From assembly GCA_019054805.1 (NCBI GenBank), contig JAHQIY010000001.1:10678501-10742500 (forward strand): a stretch of DNA of 64,000 bases, in the 5' to 3' direction. Below the pieces are notes generated by a model. The model saw only the letters and a program-made list of their open reading frames with translations, was not told where the DNA came from and ran no database searches. How positions within the stretch are numbered: the first letter of the stretch is position 1; each line of letters begins with the position of its first letter. A program made the position numbers and the translations under genes. Origin of the DNA: Brachionus manjavacas. Its lineage: Eukaryota > Rotifera > Eurotatoria > Ploima > Brachionidae. Shown in pieces: positions 1-64,000 of the stretch.

Positions 1-452
1 GGAGGGCATTGAGATAAGTCATTGGTAAAGTGAACCATTGATCCCTATGGTGCTATGCGATAAGGTGAAATAGGACTCATCCTTAGATCTTTTAATGTTT
101 TTAAGTATATTTTTTGGCTATAAAAGCAATTTTTTCAGGACGTCTTTTTTTTTAAAGTATCATAAACCATAGATTTTTTCAACACATTTGTTTTGAAGTG
201 GAATCATGTATAAAGTTTACCTTCTACACAATTTTCAATGAAGAATTCATTATTCACAAGGTTTCGATTGAGTTCTTGTTTAAATATTTTAGCCATTTTT
301 TTACATGGTTCAATTAAAGTCTACAAAAAACAAGCAACAAATCTAGTCCTAATTCATACAACCTTGATCAAAATCATAAAAAATTAATTTGACAATCTCA
401 TGGAGCTTTTGGAATAGATTTTAGGTTCAGTATTTTTTTAAGAATGGAACTA
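1..452. other. intergenic, no gene seen
   Basis: AT-rich DNA with no coding or RNA signal that I can support. It lies downstream (in minus-strand terms) of the LINE fragment that begins at 453 and may be its decayed 3' part. Confidence 0.4.
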
Positions 453-809
453 TCAATTGAAAAGTAAATGGTATAACTTGCTTATATTATCAATCCTTAA
501 AGCTCCAAATAACGCTGTATTTCTCGTGTATTTTGAAAGACCAATATTGTTTTTTATTAGACAAGCTTGAGTCGTAACATAAGTCTTTAGTTTGGATTTG
601 CTGATGTACCACATATCCAAGCAATAACTGAAAATAGGTTGACAAAAGATTTTGTAAATTTTGGCCATAATTAACGGATCTAGGGCAAAAGGTCTAAAAC
701 CGATTCCATTAAGGGAGTATAAGGCCTTTTGCACCTTGCTAAATTTCTCATCCCAAAAGTTTTCAATAAATGCACGAGACCCGATCGGAAGGCCAAGATA
801 AACAAGGCT
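453..809 (-). pseudogene. non-LTR retrotransposon reverse transcriptase, C-terminal fragment
   Basis: An open minus-strand frame runs from about 809 down to a stop at 453. It begins with the reverse-transcriptase motif YLGLPIGS, followed by ENFWDEKFSKVQKALYSLNG, then a thumb-like segment containing KIYKIFCQPIFSYCLDMWY. These are typical of the region after the catalytic YADD box in LINE ORF2 proteins. The catalytic palm, endonuclease and a proper start are absent, so it is a 5'-truncated or decayed copy. The clade is not determined. The spacing of conserved blocks supports reverse transcriptase over any host gene. Confidence 0.75.
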
Positions 810-2984
810 AATAATAAATATTCAATTAATGAAAAATCGGTGATGCCTAAATTATCGGGAAAAAATAAAACTGATTTTGGAATGTCACACTAATAATCAT
901 CTAATATGATTCATTAATCAAATTAAAAAGCTCTTCCACGATTATTTTAGCAATATTAATTTAAGAATACCAGACAAATTAAAAATATGCTTTGGTCACA
1001 ATTATATGATTTGGCCTTATTTAGCATCGACACACAACTCCATATTAAATGCAGCCTAGATAGAGGAAAAATGCATAGCCCTGCCTAATGTAACCCAAGT
1101 GTGCCTATTATTACAGTGCCAAAAATTAACTTGTCATATCATACCATCTGATATCATTTAATATCATTTTTTTAAACTTTCCTCAAATCAGCTGATATCA
1201 GCTATTATCATTTGATATAAGATAATATCAGGTGAATTAAAATTTGGATTTTTATATGTAAAAATTTGTAAAATTTTTTTTTTCCTTATATTAGCTGATA
1301 TCAGTTGATATCAAATCAAATCAAATTTTTAGGACTGTATGTGTAAGAAATTTTTACGAGGAAGGTCGGAAAGCTACAACAGAGCAGTAGTTTATTCATC
1401 GCATTAAGCTGAAGATAAGAGATTTTTTGAAAAATTTGAAGGTGCTTGGATCAATGGGGTCAAGTCAGAGCTCAAAAAATTAGACTTGATGGCGTTTTTT
1501 CTTTAGTAAAAAGATTTATTTCATTAAAAAATAAATTGTCTGCATGATGCAAAAAAAAAAAACTCATTATCTATTGACTTATTTATTGATTGTTTAACTC
1601 TAATTGAAGTACACGATGTAGAAATTAAACATGGTCTATTAGTAAGACAATTTTAGAGCAAAACAATCTTTTTAAATAATTAAACATTAAAGAATTTTTA
1701 TTTTATCGATTATTTCCTAAGAAATCGTCAATTCTAATCGATCGAGTTGTTTGATTAGTGTTATTTATTAAAAATTCAAGGTTTCACTTTAGACTTTTAA
1801 ATATTTTTCTAAAATACAAAAAAAAATTATTCCTTAAAAGTTTATAAATAAATTTATTTTGTTTTTAAGAAAATAAAATAGTAAAAAAAGAAGTCAAAAA
1901 GTTTGTAGAAATTCACCTCAGAAATTTAAGAACTTTTTATAATTATTAATTTATTTAAAGAATAAATGAATACAAAAGTAATTGGCTTCACAGAAAAAAA
2001 TATTTATTTAATCTTTCAAAATATTTTTCGATGCTAATTAAATTATTTTAATATACTTAATTATTACTTTTTACTAGTTTTATTTAAATTTCAAATTATT
2101 TTTTTAATTTTTCAGACTTCTTATTAAATTTTTTAGCTTTCAATTAAGTAATGATTTTGATATTTTATCAATTAAGGATTATTAATAAAACCTTTATGTA
2201 TGAAAATTTAAAAATTTAAACCGAATTAAATCTGAGGCATTTAAACCGAAGTGTCAATGAATAATCAGATTTTTCTAAAAACAATAATTTAATCTTCAAT
2301 TCCAAATTTGAATATATTAATTAAATAGAATATATTTTAAAAGAATTTTTTTCATGAGATTAAAATTTTTGAAATCTAGAAACAATTAATAACTCACTAA
2401 ATTTGGATGCTAGAGGAAGATTATAAACAATAATTCAAATTAATATTCTTTATACCCAAAAGACACTCACAAGTTCGAATAAACAAAAGTCTTATCATCT
2501 CGAACGAATCTTTGGGGACTTAACTTTTAATTCTTAATTTTTCTATATTTAAATATTTTCAAACAAAACGAAAGATAAAAATTTCAAATTTTTTTTTAAT
2601 TTTTACCTTAAAGATTCCAATCTTTTCTTTGACTAGAATTTTAGAGCGATATCCTTCTTATTTGGTAATATGAAACTTTAAAACTAAGGTAAATTGATTT
2701 TTATTAAGAAGTGAATTTTTTTAGTAAATAATTCATAAAAATATTGGCTTTTTCTGTAAGTTTATGCCAAGAAATTCCGATAAATTGGTAGCAACAAATC
2801 GAAATTAAATTTTAAAATTAGTTTAAATTGACTCTCAGACAAGCAAACGACTTAATAAGCATGTACTTTAAAAAAATTGAAAATTATGGTTTTTTAGTGC
2901 TGAGTTGGTATCAAAAATAGCCTTTTGATAATTATTGATCTCTTTCTTTACTACTAAGTGATAATGATTTTCTACAAATTTTAG
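810..2984. other. AT-rich intergenic / upstream of the CAP-Gly gene
   Basis: No gene is visible. It holds the GATATCA-rich cluster (1144-1318) and long A/T runs. The last bases form a splice-acceptor-like TTTTAG directly before the ATG at 2985, so some of this may be a 5' UTR intron or a trans-splice outron. Confidence 0.4.
1144..1318. repeat. cluster of GATATCA-type palindromic words
   Basis: The words GATATCA, TGATATCA, AATATCA and CAGCTGATATCAGC recur about ten times in 175 bp, several as self-complementary cores (TGATATCA, GCTGATATCAGC). No coding frame covers them. It could be a decayed tandem repeat or the inner part of a foldback element. Function unknown. Confidence 0.5.
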
Positions 2985-5900
2985 ATGGACTGTGCAGACA
3001 AAATAGAGACCTCGAATAACTCGCAGTCAACTGAACGGACTGCGTCGTTTGACAGCAACTGCGAACTGGAATACTGCTATGACGATCTAAGTCTAAAGCT
3101 CGATATTTGCCCTACGAAATGGAAAAATAACACAGATTTTTCACGCAAATCGACACTACCCGATTACTTTAAAGTAAGTTCAATTGGCATTTTATCAATA
3201 CCGCAATTGCCTATGGCTTGGCTGCAAATCTAGACTTTTGAATTGTTTTTAAATTTAAAAACAAAAACAAAATCTTAACTATTCAAAAAAATAAATAAAA
3301 TTGAATGAATTTATTTGAGTAATTGAGCATTTTTGTTGTTTGAAAATAACAGTTTAATAATAAGATTTTGAATAAACCACGAATAGTTTGAGCATTGTTT
3401 TAGATGATCTTTTTAGTTCATTATTTTAAGTCTTTTTGGACTTAATTCCCTAATTAAAATCTAAAATTTACATAAAATTTTGTTCAAGTGTTTTGATTTA
3501 GGGGAGATTTTTTGAATATTTAAAATTTGGCTTTAGTCGTAATTGCATTTCTATTCGGTTCTACCATCATTTAGACAAAATTCAACTCACCTGACCCAAT
3601 CTGCCAATTTTTTAGAATTTTAGTCGGCACCTACTCGAATTTAATACGGTCCAAAAAAATTTTATGATTTTTTTTTCCAAAAATTCAGGGTGCAGTCATT
3701 TTTACAGTTAATAATAATAATAATAAATAAGCTACGGCAAGCATGCTTGCCGAGACGTCTTACTAGAAAGACATCTATCGTAGCTAGATGCATTGAAATC
3801 TAGTTACATAAACAAAGTTATTAATAGTTAGATCTTTGATAATTAATTAAATATTAACTATTTCTACATTTATCTTCATAACAAATTCATTTAAAAATTA
3901 TTGTATTTTCTTGAATAAACAAATTAAATTAGTCCTTTTCCAAAGCAAATATTCAAAATAAGGAAAAGAAAATTGGCAAAAAAATTGCTTCCAGTTTATA
4001 TTTTGATTATGTAAGTGACGCTTGAAACATGATTAGTGCTATTAATTATTAGAAGACTGAGGATAAAAAATTTTATTCGAATAATTAAGTTCTGTAACCT
4101 AACTAGCTTTGGAGAATCGAGAAAATTTTGCAGTTTATGATCGATTGAGATTTGTAAGCGTTTTATCTCGGAAATTTTTCAGAATTTTATTTGATTAATT
4201 GAAGCTGAAAAATTAATTTATCTTCGAAATGCTGATTCTTGCTCTAAAGCAAAGTTTTAATTAATTTTCTAATATTCTATCGCTTCTCGAAATTGGCCAT
4301 TGCTAAAAAAAACTTTATTAGATAATATTAGATTACAATTTTTGCTTCTCTTTCAAGTTTATTTGTAAATAAATCATTCCATAAATAGATAGGTCAGAAA
4401 CTTATTCAAACTAGATATTTAAATATTGAGAATTTTATTAATTTCCTCATTTATTAAATAAATCTATTAAATGCACTAAGGCTCAAGATTTAGCATTTAA
4501 AAACCTTTCAAATATTTTAACAATTGAATTATAATCATAAAAAAATTTTGTCAATTTCAGTCAAAGAATTTTTCTAGATTGTTTTTGAAAAATAATTTTC
4601 ACTCTCCATTTCATTAAGTTAATTGATATTCATCGCTTTTTGGATACAAGCTCAAGAGCTTTTTGTTTTTTTTTCAAAATACCAGCTAAAATTTTTATCA
4701 ATAAATTTTATTATTCATTGATGTAATAGATTTTGATAAAAATAATATCATTATATAAGATTTATTTGTTTTTCAAAATTTTGATATTTTAAAGCTCGGT
4801 TGATAAAAGTTAATCGATAAAGTTCAAAAAAAATTTAATTTAGCTACTCGAATTTTAAAATGGCTCAATTAGAGAAGAAAATATTTCGTTTTGTTTATTT
4901 GAGTCTATGCAGAGTCATTAAGAAAATATTAAATAGAAAATATTTTGAAATATTAATTGGTTAAAGAATAATTAAGGAATAGAACAGTGATTTTTGATCA
5001 AATGTGATCACATAATTGTTCATTTATGTATTTTTTTATCTAAATGGTTGCATGTGTATAACGAAGAGACTAAAATTTAATATCAAAAATACAAAAATAA
5101 AATTCGAACAAGCGAATCCATACTTTGTTTGGTACTAATGAATTTTTTCGAAAAAAAATCTACAAAAATTAAAAATATTATTTCTATTTTAAATTTAAAT
5201 GATAAAAAACTACTACAACTTTATTTTTGTTTAGGTTTAGGGTCAAAACGAAAAATAAATTTTCAGTCACTCTGAATATATACAAACTAATATTGATAAA
5301 AAAAATTATTCTTTTCTTTTGTGAAATTTAAACGAATATCTAGAATTCTTGATAAAGATACACTAGGCGATGGTTGTGCAAGATTTTATCAGTGTCTAAA
5401 TAAGCTTTTAAATTTAACGGCTAGTTTTAACCTTTGTGGTCATCTTAGCAAAATTGATAAGTCTTCTTTTTACAGAGCGTACTGCCCATTTTTTTTTAAT
5501 TTTCATACTGATATGGCTAATTAAAATCATTCTGAGATAATTAAAATATTCTATTCAACTGATCGAGCAATCGATAGCTTCACTTTCTTCACTATATTTT
5601 ATAATTACTAGAATAACCCTTTAGAATTTTATTCTGTTAAAGAATTTGAGAATAAAATTTTATTAAATAAATTAAAAATATGTTTTTTTTTTTTAATAAA
5701 ACGCTCGTCTATAGAAAAATAAAAATTTAAAAATATTTAATTGTGTTAAGTAATCTGGATTCAATTAATTTGATATCCATTTCTATCGATCCAATTTTTA
5801 TGGCATGATTCTTGAAAAATTTACAATTAAAATTTATTTTTATTCAAACTTAAAATAACATAAACAGTTTTCAATTTGATGTCAATTTAAATAGGTAAAG

Positions 5901-8900
5901 GTTTATTAATTTTAATTATTACAAGATAGATAATATGTAAAATTTTGACTGGACTATTTATCACTAGATGGTATTCGTTTGAGTACTTATAAAACCCTAT
6001 TCGAAAAAAAAATTCAAATTGAATTAAGATTTTATTTAAAGGATGATTTTCTTGAAGGCGATTTCAAGATGGATATAGATTCAGAAATAGTTGAACTATT
6101 TGATCAAGATTTGGATTTGTTTCTCGAGCCTCTTCTAATTCCGGAAGTTCTCGATTTGACCAATAATTATTTTATTGATACATCGACACCAACCGATGGC
6201 TTGGTCGATTTTCGAATCAATGATTTTGTGTGTGTAGGCGAAAAAAAGTTTGGCTATGTGAGATTCAAGGGAAGAGTCCACTTTGCCGAAGGGCTATTCT
6301 GCGGCATTGAGCTGCTTGATCGGGACGGAAAGCACGATGGAAAAATAGACAATATCAGGTTTGTAAATTGAGTTTATTTATTGTTTTAAATATTTGCCCA
6401 AGAATTTTTTGCTTATTTTAAACAAACAAAATTAAGTAGTTACTCTGTGAAAAAAGCTTCGAGTTATCATCAAAATTTAATTGAGCAATAAATTCCATCT
6501 CTTTGGAAAGTTTTAAAATAATTTCCAATTCAAGTGTCCTGTTTTCGGGTGCCGCCAAAAATTAACCTAAAATTTTTCACAATAAAAATAAGGTGCTAAG
6601 TTTAGTAAAAATATTTTCTTTTCGACAAACAAAAAAGCATAATTTAAAAAGAAAAAAAGAATTCAAATTTAGTTTCAAATTATGCAATAAAAATTAGAAT
6701 GGTTACGAAGTATGCCACACGATTCTAGGCATTCCATTTAGTTTATTTATCTAAAATGTTCATTTGATCATAATTTATCTTCAATAAAATTTAATTAAGA
6801 TTTTTGTTCAAAAATTATTAGAGTAATAAACACTAATGACTACCCCAGGGCCGTACATGTAAAGACTGATCTTAGCAAAAGATTTCTGACTATCAAAATA
6901 TGGCTTAAGGATTTTTGGAATTGTGACAAATTACAGATGCCTTTTAAAAAATTATTTTATCATTTATTGGTGCCTGATAGTACTTATTTGGTCAACTAGG
7001 GATTAGTTGAATTATTCTGCTCTCGAACCAGCCAGGCATAAAAGTCAGCAATTAGTTTGCAAAAGGGGATTTTGTTGACAAAATTATCATTAGTGTCCAG
7101 AATTTAGTGAAATGAAAAAAAAGGTTTAAATTAAAAATTTCAACATAAACTTTAAAATTTGTTGGGCTTTTTTTAATCAAAAGCAATTATAACTCTATTT
7201 ATTTTTATTTTGAAAAATTTAGCTTGTATAAAATTTACATAGAAACAGTTTTTTTTGTTAAAAACTTTAAATTATTATTAGACAATTATCTGGAATTTGA
7301 ATTTTAATATGCTTCAAATTAGAGCTTACTGTAAAGTAAAATCGACACAACGCATATTTTAAAATGTTAATTTTTACGAATTAAAATGTAATCACTAATT
7401 TTTAAAGTTCAATTCGAAACATTTTTTCCATGAGAGAATTTCTTATGTTTTTTTTTCTTGAGTGAATAATGCCAATAAATGAGGATGATTCATGGTGGAT
7501 ACAATGTGAGCCCAATTTTTGGATTAAACTCGAGATTTTCAACTTGTCAAACAATCTAAAATCCATTTAGTTTGTGTTCAACAAGGTTTTACCAAAAATA
7601 GAAAAGGTTTAGACAATGAATTAATCTTAGCCAAAATGGCTAAAATTGGATTTCTTATGTAATTAAGAGCATAAATTTTGAAGCTTATTTTTGAATTCAA
7701 AATTTATTTCCAAGTGAGCTAAGATAACTGGTTAGGGACTTTGTTTTTCAAAAGAAAGGACTTGGTTTTTTTGGAAGAAATTTTGATCAAAAAAAGGAAA
7801 ATTTTGTGTTTTTTTTCAAATATTTTATTTGTTTTCTAATAAGAGCGTTTTGCTTGGTTTTATTTTCAAAGGTCGAATAATGTAAAAATCTAGGCGTGTT
7901 TCTAATAAAAAAAAGAAAGAAAATTTGAATGATTTTAAGATTTGAATAAAAAATAAAAATATGTAAAGCTCATCTGAATTTCTAGTTTTTTTCGTAAATA
8001 TTCTCATTGAAGTAATTAAATTTTTTTTTTTTAAATGGGTTAAAATTTTTTTATTACTCTTGATGTTTAAAATATAAATGTTAGATTGAATGATAGATGA
8101 TAAGCGTGAGGAATGTCTTTTTTGCAAATAGAATACTTTCTTATATTAAAAATGTTATTTTGTCCAGTCTATTAATACATTTTGCTAATTAATTTAGGTA
8201 TGTAATTTCTTTTACTAAAAAATTTCAATTTATTCTATGCATTTTTAATTGAATATTCAATTCGCTTTTTCAACAAGATAACGAATAATTAAATTTTCGC
8301 TCATTTAAATCAAGCTCAACAAGCCAAAAATCGCTTTTGTTTTAGAAATTATTTTTCCATTTAATTATTATATTCAATTTAAACAATTAGTCTTAATAGA
8401 AATCATATAGAAAAAGCATTTCATGAAAAATTGGTAACGACTCACTTGAATGAACCTAGAGGGCTGCTGACAAGGATAGAAAACAATTCACCAAAATCTT
8501 AACAACTCTAGCAATTAAAATTTATTAAATTTTATTATTTGTACAAATATTAAGGTTATATAATTTATTCTTTAGATAAGAAATAAAAAGCTTTTGGGCG
8601 TTGTGATTAACTTAAAGATTATTTATTTGCTTAGAACTCGCATTTAGACATTGTTCAAATCCGACAATTTGACCACCATAAAAGTTCCATAATTCGATTG
8701 CAATTAGTCAGTTGTTTGTGGCAAAAATGCCACAAGGCTTTGTTTAGCTCACAAATTATGTGAAACCATAGGTTGTCGAATTTTTTTTTTAGGTAAATAA
8801 ATTAATATTTGGATAGTCAATCGATTACCTTTTTATTTAAAGATTAGTTTATCTTTGAGCAATTTTTAAATCGCAGGCGTTTATTTGTTTGGCCAAATAG

Positions 8901-11900
8901 AGATATCTCTACATGACAATCTAAATAACTTTGTATAAAGATATTTTTTCCACAATTTGCCAAATTTTGCTCACGTGCAAAAACACTCTTGCAAAAATTA
9001 AATGGTCAACACTTAAATTTTTTATCAAATTTTTTTTATTCCTTTTTTACAGCAGGGACACAAACGAAAGCATATTAATAAATTTATATTTAAAAAAAAA
9101 TATTAATTTTTTTCCTCAAGGTACGCTAGAGCTCAAATTTGGATTAAATTATTTTATTAGCTAAATTGGTCTAGTGTTAAACTATGGGTCAACTTCAACA
9201 ATTTATTTAATTTAATTAAGAAGATTGAATGAAAGAGTTGTGCTTAATTTGTATATTTTAAAATCTAAATTAAAATTATTTGAACTGGCCAAATATTTGC
9301 ATTCGAACACGAATGTTTGATATCAATCAAAACTGAGTCGGTTAGTTTTAAATTGTCTTTAGCGTCGCCACTTTATATTGCCAGTGCAAATTAGTGTAAA
9401 AAATTCTAATTTATGAACAAAGATAGGAAATGTGCCTAGGAGGCAAACTTGCGCCAGTCATATTCTAAGTCGGTGTCTTTAAACGTGAGTTTTTCCATGT
9501 TTCTATATTAATATCAATATTTACATTCTAAAATTGATTTGGAGAAAATTTTCCATTATTTTTAGATAAAATTTGGCCGCTTTAACTTTTATAATTAAAA
9601 TCTTGTTGAATACTAGGTCCTAAATTGGTTTAGGTGTCTCGTAGAGCCCCCAAATTGTTAAGTACGGCTTTAGCAAATATTTATTAAGGAGCTAATTTTG
9701 AATATTCTTTATTTACAATTAAGAATTTAGGCTCATATGAATAAAAACCAAAATTATAATCACATGGTTAGATTTAACGGAGACAATAGAGTCCTTTTGA
9801 TTGAAAAAAAAACTCGTTCACTTAATCTTTAAGTAAAGAAAAAATAAAGGATTATGAATATTTACAAGCACTCATTTCCAAAGATCGCTTTTTGACCAAA
9901 TCGAACTGTGCAATTTGGTTGATATATTAATCTCTAATTGTTTTCGCTCGATCCAGGAACAAGCTCCCGAATTTTAATTATTGACCACTTGACCTTTTAG
10001 AGCCATTTCTATGACAGCATTCTAATATTAAAACCAGTGTTTCGAATCTTAATAATTTCATAGTTTATTATTTTAAAATTTAATAAAAAATTTATTATTG
10101 ATAAGACCAATGTTTATTTCTAAACAAAGCTTTCCATTTTTTTTTGAATTTAGAGAGATAAGAGTTTTTGAACTGCACTTGAAGAAACTAAGCGCTGTGA
10201 AAAAGTTCATAAATCAAGATTAGAATTGGTTTATCATTATCCAAGAGACATCATTTTTCTTATCAGAATTAAATCTAAATTTTTTTTTTCAAGTGAAACT
10301 TTTCGATTACTTGGCAGAGTAAGTCGTAAACAATGACACTTGAAATATCTATTTGACTATAAGGTTTTAAAAAAATGACCAAAGTATGCTATGGTTCATA
10401 AATTTAGAAATAATCGGTATATATTTACGAGGCATTTTTAGTTTGTTCTTTCCTACCGATATTAAAATGCTCAATGATTTATTGACTAGGAAAATTTGGC
10501 TTCGAAAAATTTCTGGGCCTCCTCGAGATACAACAACTAAATGAGTTAATTAATTACTTTTTTTAAATGAAGGCAGCCAAGGATGAGTAAAAAAAAGCTT
10601 TATCTTATACAACCAAATATTTGTGTCTAGGCCTTGTTTTTGTTTTAGATAGAATCGTGGTTCAGTTAATAGCGTCAACTTTATTAATTTAATTTTTTAA
10701 TTTAAAAGAAGCTTAATTAAAGAAAAATAAATTTCAAAAATTAAAAATATTTAATTGCATTTGAAAAGCTTATAAAAATTCTTTGCTAAAAATTTTCAGA
10801 ATTATTTCATGGCTATTTGCGACAAAGAAATTTCGAAAGGTAGATAGCTCAAATATTGAATTTATTAAAAAATAATACTCAACTAAATTTTGATCTGAAA
10901 ATTTGATCATATTTCAAATTTTCTTATTTATTCAAATTAATTTCTGAGTATAGTTTTGATCAATATTGAAATTTTAACACTGACCCAAGCTATTCTATAG
11001 CCTACAGAAGAGCTTTTTGAAAGGCAAAAAATCTCCATTTTCCATTAGGTGATTAGTAACACAATTTTTATTATTTTTTATCAAAGTTGGTTTAAATTAA
11101 AAGTGCTCGTTACAAGTAAAACAAGAGAGAGTGAATTATCAAGTCATTTTTGTTCAAGCTCGTTTGATTAGTTAATAATGCTTTAGTATTAGAAAAAATT
11201 TCAATAATAGGGGCACGATTTTAAATTATTCAAATGCTTTGCTGACTTTTATAATTTTTTTCAAGATACTTTAAATGCGAACCAAATCACGGTTTATTTG
11301 CACCCATAGACAAAGTTAAATTCTATCCTGAAACGTCACGTCACCGTCCTAAATTAGAGAAAATACGCTTTCCCGATCAGCATCCCATCGATTACAACTC
11401 GAACAACATTTTCCAGCCGATCAGATCAAGCAAAAATTTCCATCCAAATAATGAATCACTCGGAACAAGAGTAAAAAAATTCAAGAGAGACAATAACACA
11501 GTAGAGCCAAAAAAGGATCTAAAATTAGCCAACATGATGACAAACAAGGTATCGATACAAAAGTCTGGCAGTTACCAAATGAGCGTAAAAAAAGAAAATT
11601 CGATTCAAAATCAGCATTGTTCGAATCAAAAGAGCAGTCTTTTGAACAAGTTGAGTCAGCAGTTCAAGCTTAAATTTAACTCGGCGTCCGTGGCTAAAAA
11701 TGAGCAAGCCGAGAGCGAAAAACGCAAAACTCTGGATGCTAACCAACTAGCTAGCTCAATTGGTAAGTTGGTATCATAAGTAATTTGACACATTCAAGAC
11801 ACAACTTACAGAGACTATTTTTAATTTTTAATTTTTAATTTTTTCTTTTTTTCCAACATAAAAGTTTGCCTCATAATTTCCTAAAAGTGATCTGGTATTT

Positions 11901-14900
11901 AGAGTTTTTGATAATTAAAATTAAAATTTGTTTAAGAGGTTATTTTTCTCAATTAGTTCTGCTTTAAATGGATGCCTAAAATTTTAAATGTTGAAGTTAA
12001 TTTTATTTTCAATTAAATTTTTTCTCATTTAGAGGCAAAAAATTAATTTTATTCAATTTACGAATTTAAACTTGAATTTTGGAATATTCTAATTTTTACC
12101 TTTAGTCAAATATTTTCGAATTATTAATCAAAAGTTTCTCAAAATCAAACATTCCGTATTTGTCAAATTTCAAAGGACTATAGGCCATTTAAATTCTTAT
12201 GTTTATTTTGGTTTTTTATGTTTTGACCCTTTAAGATAAAGATTAAAAATTAAAAAAATCTATCTACAGTTTAGCTTGAATCTTGTGTTTTACCCATGCC
12301 TAAAGCATGGCAAATTTTAGTTTGTCCTAGCAATTTAGGCTACGATAATTTTCCTAATCTTTAACAATAACGGGCCACATTCGGACACTATTTGACAATA
12401 GGGCAACAAAAATGACTCTCAAAATCTAATTTAAAATAAGGCTTAGCCAAGTGTATGCCCAGAAAAATCCTCTTCAGCTTGTTCCAAGTATGTTGTTATT
12501 CAAAGCCGACTAATTTCTATTGTTTTAATTTAAAGCTTCTTAAACAAATAGGTTAATTTAAACTATGCGATGTTGATACGATAATTAAAGGGTTTCATGC
12601 TATTTTCATTTAGACCTAAAATGCAAAACATTATCCAGTAGGCCACCAATGCGGAACAGTTTTTGTTTATCTTTTGAAATATTCTTTAAGACTTTGGCAA
12701 AGTAGATGGTAACTGATTTTCTAAATAATTTTATGATTGATCAAGCGATTGAATAAAACAATTTAATTAAGTTAAAAAGGGAACCCCTCATAAAAATCAT
12801 ATTTATTAGAAAAAAAAAAGGTAGAAATAGTTCTTATTAGAATAAGGAGAGAATTTAACATTTAGTTGTAATTTAAAGAAAAAAAATTTATTAGCTTAAA
12901 CTTTTGATTGATTTTTTTTATTTCCAACATTCAAAAAAATTTGGATATTTCTTTAAAGTTCTCAAATAAATATATTTAATAAATTTTTATGCCGAAATTC
13001 TATTTTTATTAAATTAAAATAAATTAAAAATTAATAAAAAAAAAATTTTCATATTTGTTTCTACCCCTTTCTGTCAGTTTGGTCACGAAATGATTGAAAC
13101 CATTTTTTTTTGTAAATCTTTACCGAGCTTAAGCTCCTTCAGTAAAAAAAATAAAAAACGCTAATAAAAATTTAAAGATAATAGAAAAGTTTAATAAAAT
13201 GTACATGACAGATTAATTTCTAGATTTAAAATTAAATCAAAAAATTTATTAAGCTTATATTTAGACTCAATATCATGTAATTTGCCATTGAACTATTTTT
13301 AACTAAGACTAATAAACGAAGGGAGACGAGTCTTTGGAGGATGAAAAATTTTAATTGCATATTTTTAAGGACTGAGACCAGAGCAGTGGCCGATGACATA
13401 AAAATTCATATTTACTAATTAAATTTGAGCTGAATTCCGGTCAAACTTTTCATAAAACAAAATTAAATCTTAAAATTTATATTTGAATTAATTAAACAAA
13501 AATATTGAAATAGTAGTTGTTTGTGGCAAACTAGTGAGCTCCGACAAAAATATATTAATTAAGATTATTTATAAATTTCAAATCTTATTAGGCTTTTTGT
13601 GTTCGATTTAATTATTTATTCATTTTGTTGTATTTTAGATCAATCGAAAAAATCAAAATTAAAAGCACCACTAAGCTTTAAACAAACACAAGCAAGCAAA
13701 TTGCAGCTAGCCGAAAAAAATCAATCCAGACCTCAATCGGAGTCGAAGCTACCCGGGCCGTCAAAACTCGTAAATCCGACATTGATAGTCAAATCTCAAC
13801 TTACAAAAAATCAATCGAAAATAACCAATTTAGATGATTTTATAAATGATAGCACTAGTTTGAAACAAAATGCAAGCAAAAACCCCAACAGCACTGGTCA
13901 CACTTCTTCCGATTCTTCCTCTTGTATGAACATTAAACTAGAAGACAATATGCTTAGCTCTTCGTCTAACTTCATTTCATCAGCCTCTTCTATTTCGTCG
14001 ACCAGCTCGCCCAGTAGGCTAAAGCAAAACAGTCAGACCAAACGCTTGTCCGGAGCCCCAGAAGTTAAGAGTCGAACCTCGGTTATTCCCGGTGTCAATA
14101 GAGTCACTTCTATTCCCTCAAGTTGCAACCAAAACAAATTATTAAGACTAGCCAGTACACAGAATAGCTCAAATAAACAGTTGGACTCGAATTTTTCAGC
14201 CTCGACTCCAAGTAAGATTAATCTAATTTTCTAAAAAATTGATATTGCACTCAAAATTTAGATAAAAATAATAAATTTAAAATTGTACTTAAAACGAAGC
14301 ACGCACAGGCTTACACTAGAACCAAAAAATCTGACACATTTTCGATTTTTAGATTTAGAAAAAGTGTTCTCAATTGAATAAAAATAAGCTCATTAATATC
14401 GATATTTTAATTTTATTAGCTTATTTTTTTGATATTTTATAAAATGACTAGACACCTAAATAGATTAATTGAAATGTGTTGTAGAATAAAATCTAATTCA
14501 AGATTTAAGAATCAGAATCGGAATCTTTTTTTTTTGTAGCTACAAACTAAAAAGTTTGCTTTTTTTATTTAAAATCAAGATTTAAGAAATATCATTATTA
14601 TTTCAAATATTTCATTTAATTTCATTCAGGGTTATTTGAGTGATTTTTTAGTATTTCGAATAAAGTACTGATTTTTTAGTCTACCAGATTTTAAAACTTA
14701 CTTTAGAGTGATAATATTTTAAAACCATTAATTCTAAAAAATTGCCAAAGGATATTTCAAAAAAAATTTTGTTCTTTACATTTAATTCCACAGATTAGCA
14801 TTTATTTTTATTTTTATTTAAGTTTGATCGGTCTAAATTACTTTCAATTGAAAGTGTCTCAGAAATTTTTCTATCTAACCAAATCATTCTGTTGTATGGT

Positions 14901-17900
14901 CATGTGACATGTTTAAACATCATGTTTAATCTTCTTTTGATGTTCATTCGCATGCCACATTTCTAAATAAATTATTTTGAGCTTTAACAATCCTTTGCTG
15001 TTTGGCACTCTAATACAGTTCTTTTCATTTGTAAAAAATTGATAAAAAAATGATATATAGATATAATTTCACTTATTTTATAAGCACAAAAGATAAATTA
15101 CTTATAAGTTCAATTTGTTAATTAATTTTCAAAATTTATTGAAATTTTATTTGATGTTGCTTTAAAAACATTTGATTTAAAAAAAAATAAATAAAAAACA
15201 GCGGTAATTAAAATTCGAAATTAGCTAAATACAGAGGAAAATTCAATATCTTTATTGGATATGTGAGAATCGACAAAAAACTTAAAGCCAAAAATTTTTT
15301 TTACCATAAGACAAAAATCAATTCTGCCAATGGAACAAGATTCGAATAAACATTGATTATCATTATCATTATTTAGCGTCATAGGTAGAATTAAAGTATA
15401 AAGTGTTTAACAAAAAAACAAAGTAAAAAATTTAGCAATTTCTATCATTTGGTGAAAAACTTCAAGTTTAACAGAATTTAAATTCTATTTATTAAGGTCT
15501 GATGCATTTTGTACAGATTTTGCACCTAAATAGTTGACTTTTACAATTTATTCAACAATCTTTGCTGCACCTACAGGAATTGTGGCATTTAGAATAAAAA
15601 AAAAATGAAAAAAATACCGCCCAAAATTGGTCCTGAAAATTGTATCAGCTGAAAAATTTAGGTATATGTCCCTTTTCTATTTATTTTCTATTCTACTAGG
15701 GGAGGCGCTCATCTCCTTTTCAAATACCTTTTTGAGCAGACACAGAGTATCGAGTTGATCATCTACACCACTATTAATACCCATTCGAAACCGGTCTCCC
15801 TATTTTTATGATGAAAGAGGTTTAAACATTCGTCCTGTACTGTAGTGATTTATGAAGATTTTTTAACCCTCAGAAAAATCTTCAACAAACTATTTTCGAG
15901 TATATTAGAGCAAAAAAAGTTATAGATTTTTAATGTTCCAAAATTTACAATGGTCATCCATGGTTCTATGTTTTGCCTTAAAGGTAAAAATTTAGAAAAC
16001 TTTAAGTACTGAACTTCGCAAAACCTCTTTTTTCACTTTATTAGCTTTATAATTTCAAAAACAAATGGTTTTAAAATATATCCAAAATTTTGTTGATTTA
16101 TAAAATCATCTAAAAAATAATAAACCAGTGTACCTAAATAGGTTAAAATTGTATGCCCTAATGAGATATTTACGAATATTAACTATTAGAAATTAAAGTT
16201 GACATTTAGAACTTGAGAGTTATTATTTTTTAACTTGAGTATTGTATTTTTTCCGTCAAACTTTTTGTACCAAAAGCAAAAAAAATTCAATATCCTTTGA
16301 ATACTTTATTGAAAATATTTTAATTATTAATCTATGAATTTTTTGCTCTCAATTTATTGAGCTAAAATTCCTTAAGCCGTCAAAAATTGTATTCCATTTT
16401 TTTAGGATTAAAATTCATTCTGAGGAATTATTTTTTAATTCCAATAATAAAATGATACTTTTTAATTAAAACTCTATATGAATAAAACCATTTTACACTA
16501 ATTTACTTTACCTGATTTCTTCAGAATCGTCTTTTTTATTTGGAAATAGAAAATATAATTTCCTGGAGAAATTTAGCATCATGAGAATAGATAAATAGGA
16601 TAAAAAAATCTCTCTAAATTCTCAATCAATGCGATGTTCATTTTTTTTTACACGATTTTCAAATATTTACTCATAAAAAATTTAAAAAAGAAAAAAATTT
16701 GGTGCGCAATATTGACAAAATAAATTTAGTTTAAAAAATTTTTAATTTCTTTAATTTATTTAATTTATTCAATTAGAGCCATTAGAGAACAACAAAAACG
16801 AGCAAACCTCTGCTAGTTTAATGAAACAATCAAGCTTGAACAAAAATACAACGTCAATTTATTCAAATAGACTGAGTCATCCGGTAAAGCTCGGTTTTAA
16901 CCACAGCAATACACCTGTACATAATGCACAATTGAGCCAAAATTCAAATATTCCTTTCACAAAGTCTACTAGCAATGAATTAGCCACAAAGCCACCCAAG
17001 TTATCACTTTCTTACAAGCGATCAAGTATTCCATCCCAGCAGACAATTTCGGCTAATCAACTTGCCTTTTCCAAAAATTCCTTTGATTTGTCCAAAACCG
17101 AACCAAAGCCAAATAAGATTCAAGTAAATATTTGTTTTTGTATTTAATCAATAGTTCTTTTTTTGCTCAGATCAATTTTTGTAATATTTAGCTTTTTTCG
17201 TCCTAAGTCTAGTTATTAATTCACAAAGTCAATAAAAAAGCTTGAATTATTGATATTCCTCTAGGAAATTCATTCGTATAATTGAAAAGTTTAGAATTAG
17301 AAATAATTTATTTAATTGATTTTGCATAAAAAGAGCTCCCATTCTTAAAAATATAGAATGAATTTTTATCAAATTGAATCAAAAAACTTCAGCATTTCTC
17401 AGAAAGTACAAAATCTAAATAAAATATATAAATTGGAAAACAAATTTCTTTTATTAAAAACTTTTTTAACGATTTTAAATATATTTCATTTTTTTAAATA
17501 ATATAAATATGTTTCTATTTTTTATTGCTTTTAAAAATTAATCATTGTCCCAAAGTTAAATATTTAATAATATTTATGCTATCTTTGTCACAAGACGTAA
17601 ATACATTTATTCAAAAATTCAAAGCCTTTTAAAATATTTTTATTAAATCAAAAATGAGTAGTTGAGAGAAATTTATTTTTATTTTTAAATTGGCAAATGC
17701 AGGGCTATTTCCATTTTTGGTTTGTAATTTAATTTTAATTTTATACTTGCTGAATTCTTCATTAAGTCTCAATTTTTTTTGTTTTTATAAAAATTTACGC
17801 TAACACTGAAAAATTTGTATATTACCTCGTAAACCAAAGGTCGAAACACCAAAGATTTTTTGGATTCTCAAAAAAAAAGAATTTAATCTTTTAAATCTAA

Positions 17901-20900
17901 TAAAAATGAAGGATGATACAAAAATCATTCTAGTGAAAAAATAAGGCCAATTAATCAACTTTTATCAAATAAAAGAATAAATTTTACTATTTTTTCCATA
18001 ATCCATATAATCCAATAATAAGAGTATATATCTTTTCTTATTTCTAAAAAAAATATGATAAAATGTTATGACAAACAAACAAACGTAATTTATATAGTCA
18101 TTACATGATTCCAGATCTTCAGAAAAATTTAAAATTTAGAAAAAAAAACAAATCTAATTATTTATAATAGAAAAAAGAGAAAATACTTAAATAATTTTAT
18201 TGATTTTTGTGTTTGATCGAGTAAATTCATTGTTGTTGTCAATTCGTTTAAGAATTTTTTTTATAAAGATAATGTTTTTTTAAATTATGTCAACTAATTT
18301 AAATCATGTGAGTAAATGCATAGTTATTACATAATTTAAGGGATTGAATTTATCATTTGAGATATAGAAGGATGTTAAGCAAAAATTGATTAATCTCTTA
18401 AAAATTTATCTTTCCCAAAATTTATCGAGTTTTTGCTTTAAAAATGATCATTAAGAAAAATTTTGGTCTTATGTAATCAACGCTAGATTTATAAGCAAAA
18501 TCTTCAAAATCGATTGATTCTGACGCCGAAAATTAGATAAACACAAACATTTAATAAAATTATTTCTATTTTTTAGAGCAAAAATATTTTACTTTATTTT
18601 TTTTTCATGACAAAAGGGTTTAAACGAAATAACCCTTAAGCCAAAATCTAAAAATAGTCAAAAAAAAACTAAATTATTTTTTAAGATGAACAGAACGTTC
18701 GATATTGAGGACCAAGCTGATGAAAAAATTCGACCTGAAGCTCAAATTACCAATGGTCTAAAAAATGACAAACAAAAGCGCCACGGAGTTTTGCTATTCG
18801 ACTCCACTAATAACTTAGCCAGCGGTCCAAATGATGACTTTCTTGAAAACGAACTCATACCTGATGACCTAATGGACGACATCCACTTGAACAATGTGAC
18901 AGCGCCGAACAAAAATTGGCTAAACTCTTCATTTCTAATGAGTTCAACCAACACTTTGGGCAAAAAATTAAAACTAGACTCGAATTTCAAATGCTCCAAG
19001 CTTAATTTAACCAAAACAAAATCCGCATCGAGCTTAAATTTAACCGAAGCGAAACCAGAATCGTCAGTCAAAACACAAAATTCTACAGCCGATTGTTTGG
19101 CCCAATCTGACCAAATTCAAATTGAAAAAGAGGTCAAATCTGCTGTTGAAAATTTGCTCCTAAATGTATGTCAAATTAATGAATTGACCATCAATTCAAG
19201 TAATGGTCAAGCGGCGTATTTAACTTCAGCTGAGTCAACAAAACAACCAAATGTTGATGCTAGTGAGCCAATAAGACAAAAAGATAGCATAGCGGTAAAT
19301 TTTGAAAACGAAATGGAAGTTGTTTTGGTTGAGATTAGGGAGCAGTCGAATGGACAAACAGAGCGTGGTAATTACGCATCTGATAAATTGGATAATGATG
19401 CAAATTTAATGATCATTGGTAATTTTAAATACTTTTTTTTCGTGCTCAGACATAGAACCAATTTTAAGATAAGGCGATTTTTATTAAATTTAAATTGGAT
19501 CAATGTTTTTTTAGAGCAAATTTTCAATGTAATCAAGCGTATCTAATTAGCTTTAAATTTTGACTGATTAATGCAAAACTGTTCTGATTTGTTTACCATT
19601 TATGGACGTGATTAGGTAGCACGATATTCAAGTTATTTTCCCTTGATAGTCTATTTTATTTTCAAATAAGATTTTTTTTTTCACAAAATTTAGCATGCAA
19701 TTCCATAAGAAAAAAAGTATGAAATATTGATATTTTCGACTTTGAAGTTTTCTAAGACATCTTGAACCAATTCAACAAAATTTTAAACAATCTTTAGACT
19801 TAACAGCTTTAATTTGTCTTAAAAAGATGCTGTAATTGTTATCAATATTTTTGGCATCATCTTAATTACTTATTTCAATTTGACGCTATTTTCCAAGCTT
19901 TGTTTAAAATAAATGTATTACTTTAACATTTTATTAAGCTGATTATTTCAGTATAAAATTAAAATAATCAGCCAGAAATTTAGAATTATTTGGATGAATT
20001 CCATTTTGTTTTTTACGACGTGAATTTTTTTGCTTTAATTCAACTTTTTGAAATTTTATTCTTGACCGAGAAGGTTAGTCTGACGATTTTTTGTTGACTT
20101 TTCTTGATTTTTCGGCACTAAAATTTTGAAACAAAAGAGTTGAACAAAAATATTAAATTCAAATAATTTTTTTGCTTAAGGTCTAAAATTCGTTTTGTAA
20201 AATGTATCAGTAGATACAAACTTTGTATCACCCAAATAAATTCTGTGTATTTTTATTGTATTTGCTAATGCTTTAAATGTTTTGCAGACTTGCAGAGTTT
20301 CTGCAGGTTCTTAATATGAGTGATATAAAGTTGGTATTAGCGAGTAATAATAAAAATAATTATAATAATAATATTAATAGGAAGAAATTTACAAGAGTAG
20401 TGAAAAATAAAAACAATTTAAGAATTCCAAGACAAAAAAATAGAATTGATATCATTTAAATTATGATCTAAAAATAATCCAAATTAAATTTAGAAATTTC
20501 ACTTTAAGTTTAAATTTAGACCCAAATTATATTTTAAATTTCTGTTTGTTTTTTTCCCGAAGTTTACAGTCCTATATATTTTAAATTCTGTTTCTTTGAT
20601 GTGATTTACCTAAAAAATGTAATTTTAGTTTAAACTTATAATATTTGACTAATTCCCTTTAATGATAATAGATTGCTCTTTCAAATAATAAGATTAAAGC
20701 TTGTTGTAATAGAGATTAAAAATAAAATGATGTAACTAAAAGTTAGTTAATAGTTTGTCTAATATTTTAAAGTTTGGATAGTGACTTTAAATCTTAAATT
20801 AAATAATCAAATTCATTCTGACTAAAAAATCGAAGAAATAATATATCGCCTTGTAAAGAATTTAATATTCACTAGGTTTCAAGGTAATAATTTAATTTTA

Positions 20901-23900
20901 TAAGAGAAGAAATTCGATACTTTGATTTGATATTTATTTTTTTGATTATTTATTAAAATAAGAGACGAATAAAATAAAATTTAAATTTAGCAATCATATC
21001 AATCTAATGAATCAATATTTTATTTTAAAATTTCTCAAAATGTTTATTTTAAAGAATAGCAAATTTCATGTATACAATTTTAGATTTTTATTCGAATTTA
21101 GCAACCAAATTCGTAATGAATTTATTTTTCTTATAATCTTAATTATTTAACTTCAGGAAAATTAACAATTGATAGTTAAAATTAGAAAAAGAAAATTTGA
21201 AAGTTAATAGGAAAGTTTTAGATGATTTCATTTCAAAAATTAATCATTAATTTAAGTGAATTTATTTAGCATTGTATCATTTAATAAAAGTCACAAGAAA
21301 ACTTATCAGTTTTTATTTTTAATTTTTTATCTTAAAAAACCCAGATAAGATATCCACAAAACGCCTGCTATCTTTTGAGCTAAAAATATTACAAATATTT
21401 TTTTAATTCAAATTTTTGACCTTTTACGGATACTAAAATATTATTTATGACATCAGACTAGAACTCTTTTTGAGATTTTTTTTATTCTGCATGTTAATAC
21501 CATTTTGTGTTTCGGATGGATTTGAGTATTTTCTAGACCATAGAAATATTTTGATAAATTGAAAAAAAATTTTAATTTAAGTTGAAAGCCTGAAAAGGAG
21601 AGAATAGATAACAAAATTATGATTCAAATAAATTTATGCTGAGCAAATTCAACAAATTTATATTTTTTAATTTTCAAAAAATTTTAGATAGTGAGATATA
21701 CGCCAAATTTCAAGAAACAAGCGAGCTGAATGAAGACGAAAAATTGGCTAGCAATTCGATGAACAAGACATTTGATAAAACTGAATTTTCTAATAGTTCT
21801 TTTAACATCAAAGTCAATTCGACAGTGAACACTTTCGAAAGCATCGCCGAAGACAGCAAAATGAACCGGGCTAGCAATGCAGCAAGCGATAAAGGTAAAC
21901 CAATGACTAAAACTACCGGCATGAGCACGCCGGCGACTAACCGCGCTCATAACACTATCACTCTTGCCAAAAATAGTATCCAAAAAAAGCTTGAGACTAA
22001 ATACACTAATAATACAACTAAAAATCATGAATCACTGCATCAAATTAAAGACTTGGCCAAAAAAAATGCTGAATCTTCTTTAACTAATCAGTCTAATTCG
22101 AACCATAAATCTCAATTTATTAAAAAAACTACAAACACTGCCAATCACAAGATTGTTAAAAAGCTTAAAAGCTTGCCAAACGCCGAATCGGCTAATAAAA
22201 TAGGTTTGAATTTTTTGACTCTTTAATCAAACTATGTCTAACCACTAAATTCCAAAATATGTCTTTTATTAAAAGAGCTAAAATCAATAGAATCTTTATT
22301 AAATTGTACTCTATCAATTAATCATCTGATGGATCACTAAAAAACTCATTAATTAATAATGCTTAGCTATAATTTAGCTTTAAATACAACCAAAAAAAGT
22401 TTTTTTAGAGTTCTTTGTTTTAAATCAGGATCAAAATGTTCTAAAGAATAGGAAATTAACAGATTCCTTTAAAATCAAAACCTAATTTTAGAATAGTTTT
22501 TTTACCTTTTTAAACATTTAAGTTCATTTTGAAATTTTCTCCGGTCGCCACACATAAACAAATTGCGCGCTTAATTAAAAAAAATACATTCTTTCAGTTA
22601 ATTTTTAAATTTATCAAAAAAATTAAAAAAGTGACATTTTTCATCTTTTTAAATTTTAAAGTATTTTCCGGATTTGAGAGCTGTAAGAAAAAACTTAAAT
22701 TAACAAAGAAGTTAATTCAAAAATTTGATCCTGTCGCAACAAAAACTTTTCCTCTTATTTAACAAAATATTTTGGAATTTATCTCTTGCTTGCCCTAAAA
22801 AAACCTGCTCGAAAATTGTAAAAAATTGAGTTTGCTTTTACCCTTTTTGCTTCAGAAGAAGACCAAAACAGTGTTTTTGATACCGATACACATTCATGTT
22901 CAGGTATCCATTTCCCTTTTTAATAGTAAGAATTATTTTCTATCTTTAATTTAAAGATGAAGAATCTAAATCATCAAAGGCTTCGTCCAGAACAGGCTCG
23001 CTTAGAGTTACTAGCGATTTGAAGAAAAAAACACTAGTTAACCATTCTACCACGGCACAAAACTCGACCAAAAAGCCAAAAGCTCAAGTATCTTCTTTGG
23101 CTAGAAAAACAGAATCAATTAAAAATAGCAATAAAGAGAACTCAATACCCAAAAACCGTAATAAATTTCCTATTTTTCTTTAAAATAAATTATCTAGTCC
23201 ATTTTTTTAAAGTTGCCCTAACAAAAATTTACAAATCACATGAGGGAATGACTGCAGTCTCTAGCAACGCCAGTATTATGTCAGAGGTTTCAAATTTGTC
23301 TAAAATTTCGCTTCCAACTTCCAGAAATTTGAGTTCTGTGTCGGTGAAATTGACTAACCAAACCAATTCTTCCAAGCAAAATTCTTTATCAAGCAAATCG
23401 GATGTGAAAACAATTTCAAATCGTTTGAACTCAGCATCAACCAAACAATTACAAAATGTGTCCACTTCAAGTCGGGCACAAGCAAATTTTTCACAAAATT
23501 CAGACCTAAGAAAGCTATCCATCCAAAACGATGCCAAATCAAGCACACTGAAAAAAAACAGTTCCGAAGCAAAAAAAGACACTATAACGATCCACACTAA
23601 TTTAAGCCATGTGCGCGCTGAGTCCATCATGTCTTCACCATCATCGCCGAATTCTTCCGCAAGATCTAAAATAGAAACAAAACATACCAAAGAAGTTAAG
23701 CGACTTGAAGCTCTGTGTGAAGAACGAACCAAAGAATTTTCGCTGCTGAAAATGAAACACAAAGAGCTTTTAGCATCATTTGAAGCGGTCACTGTTGCAT
23801 TTAATTATTTGGCTAATGATGTAAATATTAAAATAAAATTTTTTTCAATTATTAAAATTATTTCTATTAGATGAATGGTTTCGAAGTAACCAAGCTTAGA

Positions 23901-26239
23901 AACAGACTCAATTTTGATAAAAAGAATTATGGTTAGTTCCATTTTAATAGAAAAAAAAATTAACTAAGAAGTTTTGAATTATTTTAGAGAGTCAAATAGA
24001 ATATTTGAATAGCAGTATGGATGAGAAACAAAAAGAAATTGTTCAATTGAAAACTGAAATAGATCAAATGACCAAAGAATCGATTGAAATCAAAAAAAGT
24101 TATGAAAAAAAATTGGTTGATATCGAAGAAGACTACAAGACTGAAATAAAAATTTTGAATATTGACTATGACCTGGGCGTTAAAAATTTGAAGCAGGAAA
24201 GCGATGTTAAAATTAGTCGATTAAATAAAACAATTGATTCAATGAAAATTGAACATGAAAAATTAGTCTATGAGCTTAGAGAAGAAATTTCGAAAAAAAA
24301 TGTAAGAATAAAGTTGAAAATTAAATTTTGAAATTTCTTGAATAATTTGTTTGTAGAAAGAGAATTCGGATTTGGATGCTAGGATCAAAGAATGCGAAGA
24401 AGCATTGTCCAAAGACAAGGATGAAAGAATCACACGCTTGTTAGATATTCAGCATACTCTTGAAAAGGAAATTGAAAGCTTAAAAGCAGCATTGGATATC
24501 AAAAATTTAGATTTATTCGATTTGAGAACTAAAAATAATAAATTAGTCACCCAATGTGACAATTACAATGAAATGAATATAAAGTTGAGAAGATATAAAC
24601 AAGAAGTTGAGGAGCTCAAAGCAATACTTCAGAGCAAACAAGAAGCTGAAAGGTATTAAAAAAAATTTAATTTATTTTTCAAAAATTTTAAAAATAATTT
24701 TGAAAATCAAAAATTAAAAACTGGTATCTTAATATGAGATCTAAATTAGAACCCAAAACACTGTTCAAAACGCTGTTTATTGTGTCTTGCTTAGAATTTC
24801 AATGAAAAATAATTTTTAATATCAAAATTGAGCAACACTCTTTGAAAAAAGTGTTAAATAGATTTTTTTTAGAAGCAATTATCCCATCTCCAAACTACGT
24901 TTGATTTCCTGGTACTTTTGATTTCTTGTGCAACCAAAATCCTGTTATTTAGGAACAGTTGACCAAATCAAAATTTTTGAAAATTCAATTTTTTTTCATT
25001 TTTAAGAAAATTTTAACAGCTTCCTAAATTTGCTTGAAAATTAAAACTAAAAATTTCTTATCTTTAAAATATGGTATATGAGTTTTTCTTTTACAGATTT
25101 TTTTCAAATTAATTTAATGAAATTTACACTTGTCTGAAAAATTGTCATTTAAAAAACTGGTAACTATTTATTTTTTTTATTGTGGCCATTGAGACAGGTG
25201 TAGACCAGAAAAAAATTGAATGTCTATTCGAAAATTTATTAAGTTGGGAAGCTTTTCTCTAATTTAGCCTCAGCGCCAAAAATTCTGAAATTTTATTATG
25301 ATAAAACCTTGATTCAATTCATTTTCTGCAAAAGTCTGCAAAAGTTCACTTAATTTTGGTTCAGCTTAGTTTCCTGAACAAAAAATTTGTTTCCGAATTT
25401 TTTGAATTTAAAAAAAACATTTAGAACTCTTTGATTATTAAGGTTTTTTGATTTTTTTCTTAGAACTCAATGTATTCTAAAATTTAATCTAAATAATTTT
25501 TTTTGAAGCAAAATTCAAAGCAGAAATTAAAAAAATAATTTAAAAAAATTTTAATATTTTTAATTTAAGACGTGCCAGTGAGCATAACAGATTGCTATCC
25601 ATCAAAATTGAGAAAAAAGATAAAGAAAATCAACGTTTATCAATGCAAAATGAGGAGCTTCAATTTCGACTGCAGAGTCAGCCAAATTTGAACCAGCTGA
25701 ATAATGACACCTTGAACTCAGAAAGTGATCAATCAACTGATAAAAGCTTTGAAAATTTATCAAAATTTAAATTGACTCGCTCTTCAACAATCGGCTATCA
25801 TCCGAATTGTAAATCAATGGATGCTAACATTATTCAATCATCTTTGTCATCTTTACCACATGATAATCAAATAACCAACTCGGGAGTCAAGCTTCGCTCC
25901 AAATCGTTCAAGGCGAACTCGAATCGTAACAACAAAATGTTCAATAGTTACCATCCAGCTCAATTTAGGCCCGTGAGTGAAAGTTTCGATTTCTCTATCA
26001 ATGAAAGAGATATTTATATGACTAGAAGTGCTGTTATGTACAATAGTAATGATGCTAATTATCTTAACAGAGATAATGAATATGATACAATAATTACTGG
26101 AGCTGGTGATATGACCGCAGAATGTGTAAGTAGCAATGATGGTTGTGATTCAACATCGTCTTCGAATTCACATTTAGAAAAAAATAGTGAACATGAAGCC
26201 TATTCAAATCCAATTTCGTCTACAGTTGAGCCCAATTAA
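2985..26239 (+). CDS. CAP-Gly domain protein with MTUS1/MTUS2-type C-terminal coiled coil
   Basis: Probable microtubule plus-end protein. Exons: 2985-3173, 6042 (or 6069)-6358, 11266-11762, 13639-14211, 16777-17123, 18686-19418, 21688-22203, 22856-22903, 22957-23157, 23213-23820, 23871-23931, 23988-24301, 24357-24652, 25570-26239. All joins have GT-AG ends and matching phase, giving about 1789 residues. A CAP-Gly domain lies at about 122-188; its signature is GKHDGKIDNIRYF, so the usual GKNDG asparagine is His. A long Ser/Asn/Lys-rich disordered part holds four SxIP-type EB-binding motifs: SVIP (482), TSIP (491), SNIP (582), SSIP (608). Residues about 1295-1605 are coiled coil matching the MTUS1/ATIP C-terminus, with FEAVTVAFNYL, ESLKAALDIKN and RLSMQNEELQFRL. 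Vertebrate MTUS proteins lack CAP-Gly as far as I know. Exon 2 could supply an alternative ATG at 6069. The weakest parts are the first two exons. Confidence 0.8.
3731..3784. repeat. 54-bp double-hairpin repeat, copy A
   Basis: The unit has a closing stem GCTACG/CGTAGC around two inner palindromes: GGCAAGCATGCTTGCC (perfect, 16 bp) and AGACGTCTT...AAGACATCT. It follows a (TAA)n-like run. A second copy of exactly the same length is at 27331-27384, about 80% identical. It lies in intron 1 of the CAP-Gly gene. It may be the structured end of a mobile element. Confidence 0.7.
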
Positions 26240-27027
26240 TTTTGGAACTTTTTGTCACAAAAATTAAATTTTTTTTTATTTCTAAAAAAGCCGTGTCCGA
26301 TTAAAGTTGATTTTTTTTTATAAAATTATTAAATATTATTGTAAATATTTAAATAACTAATAATTTCCAAATGAAAATTAGAATAAATTAATTAAACAAT
26401 TATTTAAATTTCAAAAGTTTAATGATTTTTGTATTTAAATTAAAATTTTTTTAAAATAAAAGTTTAAAAAAAATATCTTTGAGATTTAGGCTAATTTAAT
26501 TTTAATATGTTTTCAGAAATTTTTTTGAGAAAACTATTTTAGCTCAATCAAATTCTGATTAGCATAAACAAAAATATCTACACACAATCAGTCTTTTTTT
26601 CACCACAAAAAATTAATAAAAAGAAACATTTGCCACAAAAATTTTTATCGAAAATTAATTTTTAAGATAAAAATAATTCTTTTAAAGTAAATTAATTAAT
26701 AAAAAATCTTTGAAAAATAATGAAATGTAGGTTTAGAATCTAATAATGAAATGTAGACAGCCGTAACAAAGCCTCTTCTTACAGGGAAAATCAGACAAAA
26801 ACGATATTTTTAATGAAAGATTTAAATTTTAGTGATGAATCGAATTTTAAAAAATATTTTATGAAAAAACAAGATTATAAGTTAAAAGTCGAAAAATAAG
26901 AAGTATCATCCAAAGACTTTTCAAATATTTGCGAACGAGAGGTATTTTCTTCATTTTTTTTAGGGTTTTTTAATACTTTATCAGTATTTTTTTATTTTTT
27001 GATTAATTGTTTTAAATTATATTATTA
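26240..27027. other. 3' flank of the CAP-Gly/MTUS gene, no gene seen
   Basis: AT-rich DNA containing the probable 3' UTR of the preceding gene. A candidate poly(A) signal AATAAA lies at 26382-26387, about 145 bp after the stop codon. Nothing else is recognisable. Confidence 0.45.
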
Positions 27028-27067
27028 GTTAGGGGTTAAGGTTTTAGGACAACCCTAACCCCTAACT
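27028..27067. repeat. inverted telomere-like motif (AGTTAGGGGTTA / TAACCCCTAACT)
   Basis: A perfect 12-bp inverted repeat of TTAGGGG type with a 16-nt spacer that itself carries partial CCCTAA/TTAGG words. It may be an interstitial telomere-like scar or simply a hairpin at a transposon end. Confidence 0.5.
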
Positions 27068-27237
27068 CACAAAAAATTATTTCATTTGATCCATATTTTA
27101 GTATTTTGGTCACACGTCAAATATATAATGATCAGTAAAATATTTAGAACAAGGTGTTTTTTAATTCAATTATTAAAATTAAAAAGTATTAATTTGTAAT
27201 TTTTAAATTAAAAAACAATTTTTTACAAAAACAAAAT

Positions 27238-27297
27238 TTAATTTTTCAATAAAGCTTTTGTTGTCTTATTTGGTCTTCCTCTTTTGCTTTTGTCACC
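27238..27297 (-). pseudogene. KRGRP (AT-hook-like) C-terminal coding scrap
   Basis: A short minus-strand frame ends in KSKRGRPNKTTKALLKN and a stop. A similar phrase (EKRTRG-stop-PK) appears on the plus strand near 30355-30385. The upstream part of the frame only crosses the 54-bp hairpin repeat and a microsatellite, so this is not a full gene. I suspect a transposon-derived tail but cannot name it. Confidence 0.3.
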
Positions 27298-27330
27298 AAT
27301 AGAATAAGAATAATAGAATAATAAGAATAA

Positions 27331-27384
27331 GCTACACCAAGCAAGCTTGCGGAGATGAAATACTAGGAGGACATCTATGGTAGC
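27331..27384. repeat. 54-bp double-hairpin repeat, copy B
   Basis: The same length as the copy at 3731 and about 80% identical. It keeps the GCTAC/GTAGC closing stem, the GCAAGCTTGC palindrome, the central TACTAG and the block GACATCTAT. Like copy A it follows an AATAA/AATAAG microsatellite. The conserved ends with a changed middle suggest that structure rather than coding is shared. Confidence 0.65.
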
Positions 27385-28025
27385 CGAAATAGGAACATCT
27401 TTTGTTGCTGGGTTTAACATTTTTTAACCTGATTGCAAGTCAAATTTTATTTTGTGTTTTATTTCTGACTTAAAAAATTGAAACTTAAAATCAAATATTC
27501 CAGAGTACATCTCGGATGAAGTAGTTGAGAAGAAAGTTTTCTTATTAATCTTTTTTTATGTGTAGCTTTCACAATTAACTAATCGGTCCTTGTAAACTAA
27601 TGATGAATTAATTATTATACTGATGATGTAGATTACATGCTAATTGACATGATTTATTACAGATCAACTGTACATTCATCAAAAAATACTGATCATTTTT
27701 ATTTAACTGGTATTATTTACAGATAAGTTTATTTAAAATACTGATCATTTAAATAAAAGCCTTTTTTGTTCCTAATCAAAGCAACCGGTATAAGATGGAT
27801 GGTGGTAGATGGATGCCAAAGAAATCAATTTAAAAATTAAAAATTGTTTAAGATGATTTAACACAATTTTACAGTTTAAGTTAAGCATTCGAATTAAAAT
27901 TTCTGATTTTTATTTTCAAATTTAGCATAAATTAATTAAATAATAGTTTTTTAGAGATAAGACTTTTAAAAAATGGTGTTAAATTTCATTTAATTAAAGA
28001 TTATTTTTTGATTCGTAAATAAAAT
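27385..28025. other. intergenic, no gene seen
   Basis: AT-rich spacer between the hairpin repeat and the 3' end of PSMG4. The phrase AATACTGATCATTT occurs twice (near 27687 and 27738), hinting at a small degenerate duplication. No other support. Confidence 0.35.
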
Positions 28026-28469
28026 TTAAAAATATTCTGGTCGATTTTTAATTTCCGAAAAAATTCCTTTCTCGATAATATTCTTCAAATTTTCTTGTGA
28101 CTCATTTGTTTGATAATAAGTTTGTTCTAATAAACTGTTCGATACATTAAAACTTACAAAAACTTGCTTATTAAGTTTTTTGGAAATTCTAATTGATAGT
28201 TCTTTGCTCGAATTTTGTGAGTTGTTATTTTGATCATCGTTATTAAACATTATATCAATAGCTGTGGGATCCTTTTCGTATGGTGTCTTTACTGCACAAG
28301 AAAGACTTTCCATTTTTGCTTCCGAATCACCGATCCATACGTAAAGACATTTGTCAGAATACCGAATACAATGAAAATTTATATTAGGTAATCTTTGGGT
28401 CTCTGAATCTGCTTTCGTTCTATCTTTTAAAGACCATGAGTAAAAATTAATTTGGGATTGGTCAGTCAT
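28026..28469 (-). CDS. PSMG4: proteasome assembly chaperone 4
   Basis: Single-exon gene of 147 residues. In the family, PSMG4 (PAC4, yeast Poc4) pairs with PSMG3 in the cytosol and helps the proteasome alpha-ring assemble. The sequence keeps the family blocks FHCIRYSDKCLYVWIGD (matching the FHVMRL-D-LFLWVG region), LSIRISKKLNKQVFVSFN (matching LARKTNKQVFVSYN) and a C-terminal NRPEYF like EAFPEKF. It is slightly longer than the about 123-residue human protein because of an Asn/Ser-rich insertion near residue 80. The ATG is only 70 bp past the stop of NAA38 on the same strand and sits one base after a TTTTCAG acceptor, suggesting operon-type transcription with trans-splicing. Confidence 0.85.
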   Translation of the reverse strand: MTDQSQINFYSWSLKDRTKADSETQRLPNINFHCIRYSDKCLYVWIGDSEAKMESLSCAVKTPYEKDPTAIDIMFNNDDQNNNSQNSSKELSIRISKKLNKQVFVSFNVSNSLLEQTYYQTNESQENLKNIIEKGIFSEIKNRPEYF

Positions 28470-28470
28470 T

Positions 28471-28503
28471 CTGAAAATATTTTATCTATTATAAATATTT
28501 ATT
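28471..28503 (-). promoter_or_regulatory. intercistronic poly(A) signal and possible trans-splice acceptor
   Basis: Within the 70-bp gap between NAA38 and PSMG4 the minus strand has AATAAA (28498-28503), 36 nt after the NAA38 stop, then an A/T-rich tract ending TATTTTCAG (AG at 28472-28471), one base before the PSMG4 ATG. No room exists for a PSMG4 promoter plus 5' exon. This layout resembles intercistronic regions of SL trans-spliced operons. Confidence 0.5.
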
Positions 28504-28539
28504 AATAAAAGAATAAGAAAATTTATATTTAGTCTATAT

Positions 28540-28858
28540 TTAAGAATGAATGGATTCGTCAATAAATAGTTGAACTATGTGCTGACCTGGAATCATCGAT
28601 AAACCTATTGATCTAGGCTCGATTGAATCTTAGATTTAAAAAAAGTTACTAAATTTATATTAAGAAATTTCTTTGATTTAAAAAACCTGATTCGATTGCA
28701 GATTGACTCGTATATTCTTTACATGAACCAAGGACTATATTGGAATCTTTGTCAGTGCATAAAAAAATTCCAATTAATACGCGACCATCGGTTATTTTCA
28801 CTTTCATACTTTTGTTTAAAAAACTTTTAAGCAATTCATTTTGTTTTTGGTCTTCCAT
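28540..28858 (-). CDS. NAA38: LSM-domain protein, NatC auxiliary subunit
   Basis: Two exons: 28858-28687 and 28628-28540 (minus strand), split by a 58-nt GT-AG intron, giving 86 residues. NAA38 (LSMD1) is the LSM-fold auxiliary subunit of the NatC N-terminal acetyltransferase with NAA30 and NAA35. The first exon holds LNKSMKVKITDGRVLIGIFL and CTDKDSNIVLGS, the Sm1-type block of this family (human LNKSMRIRMTDGR and CTDRDCNVILGS). The second holds PRSIGLSMIPGQHIVQLFID, matching the Sm2-type PRVLGLAMVPGHHIV. Without the second exon the protein would read through into a false short tail. It is followed closely by PSMG4. Confidence 0.88.
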
Positions 28859-29523
28859 TTGGTTAGTTTTAATTTTATTATTGAATAAAATTCATTTCAA
28901 TTTTTAGAATCAATTGAAATAATAAACAAAAATTCTCCTTTTTATTTCATAATTAAATTAACAATTTCTTAGGAATTTAAAAAATTCGTTAAAATTTTGT
29001 TTCAAATAATTTGCGCTGCAATTCTTTTGTATTATAATTATTTATTTTGGGATTTTTTGAAATTTTTCGTTGAGGCTGAATTCAGGTGATACATGCATAC
29101 AATTTAAAGAAACCATTTTAGGCCTAGAATGGAAGCTACCAAATTTGCTTTATTGATCACTATTAAAAGTTTTTTATAAAGTTAATTTTTTTTTAGTCTT
29201 CATCTTCTATAAAAACCTCAAATTACCATCAAAATTATTTTTATTTCATGTTCAGTTCGGAGGAAACCTTTTATCCATCAAAAGATGATCCTTGAGGAAA
29301 AAATAAATTACTTATTTAAGAGATATTTCATAATTTTGTGCATTGATGTTCTTTAAAATAACTTCGACTTGTAAATTGTTTTATTTGATTTTTTTGTAAA
29401 ATAAATAGAAGGCAAGATTAGAAAACATTTTTGAAAAGCAAATTTTAAAATTAAATAATTAATAAATTAATAATTAAGTTTAAAAATTCGATCAAATAAT
29501 ATTTTTAAGGAGCTGCGCATCAA
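28859..29523. other. intergenic, no gene seen
   Basis: AT-rich DNA upstream of NAA38 (divergent side). No TATA box or coding frame that I can support; it ends where LINE coding similarity begins. Confidence 0.35.
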
Positions 29524-31220
29524 ACTTTGTCAAGCCTCTGGAACTGAAGACAAGTTTCATGCCTGGTAAATTGCCAGATGAGTGGAAAAAGGAAAATATT
29601 ACTCCTAATTATTATTATTTACGCCAGACTTCATAAAATTACGCCAGACTAGGCGATGTTAAAAATAAAATAAAATTAAATACAAAGGAAAGAAGTTTTG
29701 TACTGTCTGTTTTCGGTAATAAATATTTTCATCATCAAATAAATCAGAATTTGGCATCAAATTTTTACTCAAATTTATCATCAAAATTTAATTTTGTCCA
29801 CCAAAATTAAATTTTTGTCATCAAAGATATTTTTTTAACAACAAATAAAAAATAACTTAACAAAATATTTTTTTTACATCATTTTTTTTTTTTAAATCAA
29901 ATAAAAAAAATTACGCTTCAAAAATAAATAAATAAAGCATTTAATTAAAATTTTACTTCAAAATTAAATTACTTTGAAATCAATCAGCAATACGTTATTT
30001 TTTGTAAAAATTATGGAATTTTACAATGATTTATAAATACTTATACCAGTAGTTTTGTAAGCAAATGATGGTATATTTTATTTTCAATCGACATCTTTCA
30101 ATTCACAATTCAAATTAAATCAAAAGTTTGTTCAAAAAAGCCCAAGATTTGAATATGAAAAAAATTAGATAATATTTCGATGATTTTGTAAATAATGAAA
30201 GCATTTAATACCAGCTGATGTAAATGAAAATAATTGGTTAAAATAATACGAGAATTTTATATTATTGTCCAAGATATTCAAAATGCTAAAAATGCAAACA
30301 TTTTATATTATATTGCTGCTCAGAATAATTTACCAAAATTCTGACAATCCTAGAACACTTGATGTTAGTGAAAAAAGAACTCGTGGTTGACCTAAACTAA
30401 ACTACTCAAAAAAGCTTAATTGAGATTGTTTTTTTTTATATTTTATATTCCACTTGATTTTGGTTATACTAATTATTTTATTTGATGATAAAAAAAAATT
30501 TTTGATGCATACCTTCTATTTAATTAATCTAAATTTTCGTGTTTTTTAATGATGAATTTATTTAAATTGATTCATATATATTTTTTTTTGATGAAATTTT
30601 AATAATTTTGGTGATGAAAATAAAAATATTTTGGTGATAAATTTCATTTTTTTGATGTTAAAATTTTGATGTTATTTTCTCAATTTTTTGATGATAAATT
30701 TTAGATATTTTATGATACAATAAATACCACCCTTTGTTTTCCTTTTTTTAATTTACAATTATGTTTAAAAAATTAAAATATTAAAATAAATTTTTTTTTT
30801 TTTAAATTTTATTCATCCTTTTGAGTTGAACAATCGTATACAAGTAACAACATTTATAAAAAAGGAAAAAATACCGAACCTGAAAACAACAGACCAGTTT
30901 AACTTACATCAGGTACATTTAAGATAATGGGAAAAATTTTCAAGGAACCAATGATGACCTGATTGCGCCTCAGCAACATGGTTTCACAATTCAAAATAAA
31001 ATTTTGAATTGTGAACTATTGCAAGATTTAACTCACTGACAACTGATGGTCCAGAAAGTGCTATACGAGGACACATAAAAAGGTTTAGTAACCAAATTTC
31101 GAAGATTAAGCAACCTGAAAATTTCTTGGCTAATTGTCAAGAATTGGAACGAGTTACCCTCTGAAATTATCAGTTCTCAGTACTTAAACAGCTTACAATG
31201 CCAATTGGAAAGACACCAGG
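29524..31220 (+). pseudogene. LINE reverse transcriptase, split and internally deleted
   Basis: Three blocks in order on the plus strand belong to one LINE ORF2. Block 1 (about 29524-29611) reads LKTSFMPGKLPDEWKKENI then TP. Block 2 (about 30839-30960) resumes with IYKKGKNTEPENNRPV, a stop, then LTSGTFKIMGKIFKE: the standard TPIFKKG / NYRPISLTS motifs. Block 3 (about 31125-31215) is the C-terminal VKNWNELPSEIISS and a LNSFK-like LNSLQ. Blocks 1 and 2 are separated by an inserted element of about 1.2 kb. The catalytic palm (FAKAFD and YADD) that should sit between blocks 2 and 3 is missing. Stops and frameshifts confirm that it is dead. Confidence 0.7.
29612..30838. mobile_element. element inserted in the LINE, with degenerate inverted arms
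   Basis: This interval interrupts the LINE reading frame between the TP and IYKKG residues. Its left part (about 29715-29835) is rich in TCATCAAA words and its right part (about 30590-30735) in TTTGATGA words, i.e. inverted arms of roughly 120-150 bp. A duplicated ATTACGCCAGACT-type word occurs at 29628 and 29638-29650. No transposase is recognisable and exact ends are uncertain, so it looks like a non-autonomous foldback element. Confidence 0.45.
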
Positions 31221-31239
31221 AGAGAAAAAGAATTTTATT

Positions 31240-32410
31240 AAAATTAAAATGACTAAAAGATCATCTATCTTGAAGCTCTTCAACGTCTAATAAAACTGAT
31301 TCAAGTGATGAGGATTTCAAAGGGTATGACAGTGATGTTACTGGTGATTTAGAAGATGAAAATGTTTCTGACTATTTAGAGAATTATAGTGATCATGAGT
31401 GCAATGAAGTAGTTGAGCAATCAAATCTAGACGAAGATAGTGGCCAAATCGCTGAACAAGACCAAAATATTGATAAAACATCTAAACAGTTTTATTTGGG
31501 TTTTATTTGGGTAAAAATGAATGATGGAGATAAAATAAAATTAAGAAAAGGATTTATTTTAATGGAAAAAGTAGTGAACCTAGCTATGCATCTACAAGAA
31601 TTGATTTAAGTACGATCTCAGCTTTTTCAATTCTATTCCACGACAAAATATTGTCTTGGTATTCTTCTTAGAGAAATGTTGTCATTGAAGTATGGTCCGA
31701 GAATAATTGGAAATTTTATATCAAAAATAGATTTTTCCTACTGATTAAGTATCTGAGGTTCGATAACAATTCGACAAGAAGAAAAAGAGTAAATGGGGAT
31801 AATTTTTGTTTTGTCAGAGAGCTTTGGGAAAAATTAATTGAAAACTCAAAAACAAACCTGATCGATTTCTTTCAGTCGATAAGCAATTAATACAATTTAA
31901 ATCTAATTGTTTATTCATTATTAATTCAGTTAATAATGAATAAAATGTTTTATTGCTAATTCAGTTTTTTGCAATAAATGTCTAAAAATCCAGACAAATT
32001 TGAGGTTAAGTTAAGTGGATCGAAATACCTTAAAAAATATTTAGAAAAATTCAGAGTTGTTTAGAAGTCTCAAAATAAAGTCCAAGTCATTTAAAAAAAA
32101 TAAATAAAAAAAAAGTCCGGACTTGGGCATGACTTGACCCTGTGACTTCTAAACAACTCTGGTAAAATTATATGTTAGGAAAGGACCATGAAAAACATTT
32201 AGGTAAACTTTAGGGATAATATGCTGTTAGAAAGCTAATTGAGCCGTATAAAAATATAGGAACGTCTGACAACTTTTTACCTCCTTTCAATTAATGAAAG
32301 ATTTGATTTTTATAAAGACTTCTTTCTTGGGTGCCATTTAAAGAAATAAACCTGAACTTCCAAGCATTGCTATTTCAAAAAAGACATTCATAAAACTTTA
32401 TTTTATGAGA
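31240..32410 (+). pseudogene. piggyBac-like transposase remnant
   Basis: Pieces of a DDE_Tnp_1_7 (piggyBac) transposase appear in order. First comes an acidic N-terminus rich in Asp, Glu and Ser (SDEDFKGYDSDVTGDLEDEN), as in piggyBac proteins. Then FLLIKYLRFDNNSTRRKR plus FCFVRELWEKLIENSKTN (family pattern LRFDD-ST-R, IRELWD), then KLIEPYKNIGTSDNF (family VKPY-NKGRNVTTDNFF), then GAI-stop-RNKPELP (family GTIRKNRPELP). Frames change several times, stops are frequent, and a MITE at 32052-32161 sits inside. The catalytic acidic residues cannot be assembled, so it is inactive. Flanking TTAA ends were not identified. Confidence 0.65.
32052..32161. mobile_element. 110-bp MITE with 18-bp perfect terminal inverted repeats
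   Basis: The ends are CAGAGTTGTTTAGAAGTC and its exact reverse complement. Flanks are GAAAAATT (left) and GTAAAATT (right), 7 of 8 bases identical. A CAGAG terminus and 8-bp duplication fit a hAT-type non-autonomous element. The middle has further inverted words (AAGTCCAAGTC / GACTTG). It lies within the piggyBac-like remnant, so it inserted later. Confidence 0.7.
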
Positions 32411-33693
32411 ACGAAATAGGCAACAATGAAAAAGTTTCACTTGATCACACTAAGATTAAAAATCTTTGAAAGCTTTGATGGAAAATTGTTTAAAATCATT
32501 AAAAAATAATTAAAAAATAATTAAAAACATCCATTTTCAAATAAAAATTTCTTAAATATAAAGTTCAACAAGATCCGAATCTTTTCCATGAAAAAGGTTT
32601 ATGGCTCGAAATTTGAAATTTCAAAACTGGACCGAATTATTCAAGCCCCCTCACGAATCAGAACACAAAAATGTCAGTTTGGAATTAAATGCAAAAAAAT
32701 CAAAAATGCAAAAAATTTTAAGTATTTGAGACCAATAGTTGTTTCTAGTAAAATCCATATCAAAGCCAAAAATGGTCAAGCATGATGAGTTTATGGAGAC
32801 TCAATAAAATTTTCAAATCCATAACCTGCACTAAAGAAAAAGATCAAAATTTTGCTAGAATTTAAAAAAAAGAATAGCGAAAAATGACTCAAGAAATGAA
32901 GTCAAGGGCAATAGCCTGTTAATTAATCTTGAAATTGAATCGTAAAATTATTTCATAGCTTTGCAACAAACTTCAACAGAATTATATTCAACATTAGAAA
33001 CTGCGATAGAAAACAAAACGAACATCTTTTGAAAAAAGTCAAAATGGATAATTTATAATTGATAATTAAAAGACGCATTGCCTGAGAAAGCTTATGGAAA
33101 ACAAAAATGACATAGTTAAACCTAAGCTAATTCACGACTTTTACCTATATAACTAAAAAAAAGCCTATAAAGGACTAAATTTTGCGATAAACGCAGAAAC
33201 ACTACCAAGCATCAATCAGCAAAGCAAAATTTTGGATGTTTGCAGTCCAATTTTCCATTTTGTTTTGTTAGTTTAGATTATATAAAAAAATCAATTCAAT
33301 TTGTGATTTTTTCTATAAAAGATTTCTATTTTTATTTTAATCGGAAAAATTAAATTTATGACTAAAAAAAAATCTGTTTAATGCAAACTGATTTTATCAT
33401 AAATTTGTTTTTGGTTTTTATTTTAACTGTCTACGAGAGCGAAAAAAAATATAAAATAATCGATGATTCAAAAATTAAAAATTAAAAAATTAAGATAAAA
33501 CGCTTTATTTAAAAAATATAAAGACTTGGAAAAATTGAATATTATTCTTTAGAGATTCCATTTTTAAAGTTGAAAAATCAAATTACCAAAAAAACAAAAG
33601 AAAAATTAAAAGACTGTGGGAAAATGCATTGAATTTTTGGCCAAAAATAATTCAGCCAATGTCAAAGCCAAAAAAATAAAAATCTAAATTTGA
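32411..33693. other. transposon-derived spacer, no gene supported
   Basis: The first part probably continues the decayed piggyBac-like element. A 65-codon plus-strand frame at 32588-32785 (Lys-rich, no family resemblance) is open but not convincing. The end adjoins the 3' end of the tyrosine aminotransferase gene. Confidence 0.35.
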
Positions 33694-35443
33694 TCACTTT
33701 TTATCACAGGGTTTATAATGAGCCAAGACAAACTCCTCAATTCGCTCACATGCTTCAACAATCTTTTCTTTCTTCATCGTAATTACTATACGAATATAGT
33801 TGGGACATTCGAATATCTAAAAAAAAAATTCCTTTTAAGCAAAATTCGTTCAAATCTCTGACTTACATTTGCCGGAAGACAAAAAACAGATTTTTCTCTT
33901 ATCAACATTTGAACAAACTCTAAATCCGTGGGGATATCCGGAAAACATTTGAGGTCCAGACCGACCATCATATACATGGCACCAGAAGGCTTTCTCGGGA
34001 TTAGTCCAGGCAATTTTTTTATTCTTTCATAGACAATCTCAGCATTGATCTTAAAAAAAAATTAAAAATTTCAAATAAAACTTAATTAAACAACAAATAC
34101 CGATAATATCTGCATTACACTGTCAAAGTAAGACTGGGGGGTTTTTTCCAATATCTCAACCACAGCTGCTTGAGCCAAACTATTCGGTCCAAGTATTCTG
34201 GTAGTTAAATCATTAAAACCAGCCCGGACTCCTAATAGCAAAAATTTAATCAAAACTTCACTTTACTTTTACTAAAATTACTTGCAAGATAATTCTTTGG
34301 ATCATGAATAGCGATCCATCCAAACCTCCATCCTGGCAAAATAAAGCGCTTGGAAAGAGCATTGCAGGACAATATGGGAACGCGTTTAGTCAACTCTGAC
34401 ATGTAGTAGAATTCATTGCCCGGAAATACCATGTCTCCATAGACTTCATCGGCTATTATCGGAAGTTTGTACCGCTCGGCAAGATCAATAATATCCAACA
34501 AATGCTCTCTGGAGTACACGCTACCACATGGATTGGATGGATTGTTGACAATAATGGCCTTTGTTCTCTCATCAATCAAACTTTCCAATTCTTCCAAATC
34601 AACTTCCCAATTAAATTCCTCCTTTTAAAATTGTAATCTCTCAGTAAAGTTCTAAAATAAATTTCAAGAAAATCGAACAGCTTACAAGTAAACTATAATA
34701 TTTAACATTAATACCAAGGGTTCCCGCGAGGGTCTTGTAAATTGAAAAGCCCGGCTTTGGAATGACAATGTTGTCACCGCGGTTTGCCAGAACTGTAATG
34801 CACAAGTCAATAGCCTGAGAACATCCATTAGTTAATAAAATATCAGTGAATTTGTAAATCAAATTATCTGGTCGAGAGTAATACTTAGCCACGGCCTGTC
34901 TGGCGGCCTCGGTTCCGTAAGACGGCGTGTAGCCATCGAATTTTTTGTCATTGATGCAAGCCTGGATTGCGGCGATGACCGAATCGGGCTTGCCGATCTC
35001 GCTGAATACCGTCGGATCTCCGATAGACAGCGCGATCATTTGGTAGTTCGGATTGGGCTCTATTTTCATCTGTTCGATGAGTTTGCGCACAGGGTTGCAT
35101 GTTGACTTGGCAAAGTCCGACACCTCCACATTCCAATCCGAGTCATTTTCACATTTTTCACTTAGAGTATACTTTTTTTGATTGTAAGAATTATATTTAA
35201 GCATGTTTACATGTTTATCCGATTTGAGAAATTCATTTGGTTTACCTTATAGAAAAATGATAGAGAAGAGAATTTTTTTTTTAGAGCGGCTTAGATGCCA
35301 AAAGAATTGGACTTGCTTGTTGGATTTTTTTTTTTTTATCATGCTTTGGAATAATATCAAAATCGCTTACTGAGCTCCTTTGAGTTATTGTTGGCGTCAA
35401 CAACAGGAACTGCGTTGGTCATAGCTTGGCGAATTTGGCTCAT
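33694..35443 (-). CDS. TAT: tyrosine aminotransferase
   Basis: Transfers the amino group of L-tyrosine to 2-oxoglutarate (PLP enzyme, first step of tyrosine breakdown, cytosol). Exons, minus strand: 35443-35371, 35245-34686, 34621-34282, 34231-34101, 34049-33867, 33816-33694. All are GT-AG and in phase, giving 469 residues against about 454 in human. Visible: WNVEVSDFAKSTCNPVRKL, the NNPSNPCGSVYS block, ADEVYGDM (PLP-ring Asp about 269), LSCNALSKRFILPGWRFGW with the PLP Lys at about 302, PSGAMYMMVGLDL, and the C-terminal FECPNYIRIVIT. The first exon (MSQIRQAMTNAV) is supported by splice phase only; its ATG is 10 bases after a CCTTTTCAG acceptor-like site, so the mRNA may be trans-spliced or have a 5' UTR intron. 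An ATG at 35204 would give a shorter form. Confidence 0.9.
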
Positions 35444-37886
35444 TTTCGTACACTGAAAAGGTGAATTGAGTGCAAGAGTTGACAATGGGCGCTGAATTTT
35501 AGTTACTTGAACAAAAATTGCTCTAGAGATTCTAGAATTTATTTTTATCTAAAGAATAAGCTGATCCTTTAAAATTGTGGAACATTTTAACCAATTTAAA
35601 TTCGTAGAAAAATAAAAAGCATTTTATAGAAAAATTCAGGTAAAAAGCTATTGCGATTCTGTTTTCAGACTAGCATTTCTAATGCAGCCAACACACGCAC
35701 ACACACACACACCCTTTTAAGCTTTTCTAAAATGAATGCCGTATATTTTTCTCAATTGAAAATTATTCAAAAAGTTAGTTTTTTTAAATTTATTAAAAAG
35801 AAAAAAAACCGAGTTTAAAAATGATGCAATTTATATGCTTGTGAGCAGCTCTCGTGCTTAGATTCTTGTGTTCAGTATAGTTGCCAGTCTTCGAAAACTT
35901 TAAAAACTTTACTAAAATTGATGCTTGTTTAAATTATTATAATGAAAATATTTGATAGTATTCCTAAGCTTTTGCAATTGTTACCTTGCTTTTGAGTAAC
36001 ATTTTTAAAATTTCTTTCTATCCATAGATAAAAATAATTGTGCTTGTTAATTTTAGATACTTCTGGCCAGAATCTTCTGAATAAATAGCTAAAAATATCT
36101 TATTTATTTTAACTAGAATGTTCTTACACTTAATGAACGAATGACTTATGAATGAACTATTTCAATAATAGCTTATTTTGATTGTAAACTAAAATGGCTG
36201 ATTCGTAAGATCAACAATTTACAACAAAAAAAAATATATATTTATAATATCATTAGTTAAAAAAATTAAATTCTCTTTTAAAATTTTTAATTTAAATCGT
36301 ATGATTTTTTGTGCGTCTAGAATAACATCATGCTGGGTGTATTAAGCTGGCAAGCCTTTACTTACAGAAATTGAATTTAAAATTTTTTTGAAAATACTTT
36401 ATTGTTATTTTGTAAAGGTAAGTAGAGAAACATATTTTAGTTATAATTGTTTCTTGAGGCTCAATAATTAAAAACTGAAAATTTAATTTATTTAAATCTT
36501 CTGCGTCTAAATAATGTTAAGATTTGTTTATAAATTAGTTATGAAGTCTATTGTTATCAAACTACGATTTGTTTTTGATAAGTTGTCTGTGTTTCATGAG
36601 AAAAATTTGATCCAGGTAGGTTTGCTTCAAGTCTGATGCGAGAGTTCCAAACAAATGTTATCCATAATCAAAACAAGCTTGATGCATTTTTGAGTTGATA
36701 ATACATTGCGTTCAATTTTAGTTTAATTTTTCCTTAGTAAGATCCAAAAAGAAAAAAACTTATATTTATACTTGAATTTGGATTTTTTTTTAATTTTTAA
36801 TTGTTGGTTTTATCAAAGTGATTTAAAAAAACAAATTTTTTAGAAGATATTACTGCCAAAATTTTTTAATTTAAAATGAGATTTTACATGATAAAAATTA
36901 TTTTCAAACTTATATTTTAGCTATTGTCAATTTAAAGTCACTTGAGAGGCTTGCATAAAATGCCGATAGGCAATTTATCTTTTCGTTTTGAAAAAATTTT
37001 AAAAATTTAATTGCTTTTTTAAGTGAATTAAACGAAAAATATAATACTGACAACTCAATACAATAATATTTGTTTTTACCTTTTCTAAAAAGAAGTGCCC
37101 TTCGGCTTATATTAAATTATTTTCTAATTCATTGATTTTTAATCAAAAGAGTATTTGGCATTTATTGCCTTTAAGTCACAAATATTGTAATTCATTCTTT
37201 TTTAATCACGAAAATCAATCAATTTCAAAAATCAAAAAAATTTTAGTAAATGTTTAATAATCGTCAAGTCAATTTAAAATTCATTTACATAATTTCTTAA
37301 TTCTTAATTAAAAATTCAGGAAAGTAAAAATTTAAGTTCTTAAATAAAATTAATTTTTATTAATTATCAATTACTAATAATTTAATTTAAAACCATCGTT
37401 TTGATACAAGTGCATACTTTTTGTATTTTAGCAATTCATTCAATTTCAATTAAAATTATTTAAATAGTAAATGACAGCATTTTAAAATCAAAATAGAAAA
37501 AAATCTAATTTGAGATCAACTTTTTTGATATGTTAATATTTCTTGTCATTAATTTTAGACATTAATCACATTGCAAAATGTTTTAAATTAAAGCTACCTC
37601 AATTATTTATCCCTTAAGCGACATGAAAATTATCTCTGATGGATAAATTTAAAATTTTCTTTATTTTCTCAGATTTGAAAAAAATTTTCTCTTAAAAATA
37701 AAGGAGTTTTCTTATATATCATATTTTCAATGGAGATGATAGTCTCAAATTATGTTATATACAGTTTTCAGTTTTTCATAATCGATAGCCCATATAGAGT
37801 ACATTGACATATAAGACAATATTTTTTAAATGAAATTTTAGTTAGTCTTTTTTTTTCTTATCGAAGTTAAAGTTAATTCTACTGTG
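35444..37886. other. intergenic, upstream of TAT; contains an AC microsatellite
   Basis: No gene is visible in this AT-rich stretch. It holds the putative TAT 5' region and an (AC)n microsatellite at 35691-35712. It ends at the left target duplication of the hAT-like MITE. Confidence 0.4.
35691..35712. repeat. AC dinucleotide microsatellite
   Basis: Eleven AC-type units with one GC interruption, about 250 bp upstream of the TAT start codon. It is probably length-variable between individuals. Confidence 0.85.
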
Positions 37887-38092
37887 CAGTGGCGGTGCCA
37901 GAAGATAAAATCGTGTGGCATAAATACCTAAAAATGGAACAGACGATGGACACCAAGAAATGGGACATGGGGAGTTGGGTGTGTTAAATTAAATGTAAAA
38001 ACAAATTATTTTTTTTACAAAAAAAAAATTTCTTGAATTTTTAAGTATGGTGACGCCACAGTATTTAAAAAAAAGGTGTGATACCGCTTTTG
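37887..38092. mobile_element. hAT-like MITE with 8-bp target duplication
   Basis: CTACTGTG occurs at 37879-37886 and again at 38093-38100, flanking a 206-bp unit. The left end is CAGTGGCGGTGCCA and the right end reads CAAAAGCGGTATCACA on the other strand (about 11 of 16 matching). An 8-bp duplication and a CAGTGGCG start are typical of hAT elements. No coding capacity. Confidence 0.65.
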
Positions 38093-38100
38093 CTACTGTG

Positions 38101-39383
38101 ATCCTTTTTGATATTATACTTTTCAATCTCTTCGACAATTATGAAATTAGATTCGTTTTTAGCTACCATATCATATTTTAAGATATCTTTACTAACCCAT
38201 TGACTGCCTGGCCTTTATTAGAATGACGCAAAAGACAGACAAAGTGTCAGACAAATAGTAGATAGGTGGTTCTAAAATTTAATGTCGGAGTACATATTGA
38301 TAATCGGAATTAGGAAAAAATTAAAAAATTTCAGATTAAAGTAAATTATAGAAAATTAATTTATTTATGTAACTTTTTTTTTAATGCAAAAAAACAAAAA
38401 CAAGTTCAAATTAAAAAAAATAAATTTTTAAAATTTGTTCAAAAACAATTGATCATTATTTTTAAGTTTACTTTCAATAAATGTCTCTTTTATGCAATCT
38501 TAAATTAAAAAAGAATTTTTTTCAAGAATATTCCATGATCTTATTGTTAATCTGTGTGAATTTTTCTTAATTTTTTAAAAAGTTTATTTAATAATTTCCG
38601 GATCCGAGTAATGAAACTTCTCTTGCCATTGATAAAATTTTTTTTTTATAGAGTTAGAGATAAAATAATTTCAAAAAGAACAAATGACAAATACATTTTA
38701 GAAAAGTTACAAGAAACTTTTTGTGATTCCAAATTTTTATGCGAAAAGCGACACTGAGCGTATTCTCGAATCATTTTTTTCTGGAATTCCAACATAAGTT
38801 CTGTCAAAATTTTCCAATAGTGGTTGGAATAGAAGTTGCCATTCCCATTTCATTGAAATTTTTTTTTCTAGGAATTGACTACAGCTTTTTCAAAATCACT
38901 AACTATGCTTTTCGGATGATTTTTAATGTCTTGAAACAAAACTAAAAAGTTTTAAATATGATTCTTCCTTTTTTTGCGAGAAAAGCATAAGCAAGAGGTA
39001 AGTTGCGATATTTTTTGATATCGTTGTTGTGTTGTTGGCTGCATTAGAATGGTAAAAACTTTAGTAAAAACATGTGGACTAATTTCAAATGTTCAACCGA
39101 CATACTATGTAGACTCAGTATCTAAGATCATTGAATTATTGTTTGTTGACAGGATAATTACTCTATTATCATCTTCACTGTTATCATTGTGTTGTTAGGT
39201 AGTACATGTCTTCATTGCTTCAGATTAGAATGAATCCTTCATTTATTTTGGTCCCAGACATTGTTTAGATTTCTTTGATTGATTGAATTGTCTTCCTTAA
39301 GTTTTGCTGTATTGGGGGAAGGAACATCTATTTATACTAGTAACAGACTCACACATGATTTGGAAATTTTATCTATGTTAGTT
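38101..39383. other. intergenic, no gene seen
   Basis: AT-rich sequence. The segment about 39050-39340 is richer in G/C than its surroundings and may be decayed transposon sequence, but no family is recognisable on either strand. Confidence 0.35.
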
Positions 39384-39422
39384 AACGAAAATTACATAAA
39401 TTTTATCTATGTAATTTTCGTT
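39384..39422. repeat. 15-bp perfect hairpin
   Basis: AACGAAAATTACATA and its exact reverse complement are separated by 9 nt. No poly-U tract or gene ends here to suggest a terminator, so it is most likely a transposon end or a chance foldback. Confidence 0.5.
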
Positions 39423-41144
39423 TTGTGCCACGAATAGAGCTAGCTAATCGTTCCTCCACACTTTTTGGGGTTCTTCTGATAGGACAGCCCCAGTTGGCTC
39501 TATTTATGCTTTTGTTGCATTTGAAGAATTGTATCAAACTCGAGTGCACATTCGACGCCAAACATGCGATTTGTAAATGCACCACATCAAGCAAGTAAGC
39601 ATCAAATAGCTTGCTTTTTCAAAGAAGCTTAGCTTGCTGAAAAAAAGGAGAACTTCCTGTTTTTACTTGTTTATTAAATAAATATTATTTAATCTGTTTT
39701 ATTTGTTTGTTTAATTAATATTTCAATAAAATTAATTTCACTAGCTCCCTACGGCTACAAATTGACAACCAGCAACCTATCAATATTATTTAATTAATGT
39801 AGTTTCATTTTTAATTTTCATAATTCTTTAAAAGCTAAAAAATGATATAAGAATGAAAATTTATTTTTCTTCTTGTGTACAATTTTTCAATAATTTTATT
39901 TTTCTAAATATTTTAAATCTTTAATCTAAATTTTTATTGACTTATTCTTTTTTATTCATAAAATTAATTTGAATTCTTGTTTTTAAAAGAAAAATCATTA
40001 TTTCGAAAAAATTTAAAAAGCTTGATTTTGATTTTCTTTTTTGCAATAGAATTGGACAAGGTTGTCATAAAGAAGCAACTTTTTTCGGCTAAATTCTTTT
40101 TTTTATTATTAGATCGAAAAAAGGAAAAAATGGAAGAACTTTAATATAAATAAATTGTAAAAAATTCAATAAACTCACAAGTTTTCTTATTTTTTCTTTG
40201 GTACAAACGCAATCCTTTAATAATTTCTTTTTTTAATTGATTACCTTTATTCAAAATAATTAAAAATAAACCTTTTAATTCAATTAAAAAGAAAATTTAA
40301 TTTATTATTCAAACTAAAGTGTTGAGAAACGAAGTGACTTAAGTATTTTCGAAACATTTCTTTTATCTGATTAATTTAAAATAATTTTAATTGATTTGAC
40401 CTAATAATAAAAAAAAATTTAAATTAATACAAATTAGTTCTGTGAATTTTCTAATTAATAATTAAAATCTAATTTTTAATCTCTTTCAAAATGATAATGC
40501 CAATACCAACCAGATATATTTTATTTTATTTATCAGTGTCAAAAAATGAATAAAATAGAATATTATATTCTTTTAAAGGCAATGATACTTAATCATTCAT
40601 GAAAACTATTGTTGACTCCTTTAGTCAAACAAACCTTCCGAAGATCATCTAAGATATGGTATACGTTCTGAACTGAGAAAAATAATCGTCCTTTGGATCG
40701 TTGAATAAAAAAAAAGATTCATCATCACAAATCTAAGCACACAACTGAAAATTTTCAAATGGGCATAGAGAATCGGATTCTCTGGTCGGACTAAAATTAC
40801 TAGAAAGAAAATTTGAATGGAAATATGCGGTTCGAAGGCCAAGATTTATAAAATCTCAATAAAATTTAAAATTTTTTTGTCTTAATGCTAAATCATTGAG
40901 GAAAGCTAAATCGAGAAAATAATGTTCAGTGGCAAAATTGAATAGAGAAGAGAATCCAGAAAAGAAGGATGCCTTCAGAGAATCATAGTAAAGAAGTGGT
41001 TAAACTATATTATAAGCCAATATTGCCTAGATATTTGTCCTATATTTCACAGAAGGCTTAATTCTCAAGATTTGTTATTTTTTGAAAAAGAAACTTATTT
41101 TCATTACCAAAAGATGTTCATATTCCAACAATTTAAAAACCGCT
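39423..41144. other. intergenic, no gene seen
   Basis: A minus-strand open frame at 39403-39594 has somewhat higher GC (CPIRRTPKSVEERLASS) but matches no family I know and begins within the hairpin. The remainder is AT-rich with nothing supportable up to the piggyBac-type element. Confidence 0.35.
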
Positions 41145-41148
41145 TTAA

Positions 41149-41725
41149 CACTAGAAAGGCCATGGTTTTTTTAAGCTATTTTTTTAAATGAATACAAACT
41201 TTTTGAAAAAAATTAAAACTTGAAAATTTTTTTATTCTTCAATCAGAAATTGCAGACTGTGATCATGACAATGATGACCAAGTTGAGTGTGGAAGTTAGC
41301 AAGAAGACGCTTTAGGAAATCTACAAATGAGGATAAAACTTCAAAATCTGGTGATATTTGGACTTAAATAAATGACCATGATTAAACAAATGTTAGAAAA
41401 AGAATTAATTTTCATGAAAAAACTGTCCCTATTAGTTATGCTGCTTCAAAAGTTGATGGCACTTGTTTATCGGCATTTTTATCAATTTGTAATTTGGCCA
41501 TGGTCAAAATGGCCTTTTTCAATTTTTTTTAATTTAATTATGTTAAAAATTCGAATCATATGACTCCGAAGTGAAAAAAAAAAAATAAATTGTATTTGAA
41601 ACATAAAATAAAACTTTGTTGGTAAAAAAAACTTAAATTTGACTTAACTAAAACATAATTTGGAAGTGGGTTTTTTAAGCCCACTTTGGGCCTTTACGGT
41701 ATAAAAAAAATTGGCTTTTCTAGTG
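41149..41725. mobile_element. non-autonomous piggyBac-type element flanked by TTAA
   Basis: The unit begins CACTAGAAAGGCCA and ends with the reverse complement of CACTAGAAAAGCCA (13 of 14 identical). It is bordered on both sides by TTAA (41145-41148 and 41726-41729), the specific target duplication of piggyBac transposons. A subterminal hairpin AAGTGGG...CCCACTT lies near the right end. Inside, short coding scraps remain (an acidic DCDHDNDDQVECG), consistent with an internally deleted autonomous copy. Confidence 0.8.
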
Positions 41726-41729
41726 TTAA

Positions 41730-42693
41730 ATCGGTTCAACCGGCTTTTAAAAAATATTATAAAAACTTAAGATAAATAAGGTCTTTTAATGAAAAATAAA
41801 CTTTTGGATTTTAGTGGCTAAACATTTCTTTAATGATTTGAAGCAATACTTTTTTCTAAAAAATCATTAGAAATGATGATCCAAAAACTTTGTTGGAAAT
41901 AAAAGGTTAAATTAAAACATCCTTTTATTATATTTAAAAAAAAATGAATTTTGCACTTTTTTTGTTCAAATTTATAAAATAATATTAAATCAAAAGATAT
42001 TTAATTTAAAAAAAGTCTTGAAAAATTGGTTTGTTTAAACTCATATTTGTGACTTAAAAATAAGTTTTGCTCTGAATTGAATTGAAAGTGGATCGATAAA
42101 GAGATTTCTAAACAGGATCCAAGATCAATGGATGAGCTTAAATGAATTATCCGAAGTATTCTAAATAATGTACTTTTGACAATTTAGTTGACTCCAAATT
42201 TCACTAAAATTGAAATTTGGGTGTATAAAAAATAAAAAGAATAATTTTGAAAAAAAAAGCCCATACCTGTCCTAAGTGGCGTAACTAGAGAGGAGCTGAG
42301 TGGTGCTCAAGCCCCCTTATCCAAAGATTAAAATGCACTAAGCCACTTTTCAAAAAGTTCTATTAATCAAAATTAGTCATAATTTTTCAGTTAAATTTTA
42401 AATTTTCAAAAAAAATTAAATAAATTTTTTCTTATTTATTTTTTAATTAAAAATGTCAAAAATGATCATTGATCTGCAAAATTTCTTTCATTAATTTAAA
42501 TGTTTTCCTTTTTTCAAAACACCCTAACAATTAAATAACCGAATATTAGTCTAAATTTTTGAGGCTTTTTTTATTTGAATTTATTTTTCTTATCTCATTC
42601 ACATGATGTTGCCCCTAATATTATCGTTTAAATTTAAAATGTAATTAAAATATCTTATTTTCTTTTGCATTTTACGCATTTGTGTATCAAAAA
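41730..42693. other. intergenic, upstream of the CLC gene
   Basis: AT-rich. At about 42272-42300 the phrase AGTGGCGTAACTAGAGAGG, followed by GCTCAAGCCCCC, resembles the terminus of hAT-type MITEs, but a matching far end with target duplication was not found. No promoter motif is clear before the ATG at 42694. Confidence 0.4.
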
Positions 42694-45600
42694 ATGAGCT
42701 ATCAAAACCGAGAATTTGGTGATATTAAAATAGGATTCTCTAATAATCCAGAAACAGAAGGTAAAAAGATTTTTTTTAGGCAAAAAAAAACTGAGTTTTA
42801 TTTTTAGCTTGTAGAGATAGTTACGTTGAATTTTTCGGTCTGACTAGAGTTCAAAGAGGCACTTTTTTAAACGAAGATATTCAACTCTCTGAACGCATAA
42901 TAAGCGATGTAGTCGCAATGGATGCTGGATTTGATTTATCCGATTTGCCTGATCTAAGTTTAGGCCAAAAAGATCTATTTGGTCAAGTTTTGAAACCGAA
43001 AAATTGTGAAAAATACGCAAATTTTCATACAATAGATTGGCTCCGAGATTTGCTGAAGGATAAATTCAGACACAAATGGATAAAAATGCTGAAAGAAAAG
43101 GGTAATTGGATGGATAAGATTCAAGCGTGGCATGATGCGTTTTCAGGATGGTTTTTGGTTCTACTTATAGGCTTAAGCTCAGGTAGAAATTATCATCATC
43201 ACAAGTTTTTGGGGAATTTTATTTATTGTATTTATTATAGGCATGGTTGCCGGAGTTGTGGATATTGGCAGTGGATGGATGTCAAACATAAAATCAGGAT
43301 TTTGTAAAAAAAGATTTTGGTTAAATCGAGAACAATGTTGTTGGAATTCTATGGACATTAATCACGATAAGTTTAGAAATCCATTTTGTGATGAGGTATT
43401 TATAAATTTGATCTGAACCTAGATATTTTTAATTCTATTATTAAGTGGGTTGTCTGGTCAAAAGAATTTGGAATTAATGACAAAACAACAGAATATTTTA
43501 CAAATATGATAATTTATATCTTGTATTCGTTTTCTTTTGGAACTCTGGCAGCAATTTTAGTGAAAGTTTTAGCTCCTTACGCATGTGGATCAGGAGTACC
43601 AGAGGTATTTTGTCAAATTATGAAAATTGCTTCTATTAATTTTAAACTAAAGATAAAAACAATATTGAGTGGTTTTGTAATTCGTGGATATTTAGGCAAG
43701 TGGACTTTGCTCGTAAAATCGATTGGTGTTATTTTAAGCAGTTCGGCTGGTCTTGCCTTGGGAAAAGAAGGACCCTTTGTTCATGTGGCCAGTTGTTGTG
43801 GAAATGTATTTTCCTATTTATTCCCTAAATATGGAAGAAACGAAGCCAAAAAAAGAGAAATCCTATCTGCTGCAGCTTCCGCGGGAGTTGCTGTAGCTTT
43901 TGGTAAATATTTTTTTTAAATTTCATAATTTTAAAATAATTAAGAAAACGCATTCTAAATTTTCATACAAACATTTCAAAAATTGCATAAATAAATTCAT
44001 TTTCATTTATTAAATTTCTTAAAATTGAACCTTTTAACACTTACAATAAATAATCCAAAATTCATTTGTTTATTAAAAATTACAATTTTGTATTGAATGT
44101 TTGTATAAAAAGTTAAATATCTTTAGAAAAGACCTTAAAAATTTTAGATCAAAATTTTTGATATTTCATTTCTTTAACTCTTTGAGATCATTATTTTTTT
44201 CAAAATTTCATTATTAATTTTTAAGTTGCTGAGACTTTCCTTAACAATTTATAATTAAAGTTTTTCTTGAGAAAATAATTTTTTTTAATATCAACCAAAA
44301 TTTTTAAAAATTAATTTTCAAGATTTTTTTAATTCATAACTATATCTTTTTATGATGATATTTAATTTCGGAAAGATAAATAGAATCGCTTAAGACTAAT
44401 AGAAATAAAATCATTTTAGTTTCATAGAAAAATATAGAATTTAATATAATTAATATTGTTAGTTTTATTATTTAAAATTATTCTATTGTAAATTTTCTAT
44501 GAATCTTTTGATTCTATGAAAAAAAATCTAGTATCAATAATAGAAAAAATTCAAACCATTTAACGAATTGGAAGAATTGAAAATCTTTTTAATCATATAA
44601 AAAAACTAAGCTTTTCTAATTTTGAAAATTTATAATTATTTTAGGTGCTCAGATTTTTTTTAATGGCAATATTTTGATTATTTTTTAAAATCTAATTTAG
44701 GTGCTCCGATCGGTGGAGTTTTGTTTAGTTTGGAAGAAGTTAGTTATTACTTTCCTTTAAAGACATTATGGAGATCATTTTTTTGTGCTATGGTTGCTGC
44801 CTTTGTAGTCCGTACAATTAATCCATATGGAAAAGGACACGATGTTCTTTTTTTTATTGAATATGTACCCGAATGGTCATTTTTCGAACTAATTCCATTC
44901 ATTATCTTAGGCATATTGGGAGTATATTTTTTTTGAAAATTTGATTTTGTTTTTTATGAAAACGAATTTAAAAGGGAGCATTTGGTATTATTTTCATAAG
45001 ATTGAACATTAAATGGTGTAAATTTAGAAAAAACAGTAAACTTGGAAAGTATCCCATAACTGAAGTAATATCTCAATTTGACTTTTAAATTTTTAGAATT
45101 CTAATTTTTTAAGGTGATTTTAATTACTTTATTAACTGCTACCCTGGGATATTTGAATGAATATACTCGAATGCCCATGCCTGAACTTATTCGTCATTTA
45201 ATTGCAAAATGTAGTATCATGGATGACTCTTTTTTATGGTAATGTAAATAATTCTCTAATAAAAAAATAATTAAATCTTATTCAGTGATTATGTTAAAAA
45301 TGTGACAAGTGCAAATGATGATGTAGTTCCTTTGAAACAAAATGAAGGAGTTTATGAAGCTATTTGGAAACTGTTTTTAGCTCTGATATTTTATATGGCT
45401 ATGCTGATATTAACTTTTGGTCTCAAGGTTCCATGCGGTCTTTTTGTGCCTAGTCTGACCATTGGAGCAATTACTGGTCGTTTGATTGGAATTTTCATGG
45501 AAATAATTTCATTGTAAACAATTCTCCAAAAAAATTTAAAATTAAATTTTTATCTAAAATTGAAAAGCAATTTTCCCAGTTTTTTTATTTTTGCCGCTGG

Positions 45601-47652
45601 ATGTAACGAAAACGTAACATGCATTATTCCAGGAGTTTATGCAATTGTTGGAGCCTGTGCGTTCTTGGGTGGTGCTACAAGGATGACAGTTTCTTTGGTA
45701 AGCTTTATTTAAAAAAATTGTGAAAGGTTTGGAATTCTAAAAATTAAAATGAAACACCTAAAATAAACTTTTAAAGCCTTTTATTAACAAAACTAAAAAA
45801 CGAAAATTTAATAATTTGAAAAAAATAACTGAATTGAATAATTCATTTAAGTATTTTACTATGTTTTTCACTCTTTACTATTATTTTTTTATGAAATTAT
45901 AAAATTTCCTTAACACGAGTTATGAAATTATGAAAAGTCTGTGAAAAGAAAAAAAGACTTGAATTTTTTTTTTAATTTTGTGTTTTCAAAATTCAATTAA
46001 CATCATTATATCTGGTTTTAATGTTTATTAATAGATAAAATTAAGTATGTGTCATTCATGTTGTATCTCCAGTTTTTTTAGGGAATAAATATAAACTTGT
46101 TTATAAAAACAAACTTCTTAATAAGTATATATACTTATTAATTAAAATAAAGAAAGAAGGTGCTATCTCTCTGTGAGTCAACGAATTAAAAATATTTAAA
46201 ATTAAATAGAGGATTTATTAATAAAAGTTGAGATGCTCAATTCAACTGATTTATATTTTATGACTATTATATAACGACAAGTTGAAGCGTCATTTGACCA
46301 CTCTTTTGCTTGTAAGCATAAGTCTTTAGGAATTTATGGAAATACAGTGTAGTATTACCATGTCTAAAATTCATATAATGATATTCTAAAAAAATTGCAG
46401 CATAGTGCAACATACTTAGCTGCAGCTTTTTTACCTAAAATAAATTCTAATTTTTTTTTTTGTAAATTAAAATCAATTAAGATCAGTTTGAATCTTATTA
46501 ATGTTTTTTTTTTTAACATCAGAATAATTATTTTAGGTAAAAAAGATTCATAAAAATATGTTGCACAGTACTGCAATATTTTTTACATATATCTTATTAT
46601 CTTTAATTTTGATTTATCAAACAAGGAAAAATTTTCGTTAAATTTGTATTTGAATTTCACAATACAAATTTAATATAGAATTTGGATGAAAAAAATGATG
46701 ATTTTTGGTGATAAAAGAATCCTATTTTAATATTAATAATATTATGATGTTTAATTAAGGTAGTAATAATGGTCGAGTTGACATCTGGTTTATCCCTTAT
46801 AGTACCTTTAATGGTATCAGCTTTTTCGGCAAAAATTTTCGGAGAATTATTTTGTCCAGGTGGAATTTACGATGCTCATATAAAACTTAACAACTATCCG
46901 TTCTTGGATACTAGAGAAGATTACGAATTTGGTGCTTTTGCAGCTGATGTAATGAAACCGCAGTAATTATTCTTAAAAAACTTTAAAAGAAAATTAATTA
47001 ATAATGTTAATAAAGGAAAAAAGATCCTCCGCTTACAGTTCTTATTCAAGATGGAATGAATGTAGCTGAAGTTGATCAAATTGTGCAAAAATCTAAATTT
47101 ATAGGTTTTCCAATAGTTGTATCCCAAGAATCTCAGCTACTTGTCGGATACATTTTAAAAAGAGATTTGAGCATGGCTTTGGGTAATTTTTTTAATTTAA
47201 ATTGCATTAGTTGAACTAAGTATAAAAAAATTAAAGATTTGTACAAAAAAAGTGGACTTATCACTCCTAATACTTTAGTAAAATTTTCCCAAACATTGAC
47301 AAATAGAAAAAATGAGACTTGCGTCAAATTAGAAAAACTGGTGGAATATGTAAAATTATTGTATTAATTAAACAACATTTAATTCAATTAATTCTTGAAG
47401 GCTCCAATTTGTGTATCTGATCAAACTTCGATGACTGTTGTAGTGGATTTATTCAAAAAAATGGGAGTCAGTATTTTACTTGTTACGCATTTTGGGTATT
47501 TTTTATTAGTATTATTTTGCTTTGAATTTTAAATAGATTTTTTTTTCAGCAAACTTATGGGCGTAATTACTAAAAAGGATATTCTCAAGCATTTGGAGAA
47601 TAAAAGCTGCAATCAAAACAATCTACAGAATAACAAAAATAATTGTCAATAG
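42694..47652 (+). CDS. CLC-3/4/5-type chloride/proton exchanger
   Basis: Endosomal 2Cl-/H+ antiporter family. Exons: 42694-42760, 42808-43182, 43241-43395, 43446-43604, 43653-43902, 44701-44921, 44975-45064, 45114-45238, 45286-45513, 45580-45697, 46760-46962, 47016-47182, 47237-47349, 47401-47495, 47550-47652. All are GT-AG and phase-consistent; 822 residues. Selectivity and gating motifs are GSGVPE (247-252) and GKEGPFVH, with the gating Glu at 291. The proton-pathway Glu of [11 protein letters not shown] is at 348, the same 57-residue spacing as in human CLC-5, so it should be an exchanger and not a channel. [10 protein letters not shown] and AADVMKPQ follow, then two C-terminal CBS domains ending [16 protein letters not shown] decoy TTAGGTGCTC precedes the real exon 6 acceptor by 60 nt. 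Intron 10 carries a MITE. Confidence 0.92.
46394..46577. mobile_element. 184-bp foldback MITE inside CLC intron 10
   Basis: The left arm starts ATTGCAGCATAGTGCAACAT and the right arm, read on the other strand, starts ATTGCAGTACTGTGCAACAT. Both arms later share CTTTTTTACCTAAAATAA, so the inverted arms are about 55 bp. Target duplication is not obvious because the flanks are A/T runs. No coding capacity. Confidence 0.6.
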
Positions 47653-47690
47653 AATTTTATAGTATAATTTTTTTAAAATATTTAATTGAA

Positions 47691-47696
47691 AATAAA
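47691..47696 (+). promoter_or_regulatory. candidate poly(A) signal of the CLC gene
   Basis: AATAAA occurs 39 nt after the CLC stop codon, followed by a second AATAAA-like word. The position is right for a very short 3' UTR. Confidence 0.5.
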
Positions 47697-48407
47697 ATTA
47701 TAAATAAATATTTTATTTTATAAATTACAACCTTTTAATATCAGACTGTCTAGAAAAAAAATCAAATTTAAAATTAGACTAAGACTTAAAACAACAGTTA
47801 TATTATATTATTATTTGTATAGTTCAAATGAGTTAAACAAAAAAAAACGGACTCCGGATTTTATTTTGGGGATTAATTAAATGATCAGTATTTTTTTCAT
47901 TAATTTTATCAAGAATCTAGTTATTTAAAATTAAATTAACTCCTTCATTTTAAAAGATATTCAACATTTAAAACACCATCGGGAACATTTTCTGGTTTTA
48001 ATTCAAAATGCTTTTTTCGATTAAATTCATGTTTTAGGAACATTGTGAATCATACTTTATAATGCCTTTGGGATAATCTACACTATTCCTAAGCATGGCA
48101 TACATAGGAAAAGTCTGAATAATTAAATTTAATTATTATTTAACAAGAACTGGTTTTAAGTTACTTTGTTTTAGATAAAGCAGAAATGAAATAATCTAAA
48201 TTTTAATTCTTGGATCAAATAAATCTCAATAAGATTTAAAAAAAATTTAAAATTAAATAAAATGTAAATACTAGATTTAATACTAGATCTTTGTTACAAA
48301 TATTTTTATATTTAAGTAAAAATAAGATGAGAAAACTGTTAGTAGATTTTCTGACATTGATTGAAAACTATTATCTGTAAATTCATTCATTATTTGAGAA
48401 AACATAT
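47697..48407. other. intergenic, no gene seen
   Basis: AT-rich DNA between the end of the CLC gene and the left inverted repeat of the LINE-containing block. Nothing further is supported. Confidence 0.4.
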
Positions 48408-48498
48408 GGTTTAATTTTTTGTGTTTGAATTAAAAAATGTATCCAATGTTGTAAATAACATTGAAAAAGTGCGATGTTTCAAATATTTATTCAGTTTC
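48408..48498. repeat. left arm of a 91-bp inverted repeat around a LINE fragment
   Basis: This segment matches the reverse complement of 50085-50173 at roughly 90%, including GTTTAATTTTTTGTGTTTGA and GCGATGTTTCAAAT. The two arms enclose about 1.6 kb holding a decayed LINE. They may be ends of a larger DNA transposon or foldback element. Confidence 0.7.
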
Positions 48499-48845
48499 AA
48501 AAAAAAAGATTTAAGTTAATATTGCAAAAATGAATAACTTTTATAAATTTTATAATTTTTAAAATTAAATTATCTTTTATAAAACTTTTTTTTCATAAAT
48601 TATGATATAGGGTTTTGTGATTTGGCGATCCTTAAAGTTAATATTTGCAGTTTAAAAAACTATCTACGCTCTGTTTTCCATTTTTCATAAATTGAGTACT
48701 TGTTAAAATGCAGTTAGTCGGTTAGGTTAACTATGGTTCACCTGTAACTGGAACAATTCTTGTTCACAGGTTTTATGAACTATTAATTCACATAATTTAA
48801 CAATTGTTCATCTAATTCCATTTTTTTTCCCTTTTTCACTCCTTG

Positions 48846-49919
48846 TGGAGCATAGGGTCATTACTTTTGATTTCTACTCAAGTCGATCTTTTGCCTTTAC
48901 CCTTGCTTCTCCCCATGTCATTCCCATTTCAATGAGTTCTTTCGTGATTGTTGACGTCCATGTTACTGCTGGTCGTCCTACCTTACGTCGCCCTTGAGGT
49001 GTCCATTGAAGGGCTCTTTTTGGTATCCGTGTTTCTTTCATTCTAAGTACATGCCCGAGCCATATTTTGTTCTTAATGCATTGGCTTACTGGCTCTGAAT
49101 TTGTTTTTGTGTATAAGTCAGCGTTTGAAAATGTGTCAGGCCAGTGTATCCCGAGAATCCTCCGTAGGCTTCCCGTGTGGAAGGTGTTGAGACTTTTCCT
49201 GTCAGATTCACATATCCCCCAACATTCACTTCCGTACATCAGTGTTGCTTTTATTACACTGTTGTATAGTTTAAGTTTTGTTTCCTTGCTGTAGCTGGTT
49301 GACTTCCATACTGATTTGAGTCTTGCGAAGGCACTCTTTGCTTTACCAAGTCTATTTTTAATGTATTTGTGTGTTCCCAACGTTGTACTGATTGTGCTAC
49401 CTAGGTATGTGAATTCATTCACACACTCGATTGGTGTACCATCGATGGTGATCGGGGTATCCAATTTGGTTTTTATGCACATATGTTTTGGCCACATTTA
49501 TTTCGAGCCCGGTTGGTTTAGCGTTGTTCGCCAACTCTTGTGTCTTTATATACATATGTGCTTCTGTATTAGATATTAGCACCAGATCGTCCGCAAAGTC
49601 TAACTCTTCAAGCTTTGCTGTTAATCCCCATTGTATACCCCTCGCACTGGCAGTTGTTTTCTTCATGACATAGTCAATCAGTATTAGGAAAAGTGTCGGA
49701 GAGAGAACGCACCCTTGTCTGACTCCTGTACACACATTGAAGCTCTCAGATTGTCCTTTTTCCAGAATCACGTTACACTCGAATTTCTCATTGAAGAGTT
49801 TTATCAAGTTAGCCATCTTCTGTGGCAGGCCATAGGATCTTAATATGGCCCACAAGGATTCTCTGTGTAGTATTATGCTGTAGAACGCCTTGCTTGCTAT
49901 TGGTAACAGTGTTATTCCT
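48846..49919 (-). pseudogene. LINE reverse transcriptase with internal deletion
   Basis: Minus-strand LINE ORF2 fragment. In order: RGITLLPIASKAFYSIIL, HRESLWAILRSYGLPQKM, GVRQGCVLSPTLFLILID, LDFADDLVLIS (catalytic Asp pair), then after a frameshift near 49490 FTYLGSTIS, LKSVWKSTSYS, LMYGSECWG, RRILGIHWPD, GHVLRMKETRIPKRALQW and GRRKVGRPAVTW. The segment between AFYSIIL and HRESLW, which should contain the FKKAFDS catalytic motif, is gone. A TGG to TAG change follows DRLE. The 3' end is nearly identical to the copy at 57007-57345, so this family moved fairly recently. Confidence 0.85.
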
Positions 49920-50084
49920 CGCCAATAAAAAAATAAATGAATTATTTAAAAGTTAAAAAAGAATTTTCAATATTTTTTTCAAATTTTCAAATAAAAATTA
50001 AACTTTAAACATTCTATTAAACAAAAGAGTTTAATTTCAAATTAAAAGGCTTGCAGTATTCACTTGAAACTATTTTTTTTATTT

Positions 50085-50173
50085 GAAACTGAAAAAAAAT
50101 TTGAAACATCGCATTTTTTCAATGTTATTTCAGCATTCGATACATTTTGTAATTCAAACACAAAAAATTAAAC
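50085..50173. repeat. right arm of the inverted repeat
   Basis: Reverse complement of 48408-48498 at about 90% identity, differing by about eight substitutions and a 1-nt gap. It lies between the LINE fragment and the 3' end of the GGT7-like gene. Confidence 0.7.
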
Positions 50174-50367
50174 TATATTATTTTCAAAATATTTTATTTA
50201 ATTTATTGATAGTCAGTAAAGCTATTGAGAAAAATATAAGAAAAAAAAAGAGATTTTAAAATAAATATTTATTAATTAATATAAACGCTACCTAGCACAA
50301 AATTATTTTAAAATATACTAATAATACAATTAAAATTCATTCACAAAAGTTTGATTAAAAAAATGGT

Positions 50368-52656
50368 CTAATTTAGTACAATCAATGATTGATTGGATTC
50401 ATTAATGTTAGTTTTACCGTAAACAATATGATCCTTCTTCATTATTATACCAATTGAATGGAACATGCAGTCTTTGGTGTTGGGCAAAAATTTTGTCAGT
50501 TCAATAACCTGGGCTTTAATTTTTGGGTCGAATCCATCTAGAAAATTTTTTTTTTAAATTTCAAGATTAAAAATAATCCCATTTACTTTCAAAGCAAACA
50601 CCCGAGTCATTTACTGCAGGTGAATACTCAAGGCGCTTCTCTTCAACTAAATTCTCGTGCAATGAAAAATCTATAAATATTCTCGTTATTAAGTGAGCCA
50701 ATTCTACAAAAAATATTTTAATTTAATTTAAAAAAATGTCCGAACAACGAACCGCTAAGTCCAAAGTCATCGATTATCACTCCATTTTCATGACTATACG
50801 ATAAACAATATCTTCTTACACAGGGATTTTTTTTGTTATAAGTCAAAATAGGAGTCATCAAGCCTCTTGGTTGCTTGTTTACAGCAAATGCATTTTCTTG
50901 GTCACCATTTTGTTCAGATTCATACGAAAATAAACTTAAGCCATTATTCAAAAAATATCCATCTTTCACAAATAATTGAGAACCCCAAGCACTGCCAAGA
51001 GTTCTAGAAAAAGTGAAAAATTTAAACTTAGGAATAGACTTTGTTAAATATTTTTACCCAATATATGATACCATTAAATCATTGTGGTCATTGACCGATA
51101 TAAAATTGGTAACTAAATTATCTTTAATTTTAACTTTATCCTCAAATGGGAAAAACGAGTCATTTCTGTTTTGCAAATATTGTTTTGCCAATCTTAAAAA
51201 AAATCAAAAAATTCTAGCTAAAAATAAAGACTTTTAGTTACTTAAGTTTTTCATTGAACAGCTCAGATTGATCTATGGCAAAGCGGGGATCAGAAATAGA
51301 AGATGAAAAAATGTAGCCCATTTTAGAAGCTTCAAGAATTTTGGCTAATGTTTCTGCAGATTTAATGTTGTCTAAATTTATTGATAAATCTGATAATGAA
51401 TCGATTATGAATTTCAAAGCAGGGCCAGCGCTTGGATAGGAAGCTGTTAGTAAGACAAAATCATTAAAGCTTGATGTCTCAATGGATTTTTTCTGCTCCG
51501 AATAAGAAATCAAATCATCATTCGTGATTTGGTAATCATCTTCCAAAAGAAAATTGACCAAATCTTTGCCTTTATCTCCATTATAAAAATTCGACTCTTT
51601 TTTTACCAAAGATTGAATAGTTCGTGCCAAATAAGGATTTTTGATTACGGCTCCCTCTTTGACCAGAACTCCTGTCTCATCTAAAAATATTTCTGCCAAG
51701 AACGAATCTTTTTTTTGAAGTATCACATCTTTTATGCTTTCTAAATGACGCGCTTGAATTTATTTTAATTAGTAAAATTTAAATTAAATTTTTTTTTAAT
51801 TTACCTAACAATTTTGACACTGAAAAGCCATCACGAGCTAGTTTGATAGCTGGTTCAGCGAGTGTATTCCAATATAACCTGGCGTAATTATGATAAACAT
51901 ATTGGAGACATTTTAATTCACCTGGAATAGCAACTGACTTTCGGCCAATATTCGGATTTTTTTCATAATCTTCTTCTTTTGCACTTGAGCTTGACTTAAA
52001 AAAGCAGTTTATTTCAACATCTTTTTCATGCTTGTGATCTCTGACCAGAAGAAAACCACCACTTAAAGTAAAAATAATTATATTTTAGCTTGGTTTTGAA
52101 TTTTTAAAAATACGCTCCAAGTCCGGCAGCAAATGGATTGACTACGCTGAGACACAAAGAACTAGATATAAATGCGTCTACACTGTTGCCACCTTTTTTT
52201 ACAATTTCTGCTCCTATTTCACTGCAAACTTTCTCCTGGGTAATTATTCCAACTCGGTTAGGAATTTGTGAAGGACCGACCAAAATCTGGATGATTAATG
52301 CAAAAGTAATGCTCACTGAAAACACTATTCCTCCAATAATAATCTGACGTAGTTCTTTTGAATTGTTAATGGCACTTAAATTTTCAAAATAATCAATTTT
52401 TTTCTAAAAAAGATCAGTCATATTTGTACCTGTCCGAAGCAAAGTATTTTGATTGTCGGATCGGGGCATTTTCAGAAAGATTCGAAGGATTTATTTCTAG
52501 AAAATCCGATTCATTGTTGTTTATTTTGGAAGCTTGGGGTATATCGTTAGAGTTTATGCCCATGTCCAAAGTGGCATCAAACGATAAATTATCTCTTCTA
52601 ATTGATGTATATTCGTTTAAGGTTTCAGTATCCTTTCCGTTTGTTTGAGATTCCAT
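50368..52656 (-). CDS. GGT7: GGT7-like gamma-glutamyltransferase homologue, probably not catalytic
   Basis: Single-pass (type II) membrane protein of the gamma-glutamyltranspeptidase fold. Exons, minus strand: 52656-52430, 52374-52114, 52061-51805, 51752-51242, 51192-51058, 51003-50753, 50703-50587, 50537-50368; 642 residues. A cytosolic tail of about 82 residues precedes the membrane anchor (IIIGGIVFSVSITFALIIQ) and a GPSQI segment like GGT7. EIVKKGGNSVDAFISSSLCL, AGLGAGGFLLVRDH and SYPSAGPALKFII are family blocks. The nucleophile-position Thr (LVTNFISV, about 447) remains. However, the substrate-binding Arg block (FRESAP type) reads NCFFKSSSS, the serine pair (RPLSSM type) reads PRGLMTP, and the Gly-Gly loop is replaced. 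Activity is therefore doubtful. The last three exons are the most divergent. Confidence 0.85.
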
Positions 52657-53548
52657 TTTAAAAATGTTCTAAAAATTATTAAAATAAGTGTTGAAGGAAT
52701 AAAGCAAATTAAAACTGACATTTTTGGTCATAATTTTTTAAATTTTCAAGAATTACAATCACAAAAAAAAATTTGATTTAATAAAATTTCAATGTGTCAT
52801 TGTAAAATTATGATATTTTAACATCAGCCATCAACCAAAAATTTTCTATTAAAATGATGGCAAAATTTTTAACCAAATGTTTAATCAATATATTAACATA
52901 GCATAAAAAACATAATTTCGGTATTATAAGTCTAATTTTTCATTAATTCAGAGTATAAAATAAAAATATTATAAATTTTCATAATTAATTTATTTTTAAA
53001 TTAAATAAATTTCCAAAAAACTCAAATTTTTTTTGGAAATGATCGTTGGCCATATGAAAAAGTTGAAAATATTTTACTCCATTTGAAATGAACCAGGCTC
53101 TTATTCGTGGCCATCCAGCTTAATTTAAAAAAAAAAATATTTTTAAATCATTTAAATTTATTTTCATAGTTAACCATAGAACAAAAATTAAATAAAAAAA
53201 TTTAATCAGTTCTTTAATTTCTTAAAAGTTCTTGAAACTGATGAACTAACTAGAAATAAAAAATAATTAAAATTTAAAATATATTAAAAAAATAAAAATA
53301 AATGTAATTAAGAAAAAATATTAATTTCTATTAGTAATCTGAAAAATTAAAAAAAATAAATTAAAAAAAAAAATCAAATTTAAACGAAATTGTTTTACTA
53401 AATATTTCCTTATTTTTGATAACTTTTGTTCTACTAATATAGTAGCAGTGGTAGTAGTATTTATAACTGCAGCGTGATTAATCACGCGAAGCGCATCAGC
53501 CGTGTACTTGACGCCCTGTTGCAGCTTCCAACTTGTTTGTCTAGGTTG
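52657..53548. other. intergenic, upstream of the GGT7-like gene
   Basis: AT-rich. On the minus strand an AATTTTTAG acceptor-like site lies 14 bases before the GGT7 ATG, compatible with a trans-splice site or 5' UTR intron. From about 53450 the GC content rises because LINE 3' sequence begins, including the palindrome GCGTGATTAATCACGC. Confidence 0.4.
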
Positions 53549-53970
53549 TCACATTTCATTCAAAAACTTTTTGAATGAGTTGACAGACTGGGATTCTGTT
53601 ATTTCGTTCCAAGCGCGTTCCAAATGTTTGCTATCCTTTTGTTAAACAAGTCGTGTCTCGATTGCATAATCTCACTATTTCGCGTCTAAAGTAACTTATA
53701 TTGCCTCCTCGAGGCTCTACGCATTGTGAGGATGTATCCCAGTTAATCTCCTCTAGTCCTTTTTCAATTTTGAATTTTTGGATTAGGTCGCCTCGAATTC
53801 TTCTCTCTAATAAGCCTAATCTTTCGAATCTAATATTGTAAGGAAGATTGCTGAGCTCGTGTGAGACTTTTGTTGCTCTATGCTGGACTTTCTCTAGAGT
53901 TACAATGCCTAATTTGGTTTAAGGTGACCAGGCTGAGATGGCGAATTCGATTTGGAGCCGAATGTATGAC
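53549..53970 (-). pseudogene. CR1/L2-like LINE reverse transcriptase C-terminus
   Basis: Minus-strand blocks: EFAISAWSP, stop, then LEKVQHRATKVSHELSNLPY, ERLGLLERRIRGDLIQKFKI, and after one frameshift KRIANIWNAL and ITESQSVNSFKKFLNEM with a natural stop at 53549. The order LEKVQRRATK / RRGDLI-FKI / N-WN-LP / SVNSFK-LD is characteristic of CR1/L2/Jockey-type ORF2 ends. One in-frame stop and one frameshift show decay. Confidence 0.8.
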
Positions 53971-54090
53971 TAGGAATATAAAATAAAAAAGAATGTGCCA
54001 CATATTTTCAATTCGGATTAAATTCAATTTAAGCCGATTTTAAGTTCTTAAATGCAAACAATTTTCTTCTATGGTAGTTAATTTTGAATT

Positions 54091-54405
54091 TTGAACGCTT
54101 TCAACACCCGTTTATGGCGTATCATGGGAATCGATGATCAGATTGCAGGCTCTTACAAACTCCTCCCAATCGCCGAGTTTATAGACCATGCCTGCGAACA
54201 AACACTCAATAGAATTCTTGCTGGCCCAAACCATCCCATCACGTCATGTCAACCACGCAACCTTCGCTTGAACGCACGTTTCCCTTTCCAAACAAGAAAA
54301 GCAAACAAGGCTGCTTATGGCAACAGCTTCTTGCAGAAGTTCCTTCGAAAACTTCGCAACGATTCCAACAGCCAAAACGTGAGAGCTAGTCTCTATCTTG
54401 TTTAA
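54091..54405 (+). pseudogene. probable retrotransposon C-terminal fragment
   Basis: An open frame from TTG at 54091 encodes about 104 residues: FNTRLWRIMGIDDQIAG, HACEQTLNRILAGPNHPI, NNSFLQKFLRKLR-like endings. It has higher GC than its surroundings. The pattern R-W-RI-G and RIL-P-HP then F-QK-L-L resembles C-termini of LINE ORF2 proteins, but I cannot name a clade. There is no ATG at the start, and it abuts another LINE remnant. Confidence 0.45.
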
Positions 54406-54723
54406 TCATATAACTAGTTTATAATTTATAATTTATTTTTGAAGCAATTTATGATATGTCTGACAATTCTTACTTTATATTTTAATAACAATTATTGTAC
54501 AATTAGATTTAATTCTCAAATCAATAATTTTTAATCAATAAAACGTTTGAAACTACATATTTTTTTTTAATTTTAACAAAGAAATAATTTGTTTAATAAT
54601 TTATTGAAGAATTTTTTTTAATTAGTTGATTTTTATCGAATTTTAAACACCGAAAAAAAATGATTATTCTTGAAAATCTTGTAATTGCTATCTTTGTTCC
54701 AAGTCCAGAAATCAGCAAAAGCT

Positions 54724-56564
54724 TTAAAAAAACAAGCTATACGGATATCCTTGATATTTTGATCTAAAAATGGACAAAATCATGCTGAAAAAGAAAACAA
54801 CCATGCCTGTTCCACCAATGACCAAGGCTAAAAATAAAAACTATTGAATAATAATTTCTTTTCAATTTCTTAAAAAACCAAAAATAACATCTACAAATCT
54901 CAAAATTAACGCTAACGTGGCTGAAAGGGAGAATTAATATTCATTCCAAACAGCCAAGGGATTTTGTCCCAAATTATTTTTTAAATAAATAAATAAATAA
55001 TTTCTTTTTAAAAATAAGAGGTATTAAATACAATATCAACAGAATGCTTTAGACAATATAATTAGATTCATTTCTGAATCACTTAGTACCTGTTGAAATT
55101 TTCAAATTATAACCTTTAGCTTAAATTTAAAAAAAAATTAAATCAAGAAAATCTTAAGATATAATTACATAATATAAATGTTTAATTTAAGCAATTACCT
55201 TTTTTTGTGTTTGCATCATTTAAATATTTCGGAACTTCATTTAAGAGTATCATACCAGCGACAATCGCACCATGTAAATAGGAGTTAAGGAAATTTACGG
55301 ATTTTTTCAAAGTGCAAATATTTAAACTCAAAAAGGATATAGATTGCAAAGACAATATATGTCTCAGCTATGAATTGGTATCCGTGACCACCGGCAAAAA
55401 AGCCCTTAAAGTTTATATTTTAATAAAATTTTGGTAAAACCAGCGCACAAAAGGATATAGATAAATAAGACGATAAGAGTTTCAGCAACTAATTGAAAAT
55501 CATTATCATCCGACATATACACCTATATCATGCATTCACCAATTGGCAAAAAAAAAATCTTAAATTATTTTGAGCAAAAAATTTCTTACGACTTGGCCAG
55601 TCTTTGGATTTCGGTATACCATTGGTGGACCTCGAATTTGATTCCACATTTGACCAGAAATAAAAATCAAAATGGCGCTCTAAGCAAAAAATTTATTTTT
55701 AATTTTAATTATTTAATAGAAATTACAATGACTATCATTGACCACGTGGTTTTGTTGTATAAAAATTCCAAATTGTTACGCTTTACGTATAAAAGACTGG
55801 CGATCATGGACACCAATAAAATTACTAAAAGCAGGCCAGAGTAGTTAGGAGGACGGAAAATTCTTATGCTTATGTCAGTTCGATCATTGATCCATTTTGC
55901 GATCTGTTCCGCTGAAAATCCGACTCTTAAAATAAAAATTGAAAAATTTATATTTAAATTTAAATATAAACCTAGAAATATCGAAATGATCTGCTGTCTT
56001 AGGCTTTCCTTGTTTGCGCCCGAACATTATAAACTGAGGAGCTGAAGCAGTATTTAGCTTTTTTTTAATTAAAATATTTAAATTAAAAAATTTATTTTTA
56101 TTTTACTAATTTAAAGACATCTGGAGCATCATCAAAGTCGACCATGGCGAAAAAAAGTTTATTCGAAAATTGAGGTGAGTATCTCCAAGATTGGGCAACT
56201 ATTTGAAATTCATCATTAGCTGGTCTGATTTAAAAACATGGTTATTTTTGAATATTTAGATAATTTTAAAGCTACCTGCAAATTTGACACTCACGATGCG
56301 ATGCTAGTGCAGTGAGCATGACAACAATCGAATAGTTTCTAGGTGCTGACTTAACAAAATGCTTAAATTTTTCAAAATTTAAACGAATGACGGGCTTTTT
56401 GAGGCTCCATTCAGTCAGTTGTTCAATTTTTTCGCTCAATGCATCCTAAAAATAAGCTATAATTTTTCTAGAAAATTTTTCAAAAAAGTTACGCTATCAA
56501 CTTGACAGGTACTGAATTGGACTAGAACAATCAGGTTGAAAATGACAAATAGACTTGGTCTCAT
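54724..56564 (-). CDS. TUSC3: oligosaccharyltransferase subunit OST3/OST6 (TUSC3/MAGT1 type)
   Basis: Thioredoxin-like, ER-membrane subunit that assists N-glycosylation of Cys-containing sites. Exons, minus strand: 56564-56493, 56445-56276, 56224-56107, 56057-55972, 55925-55727, 55679-55590, then either 7a (55522-55459) or 7b (55404-55341), then 55273-55199 and 54827-54724; 325 residues with either exon 7. Visible: signal peptide, [35 protein letters not shown] with the CQIC redox motif (Cys77, Cys80), [25 protein letters not shown] before the first membrane segment, [22 protein letters not shown], and the C-terminal [11 protein letters not shown]. Four membrane segments are expected. Intron 7 is a U12-type AT-AC intron; all others are GT-AG. 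Whether it is closer to TUSC3 or MAGT1 is not decided. Confidence 0.9.
55274..55292 (-). promoter_or_regulatory. U12-type branch point and AC 3' splice site
   Basis: On the minus strand TTCCTTAAC (55292-55284), the exact minor-spliceosome branch consensus, is followed 10 nt later by an AC acceptor (55275-55274) and then exon 8. No AG exists at the position the protein alignment needs. Distance and sequence fit U12 introns. Confidence 0.85.
55341..55404 (-). other. alternative exon 7b of the OST3/TUSC3 gene
   Basis: A 64-nt coding exon with a U2-type TTTAAG acceptor on its 5' side and a U12-type ATATCCTTTT donor on its 3' side. It encodes [19 protein letters not shown] plus AI and the first base of Tyr. 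Reading phase and length match family members (SYIHG-QFVAES block). Confidence 0.85.
55459..55522 (-). other. alternative exon 7a of the OST3/TUSC3 gene
   Basis: A 64-nt coding exon of the same length, phase and splice-site types as 7b. It encodes [19 protein letters not shown] plus FI. It has a GATATAG U2-type acceptor and the same ATATCCTTTT U12-type donor. It differs from 7b mainly in the luminal loop (acidic versus Gly-rich). Confidence 0.85.
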
Positions 56565-57006
56565 ATTGTGCCCGATCTAGGTAAGTTTTTATAAAATTTG
56601 AAAATTTTATTTCTTTTTAAGTTTGGATTTTAAGTCAAATTTAATGTGTATAGACCTTTAACAAAAAAAATTCAATTATGAATCTACCACGTATATATTT
56701 TTTGAAAATCAAGCATTCGAACTGATTTTTGTCTTTTTTTACTTTATTTTATTTAGTTTTTAAATCAATAAATTATGAAGGTTTTAGGATACAAGGGAAG
56801 AAATAATAGCAAATTTAACTCTACTTTGGTATCTCTTCCACAAAATTTTTCAAAGACATCTCTGACATATTTGAAAATAATTTTTTGAATTAAAAAACAA
56901 TCATTACACATAAACAGATAAAAATATGAATAAAAGCCTTTTTGGAATTTTTATTTTATCAATTTTCTTTTTTAAATCTTGTCAATATGGCTTTGAATCA
57001 ATAATG
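56565..57006. other. intergenic, upstream of the OST3 gene
   Basis: AT-rich. The minus strand has an AG-type acceptor-like site 16 bases before the OST3 ATG. Right end is the target site of the truncated LINE. Confidence 0.35.
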
Positions 57007-57362
57007 AAAGCCTGCGGAGGATTCTCGGGATACACTGTCTTGACACATTTTCAAATGCTGACTTATACACAAAAACAAATTCAGAGCAAGTAAGCCAATG
57101 CATTAAGAACAAAATTTGGCTCGGGCATGTACTTAGAATGAAAGAAACACGGATACCAAAAAGAGCCCTTCAATGGACACCTCAAGGGCGACGTAAGATA
57201 GGACGACCAGCAGTAACATGGAGGTCAACAATCACGAAAGAGCTCATCGAAATGGCAATGACATGGGGAGAAGCAAGGGTAAAGGCAAAAGATCGACTTG
57301 AGTGGAAATCAAAAGTAATGACCCTATGCTCCACAAGGAGTGAATAAGGAAAAAAAAAGAAA
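57007..57362 (+). mobile_element. 5'-truncated LINE insertion
   Basis: The segment starts in the middle of the reverse-transcriptase C-terminus (CGGAGGATTCTCGGGATAC, encoding the RRILG block) and continues to MTLCSTRSE and a stop at 57347, then an A-rich tail. AATAATG precedes it (57000-57006) and follows the tail (57363-57369), a probable target-site duplication. It closely matches the 3' part of the element at 48846-49919 in opposite orientation. Confidence 0.8.
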
Positions 57363-57369
57363 AATAATG

Positions 57370-57689
57370 TCAGTATCACTTAAATTTATTTCGCTGCCAA
57401 ATTCGCCAAAATTAAATCGTTTGAAAATGAATAGCAGAAGTATTATAATTACTGTGTGAATTTTATCAACAAGCTGTAGTAGTATTAGTTTTAACATTCT
57501 GATAGACCCAATTGTTGGAAAAGTCACTAAAATTTTATTTTTTGAATAACTTTAAAAAATGAGAATCAAAAAGTGATGTTGTGCTTTATGCTTTATATAA
57601 CGAAATGCAAATGAAAAAAAAATGATTTACAAAATTTGGTGTAAATTGTTGCCAACAATTTTTTCAAATATGGTGTTCACTCAATTTTC
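57370..57689. other. intergenic, no gene seen
   Basis: AT-rich DNA with a short ATTGTTGCCAACAAT palindrome (57646-57660) just before the GGGGTCAG repeat arm. Nothing else supported. Confidence 0.35.
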
Positions 57690-57895
57690 TTTTCAAATTG
57701 GGGTCAGTTGGGGGTCAGTAGGGGGTCAGGTTTTTAAAAATATAAAAATATTCAATTTTCATAAAAAATAATAATTTTGGAGAAAAAATAATTTAATTTT
57801 CAAAAAATAGAGAAAAATTCAAACTAAATGATAATGATATTAAAACTTTTGAAAATATTTTTGCTTTGCAAAAAAATTGGGAGTCAGTGTTTTTG
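57690..57895. repeat. single arm of the GGGGGTCAG foldback element
   Basis: Starts with three GGGGTCAG-type units in a row and contains TAATAATTTTGGAGAAAAAA and TTTTGCTTTGCAAAAAAATT, ending GGGAGTCAGTGTTTT. It matches both arms of the element at 60530-61547. Only one arm is present, so this is a fragment. Confidence 0.75.
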
Positions 57896-58310
57896 GTTTT
57901 TTGTCTTTTTTAATTCTACGGTGGTAATGAAATTTGATGTTTTTTTTAAATAGATTCTTTTGTTGTAAACCTTAATGTTTAGAAAGCTTATTTTCCAGAT
58001 CTTTTAGGATTAGGTGGTTCGCAGTTATAACATAAATAATAAAGAAAGAGATTATTTAATGACTTTATATAATGACAATTTTATAATTTTAATGTCTAAT
58101 TTTTTACAAAGTATTAAATACTAGCTATTTGCTAAACGCATGAAATCAAAGTATTACACTGTGAAGAGAACTAAAAACATCTAAGCCTGTTAAAGTCGGT
58201 ATTGTAATTATTTATTTATTGAACGAAGTACAAAACTTTTATAATTTACGAAAATCTTAATCATAAATAAAATCTATTAAATTGTCATTTTACAATAAAC
58301 TCACTCGAAA
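57896..58310. other. intergenic, no gene seen
   Basis: AT-rich spacer before the pair of long palindromes. No coding or RNA signal found. Confidence 0.35.
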
Positions 58311-58365
58311 GAGACCAACTTTTTAGACATTTTATTTCAAATAAAATGTCTAAAAAGTTGGTCTC
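58311..58365. repeat. perfect palindrome, 27-bp arms, 1-nt centre
   Basis: GAGACCAACTTTTTAGACAT... is followed immediately by its exact reverse complement. Only one base separates the arms. Confidence 0.9.
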
Positions 58366-58376
58366 AATTTTACTAG

Positions 58377-58439
58377 ATTTACTAGATTTTACGTTTTTTG
58401 TTCTAAAGTTTAGAACAAAAAACGTAAAATCTAGTAAAT
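58377..58439. repeat. perfect palindrome, 31-bp arms, 1-nt centre
   Basis: The arm starting ATTTACTAGATTTTACG and ending TTCTAAA is mirrored exactly after a single G. It begins 12 bp after the previous palindrome and has a different sequence. Confidence 0.9.
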
Positions 58440-58738
58440 TTTGAATTTTTACTTTTTTAAATTTACTTTATTTTACGTAAATTGTTGCAAAAATAAAAAG
58501 CGGAACATCACTGTATTTGCTTTTTCTCGTATCTGTCGAAAGGATAGTCTAAATGTGATTCGAAAATTTTAACTTTAATTTATTAATAATTTTGAAAAAA
58601 AAGCAATTTAATATGAAACTTAATAAATCTTGAATACATTAACAAAAACTTAAAAATTTGGTATACTTACTTCTAGGAGTAGGAGTAATAGTAATTAATG
58701 CTGCTCTGGTAAAGCCATTTAGTTTATTTTCAAGTACA

Positions 58739-58860
58739 CTATGCAAGCTGATAAGATTGATCACTGCTCCAGCGATCAAGGCCTACTTTAAAGCTGTTGA
58801 CAGATCTCGCATTCACAAGATTGTCTTGAAATCCATTCCATAAATTTGTGACTGTATTGA
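58739..58860 (-). pseudogene. LINE reverse transcriptase extreme C-terminus
   Basis: Minus strand: LFNTVTNLWNGFQDNLVNAR then SVNSFKVGLDRW, the end signature (N-WN-LP--VV-A-SVNSFK--LD--W) of CR1/Jockey-type ORF2 proteins. It is likely the 3' end of the same decayed element whose palm domain is at 59761-60195, as the spacing of about 0.9 kb is what an intact element would have. Confidence 0.7.
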
Positions 58861-59760
58861 ATAAAAAATTTTTTATTAAGTTTAATTTTAATATACTGGT
58901 AGACGAAATTAAAGAACGGTGCAAGAAGTTCTTGGACCTATTAATTGTATATCATCTGTATACAATTATTAAGTCATTCGTGATACTTATTGAATTACGA
59001 AAATACTAGCTTATTGAATATAATAATAACCCTAACCCAGCCACACATAAAACCTATCTATAAAATAGGTTTTAATTTGTTTTATTTATGTTTGTTTATT
59101 TTATTTTATTTTAGTTCTAATTAAGCTATCTAATAATATCATTCTCTAAGATTGTAAGGAATGAACTTAAATTGTGACATTGTCTCATAGTTGACTCTAG
59201 CTTGATGATGAGATTTGGACAAAACGGTTTGTCATAATCGTCTGGAACTTCCTTCCAATTTTGATGCCATGGTTCAAGATTTCGATTTTTTTTGTGACCT
59301 CAAAATCATTAGTTTGTTGTAAAAGCAATTAATAAGTCAACAAATTTTTTTTTTAAAAATAAATTTTTTTTAATTTAAAAATAATTTAAATAAGAGTTTC
59401 GAATCAAGGAATATTGAATACCCAACTCCATTGTGTAATTGCTATTTTACTATTTCCTCTTTTTTTCCTGAAGCTTCAATCATGTGAACATGTGTCACAT
59501 GTAACACCCTATTTCAATAAATGTCTTTTTAACTTTCTTTACATTTTATTCTAGCTTATTTTACTTTATTTTGATTTTTTATTTTATAATTTATTCTGAG
59601 GGAGCTCTAGCTCGGTTCAGAAAACAAATAAATAAAATAAAAAGGTGTAGGTGTTTGCCGTCAATAAAGTATGAATTTTTTTTGTTAAAATTCATTTCAA
59701 AAAATTTTAAAAGATACTATACTAAACTTTAAAAGCTTATCTTGTGTCCAATTAAAGTCT
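58861..59760. other. decayed middle of a LINE or AT-rich filler
   Basis: Lies between the palm and C-terminal blocks of a minus-strand LINE. I see no clear conserved motif, apart from short GC-richer patches near 59200-59290 and 59460-59520. Confidence 0.35.
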
Positions 59761-60195
59761 TCTTGGCATATTTTTGACGCTTTCTCTCGTACAGTATCAT
59801 CAGCATAAATCTTAGAGGCTTTTAACAACTCAATAGGCAGTTCTTTTACATATATTACGAAGAGAAGTTAACCAATAAATGAGCCCTGAAGTACGCCGCA
59901 AAATATTTAAATACAGCTTGAGATAGTTTCCCTTTGAACAACTCTTTGTTTATCATAAAAGCTTTTATCCATTTTAAAACAAGACCACTAATGCTATATG
60001 TGTGGAGTTTAGCTATTAATGATCATATGTAAGCAAGAGTGTCGAATGCTTTAGCAAAGTCTAACAGTACACATCAACCGGTATTCCGTGGTCAATGTGT
60101 AGAATTGCTGTTTCACTTAGAAAATTATTCATGTACAAATAGTTCTCAATTTTTTTTCGTAAAATACCTTCCATGATTTAGAAGGGATCTAAGTC
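59761..60195 (-). pseudogene. LINE reverse transcriptase palm domain, decayed
   Basis: Minus strand, in order: IMEGILRKKIENYLYMNNFL, ILHIDHGIPVDVYC, LLDFAKAFDTLAYI (first catalytic Asp), stop, LVLKWIKAFMINKE, frameshift, GVLQGSFIG (GVPQGS-GP block), stop, LLFVIYVKELP, KIYADDT (catalytic Asp pair, near 59796-59807) and REKASKICQED. All core polymerase motifs are recognisable but stops and a frameshift make it inactive. Confidence 0.85.
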
Positions 60196-60529
60196 AAGGA
60201 TACTCGACGATAGTATTCTCCACACTCTTATCTCCTTTTGGATAGATAAAATGCCTAATGCTTATATTTTATAAGAGAACCAGTAAATTAGTTCTTAAGT
60301 AAGTTTTAAGAAAACAAATAAAACATTCTGATTCTTTTTCTGGAACTTTTTCTTTTTCTTACAAATTTTTTCATAACTTTCTTTATGGCAGATACTTCTT
60401 AATTTGAGTTTTGTTCTTCTTTCTCTTCACAATGGATCCCTACAGATAAAAGTAGCAAGGATTTAAATCTGATGAGTTGGTTGTAAATTTTTTTTGAAAA
60501 GAATAACTAATTTTAGAAGGTCTTATACT
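60196..60529. other. intergenic / LINE 5' decay
   Basis: Probably the degraded upstream part of the minus-strand LINE. No motif is clear enough to call. The right end is the CTTATACT target duplication of the foldback element. Confidence 0.35.
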
Positions 60530-61547
60530 GGGTCTACCAAAAACACTGACCCCCAATTTTTTTGCAAAGCAAAAATATTTTCAAAAGTTTTAATATCATT
60601 ATCATTTAGTTTGAATTTTTTTCTATTTTTTGAAAATTAAATTATTTTTTCTCCAAAATTATTATTTTTTATGAAAATTGAATATTTTTAAATTTTTAAA
60701 AACCTGACCCCCAACTGACCCCAATTTTTCTTGAAGAGAATTTAACGAGCTTTCTAAAAATGTTTCTAGATTTTCTCCAGGAATTATAGTTTTCGAGATA
60801 ATTGATTATAATAAAAGACCCTAGTTAAAAACGATATACTACTCGATCAAGAATTTTTTAGCTTTTTGACTGTCATGTTTGTTTTCTTAATTTCAATATT
60901 ATTTTTAAAGGAAAAACTATAATCAACTTTTAAAGAAACCTGACACCCTATTGACTCCCAATTTTCTACGACTATTCCCAACTGACCCCCATATTCTTGA
61001 AGAGAATTTAACGAGCTTTCTAAAAATGTGTCATGTTTTTCTCCAGGAAGTAAAGTTGCTAAAAATTATTAGTAAAAATAAAAAATTTCGCCTCATATTT
61101 TAAGTTTTATTAATAAATTTTTTAAATTTTTTAACAAAAATTACTATTGATTTATGACAATTAATTTAATAAAAAATAAAGTCTGTGTATTAAATTTTCA
61201 ATTACGTAAAAATTGATAAACTTAAATGAGGCGAAATTTTTTATTTAACTAATAATTTTTTGCAACTATACTTCCTGGAGAAAAACTAGAAACATTTTTA
61301 GAAAGCTCGTTAAATTCTCTTCAAGAAAAATGGGGGTCAGTAGGGGGTCAGGTTTTTAAAAATATAAAAATATTCAATTTTCATAAAAAATAATAATTTT
61401 GGAAAAAAAATAATTTAATTTTCAAAAAATAGAGAAAAATTCAAACTAAATGATATATTAAAACTTTTTAAAATATTTTTGCTTTGCAAAAAAAATGGGG
61501 GTCAGGAAATTAAAAAAAAATTGGGGGTCAGTGTTTTAGTAGGACCC
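60530..61547. mobile_element. 1-kb foldback MITE with 8-bp target duplication
   Basis: CTTATACT flanks the unit on both sides (60522-60529, 61548-61555). Ends are GGGTCTACCAAAAACACTG (left) and GGGTCCTACTAAAACACTG (right, other strand), followed in both arms by GACCCCCAATTTTT and TTTGCAAAGCAAAAATATTT. Arms are about 250 bp. The centre has a second inverted pair (AAATTTCGCCTCAT / ATGAGGCGAAATTT) and a repeated block (GAGAATTTAACGAGCTTTCT at 60738 and 61005). No coding capacity. The 8-bp duplication suggests a hAT-like mobiliser. Confidence 0.8.
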
Positions 61548-61555
61548 CTTATACT

Positions 61556-62491
61556 AGTCATTTGTTTTTAAATGGCTCTTTAAAATAAACGTTTGAATAT
61601 ACTTAATGTCAGGATGAAAATTCGACGACAGATGTCATTTACAGGTAAAGGTGATCCAGATGGACTCTTTCTGCTAATAAACCAAGAAACAACTAGATTA
61701 TTTAGTTTTCTTAATTATAAATACAAAATTTTGTTAAATTTGCTAAATGATACCATATTTTTTTACTTGTCATTATTTTGAACATTTTTTGAAAACCCGT
61801 AAAATTAAAAAAAAAATCAAATTAGCTTCTAATTAAAATTGAGAAATTTAAAGGTTGATCCAAAATAATTGTCGTTTTTTTGTTTCGAAAAACAATATAT
61901 TTTTCCAATGGCCAAAAATAATCCTCTCTCTGATAAAAAATATAAAATTACATAGTTGGTATCATGCATCGGCTCAATAAATATTTAAAAAAAATCATTA
62001 CTAAAAATCTTCTAAAAATGGAAAATATTTTCAAACGTGTCCAAATTTCCAAATTTTCCAAATTTTAATAAATTCAAACAAAATCAGGAATATGTAAAAA
62101 ATTTACTTCTGTGGTTATAATTAAAAAATTAACTTTTCTTATGCTGTTTTATTTCAACCTCAGTAAGTTTGAATACGACTTGAGTCCACTACAAAGTTTT
62201 AATTGATCAAAAAGCTATTTTTGTTCAAATTTCGTCAAGTTTATCAATCAAAACTCGATCACAAGTAAAACAAATAAAACATATTTAAAAAAAAAAAACT
62301 GGTTTTGAATTTTTGTAAAAAGGAAACAATTAAAGATAATTGTTTTTAATTTTAAAATTTTTTAATCAATTTAAAAACAAAATTTCTAATTAAAATTGCT
62401 CGAAATGGCCACTAATAAAATTTCAAAATAAAATTTCTTTAATAATTTCCTAATTGAATTTGAACACATATAATTAAATTTCAAAAAAATG
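61556..62491. other. intergenic, no gene seen
   Basis: AT-rich. A 62-codon plus-strand frame (61593-61781) has no family resemblance and no supporting splice context. The last part is the promoter region of the small secreted protein gene. Confidence 0.35.
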
Positions 62492-62498
62492 TATAAAA
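62492..62498 (+). promoter_or_regulatory. TATA box of the small secreted protein gene
   Basis: TATAAAA lies 62 bp before the ATG at 62560, allowing a start site about 30 bp downstream and a short 5' UTR. In such AT-rich DNA the match alone is weak evidence; position supports it. Confidence 0.45.
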
Positions 62499-62559
62499 AT
62501 CGAATGATTTTAATTGAAACTTAAATCAAATTCAAAGTTAAAGAATCAAAAATTTTCAA

Positions 62560-62799
62560 ATGACTAAGCTAGTTAAAATATTAATACTTGTTCAAGTAAT
62601 AAGTCTTGTATTGGCTTCGAGTGCTGAGAGCAGTGAAAGCGAACTTGGCACTACAGGACCTGAAAGTTCTTCTGAATCGATCACCACGCAGCCTCCAACG
62701 ACCACTCAACGAAAATCAAGAGGACGTAGCGGAAGCAGGGGTAGAAAATCAAATGGAAGACGAAGATTGTCAGGAAGACGTCACAAGCAAAACTCATAA
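62560..62799 (+). CDS. small secreted Ser/Thr-rich, Arg-rich protein
   Basis: A 79-residue single-exon protein that I do not recognise. It begins with a clear signal peptide (MTKLVKILILVQVISLVLAS), then a Ser/Glu-rich acidic stretch (SAESSESELGTTGPESSSES), a Thr/Pro segment (TTQPPTTTQRK) likely to be O-glycosylated, and a strongly basic end with RGRSGSRGRKSNGRRRLSGR. No cysteines. The mature protein would have an acidic front and a cationic tail, as in some matrix or antimicrobial-like proteins, but no function can be assigned. A TATA box, in-frame ATG, higher GC coding texture and a close poly(A) signal (62859-62864) support a real gene. It converges on PPP1R7 with only about 100 bp between stops. 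Confidence 0.65.
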   Translation: MTKLVKILILVQVISLVLASSAESSESELGTTGPESSSESITTQPPTTTQRKSRGRSGSRGRKSNGRRRLSGRRHKQNS

Positions 62800-62858
62800 G
62801 TCAAAAATCACAAATTTAAAAAAATAGAATAATTTTATTTCTATTCGACATTTTAAAA

Positions 62859-62864
62859 AATAAA
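62859..62864 (+). promoter_or_regulatory. poly(A) signal of the small secreted protein gene
   Basis: AATAAA lies 60 nt after the stop and only 35 nt from the opposing PPP1R7 stop, so the two 3' UTRs probably overlap. Confidence 0.5.
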
Positions 62865-62898
62865 TAAACAAAATTAAAATCCGTCCATTAATTATTAA

Positions 62899-64000
62899 TT
62901 AAGCATGAGTAATACTTGGTTTAGATATTAAAGTTGCGTCTAATTGTTCCAAATTTGGCAATGTAAATATTATTTTTCTTCTATAATCAGGATTAAATTT
63001 TTGATTGTCATTCAATGTTCCGATCGATGTCGGCTTAGCATTATTGATATAAAAAATTGGATTATGCTCCAAATAAAGACATTTGAGCTTTGACAATGAA
63101 CGCAAATGCTCAATATCTGTCCATTTTGATAAATTGTTTCCATTAAACCAAAGTTCTTGTAATTCTCTAAGTCCTTCAGCATTCTCAATGTTCTCGATCA
63201 TGTTCAGAGATAAATCAAGCACTTTCAAATTAAACAGATTGTTAAAACCTTCCATTTTTGTCAGACCGTTCTCACTCAGATACAGCTCCTCCAAATTGGT
63301 CAATGAATCGAGATTCTCGATTTTTGTAATTCTATTCGATTGAAGACTTAAAATTTTCAAATTTGGTAGATCTAAATTTTCAATCCTACGGATTTTATTT
63401 TTACCCAAGTACCTTTAGATAATTTTGATAAATTTTTATTTTTTTTGTTTCAAATAAACTAAATTACAATTGAGTTAGATTTTTGAGAGTGGATAAATTT
63501 TCAAGTACTCTTAATTGGTTGTCGCCAAGTTCGAGCAGTTCCAATTTTGTCAAGCATTCCAAGTTTTCAATTCTACCAAACTGATTATGAACCAAAAATA
63601 ACTTTTTAAGCTCAACTAGTTCATTAAGGTTCTCAATTTTTGAAAGCCGATTAAAAGAAAGATCAAGTAGTTCCAGTGTTTTAAATTGTTGCAAATTTTC
63701 TATTTTCTCAATTTGATTATCATAGAAATCGAGTTCTTTTACGGCGTTTAGGCCTTTGTTTACGTCTAAATTCGCGTCTAGAAATGTCTTGAGCAGATTT
63801 CCACGAAAACAAATTGATTTTAGATTTTTGAATTTAGAAAAATCATTGATTTGCTTTAAACGTGTCATGCTAAGATCGATAGATTCGGTGTCATCCGGAT
63901 AAATAGTCAAGTCAACTTGGTCTGCATATGAATAATAAATGATTTGTTGATCTAATTTGTTTTTTTTTTCTTCATTAGTCAACTCGACCACTTCCTTATC
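62899..64000 (-). CDS. PPP1R7: protein phosphatase 1 regulatory subunit 7 (SDS22), 5' end cut off
   Basis: SDS22 is a leucine-rich-repeat protein that binds the PP1 catalytic subunit in nucleus and cytoplasm. Exons in the window, minus strand: 64000 (open) to 63468, then 63412-62899, with a 55-nt GT-AG intron. The frame stays open to the window edge, so the start is outside or at the very border. Repeats follow the 22-residue SDS22 pattern LxxLxxLxLxxNxIxKIENL, for example LELLDLSFNRLSKIENL, LKILSLQSNRITKIENL and LKVLDLSLNMIENIEN; about a dozen are visible. The C-terminal cap reads YLEHNPIFYI, NPDYRRKIIFTLPNLEQLDA, matching YLERNPL-DPQYRRKVMLALPSVRQIDA. It ends in KPSITHA. Confidence 0.9.

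What the first reader, a model, noticed from the sequence alone, without database searches (positions are those of the whole stretch)
55274..55589. Mutually exclusive exons locked by U2/U12 spliceosome incompatibility in an OST3/TUSC3 gene
Two consecutive candidate exons (7a 55522-55459, 7b 55404-55341; minus strand) have the same length (64 nt), same phase and homologous peptides (both contain AET-IV). Each has a U2-type AG acceptor upstream and the same ATATCCTTTT, a U12-type AT donor, downstream. The only acceptor ahead is a U12-type site: TTCCTTAAC branch point, then AC 10 nt later. A U12 donor of 7a cannot pair with the U2 acceptor of 7b, so including both should be impossible; exactly one must be used. 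The spliced protein aligns without gaps to the family on either choice. The choice swaps an acidic loop for a Gly-rich loop in the membrane part of an N-glycosylation subunit. The general mechanism of U2/U12 incompatibility is known from other genes; I am not aware of it for OST3/TUSC3/MAGT1.
Basis: partly seen in the sequence, partly recalled or inferred. Interest (0 to 1): 0.92.

Follow-up and report, generated by a model that had tools for sequence, protein, structure and literature searches.

The report
Two-spliceosome exon switch in OST3 gene
An animal gene for a protein-glycosylation subunit carries two alternative versions of one short exon, arranged so that two different splicing machines can join either version but not both into an intact message; the trick is known from a few other genes, and this looks like a new gene that uses it.

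Summary
A complete OST3/MAGT1-type gene lies on the minus strand (56564-54724). Exon 7 is duplicated (7a 55522-55459, 7b 55404-55341): both 64 nt, same phase, each with an AG acceptor before it and ATATCCTTTT after it. One AT-AC acceptor follows (TTCCTTAAC, AC at 55275-55274). Either choice gives a 325-aa protein that aligns without gaps to human MAGT1 across exon 7. These are the only two full U12-type introns found in the window (random expectation 0.12). Of 2260 splice models enumerated, these two rank first and second. The exon pair keeps codon positions 1 and 2 but is near chance at position 3, and the donor decamer survives 10/10 while intron flanks have diverged: signs that both exons are used.

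Best reading: mutually exclusive exons enforced by U2/U12 incompatibility, backed by the reading frame. One point is overstated: incompatibility alone does not stop retention of 7a-gap-7b; frame and stops deal with that. The same architecture is published for MAPK8/9 and TMEM87A/B, so this is a new gene of a known kind. My searches found no report of it in OST3/TUSC3/MAGT1. No transcripts, sister genomes or minor snRNAs could be examined; the species is unidentified.

The parts
54724..56564 (-). OST3/TUSC3/MAGT1-type gene, ATG to stop (UTRs not delimited); coding exons 56564-56493, 56445-56276, 56224-56107, 56057-55972, 55925-55727, 55679-55590, 7a or 7b, 55273-55199, 54827-54724
   Evidence: Spliced product matches Pfam PF04756 over the whole profile and PDB 6s7t_H human MAGT1 at 372.1 and 374.9 bits; exons; stop and length checked
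55590..55679 (-). Exon 6, ends phase 0 with U2-type donor GTAAGAAATT
55523..55589 (-). U2-type intron 6 in its short form (67 nt, GT-AG) leading to exon 7a
55459..55522 (-). Exon 7a, 64 nt, [21 protein letters not shown] + 1 nt; acidic loop version
55449..55458 (-). U12-type 5' splice site of exon 7a, ATATCCTTTT
55405..55458 (-). 54-nt gap between 7a and 7b: begins as a U12 donor, ends as a U2 acceptor; no good U12 branch site inside
55341..55404 (-). Exon 7b, 64 nt, [21 protein letters not shown] + 1 nt; Gly-rich loop version, closer to the family profile
55331..55340 (-). U12-type 5' splice site of exon 7b, ATATCCTTTT
55284..55292 (-). U12-type branch site TTCCTTAAC, shared by both donors
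55274..55275 (-). AC 3' end of the shared U12-type intron (185 nt from 7a, 67 nt from 7b)
55199..55273 (-). Exon 8 (rest of the third membrane helix and the loop after it, by alignment with MAGT1)
55445..55533 (-). Possible RNA hairpin that encloses exon 7a and pairs its acceptor (GAUAUAG) with its U12 donor (CUAUAUC); weak evidence

Best explanation
One animal OST3/MAGT1-type gene makes two versions of its oxidoreductase subunit through mutually exclusive exons 7a and 7b. The U2 donor of exon 6 may pair with the U2 acceptor of 7a or of 7b; the U12 (AT) donor of 7a or of 7b pairs with the single U12 (AC) acceptor of exon 8. A U12 donor on 7a and a U2 acceptor on 7b cannot be joined, and the U2 donor of exon 6 cannot be joined to the U12 acceptor of exon 8, so neither double inclusion nor skipping can be spliced. 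The one remaining faulty combination (7a acceptor with 7b donor, gap retained) shifts the frame and meets a stop. Shown here by sequence: the splice signals, the two intact products, the signs of constraint on both exons. Inferred: that both are used in cells, that the choice is made across each exon by U2/U12 exon definition, and that it swaps the loop before the third membrane helix and the first part of that helix (acidic in 7a, Gly-rich in 7b), tuning how the subunit contacts the catalytic STT3 subunit or the translocon.
For: Both spliced products are full length (325 aa) and align without a gap to human MAGT1 over exon 7; Pfam 313.6 and 321.9 bits against 267.8 for a hand-made in-frame control lacking exon 7. 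Of 1681 U2-only and 579 U12-using splice models enumerated, the two predicted isoforms score highest (276 and 271; third 268, also a U12 model); the best U2-only model scores 243. Only two complete U12 introns found in 64 kb, both here; null mean 0.12. Both peptides beat all 27785 other (overlapping) stop-free 21-residue stretches of the window against MAGT1 (34 and 39, best other 28). Codon positions of 7a/7b identical at 16/22, 13/21, 8/21, the third near chance (0.30); NG86 dN 0.49, dS 1.86. The donor decamer is 10/10 identical while the next 40 intron bases are 15/40 and the 38 before the acceptor AG 9/38. Skipping, joining both, or retaining the gap all give premature stops. The five upstream introns are 46-51 nt, so the 54-nt gap is not too short for a U2 intron and steric hindrance is not needed. 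Published precedent of the same layout in MAPK8/9 and TMEM87A/B (PMC8329584, passages).
Against: No transcript evidence. No sister species could be examined (searches found no relative). Minor snRNAs not testable: no genome held, no Rfam family at gathering score in the window. Individual motifs are not rare in this AT-rich sequence. The codon-position contrast is modest (Fisher one-sided p 0.025) because the exon is short, and a second dN/dS estimate (LWL85) failed. The 7a acceptor (GCATGATATAG) has a poor pyrimidine tract (sequence).
Confidence: 0.85

Rival explanations
1. Only 7b is used and 7a is a decaying relic of an exon duplication.
For: 7b fits the family better (321.9 against 313.6 bits; yeast Ost6 62.0 against 51.4 bits), the 7a acceptor has a weak pyrimidine tract and may sit in a hairpin.
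Against: 7a is as close to human MAGT1 in identity as 7b (9 and 8 of 21), is open, keeps phase and the full U12 donor 10/10 although intron flanks and third codon positions have diverged to near chance. A relic that old should have lost these.
Confidence: 0.08
2. Competing RNA secondary structure sets the choice: a hairpin encloses 7a and masks its acceptor and donor (GAUAUAG with CUAUAUC), and the same acceptor can pair with the identical 7b donor. This would add a regulator to the U2/U12 lock more than replace it, so its confidence overlaps with that of the best explanation.
For: Hairpin of -25.5 kcal/mol, z -2.65, 1 of 200 shuffles as stable; whole 316-nt region z -2.91, 0 of 100; 12 of 500 synonymous recodings of 7a as stable.
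Against: The hairpin limits were chosen after seeing the fold. Of 47 sliding windows over the gene, the two that lie over 7a (and cut the hairpin) gave z about -1.2, and another place scored -2.79. Acceptor-donor duplexes of -13.1 (7a) and -10.8 (7b) are not extreme: among 239 overlapping background windows 2 (one site, at -17) reach the first and 14 the second. No covariation could be tested.
Confidence: 0.15
3. No U12 splicing: exon 7 is joined to exon 8 by some U2 route and the AT-AC signals are coincidental.
For: Single motifs occur by chance in this sequence.
Against: 1681 U2-only models (none, one or two introns, each at least 40 nt) reach at most 243 against 276 and 271; the full combination is not expected by chance.
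Confidence: 0.02
4. Alternative use of the splice sites is real but mainly an expression switch: mismatched choices give premature stops, and regulated unproductive splicing matters more than the two proteins.
For: The six other forms tried (skipped, both joined, gap retained, three intron-retaining forms counting the last) all give a premature stop (6 of 6).
Against: Both productive exons show signs of constraint as protein, which a pure on/off switch would not need.
Confidence: 0.05

Closest known systems
MAPK8/MAPK9 (JNK) exons 6a/6b (7a/7b in later assemblies)
   Same: Two U2-type 3' splice sites and two U12-type 5' splice sites interlocked; one of two exons chosen (PMC8329584, passages read; PMC3584512, passages).
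   Different: Kinase genes of vertebrates, with tissue-specific use shown; here an oligosaccharyltransferase subunit gene in an unidentified animal with very short introns and no RNA data.
TMEM87A/TMEM87B exons 11/11a
   Same: U2 acceptor embedded in the U12 intron; in Tmem87b two exons of equal length (72 bp), no reads joining them, tissue-specific choice (PMC6717393, passages; PMC8329584).
   Different: Different gene; RNA evidence exists there and not here.
Human mutually exclusive exon clusters with U2/U12 incompatibility (five cases, 0.79% of clusters)
   Same: Same class of mechanism (PMC5740500, passages).
   Different: Neither MAGT1 nor TUSC3 is found in the main text of that paper; its appendix was not read.
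Drosophila prospero and dUrp 'twintrons'
   Same: Invertebrate genes where U2 and U12 splicing exclude each other (PMC3584512, passage).
   Different: There a U12 and a U2 intron overlap; here two homologous exons compete, each with one splice site of either type.
Yeast Ost3/Ost6 and vertebrate MAGT1/TUSC3 pairs
   Same: Two alternative, mutually exclusive versions of the same OST subunit (PMC8191290, passages).
   Different: There by gene duplication with different whole subunits; here by exon duplication that changes 21 residues outside the thioredoxin domain.

Membership tests
OST3/OST6 (TUSC3/MAGT1) family | Match over the full family profile | tested here: met
   PF04756 profile positions 1-294 of 294, 313.6 and 321.9 bits against a cut-off of 27
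OST3/OST6 (TUSC3/MAGT1) family | N-terminal thioredoxin-like domain with CxxC followed by four membrane helices | tested here: met
   CQIC at 77-80; domain aligned to TUSC3 4m8g. Hydropathy alone shows three helix cores above 1.6 besides the signal peptide; the second helix falls under that threshold but its region aligns without gap to MAGT1
U12-type (minor) intron, AT-AC subtype | 5' splice site ATATCCTT | tested here: met
   Both donors exact. Consensus recalled
U12-type (minor) intron, AT-AC subtype | Branch site TTCCTTAAC a short way (about 10-15 nt) before an AC end | tested here: met
   Exact; 11 or 12 nt. Consensus and distance recalled
U12-type (minor) intron, AT-AC subtype | Host genome encodes U11, U12, U4atac and U6atac | not testable with these tools
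   No whole genome held; no Rfam match at gathering score in the window
Mutually exclusive exons | Adjacent homologous exons of compatible length and phase | tested here: met
   64 nt each, 7/21 residues identical, BLOSUM62 score 33 against at most 27 in 27785 other stretches
Mutually exclusive exons | Transcripts contain one exon or the other, never both | not testable with these tools
   No RNA data; both-included and skipped forms stop early
U2/U12 incompatibility class of mutually exclusive exons (MAPK8/9, TMEM87A/B) | Two U2 3' sites and two U12 5' sites interlocked, one U2 5' site and one U12 3' site outside | tested here: met

The most novel reading that the evidence does not exclude
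In this lineage a single OST3 gene does the work of the gene pairs of yeast (Ost3/Ost6) and vertebrates (MAGT1/TUSC3): the two spliceosomes choose between two loop/third-helix modules, so minor-spliceosome activity, perhaps biased by a hairpin over exon 7a, sets the kind of oligosaccharyltransferase complex made in each tissue.
Probability: 0.25. Interest if true: 0.7.

Novelty: new member of a known kind. Interest (0 to 1): 0.55.

Why it matters
Genes whose exon choice is locked by the two spliceosomes are few, and the duplicated-exon cases I could read about are vertebrate (MAPK8/9, TMEM87A/B). A compact example outside them, with the entire switch in 316 nt, would be a handy model for how U2 and U12 machineries agree on one exon. 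It would also be a case where alternative splicing supplies two versions of an OST subunit that other lineages supply by gene duplication, and it points at the loop and third membrane helix as the part worth varying, in line with the proposal that the OST3/6 membrane part modulates STT3 (PMC8191290, passage).

Tried and rejected
Whole-genome search for a minor snRNA (U12 family): no genome held. Relatives in viral contigs and in prokaryote genome contigs: 1 and 8 pattern matches respectively, none a relative, so conservation could not be tested; neither collection is meant to hold animals. Rfam scan of the window: 0 hits at gathering score. Steric hindrance as the cause of exclusivity: rejected, since the 54-nt gap is as long as the ordinary introns of this gene. 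A U12 intron between 7a and 7b ending in AG: no good branch site (best TTTATTAAA, 3 mismatches, 15 nt from the AG), not absolutely excluded. The third ATATCCTTTT (47582-47573, minus) gave no full U12 intron. Whether human MAGT1/TUSC3 have a U12 intron at the same place could not be checked. An EF-hand-like reading of the acidic 7a loop was considered by eye and dropped (does not fit the motif as recalled).

Literature, all ten searches: mutually exclusive + U12-type + exon duplication (4 papers); minor intron + MAGT1 (0); U12-type + TUSC3 (0); minor spliceosome + rotifer (4); MAGT1 + mutually exclusive exon (2, cancer splicing studies by title and start of abstract); U12-type introns + mutually exclusive exons + incompatib (2); TUSC3 + minor spliceosome (1, a LINS1 paper); MAGT1/STT3B/cryo-EM/Ost3/transmembrane helices (8); U12-type/JNK/alternative exons/U2-type (38, 20 listed); oligosaccharyltransferase + mutually exclusive exons (7, none on this topic by title and start of abstract). 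Of papers I saw passages only; PMC2831892 held none of the six terms sought, MAGT1 and TUSC3 among them. Supplementary tables could not be searched and most subscription papers are not held, so absence in print is only as good as these searches.

Full report
The finding concerns the minus strand of the window between 55589 and 55274. Read as DNA and assembled from exons, the gene around it is complete: nine coding exons per message, from an ATG at 56564 to a TAA ending at 54724, with a hydrophobic start like a signal peptide, a thioredoxin-like domain with CQIC at residues 77-80, and hydrophobic helices. Either choice of exon 7 gives 325 residues. Pfam gives one family, OST3_OST6, over its whole profile, at 313.6 bits with 7a and 321.9 bits with 7b; a control protein with exon 7 left out in frame drops to 267.8. 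The best solved relative is human MAGT1 in the OST-B complex, 372.1 bits (7a) and 374.9 bits (7b), with the exon 7 region aligned without gap in both. Yeast Ost3 gains little from 7b over 7a (68.8 against 68.0 bits) but Ost6 gains ten bits (62.0 against 51.4); by eye the Gly-rich loop of 7b is like that of Ost6. I take 7b as nearer the ancestral kind and 7a as the more changed one; that is inference.

Five upstream introns are GT-AG of 46-51 nt. Exon 6 ends with GTAAGAAATT. Exons 7a and 7b are each preceded by AG and followed by ATATCCTTTT.

Chance was tested in three ways. First, single motifs are not rare in this AT-rich sequence: ATATCCTTTT 3 times against 0.75 expected, RTATCCTT 9 against 5.1, TTCCTTRAY 5 against 5.56. 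But the full combination occurs twice in the window, both here, against a mean of 0.12 in 60 random sequences of the same first-order composition, none of which had two; three looser settings add one site on the other strand. Second, I enumerated splice models for the region: 1681 with U2 introns only (none, one or two introns of at least 40 nt) and 579 that use one of the two U12 donors with the AC acceptor. Scored against the MAGT1 C-terminal part, the two predicted isoforms come first and second of 2260 (276 and 271; third 268, a U12 model with a very short extra exon); the best U2-only model reaches 243. Third, both 21-residue peptides score higher against MAGT1 (34 and 39) than any of 27785 other overlapping stop-free stretches of the window (best 28), and they score 33 against each other (best other 27).

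Is each exon maintained? The two exons are identical at 16/22, 13/21 and 8/21 of codon positions 1, 2 and 3. The third-position value is not distinguishable from chance identity of 0.30 (p 0.29), and the contrast between positions 1+2 (29/43) and 3 has a one-sided Fisher p of 0.025; the NG86 estimate is dN 0.49 and dS 1.86, to be read with care for 21 codons, and LWL85 failed. The ten bases of the U12 donors are all identical, whereas the next 40 intron bases agree at 15 and the 38 bases before the acceptor AG at 9. So the duplication looks old, neutral sites are close to saturated, and the coding sense and the U12 donor have been kept in both copies. In identity to human MAGT1, 7a (9/21) is no worse than 7b (8/21). 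This argues that both are used. It also speaks against an assembly artefact of two recent copies.

How it works. The U2 donor of exon 6 has two U2 acceptors to choose from, and the U12 acceptor of exon 8 has two U12 donors. Joining 7a to 7b would need a U12 donor with a U2 acceptor; joining exon 6 to exon 8 would need a U2 donor with a U12 acceptor. Both are incompatible. The gap between the exons holds no good U12 branch site, and AT-AG combinations are described as disfavoured (PMC3584512, passages). One combination is not excluded by incompatibility: use of the 7a acceptor with the 7b donor, leaving 7a + 54 nt + 7b. That product, like the both-included, skipped and intron-retaining forms, stops early (6 of 6 forms tried other than the two isoforms). 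Steric hindrance is not needed, as 54 nt is as long as the gene's ordinary introns. Pairing of the U2 acceptor and the U12 donor across the same exon (exon definition) is the likely way in which the two machines agree; such U2/U12 cross-exon contacts are reviewed in PMC8329584 (passages), which also says that short introns tend to be recognised across the intron, so intron definition is possible here too.

A possible added layer is RNA structure. The whole 316-nt region folds better than each of 100 shuffles (z -2.91), in part through a hairpin (55533-55445) that encloses 7a and pairs GAUAUAG of its acceptor with CUAUAUC at its U12 donor (-25.5 kcal/mol, z -2.65, 1 of 200 shuffles as stable). 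A segment over 7b gave z -1.92. Against this: the limits were chosen after seeing the fold; of 47 sliding windows over the gene the two lying over 7a, which cut the hairpin, give only z -1.2, and another part of the gene scores -2.79; 12 of 500 synonymous recodings fold as well; and acceptor duplexes as good exist elsewhere in the gene (2 of 239 background windows, one site, at or below the 7a value of -13.1, 14 of 239 at or below the 7b value of -10.8). It is a lead and no more.

What the choice changes. Exon 7 is residues 246-266. By alignment with MAGT1 and hydropathy it covers the end of the loop before the third membrane helix and the first part of that helix. The loop is [10 protein letters not shown] in 7a and [10 protein letters not shown] in 7b, followed by the shared (L/F)(V/I)AET-IV. 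7a has four acidic residues and no basic ones, 7b one and none. By the family topology (recalled) this loop is luminal. A review says that three of four Ost3 helices touch Stt3 and that helices 3-4 pack against the Sec61 complex (PMC7226087, passages), and the C-terminal membrane part of Ost3/6 is proposed to modulate STT3 turnover (PMC8191290, passages). A change of STT3 or translocon contact is therefore the most likely effect; this is inference.

Comparison with the known. The same interlocked layout, two U2 3' sites and two U12 5' sites, is published for MAPK8/9, and an equivalent one for TMEM87A/B, where in Tmem87b both exons are 72 bp and no reads join them (PMC8329584; PMC6717393). A review of minor introns likewise describes staggered major- and minor-type signals that give mutually exclusive exons (PMC6865273, passage). 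Five human clusters (0.79%) were assigned to U2/U12 incompatibility in a genome-wide survey whose main text does not name MAGT1 or TUSC3 (PMC5740500). Among invertebrates, prospero and dUrp of Drosophila are described as U2/U12 twintrons (PMC3584512), a different layout. My searches found no report of this for OST3/TUSC3/MAGT1, within a library that lacks most subscription papers and without supplementary tables. It is therefore a new member of a known kind. It differs by gene, probably by lineage, and by compactness. The parallel with Ost3/Ost6 and MAGT1/TUSC3, which are mutually exclusive subunits made by separate genes (PMC8191290), is the most interesting reading.

Limits. There is no transcript, no sister species, and no genome in which to look for minor snRNAs. 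The species is unidentified; the protein is much nearer human MAGT1 (372-375 bits) than the yeast proteins (51-69 bits), and 27% G+C with introns of about 50 nt suggests a compact invertebrate genome, which is a guess. Animal lineages said to have lost the minor spliceosome (nematodes, myxozoa, oikopleurids, tardigrades; PMC10639083, passages) would be at odds with the finding.

Noticed in passing
48877-49945 (-) and 56997-57344 (+): Fragments that look like non-LTR retrotransposon reverse-transcriptase ORFs (recognised by eye from the translations, not searched); the second lies just upstream of the OST3 gene and repeats part of the first.
   Followed up: no
58439-58377 and 58365-58311: Two adjacent palindromes; the second is perfect (27 of 27 positions), the first was seen by eye and not scored in the right register. 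Possibly ends of mobile elements.
   Followed up: partly
42795-45514 (+), 34253-35246 (-), 51241-52403 (-), 28029-28481 (-), 5949-6368 (+), 62902-64000 (-): Other genes by Pfam matches of ORF pieces: voltage-gated chloride channel, class I/II aminotransferase, gamma-glutamyltranspeptidase, proteasome assembly chaperone 4, CAP-Gly protein, leucine-rich-repeat protein.
   Followed up: partly
56586-56577 (-): An AG (ACTTACCTAG) stands 12 nt before the start codon of the OST3 gene and could be a 5'-UTR intron end or a trans-splice acceptor.
   Followed up: no
55198-54828 (-): The last intron of the OST3 gene is 371 nt, much longer than the five upstream introns (46-51 nt).
   Followed up: no
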